NCBI RefSeq assembly: GCF_011302915.1
Contig: NZ_CP049872.1
Span: forward strand, 2,232,001 to 2,296,000
Source of the DNA: Thermomonas sp. HDW16
GTDB taxonomy: Bacteria > Pseudomonadota > Gammaproteobacteria > Xanthomonadales > Xanthomonadaceae
Direction of reading: 5' to 3'
DNA: 64,000 nucleotides
Positions 1 through 64,000 of this stretch are shown in pieces. How positions within the stretch are numbered: the stretch's first letter is position 1; each line of letters opens with the position of its first letter. The notes under the pieces were generated by a model that was not told the origin of the DNA, did no database searches, and worked only from the letters and a program-made list of their open reading frames with translations. The position numbers and the translations under genes are program-made.

Positions 1-42
1 TGGGATAGGCAAACACACGCAAACCTGCCGAGGGGAGTTGCC

Positions 43-1413
43 ATGCACAAGCGCCGTTCCGCCGCCAACCCGCGTTGGCTGGCTGCCGCCATGCTGATGT
101 TCGCCTTCTGCGCTTATCCCACCGTCGTTGCAGCGCAGGATCAGCACGCGGACGACCAGGCCAGCGACGACGAAGAACCGACCGATGAACCCGCGGACGA
201 AGCCGACGATCAGGCGAATGAAGCCGACGACACGACCGACCAGGCCGATGACGATCACGGCATGGCGATGCACAACGATGAGGCCAAGCCTCAGGATCAG
301 GTCGATGTTGGCGACACGACCGATGATCAGGACGATCCGATCGAAGACGATGTCGCCGACGATGCCTGGGCCGGGGACTGGGATGAGGATGAAGACGAAC
401 AGGACGATGCCATCCCGGTCGACCATTCGCTGTTCGCCAAGGACGAGTACGTGTGGATGGTCGACGAAGAGGATGACCACGCAGAAGATTCCGTCGGCGG
501 CGGCATGCCAATGATCCGCACCAGCAAGCGCGTCGCCGGCAAGTCCGGCAAACCCAGCCACAAACCGCCGCGCAACCCCGGCGACGACGAGGACACCGTC
601 TATTCCTTCGGTGGCCTGCCGATCGCGGCCAGCTCGGTGCCGTGGCAGGCGCAGATCCTGTATCCCGCCGCGCCGCCGCAACCCGACGACAAGCGTCCTG
701 CCTGGCAGCGCCAGCACTACTGCGGCGGCGCCCTGATCGCCACGGAGTGGGTGTTGACCGCCGCCCACTGCATCGACCAGTACAAGGTCAACCTCGGCTT
801 CAAAGTCAGGATGGGAACCCGCGACATCTCCAAAGGCGATGGCGTGTTCTACAAGATCGATCGCATCGTGCGCCATTCGCAGTATGTGGACAGCAAAGAT
901 GTGAGTGTCTCCCCCAACATGTACGCTAACGACATCGCGCTGGTGCACATCGTCCCGGACGGAAAACCGGGCCCCGTCAACCCTCGCCTCGTGAGCCGGA
1001 TCGAACTCAACCGCACGCCGTTGTCGGCATCGACGCAGGTATCGGCCACCGGCTGGGGCGTGACCGGCAGCAGCGAAAGCGCCAACACCATGAACGCAGT
1101 GCTGTTGCGTGTCGACTTGAAGGCGATGCCGAATGCCGTTTGCCGGAACCGCGACGGCTATGGCCCGGGCTCGCAGAAGATCAAGGACGTCGTCTTCTGC
1201 GCGGCCAACCCGAAGCAATCCACCTGCCGCGGGGACAGCGGCGGCCCGGTGGTGCTCACCAACGGCAAGCCGCTGCTGGTCGGCCTCGTCAGTTGGGGCA
1301 AGAAGAAATGCGCGGGCGATGGCCGCCCGGGCGTCTACACGCGTATCGACCAGTACACGCAGTGGATCGATCAGGCGATGAAGCTGCCCCCGGATCGAAA
1401 CGAATTTCCCTGA
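43..1413 (+). CDS. Secreted S1-family (trypsin-fold) serine protease with acidic pro-region
   Basis: 456 aa. A hydrophobic signal peptide (about residues 10-31, ending VVAAQ) is followed by about 110 residues dominated by Asp and Glu, then a chymotrypsin-fold domain from about residue 185. The catalytic triad is visible: His242 in LTAAHC, Asp297 in NDIAL and Ser399 in CRGDSGGP. The residue six before the catalytic Ser, which sets primary specificity (189 in chymotrypsin numbering), is Ser393 rather than Asp, so a chymotrypsin-like rather than Arg/Lys preference is inferred. The usual IVGG activation motif is altered to VYSFGG. The start is supported by GAGGGGA 7 bases upstream. The acidic segment may be a pro-peptide or a metal-binding spacer. 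Fold and secretion are secure; the substrate is unknown. Confidence 0.9.
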   Translation: MHKRRSAANPRWLAAAMLMFAFCAYPTVVAAQDQHADDQASDDEEPTDEPADEADDQANEADDTTDQADDDHGMAMHNDEAKPQDQVDVGDTTDDQDDPIEDDVADDAWAGDWDEDEDEQDDAIPVDHSLFAKDEYVWMVDEEDDHAEDSVGGGMPMIRTSKRVAGKSGKPSHKPPRNPGDDEDTVYSFGGLPIAASSVPWQAQILYPAAPPQPDDKRPAWQRQHYCGGALIATEWVLTAAHCIDQYKVNLGFKVRMGTRDISKGDGVFYKIDRIVRHSQYVDSKDVSVSPNMYANDIALVHIVPDGKPGPVNPRLVSRIELNRTPLSASTQVSATGWGVTGSSESANTMNAVLLRVDLKAMPNAVCRNRDGYGPGSQKIKDVVFCAANPKQSTCRGDSGGPVVLTNGKPLLVGLVSWGKKKCAGDGRPGVYTRIDQYTQWIDQAMKLPPDRNEFP

Positions 1414-1436
1414 GGAAACGCCCGCCCGGAAATACG

Positions 1437-1460
1437 GAAGGCCGCCTCGTGGCGGCCTTC
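1437..1460. terminator. Hairpin between convergent genes
   Basis: A perfect 10-bp inverted repeat (GAAGGCCGCC / GGCGGCCTTC) with a TCGT loop lies between the stop codons of the protease and the convergent lipoprotein gene. Neither side has a long T run, so it is a plausible but not ideal bidirectional terminator. Confidence 0.6.
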
Positions 1461-1482
1461 CGCTTGTTGCGCTGCCCCGCGA

Positions 1483-1761
1483 TCAGTGGCTGGGGGCTTC
1501 GGCCGGTGCCGGTGCGTTGCCGATCTTGTCGCCGCCCGACTGCGGCGAATCCTCGTTGTCATCCTTGGACGCATCGGCCGGGGGCGTCTCCGTGGCAGGC
1601 GCGGCGGCGGCAGGTTCCGCGTTCGCCGGCGCGGCAGTAGCGGCCGGTTCGGCCGCAGCCGGCATCGCCTCGGCGGCAGGCGCGGCGGACTCGTGGGGTT
1701 TACAGGCGGACAAGGCGCCCGGCAGCAGGATTGCAACCAACGCGAACTTGAAGAGTTTCAT
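1483..1761 (-). CDS. Small Ala/Pro-rich lipoprotein, hypothetical
   Basis: 92 aa. The N-terminus MKLFKFALVAILLPGALSAC is a lipoprotein signal with lipobox LSAC, so Cys20 should be lipidated. The rest is low-complexity Ala/Pro/Glu, ending in an acidic and then a Pro-rich tail. The open frame extends further upstream, but the start at 1761 is preferred because it gives the signal peptide and is preceded by AGGGGAA. No family is recognised, and a periplasmic or outer-membrane location is inferred from the lipobox only. It converges on the upstream protease across a hairpin. Confidence 0.75.
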   Translation of the reverse strand: MKLFKFALVAILLPGALSACKPHESAAPAAEAMPAAAEPAATAAPANAEPAAAAPATETPPADASKDDNEDSPQSGGDKIGNAPAPAEAPSH

Positions 1762-1907
1762 GACGGTTCCCCTAGAAAGGTGATGACTCGGACTTGCACG
1801 TTCCCCTGTTTCGGCGAACCCATCGAATGTGCGCCGCGTCACATTCTTGCACCCGCCTGCATCGGTCACAACATCCCGCCCTGATCCGTTCCGGGGCCCT
1901 GGCTCGC

Positions 1908-3872
1908 TCATGGGTCGAAACCTAGCCTGGCAAGCAGCGCCGCCATGCGTGCGTCCTTGCGCAAGGGATCCAGGAAAGGGTCGTTGCGCGCATAGATCAG
2001 GCCGGAGTCGCCCAGCTCGCGCGCCTTGAGCAGGCGCGTCATGGCGGTTTCCAACTCCCCCCACTGCGCCAGCACCTGCGCCTGTTGGTAGAGCACGCTG
2101 TCGCCCAGCTCGGCCACCAACTTGTCCATCGCCGCACGCGCCGCAGTGTGATCGCCACCCCGATGTTCGACGATGGCAAGGCCGGCCAAGCGGAAATCGG
2201 CCACCGGCTCGGCGAGGTACTCGTCGCGCGCCCGTGCCAGCTGGCCCAGGTGGACCAGCGCATCGGCGATCTGCGCATGCGCACGCGGCATCTGCGGGTT
2301 CATCTGCAACGCCCGACGCATCGGCGGGATCGAGGCCTCGAAACGCCTCGCCGCGTATTCGACGGTGCCCGCGCCACGGTAGATCAGCGCGTTCAGCACA
2401 TCCCGCGACAATGCCCGCTGCATCGCCTCGGCAGCTTCCCGTTCGCGCCCGGTGCGTGCGCAGTACTGCGCCCAGCGCGCCTGCACATTGGCCTCGCCCT
2501 GCCCTAGCTGGCTGGATTTTTCGAACGGCTCGCGTGCCGCGCGCGCATCCAGCCGGCCCTGGAACTGCACGAAGCCCAGGATGGAATAAGCGTTGGCATA
2601 CTTCGGCGCCAGCGCCACGGCATGCTTCGCCGCAGCGATCGCTTGGTCATACATGGCGGTGCGCTGGGCAACCTCGCCATATTGATTCGCCAGCGTGGTC
2701 AATGCCGCCGAGCGCGAGACGTGCGCCGCCGCATAACGGGGATCCAGTTCGATCGCCTTGTCGAACAAGGCAAGCGACTGCCGTTCCGATGCCTCGTCGT
2801 TGCCGTTCTCGTACAGCGCGCTTCCGCGCAGGTAGGCGTCGAATGCGGCAACATCCGTCGTGCCCCCGGACGCGGCACGCTGCTCCTGCGCCGTGCCCGG
2901 ATCGGCGACTTGTGCGGCCAGCGCGGTGGCCACGGTGGTCGCGATTTCGCCCTGGACAGCGAACACGTCGTCGATGCGACGCTCGAACGTATGCGTCCAG
3001 CGACTGAAACCGGTGTTCCCGTCGATCAGATCGGCCACCACCCGCACTTCGTCGCCAGCCCAACGCACACTGCCGTCGAGCAGGAAGGCCACACCCAATT
3101 GGCTGGCGATGCGCACCGCACTTTCATCGCTGTCGCGGAATTTGCCCGACGACGTCTTCGCCATCACTTTCAGTTTCCGGTTACGCGCCAACGTGGCGCG
3201 CAATTCTTCCGATAGCCCGTCGGAGAAATAGGCCTTGCCCGGATCGCCACTGAGATTGTCGAACGGCAGCACCGCCACGCTGCCTTCGTCGGCGGATGGT
3301 GCAAAAGCACCGAACCAGCCACGTTGCCATCCCAGCGCGCCTGCCCCTGCAGCCGCCGCCAGCACGCCGCCACCGATCAGCAGCTGGCGGCGCCGTACAT
3401 CATGGCCCGGCGCTTTCGCGCGCATCGGCGGACGCGGCACGGCCTCGCGCCCGGCCAGCGGCAATACCGCGCGCAACACCGCCTGCAGGGAATCGTCATC
3501 GATATGGCCATGGTCGAACACCAGCGGGATCGCCTGGTACTGGCGGAAACCCAGCGGTGGTTCGGTGCCGTCCAGCGACAGCGGCACCAGCTTCTTCATG
3601 TCACGGCCGTGCGCGGACTCGTCCAGCACCCAGTCCGAAGTCACCGAGTGCTCGGACCACGCCACGATCACTGCGTCGCTGGCCTGCAGAGCGGTCTCGA
3701 TGGCCTTGGCGAAAGCCGCGCCGCCTTCGATCTGGTCGTCCCACCAGACCTGCAGGCCGGCGGCTTCCAGTGCCTCGACCAGCACGCGCACGCGCTCGCG
3801 ATCCGCACGCGAATAGCTCAGGAACACGCTCGGCTGCGTTGGTGCCTGTGGCTCTGCTGGCCCGCTGGACAT
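1908..3872 (-). CDS. TIR domain-TM-TolB_N/FlgO-like-TPR protein
   Basis: 654 aa. Residues about 14-130 form a TIR domain (VFLSYSRADRERV, then WVLDES with Glu85 near the position of the catalytic Glu of NADase TIRs). One membrane segment follows at about 160-180. About 195-320 is a module starting SVAVLPFDNLSGD, as seen downstream of regulatory domains in TPR-containing adenylate cyclase-like proteins. The rest is TPR-like helical repeats. The TIR part is therefore cytoplasmic and the remainder probably periplasmic. It follows purA by 116 bases with a hairpin between. Role unknown: a TIR-linked signalling or defence function is possible, but Xanthomonadaceae carry many such proteins. Domain calls are firm; NADase activity is not shown. 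Confidence 0.8.
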   Translation of the reverse strand: MSSGPAEPQAPTQPSVFLSYSRADRERVRVLVEALEAAGLQVWWDDQIEGGAAFAKAIETALQASDAVIVAWSEHSVTSDWVLDESAHGRDMKKLVPLSLDGTEPPLGFRQYQAIPLVFDHGHIDDDSLQAVLRAVLPLAGREAVPRPPMRAKAPGHDVRRRQLLIGGGVLAAAAGAGALGWQRGWFGAFAPSADEGSVAVLPFDNLSGDPGKAYFSDGLSEELRATLARNRKLKVMAKTSSGKFRDSDESAVRIASQLGVAFLLDGSVRWAGDEVRVVADLIDGNTGFSRWTHTFERRIDDVFAVQGEIATTVATALAAQVADPGTAQEQRAASGGTTDVAAFDAYLRGSALYENGNDEASERQSLALFDKAIELDPRYAAAHVSRSAALTTLANQYGEVAQRTAMYDQAIAAAKHAVALAPKYANAYSILGFVQFQGRLDARAAREPFEKSSQLGQGEANVQARWAQYCARTGREREAAEAMQRALSRDVLNALIYRGAGTVEYAARRFEASIPPMRRALQMNPQMPRAHAQIADALVHLGQLARARDEYLAEPVADFRLAGLAIVEHRGGDHTAARAAMDKLVAELGDSVLYQQAQVLAQWGELETAMTRLLKARELGDSGLIYARNDPFLDPLRKDARMAALLARLGFDP

Positions 3873-3946
3873 GGTCTTCGCCGCCGTCCCTTGGAGCGTT
3901 CAGCTTACCTCGCCAACGCAGCCAGGCGCTGCGAGCGGACGGCACA

Positions 3947-3978
3947 CGAGCCGTGGGGCATCGAGGCCCCACGGCTCG
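3947..3978 (-). terminator. Hairpin after purA
   Basis: A 13-bp perfect inverted repeat (CGAGCCGTGGGGC and its complement) with a 6-base loop lies just downstream of the purA stop and upstream of the TIR gene. It lacks a T tract, so it may only attenuate readthrough or protect the mRNA end. Confidence 0.5.
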
Positions 3979-3988
3979 AGGGGATCGA

Positions 3989-5552
<1,564 letters not shown>

Positions 5553-5555
5553 GGC

Positions 5556-6419
5556 TCAGCGGTCGCTGCGCATGTACTGCAGGAACGGGTCGTTGCGCTC
5601 CAGCACGATCACGCTGTCGCCGCCGGCGAAGGACTTGCGGTAGGCCTCCAGGCTGCGCTGGAAGGCGTAGAAGCCCGGGTCGCGATTGGCCGCTTCGGCG
5701 TACAGGCGGGCGGCTTCGGCATCGCCTTCACCGCGCAGTTTCTGCGCGTCGCGCTCGGCCTCGGCGGCGATCACCGCGCGCTGGCGGTCGGCTTCGGACT
5801 GGATCTTCTGCGACAGCTCCTCGCCTTCCGCGCGCAGCAGGCTGGCCACCTGCTTGCGTTGCGCGCTCATGCGCCGGTACACCTGCCCGATCACCTCGCC
5901 GCCGGTCGGCAGGTCGATGCGCTTGATGCGGATGTCGGAAATTTTCACGCCCAGCACGGCAGCGCCCTTGTTGATCGAGGCCAGCTGCGCCTGCAGCACC
6001 TTGTCGCGGTCGCCGGAGACGACTTCCTGCAAGGTGTGCGCATTGATTTCGTTGCGCAGTGCGTCCTTGATGATCGGTGCCAGTCGCTGCGTGGCGATCG
6101 ATTCGTCGCCGCCTGTGGCGCGATAGAAATCGCGCACGTTCTCGATCTTGCCAATGGCGAAGAAGTCGACGCTGACGTCCTTTTTCTCCGAGGTCAGGTA
6201 GCGCTCCGGTTCCGCGGCCAGGATCTGCAGGCGGCGGTCGAACACGCGTGCGGTCTCGATCAGCGGCAGCTTGAAATGCAGGCCGGGGCCGATATCGGTG
6301 CGCACCACCTTGCCCAGGTTGAGCACGATCGCACCCTGGCCTTCGCTGACCACGAACACCGAGCCCAGCAACAGCAACAACGCGGCGACGATGGCCGGCA
6401 CCCATGCGGGGAATTTCAT
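5556..6419 (-). CDS. hflC: HflC, SPFH-domain regulator of the FtsH protease
   Basis: 287 aa. An N-terminal membrane anchor (about residues 7-25) is followed by the periplasmic SPFH/band-7 domain (QGAIVLNLGKVV...), then a coiled coil rich in Glu, Ala and Arg (EAERDAQKLRGEGDAEAARLYAEA). With HflK it forms the large periplasmic assembly that surrounds FtsH and modulates membrane-protein degradation. ftsH itself is in this window at 13.7-15.6 kb. The start overlaps the hflK stop (ATGA), indicating coupled translation and equal stoichiometry. Confidence 0.96.
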   Translation of the reverse strand: MKFPAWVPAIVAALLLLLGSVFVVSEGQGAIVLNLGKVVRTDIGPGLHFKLPLIETARVFDRRLQILAAEPERYLTSEKKDVSVDFFAIGKIENVRDFYRATGGDESIATQRLAPIIKDALRNEINAHTLQEVVSGDRDKVLQAQLASINKGAAVLGVKISDIRIKRIDLPTGGEVIGQVYRRMSAQRKQVASLLRAEGEELSQKIQSEADRQRAVIAAEAERDAQKLRGEGDAEAARLYAEAANRDPGFYAFQRSLEAYRKSFAGGDSVIVLERNDPFLQYMRSDR

Positions 6420-7549
6420 CGTACGTTCTCCTCACGGCCCGCACTGCGGCCCTGGCGGCCCGAGCGCGCCGGATCGGCGGTGGCTTCCACGGTCGACGAC
6501 ACAAGATCCGGCAGGATCGCCTGCGTCGGCACCGCCGGTTGGGTGGTGGTCGCGCCCTGCATCGGCACGTAGATCAGCTGGCGACCGTCGCCGCCGATCA
6601 CCTTGCGGCTGTTGTTCGCCAGCACCTGCTGCACGGTTTCCAGCCACAGGCGCTTGCGGGTGACTTCGGGGGCGGCCTTGTACTGTTCGACCAGCAGGGT
6701 GAAGCGCTGCGCATCACCGGTGGCACGGGCGATCGCGGCGGTCTTGTAGCCTTCCGCTTCGGTACGCACGCGTGCGGCCTGGCCGCGCGCCTCGGGCACG
6801 ATCTTGCTGGCGTAGGCCTCGGCCTCGTTCTTGGCGCGGTCCTTGTCCTGCTGCGCGCTGTTGACGTCATCGAACGCCGGCTTCACTTCTTCCGGCGGAC
6901 GCGCGTTCGGCAGGTTGAGTTCGGTGACCACCAGGCCGGTGCGGTAGGCCTGCAACGCTTCCTGCAAGCGCTGCTTGGACGAGACCGACAGCGCGCTGCG
7001 CGCGCTCAGCACGGTGTCGAGGTCGGAACGGCCGACCTGTTCGCGCACCGCGCTCAGGGTCGCTTCCTTCAGCACGTCGTCGGCGTTGCGGGTGCCGAAC
7101 AGGTACAGCTGCGCATCGCCGATGCGGTACTGCACGTTGATTTCCACGCTGACGATGTTCTCGTCGCGGGTCAGCACCGGCACGGTTTCACTGTAGGTCT
7201 TGATCTGGGTGGCGTTGACCTTGATCACCCGCTCCAGCGGCCACGGCAATTTCACATGCGGGCCGGGCTGCATCACCCGGTCGAACTGGCCGAAGCGCAG
7301 CACCACGCCACGTTGCTGTTCGGTCACCAGCACGAAGCAGTTGAACGCCAGCCACAGGCCCAGCACGATCCAGATCCAGCGCAACGGACTGCCGTCGCCG
7401 AAGCCGCCACCGAAGCTGGGCAACTTCTCGAACAGGCCGCCAAGTCCGCCGCCGCCACGGCGATTACCGCCATTCGAAGAGCCACCGGGCTTGTTCCAGG
7501 CCATCCAGCTCGCTTTTGGCCCGCGCGGGCCGCTATTTGAAGTCGTCAT
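6416..7549 (-). CDS. hflK: HflK, SPFH-domain regulator of the FtsH protease
   Basis: 377 aa. A Gly/Asn/Ser-rich cytoplasmic N-terminus (about residues 1-55) precedes one membrane segment (about 60-80, WIWIVLGLWLAFNCFVLV). The band-7 domain and a long charged coiled coil follow, and the C-terminal tail is variable. It is the partner of HflC in the HflKC-FtsH complex. It overlaps both hflX (upstream) and hflC (downstream) by four bases (ATGA), so the three are one translationally coupled unit. Confidence 0.96.
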   Translation of the reverse strand: MTTSNSGPRGPKASWMAWNKPGGSSNGGNRRGGGGLGGLFEKLPSFGGGFGDGSPLRWIWIVLGLWLAFNCFVLVTEQQRGVVLRFGQFDRVMQPGPHVKLPWPLERVIKVNATQIKTYSETVPVLTRDENIVSVEINVQYRIGDAQLYLFGTRNADDVLKEATLSAVREQVGRSDLDTVLSARSALSVSSKQRLQEALQAYRTGLVVTELNLPNARPPEEVKPAFDDVNSAQQDKDRAKNEAEAYASKIVPEARGQAARVRTEAEGYKTAAIARATGDAQRFTLLVEQYKAAPEVTRKRLWLETVQQVLANNSRKVIGGDGRQLIYVPMQGATTTQPAVPTQAILPDLVSSTVEATADPARSGRQGRSAGREENVR

Positions 7550-8874
7550 GCGTCGGATTCTACGGGAAGCTCGGTTTCAGGCACCGGCAACAGGGGGCGC
7601 AAGGGTGCGCCATCGGCCTGTGCGGCCAGACGCGCGGCATCCACCGCCGGCAGGTCGACCCGCAGGCGCCAGCCGTCGGCATCGTGTTCTTCGTGTTGCA
7701 CGGCATCCAATGCATGCAGGCGCGCGCGCAGGCGGCCGGCATCGGTGGGCAGGACAATCTCGCCGACCACGCGGCGCAGGCCCAGCTTTTCGCCCAGCGC
7801 TTCGCGCAACAGGTCGATGCCGAGGCCATCGCGCGCCGACAGCCACACCGCATGGCCATCCTCGCCACGCTGGTCGATGCGCGGCACAGCACCTTCGATG
7901 CGGTCGATCTTGTTGAACACCAGCAGCTGCGGGATATCGCCGGCACCGATCTCGCGCAGCACTTCGTCGACCTGGGCCATGCGCTCGTCGCGCAACGGAT
8001 CGTCGGCGTCGATCACGTGCAGCAGCAGGTCGGCCTCGCGCGCTTCGCTCAGGGTGGAACGGAACGCAGCGACCAGTTCATGCGGCAGGTCGCGTACGAA
8101 ACCGACGGTATCGGCCAATACCACGCCGCCACCGGCAAGTTCGATGCGGCGGACAGTGGGGTCCAGGGTCGCGAACAGCTGATCGGCGGCATAGGCATCC
8201 GCACCGGTCAGCGTGTTGAACAAAGTGGACTTGCCGGCATTGGTATAGCCCACCAGGGCGACGCGCGGCAGCTCGCTGCGGACTCGCGCGCGGCGCATCT
8301 GGGTGTGCTGCACTTCGACCTTCTCCAGCCGCTTCTGCAGCATGTCGACGCGCTTCTGCAGCAGGCGGCGGTCGGTTTCCAGCTGGGTTTCGCCGGGGCC
8401 GCGCAGGCCGATGGAACCGCCGCGCTGGCGCTCAAGGTGGGTCCAGCCGCGCACCAGCCGGGTGGCCACGTGCTTGAGCTGGGCCAGTTCGACCTGCAGC
8501 TTGCCTTCGGCGCTGCGTGCGCGCTGCGAGAAGATATCCAGGATCAGGCCAGTGCGATCCACCACCCGGCGCTCCAGCGCGCGCTCCAGGTTGCGTTCCT
8601 GTACCGGGCTGAGCGGATGGTTGACCAGTACTAGGTCGGCGCCGGTGGCCTCGCAAGCCGCCTTCACCTCTTCCAGCTTGCCGCTGCCGATCAGGGTGGA
8701 CGGATTGGGCTTGTCGATCTTCGCGGTCAGCACCGCGGCCACGCTGGCACCGGCGGAACGGGCAAGTTCGCCGAATTCCTCCAACACGCCCTCGCCCGGC
8801 GGGCCGCCGGCGTGGGGTTGGATGAGCAGCGCGTGTTCGCCCCGGCGGGAGCGTTCGAACAATTGGGTTGGCAT
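7546..8874 (-). CDS. hflX: GTPase HflX
   Basis: 442 aa. The N-terminal HflX domain contains a conserved Gly-rich patch (GGSIGLRGPGETQLETDRR). The Obg-like G domain has G1 GYTNAGKST, G3 DTVGF and G4 NKID. HflX binds the 50S subunit and splits or rescues stalled ribosomes, notably after heat stress. It lies directly downstream of hfq, the classical gammaproteobacterial order, and overlaps hflK by ATGA. All G motifs are intact. Confidence 0.97.
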   Translation of the reverse strand: MPTQLFERSRRGEHALLIQPHAGGPPGEGVLEEFGELARSAGASVAAVLTAKIDKPNPSTLIGSGKLEEVKAACEATGADLVLVNHPLSPVQERNLERALERRVVDRTGLILDIFSQRARSAEGKLQVELAQLKHVATRLVRGWTHLERQRGGSIGLRGPGETQLETDRRLLQKRVDMLQKRLEKVEVQHTQMRRARVRSELPRVALVGYTNAGKSTLFNTLTGADAYAADQLFATLDPTVRRIELAGGGVVLADTVGFVRDLPHELVAAFRSTLSEAREADLLLHVIDADDPLRDERMAQVDEVLREIGAGDIPQLLVFNKIDRIEGAVPRIDQRGEDGHAVWLSARDGLGIDLLREALGEKLGLRRVVGEIVLPTDAGRLRARLHALDAVQHEEHDADGWRLRVDLPAVDAARLAAQADGAPLRPLLPVPETELPVESDA

Positions 8875-8910
8875 TGCAGTTCAGATGCGGGCGGCGGATA
8901 CCGATTGCAA

Positions 8911-8927
8911 GCCCGGAATGACCGGGC
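8911..8927 (-). terminator. Short hairpin between hfq and hflX
   Basis: A 6-bp stem GCCCGG/CCGGGC with a 5-base loop lies in the 72-base hfq-hflX gap. There is no T run, so it is more likely a processing or attenuation structure than a full terminator. Confidence 0.3.
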
Positions 8928-8946
8928 GGCCCGCGTCAGGAGCCGA

Positions 8947-9204
8947 TCAGGCCTCGTCAGCGGCTTCGTCGTCCGCGTCGGTGCCGGTCGGGCCCACGCG
9001 CACGTTACGCGCCGGCACCACGGTGGAGATCGCGTGCTTGTAGACCATCTGGCTGACCGTGTTGCGCAACAGGATCACGAACTGGTCGAAGGATTCGACC
9101 GTGCCCTGCAGCTTGATGCCGTTGACCAGGTAGATCGAGACCGGCACGCGTTCGCGCCGCAATGCGTTCAGGAATGGATCCTGCAAAGACTGCCCCTTGG
9201 ACAT
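8947..9204 (-). CDS. hfq: RNA chaperone Hfq
   Basis: 85 aa. The Sm1 motif ([25 protein letters not shown]) and Sm2 motif (YKHAIST) are intact, and a short acidic tail [10 protein letters not shown] follows. Hfq is a hexameric ring that pairs small RNAs with mRNAs. The open frame continues 23 codons upstream, but the start [13 protein letters not shown] at 9204 matches the family N-terminus and is preceded by GGGGAA 7 bases away. Position between miaA and hflX is the conserved order. Confidence 0.97.
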
Positions 9205-9342
9205 ATGTTTCCCCACTGCTGCCGCTTCGATGAAGCATGTTGTTGTTTTGTATTCGTGGGCCAGATGCCGCATGGCATTCCCCCGGCCCCGCGCCCGCCC
9301 CGTTTCGGGGGGCGCAGGCCGATGGTAACGCAGCCGATCCGG

Positions 9343-10305
9343 TTACGCGCGACCGTTGCCGAGGAAACCGGCCACCGCCGCATCCAGTTGCGTGCGCTGG
9401 GTCACGGGATCGAACCACTGCGCGTCCAGTTCGCCGCGCAACCAGGTGAACTGGCGCTTGGCCAGCTGGCGGGTGGCGGCGATGGCGCGTTCGCGGAACG
9501 TGGCGGCATCGCTGGCGTCATCCAGGTATTCCCAGGCCTGCCGATAACCGACTGCGCGTATCGCGGGAAGATCGAGCGGATGCGGGTGCGCGGCCAGCGC
9601 CGGCAAGGCGCGCAACGCACGAACCTCATCGAGGAACCCCGCTTCCAGCATCGCGTCGAAACGCTGCTCGATGCGTTCGTGCAACACCGCGCGATCCGGT
9701 GGCGACAACACGAGCTTCAACACCTTCAACGGGAATCGCGTGCGTTTCGCTTCGCGCTGCCAATCGCTGATCGGCTTGCCGCTCAGCCGATACACCTCCA
9801 GCGCGCGCTGGATACGCTGCGCATCAGTGGCGTGGATGCGCGCCGCGGCCGCGGGATCGACCTGCGCAAGTTGCGCGTGCAGAGCCACCCAACCGCGCTC
9901 GTCCGCCTCGGTGGCGATCACCGCACGCATCGCTTCATCCGCTTCGGGCATGTCCGCCAGCCCTTCCAGCAGCGCGCGAAAATACAGGCCGGTGCCACCA
10001 GCCAGGATCGGCAGCTTGCCGTTCGCCACGATGCCGTCGATGGCGCGTTTCGCATCCGCCGCAAACTCCGCCGCCGAATACGGCTGCCACGGCTCACGCA
10101 CGTCGATCAGGTGGTGCTGTGCCTGCGCCAGCTCCTCGCGCGTGGGCTTGGCCGCACCGATGTCCAGGCCACGATAGACCAGCGCGGAATCGACACTGAC
10201 GATTTCGGCATCCAGCCGCTGCGCGAGCTCCAGCGCATACGCGCTCTTGCCCGAGGCAGTCGGCCCCAGCAGCGCGATGGCGCGCGGGCGCGTGTCGCCG
10301 CTCAT
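9343..10305 (-). CDS. miaA: tRNA dimethylallyltransferase
   Basis: 320 aa. It transfers the dimethylallyl group to A37 of tRNAs that read UNN codons. The P-loop GPTASGKS is at residues 14-21, followed by the conserved [16 protein letters not shown] (substrate tRNA and Asp general base), [14 protein letters not shown] and [13 protein letters not shown]. The start at 10305 ([17 protein letters not shown]) is chosen because 31 further in-frame upstream codons are not conserved. It heads the miaA-hfq-hflX cluster on the minus strand. Confidence 0.97.
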
Positions 10306-10324
10306 CACCGTGCGCGCATCCGGA

Positions 10325-11743
10325 TCAGGCGTCGTGTCCCTTCGCCAACAGGCTGTTGCGGCGCGCATACAGCAGATAAACCAGGATGCCGAACGCATTC
10401 CACAACAGGCACCACAACTGGGTCTTGGTCGGCAGGCTTGCGAACAGGTAGATGCAGCCCAGGATCGCCAGCGGCCCGATCAGCCAGGCCAGCGGCGCGC
10501 GGAACACGCGCGGACGATCCGGGTCGCGCTTGCGCAGCACCAGCATGCAGGACGCCACCGCGACGAACGCCACCAGCGTGCCGGCATTGGCCAGCGCGGC
10601 GATTTCATCGAGGCGTGCCACGCCGGCCAGCGATGCAGTGACGATCGCGGTGAACACGGTGATCGCCACCGGCGTGCCGCGTTTGCCGACTTTGGACAGG
10701 CCGCGCGGCAGCAGGCCGTCGCGCGACATCACGAAGAAGATGCGGCTCTGCCCGTAGAAGAACGCCAGCAGCACCGTCGGCAGCGCAACCACCGCCGCCG
10801 CCGCGACGATCTTCGCCGCCGCACCGTGGCCGAGCTCGCGCATGATCAGCGCCAGCGGTTCCGGGCTCTGGCCGAACACGGTGTAGCTCATCGCGCCGAC
10901 CGCGGCCAACGCCACCACCATGTAGATGAGGGTGCAGCCGATCATCGAACCGACGATGCCGATCGACAGGTCGCGCCCCGGGTTCTTGGTTTCCTCGGCC
11001 GCGGTGGAAATCGCATCGAACCCATAGAAGGCGAAGAAGATGATCGCCGCCGCCGCCATCACCCCGTGCTTGGTGCCATCCGCGCCGATGGATTCGGCAA
11101 AACCGAACGGCATGAACGGCTGCAGGTTGGATGCATCGAAAGCAGGCAGCGCGATCGCCACGAACACTGCCAGCGCGATCAGTTTCGCGCCCACCAGGAA
11201 GGCGTTGAGCGTAGCGCTCTCGCGGGTGCCGGCGATCAGCAAACCGGCCACGGCAAAGGTGATGAAGATCGCCGGCAGGTTGAGCACGCCGCCGGCATGC
11301 GGCCCCACCGTCAACGCGGTGGGCAGATGCACGCCAAGACCTTGCAGGAAGCCGACAAAGTAGCCCGACCAGCCGACTGCGACCGTGCTCACTACCAGCG
11401 TGTATTCCAGGATCAGGCTCCAGCCCACGATCCAGGCGATGGCTTCGCCGAGCACCGCATAGCTGTAGGTGTAGGCACTGCCGGCGGCCGGCATCATTGT
11501 CGCCATCTCGGCATAGGCCAGCGCCGCGCAGGCGCAGACGATGCCGGCGGCCAGGAACGAGAGCAGCACCGCCGGCCCCGCCAGGTTCGCGCCCACGCCG
11601 ATCAGCGTGTAGATGCCGGTGCCGACGATGGCGCCGATGCCTAGTGCGACCAAGTGCGGCCAGCTCAGTGTGGGCACCAGCCGCCGCCCTTCCTCGTGCA
11701 CGGTGACCTGGTCGATGTCCTTGCGCCGCAGCCATGCCTGCAT
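10325..11743 (-). CDS. APC-superfamily amino-acid permease
   Basis: 472 aa with about 12 membrane helices. The first helix carries the APC signature [22 protein letters not shown], the substrate-binding unwound segment, followed by [11 protein letters not shown] and later [16 protein letters not shown]. It resembles the cationic amino-acid transporter/YfnA group; the exact substrate cannot be read from sequence. The start at 11743 (MQAWLRR) is preceded by AGGGATC, and the longer open frame upstream is noncoding in character. It is 19 bases upstream of miaA on the same strand, so co-transcription is possible. Confidence 0.9.
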
Positions 11744-11829
11744 GGGATCCCTGCATCGTCGGTTGGAATGCGCACAGTGTGGGCCATCGCCGCCGGCAAT
11801 GCGATGTGCGATGCAGCGCAGCGCCGACT

Positions 11830-12637
11830 TCAGCGCGAGTCGAGGTACTGCTTCAGCGCCTCGATCTCGGCATCGGTCAGCACCGAAAACCGATAGGCCG
11901 CGACTTCGCTCATGAAACCGGTCTTCGATTTTCCGCCAGTCGAGATCTCGCCGGTGCGCATCAAGCGCACGAATTGTTCCGGCGTGTAGGCCTTGGCGAC
12001 CACCAGCGAAGGCGTCGGATCGTCGGGCCCCCAACCGTTGAGGTCGCGGCCATGGCATTCCGAACAGGACGTCAGCGCCAGGTGCCGGCCCAGCGCCAGC
12101 GACTCGGTTGGCCGCGTCGGTGGCGGCCGGTTGCCGGGGTCGGGCTTGTCGTCATCCTCGTACGCGAAGGTGCCGTCCTTGATCTGCTGCAAGGTCGTCG
12201 GCGACACCACGCTCTCGGCCAAGCCGGGATTGTCTGCCGCAGGCAGGCCACGCAACCATGCGGTGATGTCCCGCACTTCATGCTCGGCTCAGGTGCTGGA
12301 ACATGTAGATGGGCATGCCGAACGCGCGGTGGCCGTCGTGGGTCTTGCCCTCGTGCAACAGCCGCACCAGGCCAGGGTCGTCGTACAGCGCGCGGCGCTG
12401 GGTGAGGTTGGGCGCCACGATCCTGTCACCCTGCGGGGTCTTGATATCCATGCCACCGCCCTTGCCGCCCTGCGAGTGGCAGCCGTCGCAACCCACTCGC
12501 CTGGCCACGCGCGCGCCCTCGATCGGATCGCCCTGCGGGGCTACTGCGACCTTGGCAACGGGCGCCTGTTGTTCGGGCGATGGCGATTTGCCGCAGGCGG
12601 CTAGCAGGAGCAGCGCGATCAAGCCCGTATTTCGCAT
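11830..12637 (-). pseudogene. Di-haem cytochrome c lipoprotein, frameshifted
   Basis: Two adjacent frames together encode one c-type cytochrome. The first part (12637-12278) has a lipoprotein signal (LLLLAAC), haem motif CDGCH and a GMPIYMFQHLS segment with likely Met ligand. It then runs into a stop. The second part (from about 12285 to 11830) starts EHEVRDITAWLRGLP in another frame and carries the second haem motif CSECH. Removing one base of the GG pair at 12286-12287 joins them as ...QHLSEHEVRDITAWL..., a 268-residue protein. As written the gene is broken: either a recent mutation or a sequencing error. A good GGGGGGAA ribosome binding site precedes 12637. Electron donor or acceptor is unknown. 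Confidence 0.8.
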
Positions 12638-12698
12638 CGTTCCCCCCGAATGCATCTGCCTCCCGGGGAAACGCGCCGAATCCGTGGGAGCGGCCAGC

Positions 12699-13592
12699 TC
12701 AGTCCTCAGGCCAGGCGATCGTCGGCTTTGTCTCGACGCGCGGCATCGGCACAGCCGCTACCGCATTCCAAACCTTCAACGCATCCACCGTAGCCGCCAC
12801 GTCGTGCACGCGCAGCAGCATCGCGCCACGTTGCGCGGCAATCAGGTGCGCGGCAACCGATCCGGAAATGCGTTCGCGCGGGTCGTCGCGGCCTGTCAGT
12901 TCGCCGATGGTTTTCTTGCGGGACAGACCGGCCAGCACCGGCACGCCGAGTTCGCTGAAGCGCTGCAATTGCGCCAGCAAGTGCAGGTTGTGTTGCGAGG
13001 TTTTCCCAAAGCCGAAGCCCGGATCGACCACGATCTGCTTCTTGGCGATGCCAGCCATTTCCGCTGCGAAAATCCGCTCGGCCAGAAAGCGATGCACCTC
13101 GCCCACCACATCATCGTAGTCGGGGTTCGCCTGCATGCTGCGCGGCTCACCTTGCATGTGCATCAGTACCACCGGTACGCGCAGCTCCGCCGCTGCATCC
13201 AGCGCGCCATCGCGGCGTAGTGCGTACACGTCATTGATCATGCCCACGCCGGCAGCGACTGCTGCACGCATCACGTCGGGTTTGCTGGTATCGATGCTGA
13301 TCGGGATCGAGACCTGCTTCACCAACGCCTCGATCACCGGGATCGTGCGCCGCAGTTCTTCTTCGATGGAAACGTCCTGCGCACCCGGCCGCGTCGATTC
13401 GCCGCCGATATCGAGGATCGCCGCACCTTCCTCCGCCAGCCTCAGGCCATGCGCGATGGCTGCATTGGCATCGAAATGATCGCCGCCATCGGAGAACGAA
13501 TCCGGCGTGGTGTTGACGATGCCCATCACCCGCGGCGCATCCAGCTTCAGGATGCGACCATTGCAGTCGAGGTGCAGGCTGGTATCGAACAT
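12699..13592 (-). CDS. folP: Dihydropteroate synthase
   Basis: 297 aa. It joins p-aminobenzoate and hydroxymethyl-dihydropterin pyrophosphate in folate synthesis and is the target of sulfonamides. The conserved MGIVNTTPDSFSDGG, GGESTRPGA and DPGFGFGKT segments are intact, as is the C-terminal RVHD. The start at 13592 (MFDTSLHLDCNG) is chosen over a 52-codon upstream extension that overlaps the ftsH terminator hairpin. It lies downstream of ftsH, the standard proteobacterial arrangement. Confidence 0.97.
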   Translation of the reverse strand: MFDTSLHLDCNGRILKLDAPRVMGIVNTTPDSFSDGGDHFDANAAIAHGLRLAEEGAAILDIGGESTRPGAQDVSIEEELRRTIPVIEALVKQVSIPISIDTSKPDVMRAAVAAGVGMINDVYALRRDGALDAAAELRVPVVLMHMQGEPRSMQANPDYDDVVGEVHRFLAERIFAAEMAGIAKKQIVVDPGFGFGKTSQHNLHLLAQLQRFSELGVPVLAGLSRKKTIGELTGRDDPRERISGSVAAHLIAAQRGAMLLRVHDVAATVDALKVWNAVAAVPMPRVETKPTIAWPED

Positions 13593-13609
13593 CGCATCGC
13601 CACCAATGA

Positions 13610-13637
13610 AAAAGGCCAGAGCGGACTCTGGCCTTTT
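13610..13637 (-). terminator. Rho-independent terminator after ftsH
   Basis: A 12-bp stem (AAAAGGCCAGAG/CTCTGGCCTTTT) with a 4-base CGGA loop and a T-rich minus-strand tail lies between the ftsH stop and the folP start. It ends 18 bases before the folP start, so folP may depend on readthrough or a short-range promoter. Confidence 0.8.
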
Positions 13638-13662
13638 CGCGGATCGACGGCAAGGCTGCCGA

Positions 13663-15564
<1,902 letters not shown>

Positions 15565-15580
15565 GTGAGCCTTCTGCTTC

Positions 15581-16243
15581 CTACTTCATGTGCGCAAGCT
15601 TGCCCTGTGCAAGCGCGTAGACCTCCGGCGACCGCTTGCGCGAGGCCGCCGGCTTGCGGATCACCACCTTGGCGTAACGCCGCCGCAGTTCCCGCACGTA
15701 TTCATCGAAACCGGTTCCCTGGAACAGCTTGATCAGGAACGTGCCACCGGTGCGGAGCTGGCCATCGGCGAAGTCCATGGCGAGTTCCGCCAGGTGCATC
15801 GCGCGCGGCTGGTCCACCGCATCCATTCCACTCTTATTGGGGGCCATGTCGGACAAGACAAGGTCGACCTTGTCGCCATCCAGCATGTCCAGCAGCTTGG
15901 ATAGGACGGCATCCTCCCTGAAGTCGCCATGAAGGAAGTCGACCCCGGCCAGCGAGGGCATCTCCAGGATGTCGCTGGCGATCATCCGGCCGCGCTTGGC
16001 GGTCTCCGGCAGGCTGCGCTCCATCTGGTCCAGCTCCTGCCGCACCCATTGCGACCAGCCGCCTGGGGCTGCGCCCAGGTCCACCACCACCATGCCCGGC
16101 TTGAGCAGGCGGTCGCGCTCCACCACTTCCTCCAGCTTGTAGGCCGCGCGCGAGCGCATGCCTTCCGCCTGCGCCTTCTTCACGTAGGGGTCGGAGAAAT
16201 GTTCCTTGAGCCAGCGCTGGCTGGATTTGCTGCGGGTCGCCAC
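15581..16243 (-). CDS. rlmE: 23S rRNA 2'-O-methyltransferase RlmE (FtsJ)
   Basis: 220 aa from a GTG start. It methylates the ribose of U2552 in the A-loop of 23S rRNA. The SAM motif [12 protein letters not shown] and the SDMAPNKSG segment are present, with the family N-terminus [19 protein letters not shown]. The frame stays open far upstream, antisense to yhbY, so the start is a judgement: GTG at 16243 gives the family N-terminus ([12 protein letters not shown]). Heads the rlmE-ftsH-folP run and is divergent from yhbY. Confidence 0.94.
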
Positions 16244-16313
16244 GGCCGCGGAAGCCTGGGGGAATGGGTCGCCATGATACCCTGCCTGCTGTTCCCGTCC
16301 TTCTTCGTGCCGC

Positions 16314-16619
16314 ATGCCAGTCGACCTGACCAACGCCCAGATCCGCTTCCTGCGAGGGCAGGCCCATGACCTGAAGGCGATGCTGCAAGTCGGCGGCAAG
16401 GGCATCAGCGACGCACTGGCGGCCGAGGTCGATGGCGCGCTGGAGCACCACGAACTCATCAAGATCAAGGTGGCCGCGGACGACCGCGACACCCGCGACG
16501 CGATGATCGCCGAGCTGGCCGCACGCACCGACGCCGCGCTGGTGCAGCGCATCGGCCATACCGCCGTGCTGTACCGGCCGAGCAAGGACAAGCGGCACAT
16601 CGTGCTGCCGCGCGCTTAA
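16314..16619 (+). CDS. yhbY: YhbY, CRM-domain RNA-binding ribosome assembly factor
   Basis: 101 aa, a single CRM domain as in YhbY of other Proteobacteria: [20 protein letters not shown], then the GKGI loop resembling a GxxG RNA-binding turn, and a C-terminal VLYR. It associates with pre-50S particles. It is divergent from rlmE across 70 bases, the usual arrangement, which fits joint control of ribosome-maturation genes. Confidence 0.95.
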
Positions 16620-16639
16620 CCCATCTACCCTTCGGCGCG

Positions 16640-17011
16640 ATGCAGCTCAACCTCGAACGCCCGGATTACCTGTACTTCCTGCGCGGTGCCGACGGCAACG
16701 GCGCACTGGTCAACGATCGCCGCCTGCAACGCAGCTTCGTGATCGCTCCCAATGCGCTGGTCGAAGACTGGCCGGTGCACGATGCTGCTGCGATGGTGCC
16801 ATCCGACCTCGATGCCCTGCTCGCACTCGCGCCGGAGCTCCTCGTGCTCGGCACCGGCGCGCAACAACGCTTCCCGCCTGCCGTCGTGATGGCCGCCTGC
16901 CTGCAACGCGGGATCGGCATCGAAGTCATGACCAATGCTGCCGCAGCGCGCACCTATTCGGTATTGGCGGGCGAAGGGCGGCGAGTGGTCGCCGGATTCG
17001 TTTTCGCCTAA
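16640..17011 (+). CDS. Mth938-like (DUF498) domain protein
   Basis: 123 aa. The sequence matches the short Mth938/DUF498 fold (N-terminal YLYFLRGAD..., central LAPELLVLGTGAQQRFP, C-terminal MTNAAAARTYSVLAGEGRRVVAGFV). Its human relative NDUFAF3 helps complex I assembly; the bacterial role is not established. It follows yhbY by 20 bases on the same strand and its stop abuts the convergent nlpD-like gene, leaving a single base between them. Confidence 0.88.
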   Translation: MQLNLERPDYLYFLRGADGNGALVNDRRLQRSFVIAPNALVEDWPVHDAAAMVPSDLDALLALAPELLVLGTGAQQRFPPAVVMAACLQRGIGIEVMTNAAAARTYSVLAGEGRRVVAGFVFA

Positions 17012-17012
17012 C

Positions 17013-17798
17013 TCAGCGCCTCGGCAAATACTGCTGCGGATCCACCGGCTTGCCGTTGTAGCGGATCTCGAAATGCAGCATGTCGCGCGATGCGCCGCTG
17101 CGGCCCATCTCGGCGACCTGCTGTCCGGCCTTCACCACCTGACCTTCGTTGACCAGTCGCGCGCGATTGTGGCCATACGCGGACAGCCATTGGTCGTTGT
17201 GCTTGATGATCACCAGCTCGCCGTAACCGACCAGGCCGGAACCCGAATACACCACCACGCCATCCGCGGCGGCACGCACGGGCTGTCCACTCTTGCCGCC
17301 GATATCAATGCCCTGGCGAGTGGGATCGCCACCGGCATAGGTCTCGATCACGCCGCCATCCACCGGCCAACGCCAGCTGATGTTGCTGGTGGCGGGAATG
17401 ACGACGGGTACCGGTTTCGATACGGACGGCGTTGCCGGCTTCGACGATGGCGTGGCCGGACGCGTCGCGGCAACACTCCCTTGTCCACCCGGATACAGGC
17501 GCAAGCGCTGGCCGGGATGGATGATGTAGGGGGGCGGGATGTCGTTCCACAGCGCCAGGTCGAGCGCGGTCAGGCCATTTTCAGTGGCGATCCGATACAC
17601 GCTTTGCCCACGCTGCACGATGGCAGTGGCGCCGTATTTCGGCTGCGACACGCGGATCGGACGCTCGCCTGCTGGCACGCGCGTGTTGCGCGAATGCGAA
17701 CCGGATTCACGGGTGACGTGGCTGCGACCACAAGCGGCCAGCAGGGCGAAGATGCAACAGGCGATGAGGAGTCGATGCGTGCGCATGTGCCGCATCAT
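17013..17798 (-). CDS. nlpD: NlpD-like lipoprotein with LysM and degenerate LytM/M23 domain
   Basis: 261 aa. Lipoprotein signal with lipobox LLAAC (Cys about residue 20), a LysM peptidoglycan-binding module around residues 55-105 (VQRGQSVYRIATENGL...) and a C-terminal LytM domain (about 145-257). The first zinc-ligand His of active M23 enzymes is replaced (RQGIDIGG) and the HxH motif is LHF, so it should be non-catalytic and act as an amidase activator in daughter-cell separation, like NlpD/EnvC. The first ATG (17798) overlaps the yqaA stop as ATGA; ATG 17786 is an alternative. In enterics rpoS follows nlpD; here there is none. Confidence 0.88.
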   Translation of the reverse strand: MMRHMRTHRLLIACCIFALLAACGRSHVTRESGSHSRNTRVPAGERPIRVSQPKYGATAIVQRGQSVYRIATENGLTALDLALWNDIPPPYIIHPGQRLRLYPGGQGSVAATRPATPSSKPATPSVSKPVPVVIPATSNISWRWPVDGGVIETYAGGDPTRQGIDIGGKSGQPVRAAADGVVVYSGSGLVGYGELVIIKHNDQWLSAYGHNRARLVNEGQVVKAGQQVAEMGRSGASRDMLHFEIRYNGKPVDPQQYLPRR

Positions 17799-18409
17799 GC
17801 CCCATGCCCCCGCAACAGGAGCCAACCGACCGCAACGGCCATCAACACCAGCACGCTCCAGCCGATGGGTTCGATGTATTTGTGCAGGGTGCGTTCGGCG
17901 CGCTCGCCGCCGATGCGGATGGCCAGCGCCACCAGGTACAGACGCTTGCCGCGGCCGACCAGCATGCTGGCCATGAACGGCAGCATCGGCACGCCCACGA
18001 TCCCGCTGGACCAGGTGAAGACCTTCATCGGGATCGGCGAGAACCCGGCCAGGACCAGGAACCAGAACACCGCCCATGGCGATTCGATACTCTTCGCGCG
18101 AACCACTTCGATGCCGTGCTCGATCGACGCCAGCATGCCCAGCTTGCCCAACAAGGGTTGCACCGCCTGCCACGCGTAATGCCCCAGGTAATAGCCGATC
18201 ACCGCACCGCACATCGCAGCAGCCAGGCTGATCGTGGCGAACCAGAACCCGCGTTTGGGTTGGGCCAGGCACATCGGTGCCAGCATCACTTCCGGCGGGA
18301 TGGGGAAGAAGATCGCCTCGATGAAACTGAGGAACGCCAACAGCCAGGTGGCATTGCGATGCCGCGCCCATCGCAGGGTGCGCTCATACATCGGCCCGAA
18401 GAGCTTCAT
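17795..18409 (-). CDS. YqaA-family (DedA-like) membrane protein
   Basis: 204 aa with about five hydrophobic segments. The [16 protein letters not shown] motif and later [15 protein letters not shown] correspond to the paired re-entrant loops of the DedA/VTT superfamily, implicated in lipid-carrier or phospholipid flipping. It is coupled by ATGA overlaps to pcm upstream and nlpD downstream. The exact substrate of the YqaA branch is not known. Confidence 0.9.
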
Positions 18410-19086
18410 TGATCGGTCATCCCCGACAGCAAGGGCACGAACACCACCGGCCCGAGATCCTGTTGTTCGATATTTCCATCCGCACTCTTGCGCAGGCGCA
18501 GCAGCGACTGCCCATTGGCACCTCCGACCGGCGCGACCAACGTGCCGCCGGGCGCGAGTTGCGCGGTCAGCGCCTCCACCAATGCCGGCGCGGCAGCGGT
18601 GACGATGATGCCGTCGAACGGTCCTTCCTCCGGCCAACCGATGCGGCCATCGTCATGCTTGCTGCGTACGTGCAGGCCAAGCGAACGGAAGCGCTTGCGC
18701 GCGTTGCGCAGCAAGTCGCCGATGCGTTCGACGGTGAACACTTCAAGGCCCAACGCCGCGAGCACCGCGCCCTGGTAGCCGGAGCCGGTGCCGATTTCCA
18801 GCACCGTCTTCGGCGAGGTTTCCAGCAGCGCCTCGGTCATCTTCGCCACCACCCACGGCTGCGAAATGGTCTGTCCATGGCCGATCGGCAGCGCGGTGTC
18901 TTCGTAGGCACGTGTCGCCAACGCTTCATCGACGAACTGATGGCGCGGCACCGTGCGGATCGCATTGAGTACGCGTTCGTCGACGATGCCGTTGCCGCGC
19001 AAGCGCTCGATCAGCCGGTCGCGCACGCGCTGGCTGGTCATGCCCATGCCGACATCGGCGGGCTGCAGGCGCAGGCGCGAGATCAC
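18406..19086 (-). CDS. pcm: Protein-L-isoaspartate O-methyltransferase
   Basis: 226 aa. It methylates isoaspartyl residues to repair aged proteins. The SAM motif [16 protein letters not shown] and the family segment [22 protein letters not shown] are intact. The start is GTG at 19086: it overlaps the surE stop as GTGA and gives the family N-terminus ([26 protein letters not shown]). Conserved surE-pcm order. Confidence 0.96.
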
Positions 19087-19862
19087 GCCTTGTGCTCCAG
19101 CGTTTCGGCCAAGCCACCCACCCAGCTCGCCACCTGTTCCAGCGCCTGGTAACGGGTGAGGTCGACGTGGATCGGGGTGATCGCGATATGCCCGCTGCGC
19201 ACGGCGTTGAAATCGGTGCCGGGGCCGGCATCGGCCTCGGGGCCGGCGGCGCCGATCCACCACCATTGGCGGCCGCGTGGATCCTGCTGCGGGACGCAGG
19301 CTTCGGCGCGATGCCGATGGCCGAGGCGGCTGGTTTCGAAGCCGCGGATCTCGCTCCACGGCAGGTCCGGCACGTTGACGTTGAGGATGGTGTCGGCCGG
19401 CAGCGGATCGGTGCGCAAGCGTTCGACAATCTCCACCGCCGCGCGTGCCGCGGTTTCGTAGTGCAGGCCCTTGTGGTCGGCGGTGACCAATGACATCGCC
19501 ACCGCCGGCAGGCCCAGGAAGCGGCCTTCCATCGCTGCGGCGACGGTGCCCGAATAGATCACGTCATCGCCGAGGTTGGCGGTGTTGTTGATGCCGGAGA
19601 CCACGATGTCCGGCTCGATCTCCAGCATGCCGGTGATCGCCACGTGCACGCAGTCGGTGGGCGTGCCGTAGACCTTCCACGTATGTTCGTCGAGTTGCAC
19701 CACCCGGATCGGCGCATCCAGCGTCAGCGAATTGCTGGCGCCGCTGCGGTCGCGGTCCGGCGCGACCACCAGCACCTCATGGCCTGCTTCGCGCAGGCCC
19801 TTGGCCAAGGCCTTGATGCCGGGGGCGTCGACGCCGTCGTCGTTGCTGACCAGAACCCGCAT
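19083..19862 (-). CDS. surE: 5'/3'-nucleotidase SurE
   Basis: 259 aa. The N-terminal metal-binding NDDG (Asn7, Asp8, Asp9, Gly10) and [10 protein letters not shown] are intact. SurE removes phosphate from nucleoside monophosphates under stress and is typically paired with pcm. The start at 19862 gives [15 protein letters not shown], the family N-terminus; a longer frame runs to 20132 but is antisense to the smr gene. First gene of the surE-pcm-yqaA-nlpD unit. Confidence 0.96.
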
Positions 19863-20087
19863 CGTTACATCCTGTCCACGGCGGGCATCGAAACATTCTG
19901 CATGCGGCGATGATACCGGAAGGCCGCTGCGATACCCTGCACCAGTGCGAAAACCCCCCCGCCCGACGACGAACTGGACGATGCCGCGCTGTTCCGCGAG
20001 GCGATCGGCGCTGATCGCGGCAAGGTACGCGCCCTGCCCGCCGCGCCACCGCCACCTGCCGCACCGAAACCCAGGCCCTCGGCCAAG

Positions 20088-20498
20088 ATGGCCCGCCGCG
20101 ACGAAGATGCCGCCAGCAACGAATTCAAGCATGCGGTGATCGCCGCACTGGAAGCCGGCGACGTGCTCAGTTATCGCCGCGACGAGGTCTCGCCGCTGCT
20201 ATTGAAACGCCTGGCGCGCGGCGAGTACTCGGCGCAGGAGGAACTGGACCTGCATGGCCTGCCCGCGCAGGCCGCCGAATCGCTGCTGCGGGAATTCCTG
20301 CGCGACTGTCGCGCGCACGGCGTCGGCTGCGTGCGCATCGTGCATGGGAAGGGGCGGAACTCGGAAGAACGCCTGCCGGTGCTGAAGAACCTGGTGGATC
20401 GCGTGCTGCGGCATCGCGCCGACGTGCTGGCCTTTCATTCGCCGCCGACGGCGCAAGGCGGCACCGGCGCTGTGCTGGTCTTGCTGGAAAAACGCTAG
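20088..20498 (+). CDS. Smr-domain protein (N-terminus probably incomplete)
   Basis: 136 aa from the only in-frame ATG. The Smr domain has the conserved ELDLHG and VRIVHGKGR motifs and ends [11 protein letters not shown]; Smr proteins are endonuclease-like or RNA-binding. Conserved-looking sequence ([15 protein letters not shown]) continues upstream in the same frame to about 19950 without a start codon. A GTG at 19945 would connect if the seven-C run at 19954-19960 had one more C. So the gene is either shifted by one base or uses a shorter start. It is convergent with truD; the two stop codons share the palindrome CTAG. Confidence 0.8.
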
Positions 20499-21526
20499 GA
20501 CGAGGCGGCGTCGGTGATGTCGCCCAGCTCGCGCAAGACCACGGTCGCATAGCATCCGGGCGGCAGCGAAAAACCCAGTTCCAGTGCGCCGTCGTCCAGC
20601 CAACGCCACGCCAAGTCCTGTGGCCGTAGCCGCAATGCACGACGCTCCTGTTTCAGTCCCGCGCGTTCCAGTCCGCCACGCAGGCGCGTTGCGCTATCGC
20701 CCTGCATCGCAGCCAGCTCGACCTCACGCGCAGCATCGACGCTGCGCAACTCGCCTTCGCCCCACAGCGGACCGCTCGGGTGGATGTCGAACGCGGCCAG
20801 CCGCGCCTGCAGTTCATCGGTGAAGGCTTCAGGCCCGAACACACTGCGGCTGCCGTCGAGCATCCACACCTCGCCATCGAGTGCGGCGTTCCAGCTGCCA
20901 GCTTCGACGCGCGCGGCCAGCACACGATTGAACAATTCCGAACGCGCGGCCGACAACAACATTGTGCGTTCCTCGCGCTTGACCCGGCGGCCGGCGAACA
21001 TCGCCACCGCCTGCTGCACGTTGTTGCCGCCGCGCCCGAAGCGCTGCTCGCCGAAGTAGTTCGGCACGCCGCCCACGGCAATTTCCTGCAGTCGTGTTTC
21101 GATGGCGGCACGCTCGCCCTCGACTTCACGCAGCAGCAACACGAAGCGATTGCCGGCCAACGCACCACGCGGCAGCTTGCGCGCATGCCAGGCATGCTCG
21201 AGTACGCGCAGTTCGTCGGACTGCAATGCGTCGATATCCGGCGCGATCTTCTTCGGCAACCACACCGTGAAGCGCTGCCGCGTCACTGCATGGCGATCCT
21301 TCAGTCCGGCATAGCCGATCGCCGATTCGTCCACACCGGCCCACTCAGCGATGCGCTTCGCAGCGAACGCGGTGTTCATGCCGCGCTTCTCGACCGTCAG
21401 CAGCAGGTGCTCACCCGCGCCGCTGGCGTCGAAACCCGACAGTTCCTCGACGAAAAAATCCTCCGGCGTACTGCGCATGCGCGCGGCCAGCACCGGCGCG
21501 CCGTGGGCGCGCGCAAGCTCGGTCAC
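20495..21526 (-). CDS. truD: tRNA pseudouridine(13) synthase TruD
   Basis: 343 aa. It isomerises U13 of tRNA-Glu. Family motifs [18 protein letters not shown] and [11 protein letters not shown] (with the catalytic Asp) are visible. The start is GTG at 21526, overlapping the ispF stop as GTGA; the upstream continuation is antisense-like. Last gene of the pyrG-to-truD operon, a common Xanthomonadaceae order (ispD-ispF-truD-surE region). Confidence 0.95.
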
Positions 21527-22002
21527 AGGCGCACCAGCAGGCAGATCGCCTGTGCGGCAATGCCTTCGCCGCGACCGGTAAAGCCCAGCGTTTCGGTGGT
21601 GGTGGCTTTCACGCTGACCGCATCCACATCGATGCCGAGGTCGGAAGACATCGCTTCGCGCATCGCCTGTGCGTGCGGGCCGACTTTCGGCCGTTCGCAG
21701 ATCACGGTGATGTCGCAATTGCCGACCCGCCAGCCGCGCTCGCGGATCAAGCTGTCGCAATGGCGCAGGAACGCACGGCTGTCGGCGCCTTTCCAGCGCT
21801 CATCAGTAGGCGGAAAATGCCTGCCGATATCGCCCAGCGCCAGCGCACCGAGGATGGCATCGCACAGCGCATGCAGGACCACGTCGCCATCGCTGTGCGC
21901 CAGCACGCCAAATGCATGCGGCACGCGCACGCCGCCGAGCATCACATGGTCGCCATCGCCGAACGCGTGCACGTCGAAACCCTGACCGATGCGGATGTCC
22001 AT
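21523..22002 (-). CDS. ispF: 2-C-methyl-D-erythritol 2,4-cyclodiphosphate synthase
   Basis: 159 aa. It is the MEP-pathway cyclase. Zinc ligands in GFDVHAF (Asp10, His12) and the [13 protein letters not shown] motif are intact, and the C-terminal [19 protein letters not shown] is typical. The ATG overlaps the ispD TAA by one base, and its own stop overlaps the truD GTG. Neighbouring ispD supplies the previous pathway enzyme but one. Confidence 0.97.
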
Positions 22003-22688
22003 TACTTCGTCCTCGCCAGCAGGAATTCCGCCAGCGCCAGGTCGGCGGGCGTGGTGACTTTCAGATTGTCCTCGCGGCCTTCGACCAGCGCGGGATGCAG
22101 GCCAAGGCGTTCGACCGCCATCGCTTCGTCGGTGACGATGACGCCATCGACTTTCGCGCGTTCCAGCGCGCGGCGCAGCACGCCGCGACGGAAGGCCTGC
22201 GGGGTCAGCGCGCGCCACAGGTTCGCGCGCGACTCGGTCGCGACGATGCGCACTTCCTCGTCCGCGCGCTTGAGCGTGTCGCGCACCGGCGCGGCGAGGA
22301 TTGCGCCGTCGGCGCAGGCATTGGCGACATCGACCAGGTTGTCGATATCGCCTGCACACAGGTTCGGACGCGCGGCGTCGTGCACCAGCAGCAGCTCGTC
22401 GTCGGCGACGCCATCGGGCAAAGCCTGCAATGCCGCGAACACGGAATCGGCGCGCTCGCCGCCACCGATGCAGGTCACGATCGGCTTGCCATGCAATGAC
22501 GTCCAACCCGGCCACAGCGGATCGCCTGCGGCCAGCGCGACCACCACGCCATCGATGGCCGGATGCGACAGCAGCGTATCCAGCGCATGTTCGATGAGTG
22601 GTTTTCCGGCAGCGTGCAGGTATTGCTTGGGCACCTCGCCGCCGAAGCGACGGCCGCTGCCGGCGGCGGGCAGCAGCGCCCAGGTCAT
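22002..22688 (-). CDS. ispD: 2-C-methyl-D-erythritol 4-phosphate cytidylyltransferase
   Basis: 228 aa. It forms CDP-methylerythritol in the MEP isoprenoid pathway. The nucleotide-binding N-terminus [17 protein letters not shown], the [10 protein letters not shown] motif and TDEAMAVE are intact. The start at 22688 overlaps the ftsB stop as ATGA, giving the standard ftsB-ispD-ispF coupling. Confidence 0.97.
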
Positions 22689-23023
22689 TGCTGCGTGTCC
22701 GTCGCTGGTGGCGCGGACCGCGGTTTGCCGTCCTCGATCACCCGGTAGAAGGTCTCGCCCGGTTTGACCATGCCCAGCTCGCTGCGCGCACGTTCTTCCA
22801 CCGCGGCTTCGCCGGATTTCAGGTTTTCCACCTCGGCCTTGAGCGCTTCGTTGCGCTGCTGCAGCTTGAGGTTTTCGGCTTCCTGCTTTGCCACCTGCGC
22901 CTGCAGTGCTTCGACCTCGCGCTGGCCGCCGTTGCCGAACCACAGCTTGTATTGCAGCAAGGCCAGCAACGCGACCAGCAGCAGCAACAACATGCTCATT
23001 GAGAGCAGGCGCGATGGCTTCAC
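22685..23023 (-). CDS. ftsB: Cell division protein FtsB
   Basis: 112 aa. One N-terminal membrane helix (about 8-24) precedes a coiled coil (about 33-75, heptads rich in Glu, Lys and Gln) and a C-terminal segment with [19 protein letters not shown] typical of FtsB. It forms the FtsQBL divisome complex. It lies between eno and ispD, its normal position, and is coupled to ispD by ATGA. Confidence 0.94.
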
Positions 23024-23038
23024 CGGCGCGCGGTTCCG

Positions 23039-26925
<3,887 letters not shown>

Positions 26926-27067
26926 CTACCGGCTGGCGCGGCCCTCTGCACGCGTCCGCGGCGGAACCCATTGATCCATAACGGGAATGCCGAAAACCCC
27001 GGTTTCAGGCCGCTTGACCCGGCCCCGCCCCACGGCGATCCTGCCGCGTCCCCATGCAGTGCGCATC

Positions 27068-28957
27068 ATGAGCAGCCGCTACAACGCAGAAGATATCGAA
27101 GTCCTGTCCGGGCTGGACCCGGTCAAGCGCCGCCCCGGCATGTACACCGACACCACGCGCCCGAACCACCTGGCGCAGGAGGTCATCGACAACGCGGTGG
27201 ACGAGGCCCTGGCCGGCCACGCGAAACGCATCGAAGTCACCTTGCACGCCGATGGCAGTTGCGAAGTGGCCGACGACGGCCGCGGCATGCCGGTGGACAT
27301 CCATCCGGAGGAGAAGATCCCCGGCATCGAACTGATCCTCACCCGCCTGCACGCGGGCGGCAAGTTCAGCAACAAGAACTACACCTTCAGCGGCGGCCTG
27401 CACGGCGTGGGCGTGAGCGTGGTCAATGCGCTGAGCAAACACGTCGATGTGTTCATCAAGCGCGACGGCAACGAATACCGGATGTCGTTCAAGGACGGCG
27501 ACCGTGCCTCCGCGCTTGAGATCGTCGGCAGCGTCGGCAAGAAGAACACCGGTACCCGCCTGCGCTTCTGGCCGGACCCGAAGTATTTCGACACCCCGAA
27601 GTTCAGCCTGCGTGCGCTGCGCCATCTGCTGCGTGCGAAAGCTGTGCTCTGCCCCGGGCTCACCGTCAGCCTGTTCGACGAGGCCAGCGGCGAGCGCAAC
27701 GAGTGGTATTACGAAGACGGTCTGCGCGATTACCTCAAAGGCGAACTCACCGACCGCGAATTGCTGCCGCCGGAGCTGTTCGTCGGCAACCTGAAAAAGG
27801 ACACCGAAGTCGTCGACTGGGCCGTGGCCTGGGTACCCGATGGCGAACTGGTGCAGGAAAGTTACGTCAACCTGATTCCCACCGCACAGCACGGCACCCA
27901 TGTGAACGGCCTGCGCACCGGCTTCACCGACGCGCTGCGCGAGTTCTGCGATTTCCGCAACCTGCTGCCGCGCGGCGTCAAGCTGGCGCCGGAAGACGTG
28001 TGGGATCGCGTCGCCTTCGTGTTGTCGCTGAAGATGACCGACCCGCAGTTCAGCGGGCAGACCAAGGAACGTCTGTCGTCGCGCCAGGCCGCCGGCTTCG
28101 TCGAAGGCGCCGCGCACGATGCCTTCAGCCTGTGGCTGAACACGCATACCGAGTTCGGCGAGAAGATCGCCCAGCTCGCCATCGAACGCGCCAGCGCACG
28201 ACTGAAGACCGAAAAGCAGATCGTCCGCAAGAAGGTCACTCAAGGACCGGCCCTGCCCGGCAAGCTGGCCGACTGCATTTCGCAGGATCTCTCGCGCACC
28301 GAACTGTTCCTGGTCGAAGGCGATTCCGCAGGCGGCAGCGCGCGCCAGGCCCGCGACAAGGATTTCCAGGCCATCCTGCCGCTGCGCGGCAAGATCCTGA
28401 ACACCTGGGAAGTCGGCAGCGGCCAGGTGCTGGCTTCGACCGAAGTGCACGACCTTGCGGTGGCGATCGGCTGCGATCCCGGCAAGGACGACATCGACGG
28501 CCTGCGTTACGGCAAGGTGATCATCCTGGCCGATGCGGATTCCGACGGCCTGCATATCGCCACTTTGCTGACCGCACTGTTCCTCAAGCACTTCCCCGCC
28601 TTGGTCGCCGCCGGCCACATCTTCGTGGCGATGCCACCGCTGTTTCGCGTCGACGTGGGCAAGCAGGTGTTCTACGCGTTGGACGAAGAGGAGAAGCGCC
28701 TCCTTCTGGAGAAAATCCAGCGCGAGAAACTCAAGGGCCAGGTCAACGTCACCCGCTTCAAGGGCCTCGGCGAGATGAACCCGCAGCAGCTGCGCGAATC
28801 CACCATGCACATCGACACCCGTCGATTGGTGCAACTCACCGTCGACGACGGCGACGCCACCCGCTCCCTGATGGACATGCTGCTGGCGAAGAAGCGCGCC
28901 GGTGATCGCAAGGCATGGCTGGAGCTGAAGGGAGATTTGGCGACGCTGGAGGTGTGA
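27068..28957 (+). CDS. parE: DNA topoisomerase IV subunit B
   Basis: 629 aa. A GHKL ATPase N-domain (VIDNAVDEALAGHA, DDGRGMPVD, GGLHGVGVSVVNALS) and TOPRIM domain (VEGDSAGGSA, DADSDGLH) show a type II topoisomerase B subunit. YNAEDIEVLSGLDPVKRRPGMY is the ParE rather than GyrB N-terminus, and the length fits ParE, which lacks the GyrB insertion. It decatenates chromosomes with ParC, whose gene is not in this window. Start ATG 27068 lies inside a longer open frame. Confidence 0.96.
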   Translation: MSSRYNAEDIEVLSGLDPVKRRPGMYTDTTRPNHLAQEVIDNAVDEALAGHAKRIEVTLHADGSCEVADDGRGMPVDIHPEEKIPGIELILTRLHAGGKFSNKNYTFSGGLHGVGVSVVNALSKHVDVFIKRDGNEYRMSFKDGDRASALEIVGSVGKKNTGTRLRFWPDPKYFDTPKFSLRALRHLLRAKAVLCPGLTVSLFDEASGERNEWYYEDGLRDYLKGELTDRELLPPELFVGNLKKDTEVVDWAVAWVPDGELVQESYVNLIPTAQHGTHVNGLRTGFTDALREFCDFRNLLPRGVKLAPEDVWDRVAFVLSLKMTDPQFSGQTKERLSSRQAAGFVEGAAHDAFSLWLNTHTEFGEKIAQLAIERASARLKTEKQIVRKKVTQGPALPGKLADCISQDLSRTELFLVEGDSAGGSARQARDKDFQAILPLRGKILNTWEVGSGQVLASTEVHDLAVAIGCDPGKDDIDGLRYGKVIILADADSDGLHIATLLTALFLKHFPALVAAGHIFVAMPPLFRVDVGKQVFYALDEEEKRLLLEKIQREKLKGQVNVTRFKGLGEMNPQQLRESTMHIDTRRLVQLTVDDGDATRSLMDMLLAKKRAGDRKAWLELKGDLATLEV

Positions 28958-28990
28958 CCCAGATCATCGAGCGACAGCTGCGTCAGGAAG

Positions 28991-29010
28991 GCAAGGCACA
29001 TCTGCCTTGC
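28991..29010 (+). terminator. Short hairpin downstream of parE
   Basis: An 8-bp stem GCAAGGCA/TGCCTTGC with a 4-base loop lies between parE and the S9 peptidase gene. The tail is only weakly T-rich, so termination is uncertain. Confidence 0.35.
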
Positions 29011-29052
29011 TATCCTCCCGACTAGGAATACCGTTACCTAGGGGAAGACCGC

Positions 29053-30999
29053 ATGAAATTTGTTCCGACCGTAGCCCTTGCCGCTGCTGCCTTGGCCCTA
29101 GCCTTGCCAGCCCATGCGCAACGCATTGCCGTCGAGGAATTCACCAAGCGTCCCGAGGCATGGGAAGTCTCGCTGTCGCCTTCCGGGAAATATGTCGCGC
29201 TTGCCGTGCCGACAACCGATGGCACGGAGACGCAACTGGAAGTCGTGGACGTGACCACGGGCAAGCGGCAGGCGATGCGGTTCGGTCCCAAGCAACATGT
29301 TTCCGACATCATATGGACAAGCGACGAGCAGTTGGTCGTGGCGCGCGCCGAACTGGAGCCATTGAAAGCGAAACCAGTGGCTTCGGGCGAGCTTTACACG
29401 ACGGATGTCCAGGCGAAGAACCAGGACGTTCTCTTCGGCTACGTGCCCGACAACGGCAACAGACGTGGCAAGCGCAAGGACGAAGGCTGGTCGACGATCG
29501 CGAAGGTCCTGACCAACGAGCCCGGGATGGCCTTGGTCGACTTCACCTGCTGGAATTGCGGGCAAGAGCCGGATACCGTCATCTTCAAGGTCGATACGCG
29601 CACCGGAGCGCGCCAGGAAATCGAACGTGGCGACAAGTTGGCGAGCTACCAGTTCGACCAGACCGGCGAACCTCGCTTGCGTACCACATGGGACGCCAAC
29701 GATGAGCCCGTCCTGCACTACCGACGTAGCCCTGGAGACCCCTGGACGCCGTTGCCGAGCACGATCGCGGGCCGCATGATCTACGGGGCGCGATTCGCCG
29801 CGGACAACAATACGGCGTACGCACTGGTCACCGATGCCCTGGAACCGGCACAGGCGTATCGCATCGACCTGAAGGCAGGAACCCGCACCAAGCTGGCGGG
29901 GAATCCGGATGTTGCCGTCAACAGCTTCATGTACGAAGGATTGGGAGGCGTCCCGTTCGCCGTCACCTTCAATGCATACAAGCCATCGCTGCAATACATC
30001 AACCCGGAGTCGGATTGGGCCAAGCTCCATGCATCGCTGATGAAGGCCTTCCCGGGCCAGTTCGTGACGTTCAATAGTTTCAGTCGCGACGGCAACAAGG
30101 TGATGGTCGGGATCTGGTCGGATCGCAATATCGGCAGCTATCACGTCTATGACCGCAGCGCGGGCAAGATGCTGAAGATCGTCGACTACATGCCGGGACT
30201 CAAACCGGAGGCGATGGCGCAGAGCCGCCCGATCGAATTCATGAACCGCAACGGGCAAAAACTGTTCGGTTTCTATACGGCAAAGGGCTCCGGCCCGATG
30301 CCGATGGTGGTCATGGCGCACGGTGGTCCGTTCGACGTCTACGACAATTGGGGATTCGACGATCAGGTCCAGTTCCTCGCGAACCGGGGCTACGCCGTGC
30401 TGCAGGTGAACTTCCGCGGCTCAGGCGGTCGTGGAGAGGCTTTCGCACGTTCCGGCTGGCAGGGTTGGGGCACGACCATCCAGGACGACATTACCGATGC
30501 GGTGCGTTGGACGATTGAGCAAAAGCTTGCCGACCCGAAACGCATCTGCACGTTCGGCGCGAGCTTCGGCGGCTACACCGCCCTGTTCCAGCCGATCCTC
30601 AACAAGGGCATGTACAAGTGCGCGATCGGTTACGTCGGGGTCTACGACTTGCCTTTGATGCGCAAGACCGACAAGAACCAGGGGCAGGCGAAGCGCACCG
30701 GACGGTTCTTCGACCGGACCTTGGGCACCGATAACGAGGTTCTGGCCAAGATATCGCCCGCACGGCGTGCGAACGAGATCGACGTGCCGGTCATGCTCGT
30801 GCATGGCAGCCTGGATCAAACCGCCGGTCTCAACCAGTACACGACGATGCAAGCCGCGTTGCGCGATGCCGGCAAGCCCGCAGAGACATTCCTGGCGGAA
30901 GGCGAGGGGCATGGCTTCGTGAAGCCCGAGAATCGCGCCGAACTGTTCCGTCGCATCGAGGCATTCCTGTCCAGGCATATCGGCCCAGGCGCGCAATAA
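29053..30999 (+). CDS. Secreted S9 (prolyl oligopeptidase family) peptidase
   Basis: 648 aa. The signal peptide MKFVPTVALAAAALALALPAHA leads to a beta-propeller-like N-domain and a C-terminal alpha/beta hydrolase. The catalytic triad is inferred as Ser504 (GASFGGY), Asp588 (GSLDQT) and His620 (EGHGF). The closest architecture is acylaminoacyl/dipeptidyl-peptidase-like S9C enzymes common in Xanthomonadaceae. A ribosome site AGGGGA precedes the start. Standalone gene with a strong terminator. Substrate peptides are unknown; periplasmic or secreted location is inferred. Confidence 0.92.
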   Translation: MKFVPTVALAAAALALALPAHAQRIAVEEFTKRPEAWEVSLSPSGKYVALAVPTTDGTETQLEVVDVTTGKRQAMRFGPKQHVSDIIWTSDEQLVVARAELEPLKAKPVASGELYTTDVQAKNQDVLFGYVPDNGNRRGKRKDEGWSTIAKVLTNEPGMALVDFTCWNCGQEPDTVIFKVDTRTGARQEIERGDKLASYQFDQTGEPRLRTTWDANDEPVLHYRRSPGDPWTPLPSTIAGRMIYGARFAADNNTAYALVTDALEPAQAYRIDLKAGTRTKLAGNPDVAVNSFMYEGLGGVPFAVTFNAYKPSLQYINPESDWAKLHASLMKAFPGQFVTFNSFSRDGNKVMVGIWSDRNIGSYHVYDRSAGKMLKIVDYMPGLKPEAMAQSRPIEFMNRNGQKLFGFYTAKGSGPMPMVVMAHGGPFDVYDNWGFDDQVQFLANRGYAVLQVNFRGSGGRGEAFARSGWQGWGTTIQDDITDAVRWTIEQKLADPKRICTFGASFGGYTALFQPILNKGMYKCAIGYVGVYDLPLMRKTDKNQGQAKRTGRFFDRTLGTDNEVLAKISPARRANEIDVPVMLVHGSLDQTAGLNQYTTMQAALRDAGKPAETFLAEGEGHGFVKPENRAELFRRIEAFLSRHIGPGAQ

Positions 31000-31020
31000 A
31001 CACTGGGCGCGACTCGACCA

Positions 31021-31044
31021 AGGGCGGCCTCTGCCGCCCTTTTT
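31021..31044 (+). terminator. Rho-independent terminator
   Basis: An 8-bp GC-rich stem (AGGGCGGC/GCCGCCCT) with CTCT loop is followed by T5. It sits between the S9 peptidase stop and the convergent amidohydrolase stop. Confidence 0.85.
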
Positions 31045-31047
31045 CGT

Positions 31048-31836
31048 TCAGTCCGGAAGCGCAATCCCCAACAAGCGCCGCAACAACGCCTGCAGACGCC
31101 CAGCCTTCACTTCGTCGTACTCGAAACTGTCCTCATCCATGTAAGTCCGCTGGCTGAGTTCGAGCTGGATGGCGTCGATGCCGTGGCCCGGATCGGCGTA
31201 ATGCCGGGTGATATGTCCGCCCTTGAAGCGACCGTTGACCACCCAGTCGTAATCGCCCTGCGCGCCCAACTCGCGCTCGATGCGCGCCTGCACGGCCGGC
31301 GAACAACTCGCCCCGTTGGCGGTGCCGAGGTTGAGATCCGGCAAGCGCCCCTCGAACAGGAATGGCAGGCCGCTTCCCTTGATCGAATGCCCTTCCCACA
31401 GCACCGCGCGTCCGTGCTGCACACGAATACGATCCAGTTCCTCGCGCAACGCCGCATGGTACGGGTGCCAATAGGTTTCGATGCGGGCAGCCACTTCGGC
31501 GGCATCGGGCTCCATCCCCGGCAGGTACACGGGCTCGCCGGTGAAACGCACCTGCGGCACCAGGCCGGTGGTGTTTTGGCCGGGATACAGGCTGGTGTCG
31601 TCCTCGCCACGGTTGAGATCGATCACGTAACGCGAATGCCTCGGCACCAGGATGGATGCTCCGAGATCGCGTGCGAACGCGTACAGCCGCGAGACGTGCC
31701 AGTCGGTGTCGGGCGCGCGTTGTGCTTGCGGCGTCATCCGTGCGGCCAGTACGGACGGAATTGCGCTGCCGTCGTGTGGCAGGCTGACCAGCAGCGGCGC
31801 GTTGCCGCGATGCAGGGTGTAGATGGCATCGCTCAT
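31048..31836 (-). CDS. N-formylglutamate amidohydrolase family protein
   Basis: 262 aa. It matches the FGase family (PF05013): LLVSLPHDGSAIP, DTDWHVSRLYAFA, HSRYVIDLNR and LWEGHSIKG. Members hydrolyse N-formylglutamate at the end of histidine degradation (HutG). No other hut gene is present here, so use in histidine catabolism is uncertain. Start at 31836 overlaps the stop of the FAD oxidoreductase gene (ATGA), so the two are co-translated. Confidence 0.85.
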   Translation of the reverse strand: MSDAIYTLHRGNAPLLVSLPHDGSAIPSVLAARMTPQAQRAPDTDWHVSRLYAFARDLGASILVPRHSRYVIDLNRGEDDTSLYPGQNTTGLVPQVRFTGEPVYLPGMEPDAAEVAARIETYWHPYHAALREELDRIRVQHGRAVLWEGHSIKGSGLPFLFEGRLPDLNLGTANGASCSPAVQARIERELGAQGDYDWVVNGRFKGGHITRHYADPGHGIDAIQLELSQRTYMDEDSFEYDEVKAGRLQALLRRLLGIALPD

Positions 31837-33134
31837 GCGAAGCGCTCCGGTGCGAAGGGCGCGGGATCCACGGCAGAAGCGCGGCCCGCGATCAGGTCGG
31901 CGAGCATCTGCCCGCCCCCCGCGCTCATGCCGACGCCCATCATGCCGTGCCCGGTCGCCAGCCACAGATGTTTGTGGCCGGGTGCGCGGCCGATCAGCGG
32001 GATGTCGTCGCGGCTCATCGGCCGCCAACCGAACCAGCGTTCGCGCAGTTCCGGCCCGATCGGATGATGCAGGTACTTGCGTGCGCCACGTTCAAGCGCC
32101 CCCAGGCGACTTTCGTTGAGCGTGGTGTCGTAGCCGGAGAACTCCATGGTGCTGCCGAGGCGGAAGCCGCTGCCCCAGGCGGTGACGCAGACCGACACTT
32201 CACGCAGGGTCAGCGGCCGCTTCGGCACCACCGCCGGCGCGCTGTAAGTCATCGAATAGCCCTTGCCCGGCTGGATCGCCTTGCGCAGCCATGGCAGCCC
32301 GATCGCACGGGCCATGGTGGGCGACCACGCGCCGGCCGCGATCACCGCGTCGTTCGCGCGGATTTCGCCCTGCGCGGTGATGGCGCGGATGCCGTTTGCA
32401 TCGGAGCGCAACGACTGCAACGCGCAATGCTCGATGATGGTGCCGCCACGTTCACGCACCACCCGCGCCAGTTCCGCTACGTAGCGATCCGGTCGCAACG
32501 CGGCATCGCCAGCGAAGCGGATCGCGCCAGATACGCCAGGCTTCAACGCAGGCTCCTGTGCTTCATAGGCAGGACCATCGATGATCTCGGCCCCGATACC
32601 GAATTCGCGCAGCAGCGGCAGCTCGCGCATCTCGTGCTCCATCGCGCGCGGATCGTGGAACACGTAATCCTCGCCGCTTTCGACGAATTCGCATTGCAGG
32701 CCGTCATCGCGCACCCAATCCGCGATCCGCTGGCGTGAATCGTTGAGCAGGGCCGACTTCGCACGCGTGCTGGCGATCCAGTCGCGTTCGTTGCAGCGCA
32801 TCGCGAAGCCAGCCAGCCAGCGCCACAGCGCCGGATCGAAGCGCGGCGGGATGTACAGCGGCGCATCCGGCGTGAGCATCCATTTCATGGCGCGCAGGAT
32901 GGTGCCAGGTGCTGCCAATGGCGGCGCATGGCTTGGCGTCAGCGTGCCGCAGTTGCCGTGCGAGGCGCCGCCGCCGATGCGGCCGGCATCGATCACAGTC
33001 ACGCTGCGGCCATCCTTGATCAATGCCAATGCAGTGGCCAGGCCGGCAACACCGGCACCGACGACCAGCACATCGAAACCGCCATCGTTTTCTCTCAGCG
33101 TCACACTCGCACCAGTGTCGGCAGGAGATCCCAT
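31833..33134 (-). CDS. FAD-dependent oxidoreductase (DadA-like D-amino-acid dehydrogenase)
   Basis: 433 aa. Rossmann FAD site VLVVGAGVAGLATALAL at about residues 22-38, DAO-family C-terminus with GWRPMSRDDIPLIGRAP and ATGHGMMGVGMSAGGG. Related enzymes oxidise D-amino acids or D-hydroxyproline. The start at 33134 is chosen because the upstream in-frame extension runs into the slyD terminator. Coupled to the downstream FGase-family gene, suggesting one amino-acid salvage step; substrate unresolved. Confidence 0.85.
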   Translation of the reverse strand: MGSPADTGASVTLRENDGGFDVLVVGAGVAGLATALALIKDGRSVTVIDAGRIGGGASHGNCGTLTPSHAPPLAAPGTILRAMKWMLTPDAPLYIPPRFDPALWRWLAGFAMRCNERDWIASTRAKSALLNDSRQRIADWVRDDGLQCEFVESGEDYVFHDPRAMEHEMRELPLLREFGIGAEIIDGPAYEAQEPALKPGVSGAIRFAGDAALRPDRYVAELARVVRERGGTIIEHCALQSLRSDANGIRAITAQGEIRANDAVIAAGAWSPTMARAIGLPWLRKAIQPGKGYSMTYSAPAVVPKRPLTLREVSVCVTAWGSGFRLGSTMEFSGYDTTLNESRLGALERGARKYLHHPIGPELRERWFGWRPMSRDDIPLIGRAPGHKHLWLATGHGMMGVGMSAGGGQMLADLIAGRASAVDPAPFAPERFA

Positions 33135-33187
33135 TATCCGGACAACCTCGATCTTCGCCACTGTACTCGTGGCCTTCGCCAAAATGA

Positions 33188-33212
33188 AAACGGCCCGCAA
33201 TGCGGGCCGTTT
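33188..33212 (-). terminator. Rho-independent terminator of slyD
   Basis: An 11-bp stem AAACGGCCCGC/GCGGGCCGTTT with a 3-base loop is followed on the minus strand by TTCATTTT. It lies 23 bases after the slyD stop. Confidence 0.85.
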
Positions 33213-33234
33213 CGACAAAGCCTTGAAGCATGGA

Positions 33235-33717
33235 TCAGTGCTGGTGGCCACCGTCGCCATGGACGTGACCGTGCGATAGTTCCTCAGCGGAGGCCTCGCG
33301 CACTTCGACGATCTCGATGTCGAAATCCAGGTCCTTGCCGGCCATCGGGTGGTTGAGGTCGACGTCGACCACGCTCATGCCCACCTTCTCGATTGTGACC
33401 GCGCGCGGACCGAAGTTGGTCTGCAACACGACCTGCATGCCCGGCTCCAGCTTCTGCGCGCCGAAATGCTTCTTCGGGATGCGCTGGCTCAGGCCTTCGC
33501 GTTTCTCGCCATACGCCTCGGCGGCAGGCACGGTGACTTTGAAGCTGTCGCCCGCCTCGCGGCCTTCCATCGCCTTCTCGAGACCGGGGATGATGTTGCC
33601 GTGGCCGAACAGGATCGCCAGCGGCTGGCCGCCGTCCTTGGAGTTCTCCACCGATTCCTGGCCGGCTTCGGCGACGGCGTAATGGAAACGGACGACGCGG
33701 TCTTTTTCGATCTTCAT
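33235..33717 (-). CDS. slyD: FKBP-type peptidyl-prolyl isomerase SlyD
   Basis: 160 aa. The FKBP core (FHYAVAE..., GHGNIIPGLEKAMEGREAGD) contains an inserted IF chaperone domain, and the C-terminus is His-rich (SHGHVHGDGGHQH), a metal-binding tail as in SlyD. It acts as folding catalyst and nickel-binding chaperone. The start at 33717 is preferred over an extension 17 codons upstream. Confidence 0.94.
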   Translation of the reverse strand: MKIEKDRVVRFHYAVAEAGQESVENSKDGGQPLAILFGHGNIIPGLEKAMEGREAGDSFKVTVPAAEAYGEKREGLSQRIPKKHFGAQKLEPGMQVVLQTNFGPRAVTIEKVGMSVVDVDLNHPMAGKDLDFDIEIVEVREASAEELSHGHVHGDGGHQH

Positions 33718-33775
33718 TGGGTCTGCTTTCGGTTGGGCGCTTGCCGCCGCGGTGCGATGCGGGAACACTGCGCGA

Positions 33776-34327
33776 ATGACGGAACCAGCCGACTGCCAAC
33801 AGCGACCGGGTGCGCATTATCGGCGCAATGCCGTGCTTGCGCTATCGACCGCTCTGCTGCTTGCCGCTTGCGGCGGCGAACAGGTTCGTCCTTCGTCGCC
33901 ACCGACCGCGGCCAAGCGTGGCTGGGCCGATCCGCGTCCAGCCGATCCAGCCAAGGCCAACGCGGTGTTGATGCGGGCGATCAGCCTAGTCGGCACGCCC
34001 TATCGCTATGGCGGCAACACTCCAGAGGGCGGCTTCGACTGCAGCGGACTGGTCAACTATGTGTACCGCGACATGCTGGACATGCGCCTGCCGCGCACCT
34101 CGCGCGACCTGGCCGCGATGGAGGGCCCGCGCATCGCGCCGGATCGGCTCGCCAGCGGCGACTTGGTGTTTTTCGGCAGCGGCGAGGCCATCAGCCATGT
34201 CGGCATCTATGTAGGCGAAGGCCGTTTCGTGCATGCGCCGAACAGCGGCGGCACGGTGCGACTGGATCAGCTTGACGGCAGCTGGTGGCGGGATCACTAC
34301 CGTGGTGCGCGCAGATTGCTGCATTGA
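33776..34327 (+). CDS. NlpC/P60 family lipoprotein hydrolase
   Basis: 183 aa. A lipoprotein signal (LSTALLLAAC) is followed by an NlpC/P60 domain: nucleophile Cys in GGFDCSGLVNYV, His in ISHVGIYVG and a third polar residue near FVHAPN. Such enzymes cut D-Glu-mDAP cross-bridges in peptidoglycan. ATG 33776 is preferred (GGGA upstream), though 33752 is also in frame. Divergent from slyD. It is followed after 163 bases by a second, related NlpC/P60 gene. Confidence 0.88.
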   Translation: MTEPADCQQRPGAHYRRNAVLALSTALLLAACGGEQVRPSSPPTAAKRGWADPRPADPAKANAVLMRAISLVGTPYRYGGNTPEGGFDCSGLVNYVYRDMLDMRLPRTSRDLAAMEGPRIAPDRLASGDLVFFGSGEAISHVGIYVGEGRFVHAPNSGGTVRLDQLDGSWWRDHYRGARRLLH

Positions 34328-34490
34328 TTCAATAATTTACGTTACACACTCGACTCACGAACATGAATGGGGACGGTATCCATTTTTGTGATCGCCGATT
34401 GCATTCATTTACGTGGGCCTAACGAAATTTGAACCCTTCGGCCGCGTTCGACGGGTAAGGTCGCCGCTAGTTTCGATTCGTGATGACCGC

Positions 34491-35147
34491 GTGACGACAG
34501 CGCCCCTGCCCCACGGCCATTCCGCCGCCCGCCCCACTCGCTGGGGAATCCGTCTTTCCATCGCCATGGCGCTTGCCGCCTGCGCCGTTCCGGCGATGGC
34601 GATGAACCCCGTGCAGCAGCCGGCCGATGCCGCCATGCCGGCCACCGCCGCTAGCCTGGCACCACTGGACGCTGTGGCTCCGGTCGACCTGGCCAGCCCG
34701 GACAACGCGCCTCTGGCGGCACAGATCGCCGCATTGCGTGAAGCGCAGAACTCACCGTCCACCTCCAGCCGCATCAAGACCGTCCTGCAACGCGCGTTCG
34801 CCCTGCTCGGCACGCCGTACCGCTGGGGCGGCACCAGCCCGGAACGCGGCTTCGATTGCAGCGGCCTGGTCGGTTACGTCTTCCGCACCATTGGCATCGA
34901 TCTGCCACGCGTCTCCCGCGCGATGGCCAACGAAGGCACCGCGGTCGCAGACCGCAACGCACTGGCCGAGGGCGACCTGGTGTTCTTCGGCAAGCGTGGC
35001 CGCGTCGACCACGTCGGCATCTACATCGGCGAGGGCAAGTTCCTGCATGCCCCGCGCACCGGCCGCGACGTCACCGTCTCCAGCCTGACGTCCGGCTACT
35101 GGAGCCAGAAGTACCTGGAAGCGCGCCGCGTCGCCGCCGGCACCTGA
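34491..35147 (+). CDS. Secreted NlpC/P60 family hydrolase
   Basis: 218 aa from a GTG start. A signal sequence (IRLSIAMALAACAVPAMA) and an Ala/Pro-rich linker precede the NlpC/P60 domain, with Cys in ERGFDCSGLVGYV, His in VDHVGIYIG and FLHAPRTGRD. The open frame reaches GTG 34413, so the start is uncertain; 34491 gives the normal signal peptide length. Paralogue of the gene just upstream, from which it differs in lacking a clear lipidation function. Confidence 0.85.
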   Translation: MTTAPLPHGHSAARPTRWGIRLSIAMALAACAVPAMAMNPVQQPADAAMPATAASLAPLDAVAPVDLASPDNAPLAAQIAALREAQNSPSTSSRIKTVLQRAFALLGTPYRWGGTSPERGFDCSGLVGYVFRTIGIDLPRVSRAMANEGTAVADRNALAEGDLVFFGKRGRVDHVGIYIGEGKFLHAPRTGRDVTVSSLTSGYWSQKYLEARRVAAGT

Positions 35148-35169
35148 TCGCGCACCGCACCGAAAGCGG

Positions 35170-35194
35170 AACGCCGCCCGTGGGCGGCGTTTTT
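35170..35194 (+). terminator. Rho-independent terminator
   Basis: A 10-bp stem AACGCCGCCC/GGGCGGCGTT with a two-base loop followed by TTT lies after the second NlpC/P60 gene and before the convergent thioesterase. Confidence 0.8.
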
Positions 35195-35218
35195 CGTTGG
35201 CCGATGCCGATCGCTGCC

Positions 35219-35716
35219 TCAGCGATCCGACGTATCGGCATCGCGATAGCGGGCCACGGCTTGTTCGATCCCCTTGCTCAGCGCCATCACCTGCGTCGCG
35301 TATTCGGACAGGCGTTTGTCCTCGTCGCTGACCGGCGTCCACACCGGCACCGGCACCGGTTTTCCGGTTTCGTCCAGCGCCACGAACACGATCACGCAAT
35401 GCGTGCACAGGCGCTCGCCCTCCTCGTCCATCGGATCGCGCGCGCGCACGTCCACCGCGAAATGCATCGAACTGGTGCCGGTATAGACCAGCACGGTCTC
35501 GACGGTGACCAGGTCGCTGATCCGGATCGGTGCGACAAAGCGGATGCCGCCCACCGCCACGGTCACGCTGTACCTGCCGCTCCAGCCGACCGCCGCCGCA
35601 TAGCCGGCCTGGTCGATCCATTTCATCACCTGGCCGCCATGCACCTTGCCGCCGTAATTGACATCGGTCGGCTCGGCCAGGAAGCGCATGGTCAATTCGC
35701 GTTGGCGTCCGCTCAT
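35219..35716 (-). CDS. Acyl-CoA thioesterase (hotdog fold)
   Basis: 165 aa. The motif TDVNYGGKVHGGQVMKWIDQAGYAAA is the signature of YciA/acyl-CoA hydrolase hotdog enzymes, with the catalytic Asn/Asp region at its start. It would release free fatty acids from acyl-CoA. The start at 35716 has GAGGA upstream; an in-frame ATG 7 codons earlier is less likely. Divergent from the following small membrane-protein gene. Confidence 0.93.
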   Translation of the reverse strand: MSGRQRELTMRFLAEPTDVNYGGKVHGGQVMKWIDQAGYAAAVGWSGRYSVTVAVGGIRFVAPIRISDLVTVETVLVYTGTSSMHFAVDVRARDPMDEEGERLCTHCVIVFVALDETGKPVPVPVWTPVSDEDKRLSEYATQVMALSKGIEQAVARYRDADTSDR

Positions 35717-35806
35717 TCGTCGATCCTCAAATGACATGTGCATCGTAGCCGCTTGCATGCCCGATGGCTGCGCGCGATGCTGCACCGGGGCGGCACATCG
35801 GATGAC

Positions 35807-36238
35807 ATGCACATGGGACGCACGATCCTGGGGGCGGTGGTTGGCCTGGTGCTGGCCGTGATCACCATCATGTTGGTCGAATTCGCCGGCCAACAGATCT
35901 ACCCGCCGCCAGCCGGACTGGATCCACGGGTGGCCGAAGACATGGCGAAGCTCGTCGGTATGCTGCCGACCGGCGCGTTGCTGTTCGTGGTCGCGGCCTG
36001 GGTGATCGGCGCCTTCGATGGCGGCTTCGTCGCCGCACTCATCGCACGCAAGGGCCATCCGCGTGCAGCCGCCATCGTGCCCGCCTTGATGGTGATGGCA
36101 GGCGTGGCCGGCATGATCGTGGTGATGCCGGCACATCCCAAGTGGATGGGCGTAGCCGGCCTGCTGCTGCCGATCCCTGCGGCCCTTGCCGGCGCGTGGC
36201 TGGCCGGCAAGGCCGGTTATCGCGGCGAAACCCGGTAG
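35807..36238 (+). CDS. Hypothetical membrane protein
   Basis: 143 aa with about four hydrophobic segments: ILGAVVGLVLAVITIMLVEF, LPTGALLFVVAAWVIGAF, AAAIVPALMVMAGVAGMIVVM and GVAGLLLPIPAALAGAWLAG. No motif assigns a function. The start at 35807 (MHMGRTILG) avoids an uncharacteristic Arg-rich upstream extension. Its last 22 bases overlap the end of the convergent GNAT gene. Confidence 0.75.
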   Translation: MHMGRTILGAVVGLVLAVITIMLVEFAGQQIYPPPAGLDPRVAEDMAKLVGMLPTGALLFVVAAWVIGAFDGGFVAALIARKGHPRAAAIVPALMVMAGVAGMIVVMPAHPKWMGVAGLLLPIPAALAGAWLAGKAGYRGETR

Positions 36239-36633
36239 AACATCCCCACCGATTTCTCCGACTGCGCGAAGCCGTATTTCTCGTACAGGTGTTTCGCGTC
36301 GCCATCGGCGAACAGCGAGACATGCGCGGTCGGCAGCGCATTCACGCGCAGCCAAGCATCCAGCGCGCCCATGATCCGCTTGCCCAGGCCTTGCCCCTGC
36401 AACGCCGGATCCACCGCGATGTCGACCACGAAATGGAAGCAGGCGCCGTCGCCGATGATGCGGCCCATGCCGACGACCTCCTCGCCGCGCAGCAAGCTGA
36501 CGCCGAAGGTCGTGTTGCCCAAGCTGCGCCGCGCGGCTTCTTCGGATTTCGGCGACAACCCGGTCAGCGCGCGCATGCGCACGTAGTCGGCCACGCCGGG
36601 GAAACGCTCGACCAGGCGGATCGCATCGCTCAT
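36217..36633 (-). CDS. GNAT-family N-acetyltransferase
   Basis: 138 aa. The acetyl-CoA binding motif A is VDPALQGQGLGKRIM, and YEKYGFAQSE is the C-terminal GNAT motif B. Substrate unknown. Its start overlaps the stop of the upstream symporter gene (ATGA), so they are co-translated; whether the enzyme acts on the imported compound is speculative. Confidence 0.92.
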   Translation of the reverse strand: MSDAIRLVERFPGVADYVRMRALTGLSPKSEEAARRSLGNTTFGVSLLRGEEVVGMGRIIGDGACFHFVVDIAVDPALQGQGLGKRIMGALDAWLRVNALPTAHVSLFADGDAKHLYEKYGFAQSEKSVGMFYRVSPR

Positions 36634-37961
36634 GCGCGGCTGCCGCCGTCCTCGTCCAGGTCGGCATCGATCTCGCCGGCGTCGTACACCGCGCGATCCA
36701 GCATCCCGGTTTCCTTCGCCACCAGCACCGGCACCAGCATCTGCCCGGTGACATTGGTCATCGTCCGCATCATGTCCAGCACGCGGTCGATGGCGTACAG
36801 GTAGCCGATCGCCTCCAACGGCAGCCCAGCGGCGCTCAGCACCACGGTGGCCATGATCACTGCCGTGCCCGGCACGCCGGCGGTGCCGAAACTGCCCAGC
36901 ACCGAGGCCAGCGCGATGATCACGTATTGCGACATCGACAGTTCGGTGCCGGTGTACTGGGCGATGAAAACCGCCGCCAGCGCCGGGTAGATTGCGCCGC
37001 AGCCGTCCATCTTGATGGTGGCACCCAGCGGTACCGCGAACGCGGCATAGTCCTTGTCCACGCCCAGGTTGTAGGTGACGCTGCGCAGCGACACCGGCAG
37101 CGCGGCGAAGCTGCTGGAGGCCACGAAGCCGACTTCCATGCCGGGCGCGGCGCCGCGGAAGAACTTGATCGGGCTCAGCCCATGCGCCAGCAGCAGGCCG
37201 CTGTAGACCACCACGATGTGGAACGTGCAGGCCGCGTACAGCGCCACCACGAACATCAACAACGGCTTCAGTTGCTCGAAACCGTAACCGCCCACCAGCG
37301 CCGCGATCAGGCCGAAGGTGCCGATCGGGGTGAACTCCAGCACGAAGCGGGTGACCTGGATCATGATCTCGCTGGCCTCGCCGACCAGCTTGCGCATGCC
37401 GGCCACCTTCTCGCCCAGCTTGACGATGGCGAAGCCGACCATGCCGGCGAAGAAGATCACCTGCAGCACCGTGCCGTTGCGCGGCACCAGCACGGTCATG
37501 CCGTCTGACGTCTTGGCGCTGGCAGCGCCACCCAGCGCCTGGAACGGGTTGGACGGCACCAGGTTGAGCAGCATGTCCAGCACGCCGGGTACCTGTTTCT
37601 CCTTGTAGTCGGAGGCGATCTGCAACACGCCCACGCCCACGCCCGGCTTGATGATCCAGCCGAAGGCCAGGCCCACGCCCACTGCCAGCACCGCGGTGAT
37701 CGCGAACCAGACGAAGGTGCGCCCGGCCAGCGCGGCGATCGATTTCTGCCCGCTCAGCGACGCCACTGCATTGATCACCGCGAAGAACACCAGCGGCACC
37801 GCGATCATCTTGATCAAGGTGACGTAGAGGTCACCCAAAGGGCCGAACCAGGTCTCCGCATTCGGCCCGAACGCCCAACCGGCCAGTGCGCCCAACACGA
37901 AGCCGGCGACCACGCGTTTCCAGAACTTGATGCGGAACCACCAGTCGAACATGCGGGCCAT
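36630..37961 (-). CDS. Dicarboxylate/amino-acid:cation symporter (DAACS family)
   Basis: 443 aa. Family hallmarks: a conserved serine-rich re-entrant loop (VASSSFAALPVSL), the motif MDGCGAIYPALAAVFIAQ, and GTAGVPGTAVIM. It would import C4-dicarboxylates, glutamate or aspartate with Na+ or H+. The sequence resembles GltP/DctA/SdcS-like proteins but does not fix the substrate. Coupled to the downstream GNAT gene. Confidence 0.93.
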   Translation of the reverse strand: MARMFDWWFRIKFWKRVVAGFVLGALAGWAFGPNAETWFGPLGDLYVTLIKMIAVPLVFFAVINAVASLSGQKSIAALAGRTFVWFAITAVLAVGVGLAFGWIIKPGVGVGVLQIASDYKEKQVPGVLDMLLNLVPSNPFQALGGAASAKTSDGMTVLVPRNGTVLQVIFFAGMVGFAIVKLGEKVAGMRKLVGEASEIMIQVTRFVLEFTPIGTFGLIAALVGGYGFEQLKPLLMFVVALYAACTFHIVVVYSGLLLAHGLSPIKFFRGAAPGMEVGFVASSSFAALPVSLRSVTYNLGVDKDYAAFAVPLGATIKMDGCGAIYPALAAVFIAQYTGTELSMSQYVIIALASVLGSFGTAGVPGTAVIMATVVLSAAGLPLEAIGYLYAIDRVLDMMRTMTNVTGQMLVPVLVAKETGMLDRAVYDAGEIDADLDEDGGSRA

Positions 37962-38086
37962 CCCGTCGAGGCAAGACAGCGACGATACCCGACCGCGCCG
38001 GCTCGCGGCAGTGGCCGTACTGGAACGCTGAAGTAGCGCTGTCGCATCCAGCCGTCATAATCGGCGGATCGCACCGGGAACAGAAC

Positions 38087-39796
38087 ATGCGCCGACACGC
38101 TTCCGCCCTCGCTTTCGCCATGACCCTCGCCATCAGTGGCTGTGCCAGCACCGGCAATCCGACCGTCGCACGCGACAGCGCAGTCCATATCGACGTGCCG
38201 ACGATCGCCCGCCCAGCCGGCGAATCCGCCGCCTGGTGGTTCCGCAGCGGCGCCGCGCAGGCCGCTGAGCGCGGCGCGATGGCCGGCCATGCGAAGAACG
38301 TGATCGTGTTCCTGGGCGATGGCATGAGCCTGCCGACCGTGGCCGCCGCACGCATCTTCGAAGGCCAACGCAAAGGCGGCAGCGGCGAGGAAAACCGACT
38401 GGCCTGGGAAACCTTCCCCGCAACGGCGTTGAGCAAGACCTACAACACCAATTCGCAGACCCCGGATTCGGCCGGCACCATGAGCGCCATCGCGACCGGA
38501 GTGAAGACCCGGCTCGGCGTACTCAGCATCGCCCAGGATCCCGTACGCAAGGACTGTGCCGGTGCGCTGGCGGCGCCGATGCTGACCTTGTGGGAACTGG
38601 CCACCAGCAGTGGCATGGCCACCGGCGTGGTCACCACCACCCGCGTCACCGATGCCACGCCCGCCGCGACCTTCAGCCACAGCGCCGAACGCAACTGGGA
38701 AAACGACACCGACCTGACCGAGCAGGCGCGCGCCGATGGCTGCATCGACATCGCGCGGCAGATGGTGGAATCGGCGTTCGGCAACGGCCCGAACGTGCTG
38801 ATGGGCGGCGGCCGCGACAATTTCATGACCGCCGCGCAGCGCGATCCGGAATACGCCGACAAGACCGGCCTGCGCCAGGACGGCCGCGACATAATCGCCG
38901 AATGGCAGGCGCGCCATCCGCGCGGCACCTATGTCTGGAATGCGCGGCAACTCGCCGATGCGCCCCTCGACACGCCGCTGCTCGCCCTGTTCCAGCCGGG
39001 CCACATGCGCTACGAACACGACCGCCCGCAGGATCCCGCGGGCGAGCCTTCGCTCGCGGAGATGACCCGCGCCGCGATCGCCCGCCTGTCGCGCGGCGCG
39101 AACGGCTACGTGCTGCTGGTCGAAGGCGGCAACATCGACAAGGCCAGCCACGCGGGCAATGCCTATCGCGCGTTGAGCGACACCGTCGCGCTGTCGGATG
39201 CCGTGCGCGCCGCCACCGAAATGACCTCGTCCGACGACACCCTGATCCTGGTGACCGCCGACCATTCGCACACGCTGATGCTCTCCGGCTACGCCCGTCG
39301 CGGCAACGCGATCATGGACAAGGTCCATGGCGGCCACAACGAGGCCGCGGCGACCATCGATCCTTCGGCACTCGCACGCGACGCCACCGGCCTGCCGTAC
39401 ACCACCCTGAATTACGCCAGCGGGCCCGGCTACATCGGCGCCAGCGAGCAGCAGCCGGAAGGCCCGAAGCATTTTCCGCACACCGGCAAGGAGTTCGTCG
39501 CGGCGAAACACGGCCGCCCCGACCTGACCGACGTCGATACCGAGGATCCCGACTACCTGCAGGAAGCGCTGTTCCCGCTGGGCTCGGAAACCCATGGCGG
39601 CGACGATGTCGGCATCTGGGCAAGCGGCCCCGGCAGCAACGCCGTGCGCGGCAGCCTGGAACAGAACGCGATCTTCCACATCCTGCTGCAGGCCACCCCG
39701 CGCCTGCGCGGCGCGCTGTGCGCGAAGGGCGACTGCGACGCGAACGGGGTGCCGGTGGCGTTGCCGAAGATCGAAGACTTCAGGCCGCTGCGCTAG
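38087..39796 (+). CDS. Alkaline phosphatase, lipoprotein
   Basis: 569 aa. Signal peptide with lipobox AISGC (Cys19). Metal site NVIVFLGDGMS (Asp78) and catalytic Ser128 in TPDSAGTMSAIATG are the alkaline phosphatase superfamily signatures, and GGGRDNF and VLLVEGGNIDKASHAGN support PhoA-type architecture. It hydrolyses phosphate monoesters in the periplasm or at the outer membrane. No pho box was identified by eye. Its last 17 bases overlap the convergent ABC exporter gene. Confidence 0.95.
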   Translation: MRRHASALAFAMTLAISGCASTGNPTVARDSAVHIDVPTIARPAGESAAWWFRSGAAQAAERGAMAGHAKNVIVFLGDGMSLPTVAAARIFEGQRKGGSGEENRLAWETFPATALSKTYNTNSQTPDSAGTMSAIATGVKTRLGVLSIAQDPVRKDCAGALAAPMLTLWELATSSGMATGVVTTTRVTDATPAATFSHSAERNWENDTDLTEQARADGCIDIARQMVESAFGNGPNVLMGGGRDNFMTAAQRDPEYADKTGLRQDGRDIIAEWQARHPRGTYVWNARQLADAPLDTPLLALFQPGHMRYEHDRPQDPAGEPSLAEMTRAAIARLSRGANGYVLLVEGGNIDKASHAGNAYRALSDTVALSDAVRAATEMTSSDDTLILVTADHSHTLMLSGYARRGNAIMDKVHGGHNEAAATIDPSALARDATGLPYTTLNYASGPGYIGASEQQPEGPKHFPHTGKEFVAAKHGRPDLTDVDTEDPDYLQEALFPLGSETHGGDDVGIWASGPGSNAVRGSLEQNAIFHILLQATPRLRGALCAKGDCDANGVPVALPKIEDFRPLR

Positions 39797-41900
39797 AAAC
39801 GTCCCCGGCCGGCACGGGGATAGGGGCTTGCACCATCTGCGGGCGCAGTTCCTGCACGATCCGTCCGCCATCCATCACCAATGCACGATCAGCACTGGCG
39901 ATGGTTTCCGGACGATGTGCCACGATGACCTTGGTTAGTTTCAACGCTTTCACCGCATCGTTGACCAAGCGCTCGCGCATCACGTCCAAGTGGCTGGTCG
40001 CTTCATCCAAGAACAGCAGTTTGGGTTCGCGGTAGAGCGCACGGGCCAAGATGATCCGCTGTTTCTGCCCGCCAGAAAGCGAGCTACCCATGTCGCCGAT
40101 GAGGCTGTGGTAACCCATCGGCATGGCGGCGATTTCCTCATGCACGGCAGCCAGTTTCGCAGCTGCCTCGATGCGTTCCTGATCGAAGTCCTGCGAAAAG
40201 AAACTGATGTTGTCCGCGATGCTACCTGCGAACAATTGATCGTCCTGCATGACCGCGCCAACGATCGCACGTACGTTGCGCGGACCTGCTTTCTGCAGAT
40301 CATGACCGCCAATGCGGATGCTGCCCGACGTGGGCCGCAACAAACCCAACAGGATCTTGACCAAGGTGGTCTTGCCGCATCCGGAAGCGCCAATGACTGC
40401 CACCGACTCACCTGGTTCGACCGTAAAGCTGCAGTCTTTCAGAACCCAAGGCTCACCGTCTGCATAGCGGAAACACAGGTTCTCGACATCGATGCGAGTG
40501 TCGGCGGGCGGCAATGCCTCGAATGCCAACTCTTCATCGGGCTCGGTGAGCACGATATCCGCCAGCCGCTCGCCATGCAGACGCAGCATGCGGAATTCCA
40601 CCCACTTGTCGATCAACGCAGCCATACGCTGGGCAAACTGATCCTTGTATGCCAGATAGGCGATCAGCATCCCGACAGAGAACACGCTCTTGAGAGCCAA
40701 CAGCGCGCCAATCCAGATCACCGCAATACGTTCAATGCCAAACACCAATTGGCTTGCGCCATTGAAGCCCAGCCCCATACGTGCAAGCCGGACGTCGTTA
40801 TTGACGGTGTCCACCATCAGGTTGTCATAGGTGCTGCGGCGCTGCGATTCCTCACCAGCCACTTTCAAACTTTGCATGCCACGAAGGGATTCGAGCAGAT
40901 GGCTCTGCTGCTTGGCCGCTGCAATCAGTTGCTGCTCCGTGCGGTCACGCACCGGTCGATAGGCGATCGCACGGATGCCCATATACAGCGCAACCGCCAG
41001 CAGGGTGACGAGCGCCAGCTTCCAGCTGTAGATGAGCATCAAGCCAAACGTCACCACCGCCATCAATCCGTCGATGATGGCTTCCACGAAGCTGGTGGTC
41101 AGGGTCTTCTGGATGGCCTGCACGGAAGACATCCGCGAGGTCACATCGCCCAGATGACGCTTCTCGAAGAAATCCAGCGGCAATCGCAACAGGTGGGCGA
41201 AGACATTGCCCATCCACTGCAGGCCAAGATTCGAAGAGAGATACACCACCGACCAGCCACGCAACAAGCCAATGCCAATCTGCAACAGCAAAGCCAAGCC
41301 GAACCCTAAGCCCAGCACGGTGAGCAAACTCTTGTCGGCAGAGACCAATACCTGATCCACCACCCACTGCATGAAGAACGGGGCCAGGATCACGAAGACC
41401 TGCAACGCAACAGACAGCAACAGGATCAGACCCAACGAACGCCACAGCCCGCGCACCGGACCGGTCAACTGCCGGGCCGTGACCGAAGGTGCAGCTTTCT
41501 GCGGCTTGAACTCGGCGGTGGGCGCCAGTTCCAGCGCCACGCCGGTGAAGTGTTTGGACACTTCATCGAAAGACAGTTTTCGTTCGCCGATCGCCGGATC
41601 AAGGATCGTCACTTTCGATTTGCCGACGTTCGCCAACACCACGAAGTGATTCATGTCCCAATGCAGGATGCAGGGCAATTTCAGCTTGCCCAAGTCATCC
41701 ATGTCCAGCCGCAGTGGGCGGGTGGAAAAACCCAGTTGCTGAGCGATCTGGATCAGATGGTTTAGCTTGGCTCCCTTGAGTGAAAGGGGAAAGCGGCGAC
41801 GCATTTCCGGCAGGCCGATTCGCTGTCCATTCGCGTCGGCCACCATCGCCAGGGAAGCGAGGCCGCATTCGGCGGCTTCGGATTGAAGGATTTGTTTCAT
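39780..41900 (-). CDS. Bacteriocin exporter: C39 peptidase-ABC transporter fusion
   Basis: 706 aa, the complete peptidase-containing exporter (PCAT) layout. Residues 1-125 are a C39 protease with triad Cys12 (EAAECGLASL), His85 (WDMNHFVVL) and Asp101 (LDP). About 150-430 is a six-helix ABC membrane domain, and about 470-690 a nucleotide-binding domain with Walker A GASGCGKTT (504-512), signature SSLSGGQ (607-613) and Walker B LLFLDE (628-633). It cleaves double-glycine leaders and exports the peptide across the inner membrane. Directly downstream of the HlyD gene, two leader-peptide genes and a small membrane-protein gene. All catalytic residues are present. Confidence 0.95.
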   Translation of the reverse strand: MKQILQSEAAECGLASLAMVADANGQRIGLPEMRRRFPLSLKGAKLNHLIQIAQQLGFSTRPLRLDMDDLGKLKLPCILHWDMNHFVVLANVGKSKVTILDPAIGERKLSFDEVSKHFTGVALELAPTAEFKPQKAAPSVTARQLTGPVRGLWRSLGLILLLSVALQVFVILAPFFMQWVVDQVLVSADKSLLTVLGLGFGLALLLQIGIGLLRGWSVVYLSSNLGLQWMGNVFAHLLRLPLDFFEKRHLGDVTSRMSSVQAIQKTLTTSFVEAIIDGLMAVVTFGLMLIYSWKLALVTLLAVALYMGIRAIAYRPVRDRTEQQLIAAAKQQSHLLESLRGMQSLKVAGEESQRRSTYDNLMVDTVNNDVRLARMGLGFNGASQLVFGIERIAVIWIGALLALKSVFSVGMLIAYLAYKDQFAQRMAALIDKWVEFRMLRLHGERLADIVLTEPDEELAFEALPPADTRIDVENLCFRYADGEPWVLKDCSFTVEPGESVAVIGASGCGKTTLVKILLGLLRPTSGSIRIGGHDLQKAGPRNVRAIVGAVMQDDQLFAGSIADNISFFSQDFDQERIEAAAKLAAVHEEIAAMPMGYHSLIGDMGSSLSGGQKQRIILARALYREPKLLFLDEATSHLDVMRERLVNDAVKALKLTKVIVAHRPETIASADRALVMDGGRIVQELRPQMVQAPIPVPAGDVSSAAA

Positions 41901-42004
41901 TAAATTTCTGTGGCGCGAGCCTTGATCAGCAATTGGTAATTCGATACAGGCATTCGATCAGTCAAGACTTAGTCCGCCGACCTTTAAAACCACTTCTTAG
42001 CTTG

Positions 42005-42349
42005 TTATTTATGGCCAAGCGACTCCTTTCCCTGGAGCAAAATCTTTAGCATCACAAACGAATAACCACCGAAAGCCATGACGCTAGCCATAGTAAGAGC
42101 GATTTTCACCCAATATACCCACGAGTTCACCATCAACCCGATAATTCCAACCGACGCGAAGAGAAATGTTAGAACTATGAGGGCAGAAACGACACGCCGT
42201 CGATTCTTTTGCCAATGGACAGTCATCAGAATACTTGCAATACCCAGCAACAATAACAGCGACTTCATGACCCCTGAAGCATAAATGGCTGCACCAAAAC
42301 CAATCATGGCCGTAACAAAGCCAATTACTATCAAATAATCTTTCTTCAT
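42005..42349 (-). CDS. Small four-helix membrane protein, candidate immunity protein
   Basis: 114 aa with four predicted membrane helices: YLIVIGFVTAMIGFGAAIYA, MKSLLLLLGIASILMTVHW, SALIVLTFLFASVGIIGLMV and WVYWVKIALTMASVMAFGGY. No database family is recognised. It has an ideal ribosome site GGAGG and visibly lower GC than the rest of the window. Position between the two peptide genes and the exporter is where immunity proteins of class II bacteriocins and microcins usually sit. The immunity role is inferred from position and size only. Confidence 0.7.
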   Translation of the reverse strand: MKKDYLIVIGFVTAMIGFGAAIYASGVMKSLLLLLGIASILMTVHWQKNRRRVVSALIVLTFLFASVGIIGLMVNSWVYWVKIALTMASVMAFGGYSFVMLKILLQGKESLGHK

Positions 42350-42362
42350 CTTTTCCTCCGAA

Positions 42363-42398
42363 AACCAGCCTCACGAGAAGCTTCGCGTGAGACTGGTT
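42363..42398 (-). terminator. Intra-operon hairpin after the bacteriocin peptide genes
   Basis: Stem AACCAG-CTCACG pairs with CGTGAG-CTGGTT (12 bp with one bulge on each side), and the loop contains the palindrome GAAGCTTC. On the minus strand it is followed by TTTTC. It lies just after the second peptide gene and before the small membrane-protein gene, and may give more peptide mRNA than exporter mRNA. Confidence 0.7.
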
Positions 42399-42406
42399 GT
42401 TTTCAG

Positions 42407-42616
42407 TTAATTCAGAAGCGTATAAATGCCATAGCCGATTGCAGCGCCGCCAATAATGACACCCCCAATACCAGTACCAATGGCCAAAATGGTCGCACCC
42501 TCTGCTAGCGCGAGACCTGCGCCTCCACCTCCAATTATCAAGCCATTGCCGATATACTCATAAGCCGACATGGACCCGGAAACCTGATCAATTTGCTCAA
42601 CGGTTAGCTGCTTCAT
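42407..42616 (-). CDS. Bacteriocin precursor peptide B (leader LTVEQIDQVSGS)
   Basis: 69 aa. The first 15 residues MKQLTVEQIDQVSGS match the double-glycine-type leader consensus (LSxxExxxVxGG, here ending GS). The remaining 54 residues are Gly/Ala/Ile-rich and hydrophobic, with several small-xxx-small (GxxxG-like) spacings (GNGLIIGGGGAGLALAEG, IGTGIGGVIIGGAAIG). This is typical of membrane-active class II/colicin V-like peptides. Ribosome site GAGG. Eight bases downstream of peptide A, suggesting a two-component bacteriocin. Related to small colicin V-like peptides of xanthomonads by organisation; killing activity is not shown. Confidence 0.85.
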   Translation of the reverse strand: MKQLTVEQIDQVSGSMSAYEYIGNGLIIGGGGAGLALAEGATILAIGTGIGGVIIGGAAIGYGIYTLLN

Positions 42617-42624
42617 ATTTGGCC

Positions 42625-42825
42625 TCAGTTAATTGCGACGCTTACCAAAATAGCCCCGCCAATAAAGACGGCAGCGCCAGCGCCGAATGGACCAAGCGCC
42701 ACAGCGGCAACCATCATTTCCAGGCCGCCATACATGGACATTGCACCGCCCACACCGGTGATAACGTCTTCCATTGACATCCCACCATCAATGAGTTCGA
42801 GCTCATCTATCACTAGCTCACGCAT
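42625..42825 (-). CDS. Bacteriocin precursor peptide A (leader MRELVIDELELIDGG)
   Basis: 66 aa. The leader MRELVIDELELIDGG ends in Gly-Gly, the canonical C39 cleavage site. The core of about 51 residues starts MSMEDVITGVGGAMSMYGG and is hydrophobic with many Gly and Ala (VAAVALGPFGAGAAVFIGG). The start at 42825 is chosen because AGGGAG precedes it and the leader then starts at the first residue; the open frame upstream is out of character. Lies between the HlyD gene and peptide B. Confidence 0.85.
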   Translation of the reverse strand: MRELVIDELELIDGGMSMEDVITGVGGAMSMYGGLEMMVAAVALGPFGAGAAVFIGGAILVSVAIN

Positions 42826-42911
42826 TTCAACCACTCCCTGAACGTGATGCGCAATCCCCCTGCGCCTTGGGGCCAGGAACACACCCGGCACTTCGCTTGC
42901 CGCAACAAAGG

Positions 42912-44162
42912 TCAAGCGCTGACCTTTCCTTGCAGCGAATACAACGGCTCAAATACCCACTCAATCAGCCGGCGCTTCTCACCAAAGACGTCGGCATCCA
43001 ACAACATCCCCGGCCTCAACAATTCCGCCTTGCCATACGCTGTGACGCTCTGCCGCGCAAGCGCCACGGTGATGCGATAGAACGGCTCCCCCTGCTGCGC
43101 ATTTCCAAGCTCGCCCTGGCTCAATGCGCTACGGCTGATGCGCACGACCTTGCCCAACTGATGCCCGAACTTCTGGTAGGGATAAGCCTGGTAGCGCAAC
43201 TGCACTGAATCCCCCAGCTCGATAAAGCCAATGGCACGGCTTGGCACCAGCAGCTCGACTTCAAGCTCACTGTTCTTCGGCAGCAGGCTCATCAGAGGCT
43301 GCCCGGCCTGCACAGCCTGGCCAGGCTTGACCAGCTGCGTGGCCACCATCCCGCTCACCGGCGCACTGACCGCAAGCGCGCCGCGCGCTTCGGTTTCCGC
43401 ACGCTCCTGCCCCAGTTGCGCCAAGTCGCGCTGCAGGGCTGCTTGCGTTGCCTGCTGTTGACCGGGCAGTTCGCGCAGCGCTTGCTCCAACTGGGCGATG
43501 CCGCGGCGCGCGGCAATGGCCTGCCGCTGCAATGCCTGTGCCTGGCCGGTGTATTCCAGCGCAGTGGATTCCTGCTGCTTGATCTGCAACACGCTGACAT
43601 AACGGGCGTCTTCCAGCTGCTTGAGCTTGGCCAGGGTCTCCCCGGCGATGCGGGTCTGGTCTTGTCGCGTCGCCACTTCGGTTTCGATCTGCGCAAGCTC
43701 GCGCCTGGCTGCGGCAAGCTGCGCACGCAACCCCGAAGCCTGCGCCTGCAGTTGCGACTGCTGCGCCGCCTGCATCGACACCAAACCATCGTGGCGCTGT
43801 TCCATCCCCTGCGCAAACGCAACCTGCGTATCACCACCCTCTGGTGTGACGCGTGGCGTGACTACCACGGCCAAACGCTGGCCGGCTTGCAAGGTATCGC
43901 CTTCGGTGTGATCCAGCTGGCTGATCACGCCCGTGGCCGGTGCAAGCACGGTCACAAGCCCCTTGTTGGGCACAAGCTGCCCAGTCACGGTCGAGCGACG
44001 GGTATAGCTGCCTAAGACCAAGAACAACACCACCGTCAGTGCGGCCATACCCGCACCCAGCGTCAATACCCATAACCGCAATGGCTGCGCCAACGAAATG
44101 GCCCCCAGCCATTGCGTACGACGCGCCGCCAGCGCTTCCTTGCGAAACAACAATTGCGACAT
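42912..44162 (-). CDS. HlyD-family membrane-fusion protein for bacteriocin export
   Basis: 416 aa. One N-terminal membrane helix (about 29-50), a barrel-sandwich/lipoyl-like half (VLAPATGVISQLDHTEGDTLQAGQRL), a long coiled coil (about 105-265, rich in Gln, Ala and Leu) and the second half (ALAVSAPVSGMVATQLVKPGQAVQAGQPLMSLLP). It is the adaptor linking the C39-ABC exporter to an outer-membrane TolC-type channel, which is not encoded here and is presumably supplied elsewhere. First conventional gene of the bacteriocin operon. Confidence 0.93.
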   Translation of the reverse strand: MSQLLFRKEALAARRTQWLGAISLAQPLRLWVLTLGAGMAALTVVLFLVLGSYTRRSTVTGQLVPNKGLVTVLAPATGVISQLDHTEGDTLQAGQRLAVVVTPRVTPEGGDTQVAFAQGMEQRHDGLVSMQAAQQSQLQAQASGLRAQLAAARRELAQIETEVATRQDQTRIAGETLAKLKQLEDARYVSVLQIKQQESTALEYTGQAQALQRQAIAARRGIAQLEQALRELPGQQQATQAALQRDLAQLGQERAETEARGALAVSAPVSGMVATQLVKPGQAVQAGQPLMSLLPKNSELEVELLVPSRAIGFIELGDSVQLRYQAYPYQKFGHQLGKVVRISRSALSQGELGNAQQGEPFYRITVALARQSVTAYGKAELLRPGMLLDADVFGEKRRLIEWVFEPLYSLQGKVSA

Positions 44163-44349
44163 TCCACTTGCCTGACCCCTGACGACAGCGACTTTTTCGC
44201 TTTTCGGCCATCACGGGGTCAATCGCAAAGGGCGAAAAACCGCATGAAACCGTTTCCCCGATACGCATAGAAACTCAAACACAGCCTTTTGCAATCAATC
44301 CCTTGGCATGCGCGGAAAAGCAGGTGTGTACAAACGACGCAAGTATTGC

Positions 44350-44361
44350 TTGCATGTGCAA
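44350..44361. promoter_or_regulatory. Candidate operator palindrome
   Basis: TTGCATGTGCAA, a 5-2-5 palindrome, sits in the divergent region between the HlyD operon and the XRE gene. It is a plausible binding site for the XRE repressor, inferred only from symmetry and location. Confidence 0.35.
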
Positions 44362-44363
44362 AT

Positions 44364-44435
44364 TCAGACCCGAAACTGAATGTCAACGCGTATTTCCCGG
44401 AATGTGACGGGATATAATATTGAATACGTTTTCAT
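44364..44435 (-). CDS. Possible 23-aa peptide upstream of the bacteriocin operon
   Basis: A short frame encoding MKTYSILYPVTFREIRVDIQ plus FRV has a textbook ribosome site, AGGAG, eight bases before its ATG. It lies 200 bases upstream of the HlyD gene on the same strand. No homologue is recognised and it may be a chance frame. If real it could be a leader peptide or a signal peptide for the divergent XRE regulator; this is speculative. Confidence 0.35.
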   Translation of the reverse strand: MKTYSILYPVTFREIRVDIQFRV

Positions 44436-44484
44436 AACGCGCTCCTCTTCAAACAGTAGTGGATCCAATGGAAATGAAGCGCGA

Positions 44485-44913
44485 ATGACCAGACTTGCAG
44501 GGCGTATCCGTAAAGCACGGCTGTCCGCCGGGATGCCCCAAAGTGCGTTGGCGGCAAGCATCGGCGTCAGCCGGGGCGCAGTCGCCAACTGGGAAAGCTC
44601 AAGCGCGGTGCTGCCTGCTACCGAGCGGCTGCAGAAGATCGCGCATGTCACCGGCACCTCGTTCGAATGGCTGGCCACCGGCCGCGGCGCGGCGCGCTAT
44701 CAACCTGATCTTGACGACATCCCGGCAGCCGACATGGAAATTGTCGAGGACGATCTCGAGCTCAGGCTGCTGCGCGCATTTCGATCCTTGCCGCAAAAAG
44801 AGCATTCCCGATTCGTTGAGCTGCTCGAAAAACGCACGCCCACCACCTTCAGAACGGCTTCGCCAGCACCAGCCAGACGATCCCCACCAGCAGGAACACC
44901 GGCGCTTCGTTGA
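44485..44913 (+). CDS. XRE-family helix-turn-helix regulator
   Basis: 142 aa. The N-terminal HTH_3 domain (about residues 4-60: AGRIRKARLSAGMPQSALAASIGVSRGAVANWE) is followed by a WLATGRG turn and a C-terminal acidic/helical part. Divergent from the bacteriocin operon and therefore a likely regulator of it. The start at 44485 (MTRLAGRIRK) is preferred; the open frame extends 35 codons further up without homology. The last 65 bases overlap the convergent HemJ-like gene, and the Pro/Ala-rich tail there looks like read-on sequence. Confidence 0.85.
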   Translation: MTRLAGRIRKARLSAGMPQSALAASIGVSRGAVANWESSSAVLPATERLQKIAHVTGTSFEWLATGRGAARYQPDLDDIPAADMEIVEDDLELRLLRAFRSLPQKEHSRFVELLEKRTPTTFRTASPAPARRSPPAGTPALR

Positions 44914-45268
44914 ACCAGCGCAAAGCCGTTGCCGAAGGCAGCGGCTTGCCGGCATCCACGCCCTTCAGCCAGCGCCCGGCGATGCTGTAGTGCACCAGCA
45001 TCAACGCCACCAGCAGCAACTTGGCGTGCAGCCAACCACCGCTGATCTTGAAGTGCAGCCACAGCGTCAGCCCGAACACGAACGCCAGGCCGAACATGAC
45101 GTGGCCGAAGCGGTACAAACGACGTCCCATCAATACGAGTCGCGCGCGCACCGCAGGCTCATCGCTGGCTTCGGCGATGTTGACCAGGATCCGCGGCAGG
45201 TAGAACACCCCGCCCATCCACGCCATCACGAACACCAGGTGCGCGGTCTTGGTCAGCAGGTAGGCCAT
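44849..45268 (-). CDS. hemJ: HemJ-like (UPF0093/CopD-type) membrane protein
   Basis: 139 aa with four membrane helices. TAHLVFVMAWMGGVFYLPRILV and LHAKLLLVALMLVHY match the HemJ family, a protoporphyrinogen IX oxidase used by many bacteria lacking HemG/HemY. The conserved His in the first helix and Lys in the HAKL segment are present. CopD-like proteins share the fold, so the heme role is probable rather than proven. Start ATG 45268 gives MAYLLTKTAHLVF; divergent by 41 bases from the methyltransferase. Confidence 0.75.
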   Translation of the reverse strand: MAYLLTKTAHLVFVMAWMGGVFYLPRILVNIAEASDEPAVRARLVLMGRRLYRFGHVMFGLAFVFGLTLWLHFKISGGWLHAKLLLVALMLVHYSIAGRWLKGVDAGKPLPSATALRWFNEAPVFLLVGIVWLVLAKPF

Positions 45269-45309
45269 CGGGTCGCTCGCATCGTCATCGAAGCCATTAG
45301 GATGCCACG

Positions 45310-45903
45310 ATGACCAAGACCTACGACCGCGCTTATTTCGACAAGTGGTATCGACGCGGTGATATCGGCGGCGCCGCACGACTGGCGCGCAAGGTCGCGC
45401 TTGCCGTGGCCACTGCCGAATACCACCTGGAACGGCCGATCCGCAGCGTGCTCGACATCGGCTGCGGCGAGGGTGCGTGGCGCGCACCGCTGCTGAAACT
45501 GCGGCCGAAGGTGAGTTACCTCGGCTTCGACAGCAGCGAATACGCGATCGCCCGCTATGGCCGTTCGCGCAACCTGCACCTGGCCAGCTTCGGCGATTTC
45601 GAATTCCTGCGCCCCTGCGCGCCGGTCGACTTGCTGGTGTGTAGCGACGTGCTGCACTACCTGCCCACCCGCGAACTCGACCGTGGCCTGCCCGCATTGG
45701 CGGAACTGTGTGGCGGTGTGGCCTTCATCGAGGCCTTCGCCCGCAGCGATGAAGCGGTGGGCGACGAGCACGGGTTCCTCGCGCGTCCGGCATCGTTCTA
45801 TCGCACCCGCTTGCGTGCGTTCGGCCTGCGTCCGCTGGGCTCGCATTGCTGGCTGTCGCCGTCGCGGGTGGATGCCGCCGCGGCGCTGGAGTTGCCGGAC
45901 TGA
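45310..45903 (+). CDS. Class I SAM-dependent methyltransferase
   Basis: 197 aa. Motif I is VLDIGCGEGAWRAPLLK, with a later acidic motif LGFDSSEYAI and VDLLVCSDVLHYLP. A Methyltransf_12/25-type small-molecule or protein methyltransferase; substrate unknown. The start is ATG 45310 (MTKTYDRAYFDKWY). Its 3' end is followed within 3 bases by a palindromic repeat element. Confidence 0.9.
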   Translation: MTKTYDRAYFDKWYRRGDIGGAARLARKVALAVATAEYHLERPIRSVLDIGCGEGAWRAPLLKLRPKVSYLGFDSSEYAIARYGRSRNLHLASFGDFEFLRPCAPVDLLVCSDVLHYLPTRELDRGLPALAELCGGVAFIEAFARSDEAVGDEHGFLARPASFYRTRLRAFGLRPLGSHCWLSPSRVDAAAALELPD

Positions 45904-45905
45904 GT

Positions 45906-45993
45906 GGAAAAGGGGTCAGAGTGAATTTCGCGCCGGCTGGAATGGGCATATCGAAGATGGTTGGCCGCGAAACTTCACTCTGACCCCTTTTCC
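45906..45993. repeat. Palindromic element, core GGGGTCAGAGTGAA (copy 1)
   Basis: A 20-base perfect terminal inverted repeat (GGAAAAGGGGTCAGAGTGAA and its complement) encloses about 48 bases. Inside it, TTTCGCG pairs with CGCGAAA after a one-base offset, so the RNA or single strand could fold into a long imperfect hairpin. Copy 2 is at 63141-63227. This GGGGTCAGAGTGAA core is the type seen in REP-like elements of xanthomonads mobilised by RAYT transposases; no transposase gene is in the window. Confidence 0.85.
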
Positions 45994-46096
45994 ATGCCTT
46001 TTCGGGGAACCGTGGCCGCCGTCACGGGCAGCCCCGGGCGATGCGCTATGCTGCATTGCCGCAAAACCCCATCCATCGCACGGGCACCCATCGACG

Positions 46097-47446
46097 ATGC
46101 TGCTTTACCAATGGCATGAACTCTGGCGTGCGGGACTCGCGCCCTACACCTACTTCGCCGACGCCGGCGCGAAGATGTATTCCGCGCCGGACAGCTGGCT
46201 GACCGCGCTGCCCGGATCGCAGCGCACTGCCGCTGCGTTCGAGCTGATGTACCGGCTGGGCAAGGATTACGAGAAGCCGGAATTCGGCATCCACAGCGTC
46301 GAGATCGACGGCGTGGATTGCCCGGTGGTCGAACGCGTCGACCTCACCAAGCCGTTCTGCCGGCTGCTGCGCTTCAAGCGCTACAGCGACAACGAGGATC
46401 GCCTGCGCGACCTCAAGGACGACCCCACCGTGCTGGTGGTCGCGCCGCTGTCCGGTCACCACGCCACCCTGCTGCGCGACACCGTGCGCACCCTGCTCAT
46501 CGACCACAAGGTCTACATCACCGACTGGACCGACGCACGCATGGTGCCGGCCGAGGTAGGCGCGTTCACCCTCGATGATTACGTGGCCTACATCCAGGAG
46601 TTCATCCGCCACATCGGCGCCGACGAACTGCACGTGATGAGCGTCTGCCAACCGACCGTGCCGGTGCTGGCGGCGGTCTCGCTGATGGCCGCGCGCGGCG
46701 AAGCCGTGCCGAAGTCGATGGTGATGATGGGCGGGCCGATCGACACCCGCGAATCGCCGACCGCGGTCAACAACCTGGCCACGCGCCAACCGTTGTGGTG
46801 GTTCGAGAACAACGTGATCCACAACGTGCCGGCCAACTATCCAGGCGCCGGCCGCCGCGTGTACCCGGGCTTCCTGCAGCACATGGGCTTCATGGCGATG
46901 AACCCGGAGCGCCACCAGACCTCGCACTGGGATTTCTACCAGGACCTGCTGAAGGGTGACCTGAGCTCGGCCGAATCGCACCGCAAGTTCTACGACGAAT
47001 ACAACGCCGTGCTGGACATGCCGGCGGAGTACTACCTGGACACCATCCGCACCGTGTTCCAAGAGCACCTGCTGCCGCGCGGCCTGTGGGACGTGGCCGG
47101 CGAACGCGTGGATCCGTCGAAGATCAAGCGCAGTGCGTTGTTCACCATCGAAGGCGAGCTCGACGACATCTCCGGCTCCGGCCAGACCCGCGCCGCGCAC
47201 AAGTTGTGCACCGGCATCCCCAAGGCGGACCAGCAACACCTCACCGTGGCAGGCGCCGGCCACTACGGCATCTTCAGCGGCCGTCGCTGGCGCACCCAGG
47301 TGTATCCGCAGGTGCGCGATTTCATCGCGGCACATGCAGGCAATGCCGTGGCGCCGGCAAAGAAGAACGCTGCCGCGAAAAAAACCGCGACGAAGCGAAA
47401 GCCCGTGGCGAAGAAATCGACTACTGCAAGGAAAAACGCCCGCTGA
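46097..47446 (+). CDS. phaZ: Intracellular polyhydroxyalkanoate depolymerase with Lys/Ala-rich tail
   Basis: 449 aa. The family of intracellular PHB depolymerases (PhaZ) is recognised from YQWHELWRAGLAPYTYFADAG, VLVVAPLSGHHATLLRDTVRTLL and ITDWTDARMVP. The nucleophile candidate is Cys184 (MSVCQPTVP), in line with the cysteine nucleophile known for Ralstonia PhaZa1; Asp/His partners lie near GELDDISG and AGHYGIFSG. The last about 30 residues are a Lys/Ala/Arg-rich histone-H1-like tail. It mobilises stored PHA. A terminator hairpin overlaps the 3' end. Confidence 0.92.
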   Translation: MLLYQWHELWRAGLAPYTYFADAGAKMYSAPDSWLTALPGSQRTAAAFELMYRLGKDYEKPEFGIHSVEIDGVDCPVVERVDLTKPFCRLLRFKRYSDNEDRLRDLKDDPTVLVVAPLSGHHATLLRDTVRTLLIDHKVYITDWTDARMVPAEVGAFTLDDYVAYIQEFIRHIGADELHVMSVCQPTVPVLAAVSLMAARGEAVPKSMVMMGGPIDTRESPTAVNNLATRQPLWWFENNVIHNVPANYPGAGRRVYPGFLQHMGFMAMNPERHQTSHWDFYQDLLKGDLSSAESHRKFYDEYNAVLDMPAEYYLDTIRTVFQEHLLPRGLWDVAGERVDPSKIKRSALFTIEGELDDISGSGQTRAAHKLCTGIPKADQQHLTVAGAGHYGIFSGRRWRTQVYPQVRDFIAAHAGNAVAPAKKNAAAKKTATKRKPVAKKSTTARKNAR

Positions 47447-47460
47447 TGCGGGCGTTTTCT
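47433..47460. terminator. Bidirectional terminator overlapping the phaZ stop codon
   Basis: An 11-bp stem AAAACGCCCGC/GCGGGCGTTTT with loop TGAT; the loop contains the phaZ stop codon. T-rich tails on both strands serve phaZ and the convergent HAAS gene. Confidence 0.85.
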
Positions 47461-47476
47461 TTTCGAACCATTTCGA

Positions 47477-48382
47477 TCAATACGCGCGGCTGCTGACCAG
47501 CATCGCCTTCGCCAGCTTGCCGTGCATGCGGCCGATGAAGCGTGCCAGGTGCAGGGTGATGAAGAGCAACAGCACCCCGGCGATGATCGCCAACACCCAC
47601 TGCCACGGCGGCGCCATCGCCCACAAGTCGTAGCCATCCAGCATCACCGTGCCCTCGAAGCCCAGCGAAGCCGCGATCGGCGTGGCGATCAGCGCAAGTG
47701 ACGTCGCGATGCCGGTCACCGCGATCGCGAAATACACGGTGCCCAAGGGCAGCATCAGCAGGAAGTACAGCATCGTCGCCCAGGTACGCGGATCGGTGAA
47801 CATCGCGCCGATCCGCTGCAGCAGCGGCAGGCTGGTGTCGCTGTACAACGGCCGGCGCGGCATGCGCTCGCCCAGCATGACCTCGACGATGCGCCCTTCC
47901 ACCAACGCCAGCACGCGGGTGGCGCCGACGAACAGGATGAAGAACGGGATGCCGATGATCAGGATCGCCAAACCGATCGACAGCGAAGCACCGGTGGTCA
48001 CCCAGGTGAAGTAGAAGATGCCCGTCGCCAACGACAGCAGCATGTAGAACACCGCCCCATAGGTATGCGGATCGACCAGCACGCCGAAGAAGCGGCCCAG
48101 CGGCGAGGTGCGTGGCTTGGGTGCCGGCGGACGCAGCGCGGTCTGCACCTTCACTTCGGTGTCGCGATAGATGTCCGCCACTTCGTCTGGTGCACCGTAG
48201 CTGCCGGCCACCGCGGCGATCACCTCGGCCTCGGACTTGCCGGGGTTCGCGGCCAGTTCCGAACGCAGGTAGTCCTCGGCGTCGTACAGCGCGTCCTGTG
48301 CCAGCGCCGGGTCACAACCGGCCAGTGCGCGGCGCAGGCGTTCCAGATAGGCGGGAATGGTGGTGGGCAGGTCGGCGTTCAT
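47477..48382 (-). CDS. HAAS/DUF1700-type membrane sensor protein
   Basis: 301 aa. The N-terminal about 75 residues (YLERLRRALAGCDPALAQDALYDAEDYLRSELA..., PDEVADIYRDTEV) form a HAAS/DUF1700-like domain. The rest has about four membrane helices in a sensor-type domain. Such proteins are typically paired with PadR regulators; here the PadR gene is upstream and overlaps by ATGA. Ligand or function unknown. Confidence 0.8.
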   Translation of the reverse strand: MNADLPTTIPAYLERLRRALAGCDPALAQDALYDAEDYLRSELAANPGKSEAEVIAAVAGSYGAPDEVADIYRDTEVKVQTALRPPAPKPRTSPLGRFFGVLVDPHTYGAVFYMLLSLATGIFYFTWVTTGASLSIGLAILIIGIPFFILFVGATRVLALVEGRIVEVMLGERMPRRPLYSDTSLPLLQRIGAMFTDPRTWATMLYFLLMLPLGTVYFAIAVTGIATSLALIATPIAASLGFEGTVMLDGYDLWAMAPPWQWVLAIIAGVLLLFITLHLARFIGRMHGKLAKAMLVSSRAY

Positions 48383-48738
48383 GCGTCGGCATCCTTGAGC
48401 ACGGCATCGAGGGAATCGCGGGTGGCGCGCCAGGCGGCGCTCCAGTCGGTCAGGGCTTCGCGCCCGGTGGCAGTAGCGCGGTAGTAACGACGCGGTGGCC
48501 CGCTCATCGAGGGCTCCACGAAGCTCTCCAGCAGCCCCGCACCCTCCAGGTTGCGCAGCACGGGATACAGCGCGCTCTGCTTGCCGGCCAGCACGCCATC
48601 GCCCAGTTGCTCCAGCCGCTTGGCGATCTGGTAGCCGTACATCGGCTCGAGTGAGGCCGCGACCACCGCCAGCAACGCCAGCGACACGGTGCCGGCGCTG
48701 AGTTCCTTGTGGAATTTGCGTAGCAGGGATTCGTCCAT
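48379..48738 (-). CDS. PadR-family transcriptional regulator
   Basis: 119 aa. The winged-helix PadR signature is visible: LSLALLAVVAASLEPMYGYQIAKRLEQL, SALYPVLRNLEGAGLLESF and RRYYRATATGREALTDW. Short form without the large C-terminal coiled coil. Regulates its own operon with the HAAS protein, as is common. An inverted repeat in the upstream region may be its operator. Confidence 0.9.
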   Translation of the reverse strand: MDESLLRKFHKELSAGTVSLALLAVVAASLEPMYGYQIAKRLEQLGDGVLAGKQSALYPVLRNLEGAGLLESFVEPSMSGPPRRYYRATATGREALTDWSAAWRATRDSLDAVLKDADA

Positions 48739-48766
48739 TGGGTGACTCCGCTAATCTTGAGTCGAT

Positions 48767-48804
48767 ACTACTGTTAATTTCGATATAGTGAATATGCCAG
48801 TAGT
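48767..48804. promoter_or_regulatory. Inverted repeat upstream of padR, candidate operator
   Basis: ACTACTG at 48767-48773 and CAGTAGT at 48798-48804 are inverted repeats flanking an AT-rich stretch with two TCGATA copies. They lie in the 134 bases between padR (minus) and the DUF1579-like gene (plus). A PadR operator is plausible but not shown. Confidence 0.4.
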
Positions 48805-48872
48805 CACGACCACACCGATCCGGCGACGGCGAGCGCTATGCTCGGTGTCTTGTCCACACAGGGAACACCTCG

Positions 48873-49337
48873 ATGGAGATGCCGAAACCCGGCGCGGAAC
48901 ACGCCAGGCTGATGCGCTTCGCCGGCGACTGGGCCGGTGATGAAGTACTGGCGCCCTCGCCCTGGGGTGCGGGCGGCCCGGCGTTCGGGCGCGGCCGGCT
49001 GCGCGTGTCGCTGGACGGCATGGCCCTGCTGCAGGACTACGAGGAAACCAAGGACGGCGTGCCGGTCTTCCACGGCCACGGCGTGTTCGTGATCGACCCG
49101 CAGGGCACCGACGTGCTGTGGTGGTGGTTCGATTCGATGGGCTTCCCGCCGGACGGCCCCGCGCGCGGGCGTTGGGAGGGGGACGTGCTGCTGTTCGAGA
49201 AGGCCACCCCGATGGGTGAAGGCCGTTACCGCTACGAATTCTTCGGCGACCGCTATACCTTCAGCATGTCCAACAAATTTCCCGGCCAGCCCGAATTCAC
49301 CGAAATGATGCGCGGCGATTACGCCCGCGCCACCTGA
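48873..49337 (+). CDS. DUF1579-like hypothetical protein
   Basis: 154 aa. The pattern LMRFAGDWAGDEVLAPSPW..., GMALLQDYEE, VLWWWFDSMGFPPDG and EFTEMMRGDY fits the lipocalin-like DUF1579 family, without known function. The start is ATG 48873. Its stop codon overlaps the next possible ATG (TGATG at 49335), so it may be co-translated with the cyclophilin gene. Confidence 0.75.
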   Translation: MEMPKPGAEHARLMRFAGDWAGDEVLAPSPWGAGGPAFGRGRLRVSLDGMALLQDYEETKDGVPVFHGHGVFVIDPQGTDVLWWWFDSMGFPPDGPARGRWEGDVLLFEKATPMGEGRYRYEFFGDRYTFSMSNKFPGQPEFTEMMRGDYARAT

Positions 49338-49348
49338 TGGAGACCTTG

Positions 49349-50275
49349 ATGCGCGCCACCGTACTCGCCACTGCCCTGCTCGCCCTGCTGTCCGCCAACC
49401 TGCATGCGCAGGACACGAAGAAGGAACCGCCCAAGCGTAAATCCGCCAAGGAGATCATCGATGCCGCGCCGGCCAGCGCCTGGCGCACGCTCGATCCCGC
49501 CAACACGCTTTACATGGAACTGCCCGCCGGCCGCGTGATCATCGAACTCGCGCCCGGCTTTGCGCCCGAGCATGTCGCGAACATCAAGACCATGGCCAAG
49601 GGCGGCTTCTGGGACGGACTGACGATCTACCGTTCGCAGGACAATTTCGTTGTGCAGTGGGGCGATGCCGAGGGCGACGACAAGACGAAAGCCAAGCCCT
49701 TCCCCACCGGCACCAAGAGCCACCTGCCGGCCGAATTCACCCGCAACAGCAAGGGCGTGCATTTCGACAAGCTGCCGGACGTGGACGGCTGGGCACCGCA
49801 AGTGGGCTTCATCGATGGCATGCCCAGCGCGCGCGATCCGAAGACCGGCAAGGCCTGGATCGCGCACTGTTACGGCGTGATCGGCGCCGGCCGCAACAAC
49901 GCGCCGGACAGCAGCATCGGTGCCGAGCTCTACGCGATCATCGGCCAGGCCCCGCGTGCGCTGGATCACCAACTCACCGTAGTCGGCCGCGTGGTCAAGG
50001 GCATGGAACTGCTGAGCGTCATCCCGCGCGGCCCGGAGCCGATGGGCTTCTACGAAAAACCCGAACAGCGCGCGCCGATCATTTCGGTCAAGTTGGCCAG
50101 CGATGTCCCGGAAGCCCAGCGCACGCCGCTGCAGTTGCTGCGCACCGACAGCCAGGCCTTCATCGATGCCACCGAAGCGCGCCGCAACCGGGTGGACGAT
50201 TTCTACACCGTCCCCGCCGGCCACATCGACCTGTGCAACGTGGCCCTTCCGGTGCGCACGCCGCCAGCGAAATGA
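49349..50275 (+). CDS. Secreted cyclophilin-type peptidyl-prolyl isomerase
   Basis: 308 aa. The signal peptide MRATVLATALLALLSANLHAQ precedes a cyclophilin domain (RVIIELAPGFAPEHVANIKTMAKGGFWDGLTIYR, NFVVQWGD, YGVIGAGR). It is longer than minimal cyclophilins because of inserts. It catalyses proline isomerisation in the periplasm. The start at 49349 has GGAG at -9; the alternative 49337 overlaps the preceding stop. Confidence 0.9.
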   Translation: MRATVLATALLALLSANLHAQDTKKEPPKRKSAKEIIDAAPASAWRTLDPANTLYMELPAGRVIIELAPGFAPEHVANIKTMAKGGFWDGLTIYRSQDNFVVQWGDAEGDDKTKAKPFPTGTKSHLPAEFTRNSKGVHFDKLPDVDGWAPQVGFIDGMPSARDPKTGKAWIAHCYGVIGAGRNNAPDSSIGAELYAIIGQAPRALDHQLTVVGRVVKGMELLSVIPRGPEPMGFYEKPEQRAPIISVKLASDVPEAQRTPLQLLRTDSQAFIDATEARRNRVDDFYTVPAGHIDLCNVALPVRTPPAK

Positions 50276-50291
50276 ACCCATGTGCATGACG

Positions 50292-50318
50292 AAAAAGGCG
50301 GCCAGAGGCCGCCTTTTT
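50292..50318. terminator. Bidirectional terminator
   Basis: A 12-bp stem AAAAAGGCGGCC/GGCCGCCTTTTT with a three-base loop and T/A tails on both sides lies between the cyclophilin and the convergent TonB receptor gene. Confidence 0.9.
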
Positions 50319-50344
50319 CATTGCATCGACACTCGTACCGCGCC

Positions 50345-52810
50345 TCAGAACTCCTTGCTGAAACGCACACCCAACGTGCGCGGCTGCGCGAACACGGTGT
50401 AGGACTCTTGTCCGCAGGTCAGCGCCGCGCATTCGGAGAAGCGGGCCAGTTCGGCGCGCTGGTTAGTGGCGTTCTTCAGGAACACGTCGACCGCCCAGCT
50501 GTTCTTGCGCCAGCCCGTCGACAGGTCGAGCGTGGTGTAGGCACCCATCTTGCCGAACACGGCACTCTGCGCATCGCGCAGGTCGTTGGTACGGTCGCCC
50601 TGGTGCGCCGTCGTAGCCTGCCAATAGGCTTCGCCGCCGCGCCAGTCGAAGGTATAACGCGCATTGACGTTGCCCTTGAACTTGGCGGTGACCGGCAACC
50701 GCGTGCCGCTGGCGGCCAGTGGCCCGGCGACCGCATCGCCATTCGGATCCAGCGTACCGGCCGGGCAATTGGTCTCGGGCTTGCCGTCCGCCTTCAGCCA
50801 GCCGCAGTAGTTTGCAGTGAGTTTGGCGTCATACCAGGCGAAGCCGCCGTTGATCTGCAGGTTGTAGGTGGCCGCCCACGCCAGATCCAGCTCCAAGCCA
50901 TCGATCCGCGCCGAGTTCGCGTTGCGGATCTCGGTCAGGCCGTTCTGACCCAGGTAGGAGAACTGGAAATCCTTCCAGTCCTCACGGAACAGCGCGCCGT
51001 TGAACACCAGCTTGTTGTCCGCCCAGCTGGTCTTCCAGCCCAGCTCGTAGTTGGTCAGGAAGTCCGACGTGTACGGCGGCAGCGTGCCGCGGCGGTTGAT
51101 GCCGCCCGGACGGTAGCCTTCCGACCAGGTGGCGTAGACCATCTTCTTGTCGTCGATCTGCCAGGTCAGGTTGACCCGGCCGATGTGGTCGCTTTCGCTG
51201 GTCTTCTTATCCAGGTTCACGCACGGGGCGCCGTGGAACTGTTCGGTGGAGAAGCACTGCGAGACGCCGGTGCTGCCACTGAAACCGTCGCCGTAGCCGA
51301 AGAAGCCCTTCAGGCTGTTGTTGTTGCGGAAGAAGCGCATGCCGCCGGTCAGGGTCAGGCGATCGGTCAGGTCATAGGCCACCTCGCCGAACACTGCCTT
51401 GTCGGCGTCCTTGCGCCGCTGTGCGGTCAGCCAGATGGTGTCCGACCAGCCATTGACCTCGATATCGGTCGCCAGGTTGTCGACCTTGTAACGCTGGAAG
51501 ATGTCGTGGCTCTGCTCCTGCCAGAACAGACCAGCGACCATGCGCAACCGCTTGTCCTGCGGCGAACTGATGCGCAACTCGTGGCTGGTGCGCTTGTAGC
51601 CGTCGGTGGCCTGGATGTACTGCGACGGATTGATCAAGTCGCCGTTGTCGTCGTAGAAGTACGCGCCATAACCCGCCAGACTGTCGTACCAGAAGCCGTA
51701 GTCGGCGTAGTCGGCTTCCGAATCCACGTCGCGCTTGAGGTGGGAGAACACATAGGTCAGGTCGAAGTTGCCGACCTTGCCTTCCACCGTCAGCGCCGCC
51801 TGGTACCACTTGTCGTCGGAGGATTCGGGATAGAAATGCTTGACCGCAAGATCCGCGGTCGACGTGTCGTAGCCGAAGCCCGGGTTACCCACGTTCGGAT
51901 CCACGCCGGTGCTGCCGTGCGCCTTCATCTTCTGCGCGATCAGCTGCGGGGTGACCGTCCAGTTGTCGTTGATGTCGAAGCGCAGCGCGCCGCGGATGCC
52001 GGCGGTATTCGCATCGTTGAAGTTCTTTTCGACACGATCGGCGTTGTCGATGGTGATGCCGGAGGTCGGGAAGGTGCGGGTACCGTGGATGTTGTCGACG
52101 TAGCCGGCATCGTGCTTTTGCCAGCCGACCAGGCGCACCGCGGCGTTGGTGCTGATCGGCAGATTGACGAAGCCTTCCAGCACATGGCCGATGCCGCCGT
52201 CTTCGATCTTGCTGCCCTCGACCGCGAACCCGGCCGAATACCCAGACGGATCCGGCTTGCGGGTGATGATGCGCACCGTGCCGGACTGCGAGTTGGCGCC
52301 GTACAGCGTGCCCTGCGGACCGGCCAGCGCCTCCACGCGCTCGATGTCGTACATGTGGATGTCGAGCGCGCCGGTGATCGTGGTGATCGGCTGTTCGTCC
52401 AGGTACATCGACGCGCTGGGCTGCGAACCGGAGTGGTTGGCGTCGTTGCCGCTGGCCACGCCGCGCATGTACAGCTGGACGAAGCCGGGGCCGGAGAACA
52501 CGCCGCCGCCGGAGGTGCCGAACGACAGGCTCGGGATCAACTTGGCGTAGTCGTTGAAGGCGGCGACGTTCTGCTGCTCAAGCTGGGCATTGCCCAGCAC
52601 CTGGATGCTGATCGGCACCTCTTGCAGGTTCTCGACGCGCTTCTGCGCGGTCACCGTGACGGTGTCCAGCGTGCGCGCGTCCTTGTCCTGCTTTGCGGGC
52701 GCATCGGCGGACTGCGCCCAGGCCAGCGGCGAGGAAAACACCAACGCCACGGCAGCCGCAAGCGGCAAGCGACGCAGGACGGTTCGGTGAGCGATTCGGT
52801 TGTGTTGCAT
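50345..52810 (-). CDS. TonB-dependent outer-membrane receptor
   Basis: 821 aa. Signal peptide about 1-33, then a TonB-box-like segment (TLDTVTVTAQ), a plug domain and a 22-strand beta-barrel. It ends with a typical outer-membrane terminal phenylalanine (RTLGVRFSKEF). Such receptors import siderophores, oligosaccharides or peptides. It follows a sulfotransferase gene by 47 bases, and a strong ribosome site GGGAGGGGAC precedes it. No Fur-type ferric box was seen. Confidence 0.94.
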   Translation of the reverse strand: MQHNRIAHRTVLRRLPLAAAVALVFSSPLAWAQSADAPAKQDKDARTLDTVTVTAQKRVENLQEVPISIQVLGNAQLEQQNVAAFNDYAKLIPSLSFGTSGGGVFSGPGFVQLYMRGVASGNDANHSGSQPSASMYLDEQPITTITGALDIHMYDIERVEALAGPQGTLYGANSQSGTVRIITRKPDPSGYSAGFAVEGSKIEDGGIGHVLEGFVNLPISTNAAVRLVGWQKHDAGYVDNIHGTRTFPTSGITIDNADRVEKNFNDANTAGIRGALRFDINDNWTVTPQLIAQKMKAHGSTGVDPNVGNPGFGYDTSTADLAVKHFYPESSDDKWYQAALTVEGKVGNFDLTYVFSHLKRDVDSEADYADYGFWYDSLAGYGAYFYDDNGDLINPSQYIQATDGYKRTSHELRISSPQDKRLRMVAGLFWQEQSHDIFQRYKVDNLATDIEVNGWSDTIWLTAQRRKDADKAVFGEVAYDLTDRLTLTGGMRFFRNNNSLKGFFGYGDGFSGSTGVSQCFSTEQFHGAPCVNLDKKTSESDHIGRVNLTWQIDDKKMVYATWSEGYRPGGINRRGTLPPYTSDFLTNYELGWKTSWADNKLVFNGALFREDWKDFQFSYLGQNGLTEIRNANSARIDGLELDLAWAATYNLQINGGFAWYDAKLTANYCGWLKADGKPETNCPAGTLDPNGDAVAGPLAASGTRLPVTAKFKGNVNARYTFDWRGGEAYWQATTAHQGDRTNDLRDAQSAVFGKMGAYTTLDLSTGWRKNSWAVDVFLKNATNQRAELARFSECAALTCGQESYTVFAQPRTLGVRFSKEF

Positions 52811-52857
52811 GCAGAGTCCCCTCCCAAGGATTCACGCGACTTTACGCAATTTTTACC

Positions 52858-54888
52858 TCATGCGGGCAACTGCCCGGCATCCGGCACCGCCGGATAGTGC
52901 TCCAACACCGGCCCGAGCGCCTGCTTCAGCGGATCCAGCCAAGGTTCGAAATGCCGCCATTGATCCACGCCATCGCGGTAGATCGGGCGGCGCACCTGCT
53001 CCGAACTTGCCGTACGCACCGCACGGTCGTTCTCGAAGAAGCGCAGGCAGCGTTCGTCGAATTCAAGCCCGCAGTAGTCCAGCAAGGCGCGCACCTGAGT
53101 CTCGGTGTCGGTCACCATATCCTCGTAGATCACCCGGTGCACGCGACCGGGCAGCACGGCGTCGAAATGCGCCATCAACGCCACGTAATCGGCGTAGTAG
53201 CGCCCCATGTCGGTCAGGTCGTAACTGAAATTCTGGCCGCGGGCGAAATGCTGCTTGAAGTTGGAGAAACCGCAGGCCAGCGGGTGACGGCGCGCATCGA
53301 TGATCCTGGCATTCGGTAGGATCAGTTGGATCAGGCCGACGTGAGCGAAGTTGTTCGGCATCTTGTCGATGAAGAACGGGCGGCCCTGCTTGCGCTGCAC
53401 GCGGGTGCGCTCGATGTAACGTTCACCAAGTTCCTTGAACTCGGCCGGGTCCATGCCCGCGACGATATCGTGGTATGAGGTCGTTTCCGGATTCTCTACC
53501 TTGGCGCGCAGGTCGCGGGTGATGGCGATGATGTCCGGCAACTCCATCGTCGCTTCCACCTGCGGGTGGCTGGACAGGATTTGCTCGATCAGGGTGGAGC
53601 CTGCGCGCGGCATGCCGACGATGAACACGGGCGCCGGGTCGTCATGGCCAACACCGGCGCGCTCGGCGAAGAACTCGCGTGTGTATGTCGCTTGCGCACG
53701 ACACTTGCGCTGCGTGTTCTGCCCTGCATCGTACGGCAGCTGCTTGCGCCGCAACGCATTGCCGCTGGCGTAGTGGGCGAAGGATGCGGCGTACTCGCCA
53801 GTGTCTTCCAGCGCCTTGCCCAGCGCAAACTCGAAATGCAGGCGCTGGTCGTCGTCGAGATCGCCGTGTTGCAGCTGCTGTTGCATCGCCGCGATATCGC
53901 CGGCATCGAAACGCACGGTCTTGAGATTGGCCAGACTCCACCACGCCCCACCAAACGCAGGATTGAGTTCGATCGCGCGCCGGTAGGCGATGACCGCGCG
54001 GTCGGTGCGCCCCTCGGTCTTGAGCGCATGGCCAAGGCTCATCCACACCCGTGGCTCCTTCGGCCGCTTGTCGAGGATGGATTCGTACAGGCGGATCGCA
54101 CTGCCATAGTTGCCAAGCTTGCCCAGCACCACCGCCTTGAGGTTCTGCAGATTCGGGTTTTCCTCATCCAAAGCCAATAGGCTCTCCACTTCGACAAGTG
54201 CGTCCTCGTGGCGGTTGCAGCGATCCAGCACCAGCGCGTAGTTATGGCGAGCCATCGCAAAACCCGGTGCCAGTTGCAGGCAATGTTCGAGCAGGCCCAG
54301 GGCTTGCTCGTTGCGCCCGATCCGTGCACCGAGCTCGGCCAACATGCGCATCGCCGCCACATCGTCGGGCCGGGCGCGGAGGCGGTCGCGCAGGCGTTGC
54401 TCGGCAGCGGGCAGATCGCCGGAGTTGAGGGCGAGTGCCGCCGCCATCAAGTCAGGATCGTGCTTGCCGTTGCGTGCGTGCATCAGGTATGCGGCGGCGG
54501 CGCGCTTACGCTGTCCGGCGGCGTCCAACAGGCTGGCCAAACCGAGCCAAGCTCCCGGCAAATCCGGCCGCAAGCGGACGGCGTGCTCGATCGAAGCGAT
54601 CGCATCATCGTGGCGATGCAACGCCGCCAGCACGATGCCCAGTTCGAGATGCACGCGCGCCGCGGCCGGCTGTTCTGCTGCAAGCGGTTCAAGTGTGGAC
54701 AGAGCTTCTGTGTGCGCGCCCTGCGCGCCTTGCGCCATGCCGAGGACGAGCCGGCCGCCCGGATCGCCCGGCACGGCGAGCAGTATCTGCCGCGCCTGCT
54801 CCGCGGCGAGCCCCGGATCTTGTGCCAGCAAGCGCATCGCATGGGTCAGCGCGGCATCGACGCTGGTGGTCTGCTGTGCGTCGTCCAT
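52858..54888 (-). CDS. TPR-sulfotransferase fusion protein
   Basis: 676 aa. The first about 340 residues are TPR repeats (ARVHLELGIVLAALHRHDDAI, PRVWMSLGHALKTEGRTDRAV). The C-terminal half is a sulfotransferase with the PAPS-binding 5' loop FIVGMPRAGSTLIEQILSSHP and a 3' segment near DARRHPLACGFSNF. Such TPR/sulfotransferases resemble tyrosylprotein sulfotransferases; substrate unknown. It lies between a GFA protein gene and the TonB receptor, so the three are probably one operon. Confidence 0.9.
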   Translation of the reverse strand: MDDAQQTTSVDAALTHAMRLLAQDPGLAAEQARQILLAVPGDPGGRLVLGMAQGAQGAHTEALSTLEPLAAEQPAAARVHLELGIVLAALHRHDDAIASIEHAVRLRPDLPGAWLGLASLLDAAGQRKRAAAAYLMHARNGKHDPDLMAAALALNSGDLPAAEQRLRDRLRARPDDVAAMRMLAELGARIGRNEQALGLLEHCLQLAPGFAMARHNYALVLDRCNRHEDALVEVESLLALDEENPNLQNLKAVVLGKLGNYGSAIRLYESILDKRPKEPRVWMSLGHALKTEGRTDRAVIAYRRAIELNPAFGGAWWSLANLKTVRFDAGDIAAMQQQLQHGDLDDDQRLHFEFALGKALEDTGEYAASFAHYASGNALRRKQLPYDAGQNTQRKCRAQATYTREFFAERAGVGHDDPAPVFIVGMPRAGSTLIEQILSSHPQVEATMELPDIIAITRDLRAKVENPETTSYHDIVAGMDPAEFKELGERYIERTRVQRKQGRPFFIDKMPNNFAHVGLIQLILPNARIIDARRHPLACGFSNFKQHFARGQNFSYDLTDMGRYYADYVALMAHFDAVLPGRVHRVIYEDMVTDTETQVRALLDYCGLEFDERCLRFFENDRAVRTASSEQVRRPIYRDGVDQWRHFEPWLDPLKQALGPVLEHYPAVPDAGQLPA

Positions 54889-54892
54889 CGAT

Positions 54893-55243
54893 TTACAGGC
54901 TCGCGCCGTCGAACGGCACCACCTTCAGTGCCGTCAGGTCGATGCCGGGCAGGCAACGTACGTTGACCGCGACCGTGGCTTCGCCGGTTTTCGGGTTCAC
55001 GCCTTCGCCGAACGGCGCGCAGCCGCAGTTCGCGCAGAAACGATGGCGGATCGCGTGCGAATTGAAAGTGTAGGTGGCGATGTCAGCTTCCGGCGTCTGC
55101 AGCACCATCGCGCTGCGCGGGAAAAACGCCAACAGGCTGCCGCGGCGGCGGCAGATGGAGCAATTGCAGTCGATAGCAGTATCGACTTGCCCCTCGACCG
55201 AAAACGCGACCCGCCCGCAATGGCAGCTTCCCTGGTGAGGCAT
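54893..55243 (-). CDS. GFA (glutathione-dependent formaldehyde-activating/CENP-V) domain protein
   Basis: 116 aa. Zinc-ligand cysteine sets CHC, CNCSIC and CANC (GSCHCGRVAF, DCNCSICRRRG, HRFCANCGC) match the GFA family. Start ATG 55243 gives MPHQGSCHCG; the frame extends 18 codons upstream. Its stop is 4 bases before the sulfotransferase start, so they are co-transcribed. The reaction in this branch is not known. Confidence 0.9.
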   Translation of the reverse strand: MPHQGSCHCGRVAFSVEGQVDTAIDCNCSICRRRGSLLAFFPRSAMVLQTPEADIATYTFNSHAIRHRFCANCGCAPFGEGVNPKTGEATVAVNVRCLPGIDLTALKVVPFDGASL

Positions 55244-55342
55244 CCCGCACTCCCGCGGTTGACATGACTGAAGGCATCTTGCCACCGCCGTCGGCATCGC
55301 ACACCCTTAGGGCACTGATTGGCCTCCCGCTGGAACCTGCCC

Positions 55343-57523
55343 ATGCACATGAGCCGTGCCGCTGCCTGCTTGCTTGCAATCTCCTCGATGTGGGGCGCTC
55401 CCGCGCATGCCGCGTCGCCACAGCCCGCGGGCGCATGCCCCCCGATCCCGCTGGCGGGCGCCGATGCCGCCGCAGTGCGCATCCCCAGTGCGGCCAATGC
55501 CTGGGGCGGTGCGCGCACCGGCAGCGAAGCGACCTTGTCCAACCGGGTGGTGGCCTATTCGATCGACGCCGAGCTCGACCCGGTCAAGCACACGATCAAG
55601 GGCAAGCAGCAACTGACATGGCGCAACCGCAGCGCGCAGCCGGTGTGCAGCGTCTACCTGCACATGTACCTCAACGGCTTCAATGGCCACGGCAGCACGT
55701 TCATGACCGAGCAGCGTGCCAGCGAAAGCGGCTTCCGCAGCAATGTCGACACCAAGGACGGCGAATACGGCTTCATCCGCCTGGACAAGGTGGCGCAGGG
55801 TGGCGCGGCGGCGAAATGGACGTTCGTGCAGCCGGACGGCGGCCCCAAGACCGACCAGAGCGTGGTGCGCATCGACTTGCCGCAGCCGGTGGCGGCGGGC
55901 GCCAGCACCACGCTGGACATCGCCTTCTTCGACCAGTTGCCGCGCGTGGTCGCCCGTACCGGCTACTACGGCACGTTCCATCTGGTCGCGCAGTGGTTCC
56001 CGAAGATCGCCGTGCTGGAACTCCCGGGGGAACGCGGTGCCGTCGCGCCGCGCTGGAACGCGCACGAATTCCACCTGCACAGTGAGTTCTATGCCGATTT
56101 CGGCAGCTACGACGTGCGCCTCACCGTACCCAAGGGCTACACCGTCGGCGCCACCGGCGTGCTGAAGAACCCGCCTGTCGAGAACAACGGCAAGCTCACC
56201 CACAACTACGTGCAGGACGATGTGCACGACTTTGCATGGACCGCGGACACGCGCTACGCCAAGCCGCTGACCAAGGTCTGGAATGGCCCGAACGGACCGG
56301 TACAAGTCAGCGTCCTGTACACACCGGACTACGAATCGAATGCACAGCCGGTGCTGCAGGCCACGATCGATTCGCTGAAGTATTTCTCCGACACGCTCGG
56401 CGGCTACCCGTACAAGAGCGCCACGGCCGTGGTGCCACCGTACGGCGCGGACGAAGCCGGCGGCATGGAGTACCCGACCTTCTTCACCGCCGACAGCACT
56501 TCGCAGGATGCGCCGGGCACGCCAGGTCGCTTCGCGCTGGATTTCGTGACCGTGCACGAATTCGGACACGGCTATTTCTACGGCATCCTGGCCTCCAACG
56601 AATTCGAGGAACCCTACCTCGACGAAGGCATGAACGAGTACTGGGACCAGCGCATGATGACCGCGCGCAAGCAGGACATCGTGCTGACCTCACCGTGGCT
56701 GAAGCGCTTCGGCATCGGCACCCGGATCGCGCCGTTCGAAATGGAACGCCTTGGCGCCAGCCTGGGCGACCCCGCCGATCCGCTCGGCGACAATTCGTGG
56801 GAGCGCCTGTCCAGCGGCAGCTACGGCACCGTGTATTCGCGCACCGCCACTGCGATGCGGCAGATCGAGGCGCTGGTCGGCACGCCGGCGATGGAACGCG
56901 CGATGAAGCTGTACTACGAGCGCTGGAAGTTCCGCCATCCGTCGACGGCCGACCTGCAGGCCGCGCTGGCCGAAGGCACCGGCAGGCCCGACATCGTCAA
57001 TACCACCTTCGATGGCTTCATCTACGGCACCGGCAAGGTCGACGACCGCGTGACCAGCATCACCAGTGAAGAGATCCTGCCGCTGCCCGGCTACCGTGCC
57101 TACCAGGGCAAACAGGTACTGATCGGCGGCAAGCAGATCGACAAGGCCGTCGATGACCTGCGCAAAAAATGGAAGAAGGCGCATCCGAACGCCAAGGACT
57201 GGGAGAACGCGTTCCCCTATCGCAGCATCGTGGTCGTGCGCCGCGATGGCCAAGCCGTGCCGCAAACGTTGCGGGTGAAGTTCGCCGATGGCAGCCAGCG
57301 CGACATGGCGGTGACCAGCACAGGCAGCTGGCAACGCTTCAGTTTCGTCGGTCCGGCCAAGGCGGTCTCCGCCCAACTCGATCCGGACGACAAGATCCGT
57401 CTGGATACCAACGAGCTCAACGACAGCCGCACGGTGGAAGCGAACGGCAGCGCGGCACGCCGCTGGTTCCGCGATTTCACCATGCTGCTGCAATCCCTGT
57501 TCGCCCTGTTGGCAACCGTCTGA
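55343..57523 (+). CDS. Secreted M1-family metallopeptidase
   Basis: 726 aa. Signal peptide (about 1-23), then an N-terminal beta domain and a gluzincin domain. Zinc site is HEFGH (His405, His409 with catalytic Glu406), and the third ligand is Glu428 in YLDEGMNEYWD, exactly 18 residues after the second His. GGMEYPTFF resembles the GxMEN exopeptidase motif but ends in Tyr-Pro, so aminopeptidase versus endopeptidase activity is uncertain. Followed by a small membrane-protein gene. Confidence 0.92.
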   Translation: MHMSRAAACLLAISSMWGAPAHAASPQPAGACPPIPLAGADAAAVRIPSAANAWGGARTGSEATLSNRVVAYSIDAELDPVKHTIKGKQQLTWRNRSAQPVCSVYLHMYLNGFNGHGSTFMTEQRASESGFRSNVDTKDGEYGFIRLDKVAQGGAAAKWTFVQPDGGPKTDQSVVRIDLPQPVAAGASTTLDIAFFDQLPRVVARTGYYGTFHLVAQWFPKIAVLELPGERGAVAPRWNAHEFHLHSEFYADFGSYDVRLTVPKGYTVGATGVLKNPPVENNGKLTHNYVQDDVHDFAWTADTRYAKPLTKVWNGPNGPVQVSVLYTPDYESNAQPVLQATIDSLKYFSDTLGGYPYKSATAVVPPYGADEAGGMEYPTFFTADSTSQDAPGTPGRFALDFVTVHEFGHGYFYGILASNEFEEPYLDEGMNEYWDQRMMTARKQDIVLTSPWLKRFGIGTRIAPFEMERLGASLGDPADPLGDNSWERLSSGSYGTVYSRTATAMRQIEALVGTPAMERAMKLYYERWKFRHPSTADLQAALAEGTGRPDIVNTTFDGFIYGTGKVDDRVTSITSEEILPLPGYRAYQGKQVLIGGKQIDKAVDDLRKKWKKAHPNAKDWENAFPYRSIVVVRRDGQAVPQTLRVKFADGSQRDMAVTSTGSWQRFSFVGPAKAVSAQLDPDDKIRLDTNELNDSRTVEANGSAARRWFRDFTMLLQSLFALLATV

Positions 57524-57531
57524 GGCGCGCC

Positions 57532-58419
57532 ATGAACACGACTACTTCACCCGGTGCCTTCGCCACCCTCCGCTCTTCCCTTGGCCGTGCGCTGCAGTGG
57601 CGGCTGTGGTTGCTGTTCGCCACTGCCAGCCTGCTGTGCGCCCTGGTCGCTGCGCTTCCGGCATGGGACTGGCTGGCCAGCCTGCTCAATCATTCCGTGC
57701 AGGCCGACGCCATCGCCGCCGGCAAGGCGCCGGCGCTGCTGCTGGATGTACTGATGTCGCGCGACGCGCCGTACGGCGTGCTTGGCGAAAACACGCTCAC
57801 CGCGACAGCGCTGATGCTATTGCTGTCGCCGCTGCTGGCAGGCGCCACGGTGGCCGCCGCGCGTTCGCACAGCAGACTCGGTTTCGGCGACCTGCTGCGC
57901 GGCGCGGTCTCCGAATACGGGCCGATGCTGCGCATGCTGATCTGGTCGATCATCCCGATCGGCATCGCACTGGTCGTGGCGAGCGCGATCATCGCCGGCA
58001 ACGAGAACGCGCACGAGCACGCGATCCTCGCCTCTGAAGCCGCGACCGGCCGCAACATCGCGTTCTGGGTCGGCGGCCTGTTGTTCGTGCTGGCCCATGC
58101 CAGCCTGGAAGCCGGTCGTGGCTGGCTGGCCGCCGATGGCCGCCTGCGCTCCGCGCTGAAAGCTTGGTGGCGCGGCCTGAAACTGCTGTGCAAGCGCCCG
58201 CTCGCAGTACTGGCGGTCTATCTGGGCACCACCATCGCCGGATTGCTGCTGGCCGCGCTGCTGCTGCTGCTGCGTCCATACCTGGGTCATGGCAGCGTGC
58301 TTGCCTTGCTGCTGGGCCTGCTGCTGGGCAGTGCAGTCGCCGCCGCGCTGGCATGGAGCCGCATCGCTCGCCTGTTCGGCATGCAGGCGCTCGCCGAAGG
58401 CATGCACGCACGCCGCTGA
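57532..58419 (+). CDS. Hypothetical polytopic membrane protein
   Basis: 295 aa with about five to six hydrophobic segments (LWLLFATASLLCALVAALPAW, ALMLLLSPLLAGATVAAA, LIWSIIPIGIALVVASAIIAG, IAGLLLAALLLLL, LALLLGLLLGSAVAAAL). Nine bases downstream of the M1 peptidase gene and probably in its operon. No functional motif. Confidence 0.78.
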   Translation: MNTTTSPGAFATLRSSLGRALQWRLWLLFATASLLCALVAALPAWDWLASLLNHSVQADAIAAGKAPALLLDVLMSRDAPYGVLGENTLTATALMLLLSPLLAGATVAAARSHSRLGFGDLLRGAVSEYGPMLRMLIWSIIPIGIALVVASAIIAGNENAHEHAILASEAATGRNIAFWVGGLLFVLAHASLEAGRGWLAADGRLRSALKAWWRGLKLLCKRPLAVLAVYLGTTIAGLLLAALLLLLRPYLGHGSVLALLLGLLLGSAVAAALAWSRIARLFGMQALAEGMHARR

Positions 58420-58494
58420 GCCCATCGCCCGCGACAAGCCGTGCTGCCCGGATTAACATGCCAGGCAGCACACGCGGACGCTTGGGGAGGCGAC

Positions 58495-59145
58495 GTGGCC
58501 CTGTTCGATTTCTTCAAACGCAAGATCCGGCCACGGCCCACGCCTGCGTCGGGCCCGGAGCCTGCACCGGTTCCACAACCACAACCACAACCACAACCGC
58601 AACCACGAACCGAACCGGTTGACGAGGAAGCCGTCGATTTCCTGCCCGATCTTGCGCCGGTCGCGCTACCCGAACATGACGGCCCGGAACGCCGCAACCG
58701 CGTGCGCCGCAATGCGCCCGCCGGCACCCGCGTGCTGGTGGTCGACGATTCGGCCACCATCGTGGCACTGCTCAAGCGCATGCTGCAGCAGAACAATTAC
58801 GAAGTACTGGAAGCTTTCGATGCCGAAAACGGCATCGAGATCGCCCGCCGTGAAGTGCCCGACCTGATCTTCCTCGACATCGTCCTGCCTGGCATGGACG
58901 GCTTCAACGCGCTGCGCACGCTGCGCCGCGACCCGATCACCAAGAACGTGCCGATCATCATGATCAGCGGCAACGCGCAGGCGACCGAGCAGTTCTACGT
59001 GCAGCGGATCGGCGCCGACGATTTCATGAAGAAACCGTTCTCGCGCGCCGAGGTGTTCAACCGGATCGAGGCACTGCTGGACGAGGACAACATCCCGCGC
59101 CACCAGCGCCGCAGTGGACGGGCGCCGGCCGAAGCGGACGCGTGA
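58495..59145 (+). CDS. Response regulator, single receiver domain with Pro/Gln linker
   Basis: 216 aa from GTG (GGGGAGG ribosome site). Residues 1-10 VALFDFFKRK, then a (Pro-Gln)n linker at about 27-37 and an acidic stretch. The receiver domain (about 78-205) has Asp84/Asp85, phospho-acceptor Asp128 (LIFLDIVLPGMDG), Ser in MISGN and Lys in FMKKPF. No output domain, so it acts by protein contact, like PilG/PilH/CheY types. No histidine kinase gene is adjacent. Confidence 0.9.
   Translation: MALFDFFKRKIRPRPTPASGPEPAPVPQPQPQPQPQPRTEPVDEEAVDFLPDLAPVALPEHDGPERRNRVRRNAPAGTRVLVVDDSATIVALLKRMLQQNNYEVLEAFDAENGIEIARREVPDLIFLDIVLPGMDGFNALRTLRRDPITKNVPIIMISGNAQATEQFYVQRIGADDFMKKPFSRAEVFNRIEALLDEDNIPRHQRRSGRAPAEADA
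58573..58608 (+). repeat. Hexanucleotide tandem repeat (CCACAA)n encoding Pro-Gln
   Basis: Four perfect CCACAA units (58573-58596), then CCGCAA and CCACGA variants, encode the Pro-Gln run in the response-regulator linker. Unit length is a multiple of three, so changes in copy number would keep the frame. Confidence 0.85.
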
Positions 59146-59148
59146 GCG

Positions 59149-60804
59149 CTATTTCTTCTCCGCGGCAACGGGCGTCAACCGCAAGTCCTGGAAGTCGAAA
59201 CTGAAATCGGTCAGTGGCGAGACCGGCTCCATCCGCACTTCACGGATCCTGCCGTCCGGGTCCAGGGCGAAGTTGACGAAGGCATCCGCGTTCAGGCCGC
59301 GGTCGCGCCAGCGCACGATGAAGCTGTCGTGCTGCCAGGGTTCGATGTCGCCCAGCAGTTCCGCAGTCTTGGCAAACTGCATTTCCAGGCCCTTCGCACC
59401 TTGGCGGATCAGCACGTCGCCATACCACGGATCGCGGTAAGTGCCGGCGTATTTCGCCAGCGGCAGCGAGGGCTTGCTGGCGGCATCGCGCGCCGCCAGG
59501 TGCTTTTTCCAATCCTCGTCGGCATTGCCCTGCGCCTTCGCGTACGCCGCCGCATAAGCCTTGAGCCAGTCGTTGCCTTCGCGGCCCAGCATCATGTCCA
59601 GCGCGCGATACGTCACGGCGTTGAACGCCACCGCCAGCTCGGCACTGGTCAGCACGATCACACCGATCTTCTTGCCCGGAACCAGTGTCAGCCGCGAGAC
59701 CTGCCCCGGCCAGCCACCGGTATGCCAGACCAGCTTGTCGCCTGCATAGTCGGAGACCTGCCAACCCTGCGCGTAACCCAGGAAGTTCGGCACGGCAGGC
59801 GCCAGTTCCGGCACGCCGGGCTTGCCGACCGGGATCGGCGTCAACACCGTCCACATCTCGCGCTGGCGTTGTTCGGAAAACAACCGCTTGGCGTTGTCGC
59901 CACTGCCTGCGTACGCGCCGCCGGCCAGTTGCATGTTCATCCACTTGCCGATGTCGTGCACGCTGGAATACAGGCCGCCCGCGCCGGAGACGTTGCGCCA
60001 GCTGGTCACGCCCACCGGTCGCAGGTCCGCGAAATCGAACTTGGCATGACCGGTCGCCACGTTGTCACCCGGCTTGAGATCGTCGCTGTTGTAGCGGGTT
60101 TCGGTCATGCCCAGCGGCTGGAAGATGCGGCTGGACAAGAACTGCTTGAACGGCATGCCGGAGGCCTCTTCCACCACCAGTTGGGCCACCCCGAACAGGA
60201 TGTTGTCGTAGGCGTACTGTTCGCGAAAGCCGCCGGTCAGTGGCACATCCTTCAGGCGCTCCGCCACTTCGCGGGTGGAGTACGTGGTGGTGGGCCAGTA
60301 CAGCAGGTCGCCCGCGCCCAGGCTCAGGCCGCTGCGATGCGCCAGCAGGTCGCGGATGCGCATCTCACGGGTGACGTAGGCATCGCTCATGCGGAACCAC
60401 GGCAGGTGGTCGATGACGCGATCGGTCGTCTTCAGCTTGCCATCGTCCTGCAGCATGTTCAGCGAGGCCGCGGTGAACGCCTTGGTATTGGAGGCGATGG
60501 CGAACATGGTGTGCGCGTCCACCTTCGCCGGCTTGCCAAGTTCGCGCACGCCATAGCCGCGCTCCATCACGATACGGCCATCCTGCACGATGGCCACTGC
60601 GATGCCGGGTACATCGAACTGCTTGCGTACCGCCTCGACAAAGGCATCGAATTCGGCCAACTGCGCCGCGTCCGGCGTCATCGCCATGCGATCGTCGATC
60701 AATACCGGCTTGGCGGGAGCCGCCTGCCGCACCTGCTGTGCATGCACTGGTGCGCCGACGACGAGCGTGAGTCCCAAAGCGATCGCGAGCGTACGCATGC
60801 GCAT
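59149..60804 (-). CDS. Class C beta-lactamase-fold serine hydrolase
   Basis: 551 aa. Signal peptide about 1-22. Active-site SxxK at Ser105-Lys108 (ASNTK), YxN at Tyr199-Asn201 (YDN) and a later HTGG in place of KTG. A C-terminal extension of about 150 residues (LAKYAGTYRDPWYG...) resembles the DUF3471 lipocalin-like domain. With the HTG replacement this points to an esterase or D-amino-peptidase rather than a true beta-lactamase. Start ATG 60804; the longer frame is antisense to the DUF72 gene. Confidence 0.9.
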   Translation of the reverse strand: MRMRTLAIALGLTLVVGAPVHAQQVRQAAPAKPVLIDDRMAMTPDAAQLAEFDAFVEAVRKQFDVPGIAVAIVQDGRIVMERGYGVRELGKPAKVDAHTMFAIASNTKAFTAASLNMLQDDGKLKTTDRVIDHLPWFRMSDAYVTREMRIRDLLAHRSGLSLGAGDLLYWPTTTYSTREVAERLKDVPLTGGFREQYAYDNILFGVAQLVVEEASGMPFKQFLSSRIFQPLGMTETRYNSDDLKPGDNVATGHAKFDFADLRPVGVTSWRNVSGAGGLYSSVHDIGKWMNMQLAGGAYAGSGDNAKRLFSEQRQREMWTVLTPIPVGKPGVPELAPAVPNFLGYAQGWQVSDYAGDKLVWHTGGWPGQVSRLTLVPGKKIGVIVLTSAELAVAFNAVTYRALDMMLGREGNDWLKAYAAAYAKAQGNADEDWKKHLAARDAASKPSLPLAKYAGTYRDPWYGDVLIRQGAKGLEMQFAKTAELLGDIEPWQHDSFIVRWRDRGLNADAFVNFALDPDGRIREVRMEPVSPLTDFSFDFQDLRLTPVAAEKK

Positions 60805-60912
60805 GTGCCTGTGCCTCTTGTTGGATGCATCGATTATGCCGACGCGCGCAGGCCCGCGCGATGCGCCATCGGTCATGCATGGCCTTCCATCTTGTGGCGC
60901 TATCCTCGCCGC

Positions 60913-61737
60913 ATGGATTTGTTCAACGACACCACGAAGGCGACCCGCGGCATCCACGTCGGTATAGGCGGCTGGGCCTACGCGCCATGGCGCGACAACT
61001 TCTACCCGAAGGGCCTGGTGCAACGTCGCGAGCTGGAATACGCCAGCCGCCACGTCACCGGCATCGAGATCAACGGCACCTACTACGGCACGCAGAAACC
61101 GGCGACCTACGCGAAATGGCGCGACGAAACACCGCAGGGTTTCGTGTTCTCGGCCAAGGCGCCGATGCGGATCATGCAGTCGCGGCAACTGGCGAAGACC
61201 GGCCCGCAGATCGAGGATTTCGTGGGCGGCATCGCCGAGCTCGGCGCCAAGCTGGGCCCGCTGGTCTGGCAGTTCGATGCCGGCGCCAAGCTGGAACGCG
61301 AGTCCTTCACCGCGTTCTGCGATCTGTTGCCGCGCGAAGCGAATGGTCGCGTGCTGCGGCATGTGCTGGATGTGCGTGATCCCGCGTTTGTCGATGCCGA
61401 TTACCTCGCGCTGGCGCGCCAGCATGGCTTCGCCACCGTGCTCACCGATTCGCCGGACTACCCGTCCTTCGCCGACATCACCACCGATTTCGTCTATGCG
61501 CGGTTGATGCGTTCGCGTGGCGGCATCGCCAGCGGCTATCCCGCGGATGAACTCGATGCCTGGGCACAACGCGTGCGACTGTGGGCGCAAGGCAGCGAAC
61601 CCGGCGACCTGCCGAAACTGACGAACGATGCGGTCAAGTCGAAACCGCGCGAAGTCTTCCTCTATTTCATCAGCGCGGCGAAGGAACGCAACCCCGCTGC
61701 GGCGATGGCGCTGATCGAACGGCTCGCCAAAGACTGA
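60913..61737 (+). CDS. DUF72 family protein
   Basis: 274 aa. The N-terminus HVGIGGWAYAPWRDNFYPKGL and the FEINGTYYG-like segment GIEINGTYYGTQKPATYAKW are characteristic of DUF72, a TIM-barrel family without established function. Divergent from the serine-hydrolase gene by 108 bases. Confidence 0.9.
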   Translation: MDLFNDTTKATRGIHVGIGGWAYAPWRDNFYPKGLVQRRELEYASRHVTGIEINGTYYGTQKPATYAKWRDETPQGFVFSAKAPMRIMQSRQLAKTGPQIEDFVGGIAELGAKLGPLVWQFDAGAKLERESFTAFCDLLPREANGRVLRHVLDVRDPAFVDADYLALARQHGFATVLTDSPDYPSFADITTDFVYARLMRSRGGIASGYPADELDAWAQRVRLWAQGSEPGDLPKLTNDAVKSKPREVFLYFISAAKERNPAAAMALIERLAKD

Positions 61738-61857
61738 TCGGCCGCAAGGCCATGCCGTTTGGCACTGCGCACTTGCCGGCACATGCCGCACGCTGGCCTG
61801 ACTCGAACGGGCGCGTCATGGACATCGCCTGCTGCAGCTCCCCAAACCACCGAGCGA

Positions 61858-63159
61858 ATGCCGATGCGCGCACGGATCGCCAACCTGTTCAACCTGCGAT
61901 GCGGCGAACTGGCGCCGGTGCTGGTCGCAGGGCTGTTCTTCTTCTGCATCCTGAGCGCGCTGATGATGCTGCGCCCGGCGCGCGACGCGCTGGGCATGGA
62001 ACATGGCATCGACAGCATCCGCTGGCTGTTCATCGGCACCGCGATGGTGACGTTGCTGGTCAATCCGGTGTTCGGCTGGCTGGTGAGCCGCTTCAAGCGC
62101 CTGCATTTCATCAGCGCGACCTATGGTTTTTTTGCGTTGAGCCTGGTCGGTTTCTGGGGATTGCTGGTGTTCGCGCCGAATGCGGTCGGTGCGCGCAGCG
62201 GACAGGTGTTCTACGTCTGGTTCAGCGTGTTCAATCTATTCGTGACCATGGTGTTCTGGGCATTGCTGGCGGATCGCTTCAGCAGCGAACAAGGCAAGCG
62301 GCTGTTTGCGCTGATCGCGGTGGGCGGCACGCTGGGCGCGATCTTCGGGCCGTGGCTGGCTTCGAGGCTGGCCGAGCCATTGGGCACACCGGCGTTGCTG
62401 CTGGTCGCAGCGGGCCTCCTGTTGCTGGGAACGGCATTGGCATGGCTGCTGGTGCGAATGGCCGGCGATGGTGAAGCGGACGTCGCACATGCCAACTCGA
62501 TCGATGCCGAAGAACCACGCATCGGCGGCAGCGCATGGACCGGGCTGCGCGCGGTGTTTTATTCGCCTTACCTGATGGGCATTGGCGGCTACGTGCTGGC
62601 GATGACGGTAGTCGCCACCTTCGTCTATTTCACCCGCCTGCAGATGGTGGCCGCGACGGAGAGCGACCTGGATGCGCGCACCGGCCTGCTCGGCAATATC
62701 GACATGTGGACGCAGATCGCGGTCTTGCTGCTGCAACTCACGTTGACCGGCCACATCATCCGCCGCTTCGGCATGGCCTTCGCGTTGGCGCTGCTGCCGA
62801 TCGCCAATGCGCTGGGCTTCATTGGCCTTGCGGTGTTCGGTTCCTTCGCTGCGTTGATCCTGTTGGAGGCCTTGAACAAGGCCGTGCAGCGCGGCCTCAC
62901 TCGTCCCGCGCGCGAGGCGCTGTTCACCGTGATCAGCCGCGAGGAGAAGTACAAGGCCAAGGCCTTCATCGACACCTTCGTCTATCGCAGCGGCGACGTA
63001 CTCGGCGCGCAAGTCGAAGGCGCGCTAGGGCGGATCGGGTTGGCGCTGGGCGGGCTGGTCGGCGTGGTGGTGCCGCTGGCGCTGGCCTGGGCAATGCTGG
63101 GGATCTGGCTGGGGCGGGCGCAGCAGAAGCGCGCAGAGCTGAAAACGGGGTCAGAGTGA
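61858..63159 (+). CDS. MFS-like or NTP/NDP-exchange-type transporter
   Basis: 433 aa with about 12 membrane helices. GELAPVLVAGLFFFCILSALMMLRPARDALG resembles the N-terminus of Npt/ATP-ADP antiporter-like transporters of the MFS superfamily, and LLADRFSSEQGKRLFALIAVGGTLGAIFGP is typical MFS loop sequence. Substrate unresolved. ATG 61858 or 61864 are both possible starts. The last residues TGSE and the stop lie inside the palindromic repeat at 63141-63227. Confidence 0.85.
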   Translation: MPMRARIANLFNLRCGELAPVLVAGLFFFCILSALMMLRPARDALGMEHGIDSIRWLFIGTAMVTLLVNPVFGWLVSRFKRLHFISATYGFFALSLVGFWGLLVFAPNAVGARSGQVFYVWFSVFNLFVTMVFWALLADRFSSEQGKRLFALIAVGGTLGAIFGPWLASRLAEPLGTPALLLVAAGLLLLGTALAWLLVRMAGDGEADVAHANSIDAEEPRIGGSAWTGLRAVFYSPYLMGIGGYVLAMTVVATFVYFTRLQMVAATESDLDARTGLLGNIDMWTQIAVLLLQLTLTGHIIRRFGMAFALALLPIANALGFIGLAVFGSFAALILLEALNKAVQRGLTRPAREALFTVISREEKYKAKAFIDTFVYRSGDVLGAQVEGALGRIGLALGGLVGVVVPLALAWAMLGIWLGRAQQKRAELKTGSE

Positions 63160-63227
63160 AGTTTCCCGCCCAAGATTTTTGATCAAGCGGAATTGGCCGA
63201 CGGGAAATTCACTCTGACCCCGTTTTC
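63141..63227. repeat. Palindromic element, core GGGGTCAGAGTGAA (copy 2)
   Basis: A perfect 20-base terminal inverted repeat (GAAAACGGGGTCAGAGTGAA and its complement) encloses 47 bases. An inner pair TTTCCCG/CGGGAAA follows a one-base offset, just as in copy 1. It contains the stop codons of both flanking convergent genes, so each protein ends KTGSE. Structurally the same class as the element at 45906-45993. Confidence 0.88.
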
Positions 63228-63598
63228 CCCCGCTTCGCCACTTTCTTCGCAGTCTTTTTCGATTTTGGTTTCGGCTTCGGCTTGCGCAACGCCGCTTCCC
63301 ACGCCCGCTGCGCCCACGGCCGGAACTCCTGCGGCGAATCCAGTGCGTATTCCGGCACCGACCAATAACTCATCGGGATGCGCTTGCCGCGCGCCTCGTA
63401 CATGAAGGGCGCGCTGCCTTCGGCCTCGAACGCAGTGCGAGTGAGATCGTCCACCTTCAGGTACAACACTTCGTCGATCACGATGCCGATGATCACGCCA
63501 TCGCGATACACCCCATAGCCGCCGAACATCGCCCGGGTGGTGACCGGGGCGAATGCGGAGAACAGGTCGTGCAGGTAATCGAGGTATTCGCGGCTCAT
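63209..63598 (-). CDS. TfoX N-terminal domain protein with Lys-rich tail
   Basis: 129 aa. TfoX_N-like domain (FAPVTTRAMFGGYGVYRDGVIIGIVIDEVLYLKVDD, PFMYEARGKRIPMSYWSVPE). The C-terminus is basic (KPKPKPKSKKTAKKVAKRGKTGSE), with the last residues supplied by the palindromic repeat. TfoX proteins are linked to competence, but this single-domain form cannot be assigned to that role. The start at 63598 has AGGAG upstream; an in-frame ATG at 63634 is an alternative. Confidence 0.85.
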   Translation of the reverse strand: MSREYLDYLHDLFSAFAPVTTRAMFGGYGVYRDGVIIGIVIDEVLYLKVDDLTRTAFEAEGSAPFMYEARGKRIPMSYWSVPEYALDSPQEFRPWAQRAWEAALRKPKPKPKSKKTAKKVAKRGKTGSE

Positions 63599-63632
63599 CG
63601 GGCGGTGCTCCTGGACAGGCAATAATGCGCGC

Positions 63633-64000
63633 ATGGCGATGACTCCGACCACCAAGGCGCTCTGGCAAATCCACCTGTGCGTGCTGCTATGGGGCTTCAC
63701 CGCGATCCTGGGCAAGCTGATCACCCTGCCCGCGCTGCCGCTGGTGTGGTGGCGGATGCTGATCGTGGTGGCGGATGCTGATCGTGGTGGCGGCGCTGGC
63801 CTTGGTGCCGAAGGTCTGGCGCGGCATCGCGGCGATGCCCCCGCGCATCCGCTGGGCCTATGCCGGGATCGGCGCGCTGGTCGCGCTGCACTGGCTGACC
63901 TTCTACGGCGCGATCAAGTTATCGAATGCGTCCGTCGCCGCCACCTGCATCGCCTTCGCCACGCCGATGACCGCCGTGGTCGAGCCCTTGCTCACCCGGC
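63633..64000 (+). pseudogene. EamA/DMT-family transporter, frameshifted and cut by the window edge
   Basis: The frame from ATG 63633 gives the first helix of an EamA drug/metabolite transporter (ALWQIHLCVLLWGFTAILGKL). It then loses homology after VWWRMLIVV. A 19-bp tandem duplication at 63748-63785 shifts the frame by one. Without it the other frame continues VAALALVPKVWRGIAAM and then ALHWLTFYGAIKLSNASV, typical DMT sequence. The gene is thus interrupted, unless the duplication is an assembly artefact. The 3' end is outside the window. Confidence 0.8.
63748..63785 (+). repeat. 19-bp tandem duplication
   Basis: Two identical copies of GGTGGCGGATGCTGATCGT (63748-63766 and 63767-63785) are followed by a partial third, GGTGGCGG. 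One copy is the duplicated unit that breaks the DMT transporter reading frame. Confidence 0.9.

Follow-up and report, generated by a model that had tools for sequence, protein, structure and literature searches.

A probable two-component, class IIa-microcin-like bacteriocin cassette inserted into the chromosome of Thermomonas sp. HDW16

Introduction

Class IIb bacteriocins of Gram-positive bacteria are two-peptide systems in which two unrelated GG-type peptides are encoded alongside a single immunity gene and a C39 exporter. For the locus described here, the closest experimentally studied system, likened by description, is Cdz of Caulobacter crescentus (CdzA/B/C/D/I). The parts of the Cdz report available to us define Cdz-like systems by small proteins of 60–151 residues with a leader ending in G[G/A/S], one or two GxxxG motifs and type I secretion genes within 10 kb; two proteins occur in 14% of these systems, and the authors describe conserved secretion genes, variable toxins and horizontal acquisition (PMC5380434). 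Class II microcins are characterized, in the sections of the review we draw on, by leaders ending in GG or GA; plasmid location is given there as a trait general among the 15 microcins known, which we do not count as a functional criterion (PMC10233263). Within the bacterial order to which Thermomonas belongs, tandem cvaC precursors with an immunity gene are described in Xylella fastidiosa (PMC11885251, in part), and an excerpt of a further study reports Xanthomonas microcin candidates screened in E. coli (PMC13174018), so that microcins as such are no novelty in this order. For C39-ABC and HlyD proteins, an association with ATP-grasp peptide loci is likewise on record, as far as the accessible text goes (PMC8939145). 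Our literature search, whose scope did not extend to most subscription journals, returned no paper joining at least three of microcin, HlyD, XRE and Xanthomonadaceae, and the matches listed for Thermomonas combined with bacteriocin contained no mention of Thermomonas.

Here, we analyze a 64,000-nt stretch of the Thermomonas sp. HDW16 genome (hereafter the window; all positions refer to it), in which a sequence-only reading had proposed a two-peptide bacteriocin with its own exporter, immunity protein and regulator. This interpretation is supported and very probably right, given homologous peptide pairs, a rate break at the GG and GS sites, OEP genes in the genome and a recurrent XRE gene. The locus represents a new allele within a system of known kind. 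The present analysis adds a rate break at the predicted cleavage sites, clean insertion of the cassette, a peptide pair co-inherited in relatives, an operator-like site shared with them, a hairpin and a wide exchange of cargo.

Results

A cassette between two neighboring genes

The inserted segment (39797..44848, no strand assigned) is bordered by a phoA-like gene (38087-39796, plus strand) and a hemJ-like gene (from 44849, minus strand). Its host replicon is the 2.80 Mb contig of a single-contig genome, which makes the cassette chromosomal and not plasmid-borne. The distance between phoA and hemJ could be compared in 22 of 24 congeners (some with partial genes; G005 has the two genes on two contigs and G006 shows no phoA match). 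In 21 of these 22, which carry both genes on one contig, the gap is 18–223 bp, as opposed to 5,058 bp here. Judged by this comparison, the cassette is a clean insert of ~5.05 kb between genes that are neighbors in congeners. The longest word common to the insert ends measures 11 bp and is located off both junctions, and we therefore claim no mobility mechanism. One other congener, G018 (loci L124 and L146), has a gap of 1,388 bp and is the only one of the 22 above 223 bp.

At a threshold of at least 80% identity, the exporter was found in 3 of 25 Thermomonas genomes, namely its own, G013 and G015; in the latter two it sits elsewhere, on another contig or ~1 Mb from phoA. When the exporter was compared with plasmids, the best 5,000 records were all below 60% identity. 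GC content rises from 0.49 for the cargo segment to 0.58 for the exporter and 0.63 for the adaptor, the window as a whole having 0.65.

Export machinery and the small membrane protein

The open reading frames lie where the sequence-only reading had placed them, with an adaptor, tandem precursors of 66 and 69 aa, a 114-aa protein and a C39-ABC exporter on the minus strand. Pfam matches comprise Peptidase_C39 (3.8e-33), ABC_membrane (1.6e-37), ABC_tran (5.7e-34), HlyD_3 (1.8e-20) and HTH_3 (1.9e-12), and neither a sensor kinase nor a modifying enzyme appears among the ORFs and Pfam matches of the insert. In the 706-aa exporter (39780..41900, minus strand), the C39 residues Gln6, Cys12, His85 and Asp101 are intact, as are Walker A (GASGCGKT at 504), the signature (LSGGQ at 608) and Walker B (LLFLDEA at 628), in agreement with the earlier motif assignment. 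The bacteriocin transporter 4ry2 can be aligned with residues 6-683, the solved homologs include ComA, and the protein is the sole C39 match in its own genome. The HlyD-family periplasmic adaptor (42912..44162, minus strand) has 416 aa. Curated NHLM cut-offs were reached neither by the exporter (504.6 vs 853.3 bits) nor by the adaptor (64.8 vs 156.2 bits). A TolC encoded elsewhere had been postulated, and the genome indeed contains four TolC/OEP-type genes (paired OEP domains, eight domain matches), one of which could supply the channel through which peptides leave via C39-ABC and HlyD.

The remaining minus-strand gene of the insert (42005..42349) encodes a 114-aa membrane protein with four hydrophobic segments on the Kyte-Doolittle scale, which are clean in its closest homolog P0004 (77% identical) and partly merged in the window copy. 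It matched no known immunity family, the only Pfam hit being sub-threshold and chance-like, and it has no match in plasmids. We consider it a putative immunity protein that would protect the producer.

Two leader peptides with unrelated cores

The first precursor (pep1, 66 aa; 42625..42825, minus strand) consists of a leader ending in IDGG (42781-42825) and a 51-aa core (42628-42780). After a spacing of 8 nt follows pep2 (69 aa; 42407..42616, minus strand), with a leader ending in VSGS (42572-42616) and a 54-aa core (42410-42571). The longest possible pep1 frame, from a TTG start, spans 96 aa; the 66-aa call of the homolog P0006 favors the ATG at 42825. No Pfam family matched either peptide. 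A 15-residue leader profile was built from 33 precursors of 50 of the 80 relatives' loci, with the window left out. Among 4,537 window starts, pep1 (23.7 bits) and pep2 (18.6 bits) ranked first and second and the third reached 2.0 bits, a distance that chance does not account for. The seeds ended in GG or GA only, so that pep2 scored highly without any training on GS. Measured against the class IIa leader definition (GG or GA), pep1 has GG and pep2 has GS.

Both cores are very hydrophobic, contain no Cys and few modifiable residues, and are rich in Gly (10/51 in pep1, 16/54 in pep2). They show no detectable relation to each other (P 0.32). By reading, they terminate in SVAIN and YTLLN, both with a final Asn, with neither a charged residue nearby nor a Ser/Gly siderophore motif. 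GxxxG motifs were not enriched over shuffled sequences, with 0 in pep1 (shuffle mean 1.6) and 5 in pep2 (mean 4.2), and a glycine-zipper argument was accordingly dropped as support. Pep2 resembles one peptide of locus L050 at z 3.6 (0/200 shuffles), a likeness that is perhaps merely one of Gly-rich composition.

These features invite comparison with Cdz. Precursor lengths lie within the Cdz-like range, both leaders end in G[G/A/S], type I genes are nearby, and as in Cdz two small leader-bearing proteins accompany a type I exporter pair and a small multi-TM, putatively immunity-conferring protein (PMC5380434, as far as described there). The cores might thus aggregate on the producer surface and kill touching cells only, as in a contact-dependent weapon, a possibility to which their hydrophobicity lends some weight. 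We nevertheless regard it as unlikely, because pep1 lacks GxxxG, pep2 has only what its composition gives, and no charged residue lies near either C-terminus. The missing motif in pep1 also means that the locus is not a strict Cdz member. Further differences from the described Cdz system are that hlyD and exporter flank the cargo, that an XRE regulator is present and that the immunity candidate has four hydrophobic segments, as opposed to three predicted in CdzI (PMC5380434).

A rate break at the predicted cleavage sites

Searches of 5.8 billion proteins with pep1, pep2 and the 114-aa protein each matched the query itself and one other cluster, so that one close homolog of each is available: P0006 for pep1 (88% identity), P0002 for pep2 (85%, VSGS kept) and P0004 for the 114-aa protein. 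P0006 and P0004 have their longest contig in common (7,606 bp), P0002 lies on a 1,287-bp ENA contig, and a second P0006 member also has ENA among its sources; for these reasons, the three probably travel together. Looking for the contig behind P0004 and P0006, which these genomes did not yield, we found in 395 genomes of the family our own gene and a weak match in G009 (29% over 49 residues), and in 398 genomes of the order our own pep1 only.

Comparison of the two versions shows differences at 11/30 leader and 7/105 core positions (Fisher 1.3e-4) and at 26/114 positions of the 114-aa protein. The change in rate falls at GG and GS, and Met-Ser follows both sites. For this one pair of versions, the break is suggestive of the leader cleavage site, and it fits the earlier proposal that the C39 enzyme cuts there. 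If so, the C39 domain of the exporter would remove 15-residue leaders after GG and GS and release cores of 51 and 54 residues.

Exchange of cargo behind similar exporters

In Lysobacterales, a chassis made up of XRE, HlyD, cargo and C39-ABC genes recurs with differing contents. To place the cassette among its relatives, we used 81 sequences, consisting of 79 of the 80 exporter-homolog loci plus L164 and L165. L165 contains L019, which leaves 80 distinct loci. L035 was left out; it is labelled Bacillus subtilis SK7B5, has an exporter 69% identical to ours and perhaps stems from a contaminated assembly. At least one leader peptide was detected in 42/81 sequences (41/80 distinct loci) and at least two in 18. 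In 11/80 distinct loci, a divergent XRE homolog lies no more than 500 bp from hlyD; the exporters of these loci are 78–86% identical to that of the window. The exporter tree places the window together with L003 and L004 (support 0.93; inner split 0.10).

For 23 hand-picked loci, we inspected the sequence separating hlyD from the exporter gene. In 14, the peptides are followed by an ORF no longer than 350 aa that has one or more hydrophobic segments (L005 being doubtful), and the other nine have no such ORF, L019 having only a longer one of 436 aa. The cargo is lower in GC than the exporter in 19 of these loci, equal in 1 and higher in 3. Its kinds differ widely, from single or double Gly-rich peptides and acidic peptides to a rhomboid, an M16 peptidase and ATP-grasp/SPASM-like matches. 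Behind the leader peptides, the position of the immunity candidate is taken by a rhomboid in L007 (4930-5940), a protein with a weak, sub-cut-off CAAX/Rce1-like match in L012 (5756-6004) and a LAB_N protein in L018 (5643-5978), the last accompanied by acidic peptides. L006 (3217-5964) carries a 915-aa M16 peptidase (Pfam) between hlyD and exporter, and L164 (reverse complement 2677-5424) a 915-aa ORF alike to it by eye.

In L019 (2299-5964) of the congener G013, a 46-aa leader peptide stands beside ATP-grasp and SPASM-like maturase matches below curated cut-offs, and the same slot contains the 436-aa protein, which has no Pfam match. This neighbor in kind raises the question of whether our peptides, too, are modified before export in the manner of RiPPs. 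With no modifying enzyme in the window insert and cores devoid of Cys and poor in modifiable residues, we find this scarcely credible.

Cargo variation was also assessed pairwise. For exporter pairs at least 78% identical and both with detected peptides, related cores (local z of at least 6) were found in 0/99; in L010 and L050, for example, the exporters are 95% identical and the detected cores unrelated at z 6. This test is confined to peptides that the 15-residue leader profile detects, wherever they lie in the locus, and it undercounts related cargo, since it misses additional peptides of L013 and L016, and L008 and L016 have peptides that are alike by eye. Hypervariable cargo behind near-identical exporters is what would be expected of toxin/immunity pairs. 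It fits such pairs better than secreted signals with the 114-aa protein as a receptor or export accessory. That C39 exporters also carry signals, ComA being among the solved homologs, and that some other cargo of the chassis is polar or acidic would agree with signaling, but cores of 51–54 hydrophobic residues and an insert devoid of a sensor kinase make it very improbable.

Single-peptide sequences (24/42 of those bearing peptides) are commoner than pairs, adjacent pairs (within 300 bp) occurring in 12/80 distinct loci. Together with the unrelated cores, this would suit two independent one-peptide microcins that share an exporter and an immunity gene by chance. However, a single immunity-type gene accompanies two peptides spaced 8 nt apart, and an a/b pair is co-inherited in relatives. 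Two mutually unrelated peptides, a and b, are common to L005 (4272-4631; Lysobacter maris), L031 (5433-5745; Lysobacter dokdonensis) and L047 (5431-5750; Stenotrophomonas maltophilia), whose exporters are 57–69% identical and not neighbors in the tree. By global alignment, which was used here in place of the z cut-off of 6, a-to-a comparisons reached z 7.7-12.9 and b-to-b 4.0-8.7, and a-to-b comparisons within a locus 0.1-1.6. These alignments provide good evidence that a unit of two different peptides can be inherited behind such exporters, and we hold chance sharing to be decidedly unlikely. Homologous peptide pairs beside exporters, on which the sequence-only reading depended, thus exist both as the close homologs of pep1 and pep2 and as the recurrent a/b pair.

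Regulator, operator-like site and hairpin

The divergent XRE-family regulator of the earlier proposal is present (44485..44913, plus strand). Its ORF is open from 44380, leaving 44380 or 44485 as the start; the last 65 bp overlap the end of hemJ and the rest lies within the insert. Between the XRE and hlyD genes, we found an operator-like repeat, GCAAGCAATACTTGC (44339..44353, minus strand), which is the sole exact copy in the genome. Seven further sites differ from it at two positions; as a reversed control pattern yields just as many, the motif alone is not rare. We defined a half-site consensus from L164 and L004, excluded both from the count and required a match of 12/15 or more. It occurs in 6/10 held-out XRE intergenics including the window, and in 0/14 hlyD upstreams without a divergent XRE (Fisher 0.0016); without the window, the count is 5/9 (Fisher 0.0037), and both values may be inflated by kinship of the loci. 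The intergenics below threshold are those of L003, L006, L018 and L020. L025 and L027 are omitted (long gap; peptide gene in the gap), and among the 14 comparison loci, the XRE homolog of L012 is non-divergent and the upstream sequence of L014 covers only 190 bp. The half-site score of the window was equalled by 3/200 shuffles. L164 has two half-sites arranged as a long-spaced palindrome, the second arm of which is poor in the window. A sigma-70 scan gave one match, on the opposite strand and not above shuffles. The XRE protein may control the operon through the repeat.

The intergenic region between pep2 and the 114-aa gene can fold into a hairpin (42350..42406, minus strand; 57 nt, -26.8 kcal/mol, z -4.07). 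For the 80 nt that follow a peptide gene in 15 hand-picked relatives, the mean z is -1.83, with 12 at or below -1.5, compared with -0.35 (SD 0.64) for 60 control windows, which are coding and not matched intergenic sequence. L004, L013 and L047 fall short of -1.5, the L004 stretch starting inside the second peptide gene. As a terminator scan did not return the window hairpin, an attenuator or mRNA-protecting element appears likelier than a full terminator. Such an element would keep the peptides in excess over the immunity protein and exporter.

Discussion

Taken together, we consider it probable that the cassette was acquired horizontally and encodes a two-component bacteriocin resembling class IIa microcins, complete with dedicated immunity and export functions. 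In this model, two short precursors would be expressed from one operon, and the exported cores would jointly attack the inner membrane of related bacteria, most likely through permeabilization. The hydrophobic small proteins found in the same slot of 14 of the 23 hand-picked relatives count for this bacteriocin reading. Against it count that adjacent pairs are a minority among the distinct loci, that neither peptide is GxxxG-enriched, that the 114-aa protein shows no match to known immunity families, that a GS site is unusual for class II microcins and that the chassis also bears cargo not looking membrane-active.

With class IIb bacteriocins, the locus has in common two unrelated GG-type peptides, one putative immunity gene and a C39 exporter, the pairing here being genetic only; it differs in its Gram-negative export with an HlyD adaptor and in the absence of GxxxG from pep1. 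With class IIa microcins of the MccV type, as portrayed in the accessible sections of the review, it shares most sequence features, namely a GG leader in pep1, a PCAT and MFP close by with TolC elsewhere, a small, putatively immunity-conferring inner-membrane protein beside the precursor and a neutral or anionic hydrophobic peptide without C-terminal siderophore motif (PMC10233263). It departs from them in having two peptides, one GS site, a chromosomal insert instead of a plasmid and cores of 51 and 54 residues, as opposed to 74-90 in the class IIa microcins tabulated (PMC10233263). The tandem cvaC genes of Xylella fastidiosa, by their description in the text at hand, encode three MccV-like peptides with a first precursor of 103 aa, unlike the window (PMC11885251).

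More tentatively, the XRE-HlyD-[cargo]-C39-ABC locus of Lysobacterales might be a cargo-exchange platform, in which the outer genes and the operator-like site stay and the inner segment is swapped wholesale among chemically different programs (two-peptide microcins, single microcins with rhomboid or CAAX-like partners, ATP-grasp maturases and M16 peptidases), the peptide sets often being trailed by their own hairpin. The window would then be one allele, and its pair one of several independent Gram-negative two-component pairs.

Cdz is the sole experimentally shown two-protein Gram-negative bacteriocin found in our literature search, as far as the portions of the sources covered extend. Similarity searches with the peptides miss relatives, yielding one homolog each, whereas dozens of loci are reached through the exporter. 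Exchangeable, co-inherited pairs in one chassis would offer a ready panel for studying synergy, immunity specificity and the cleavage of GS leaders.
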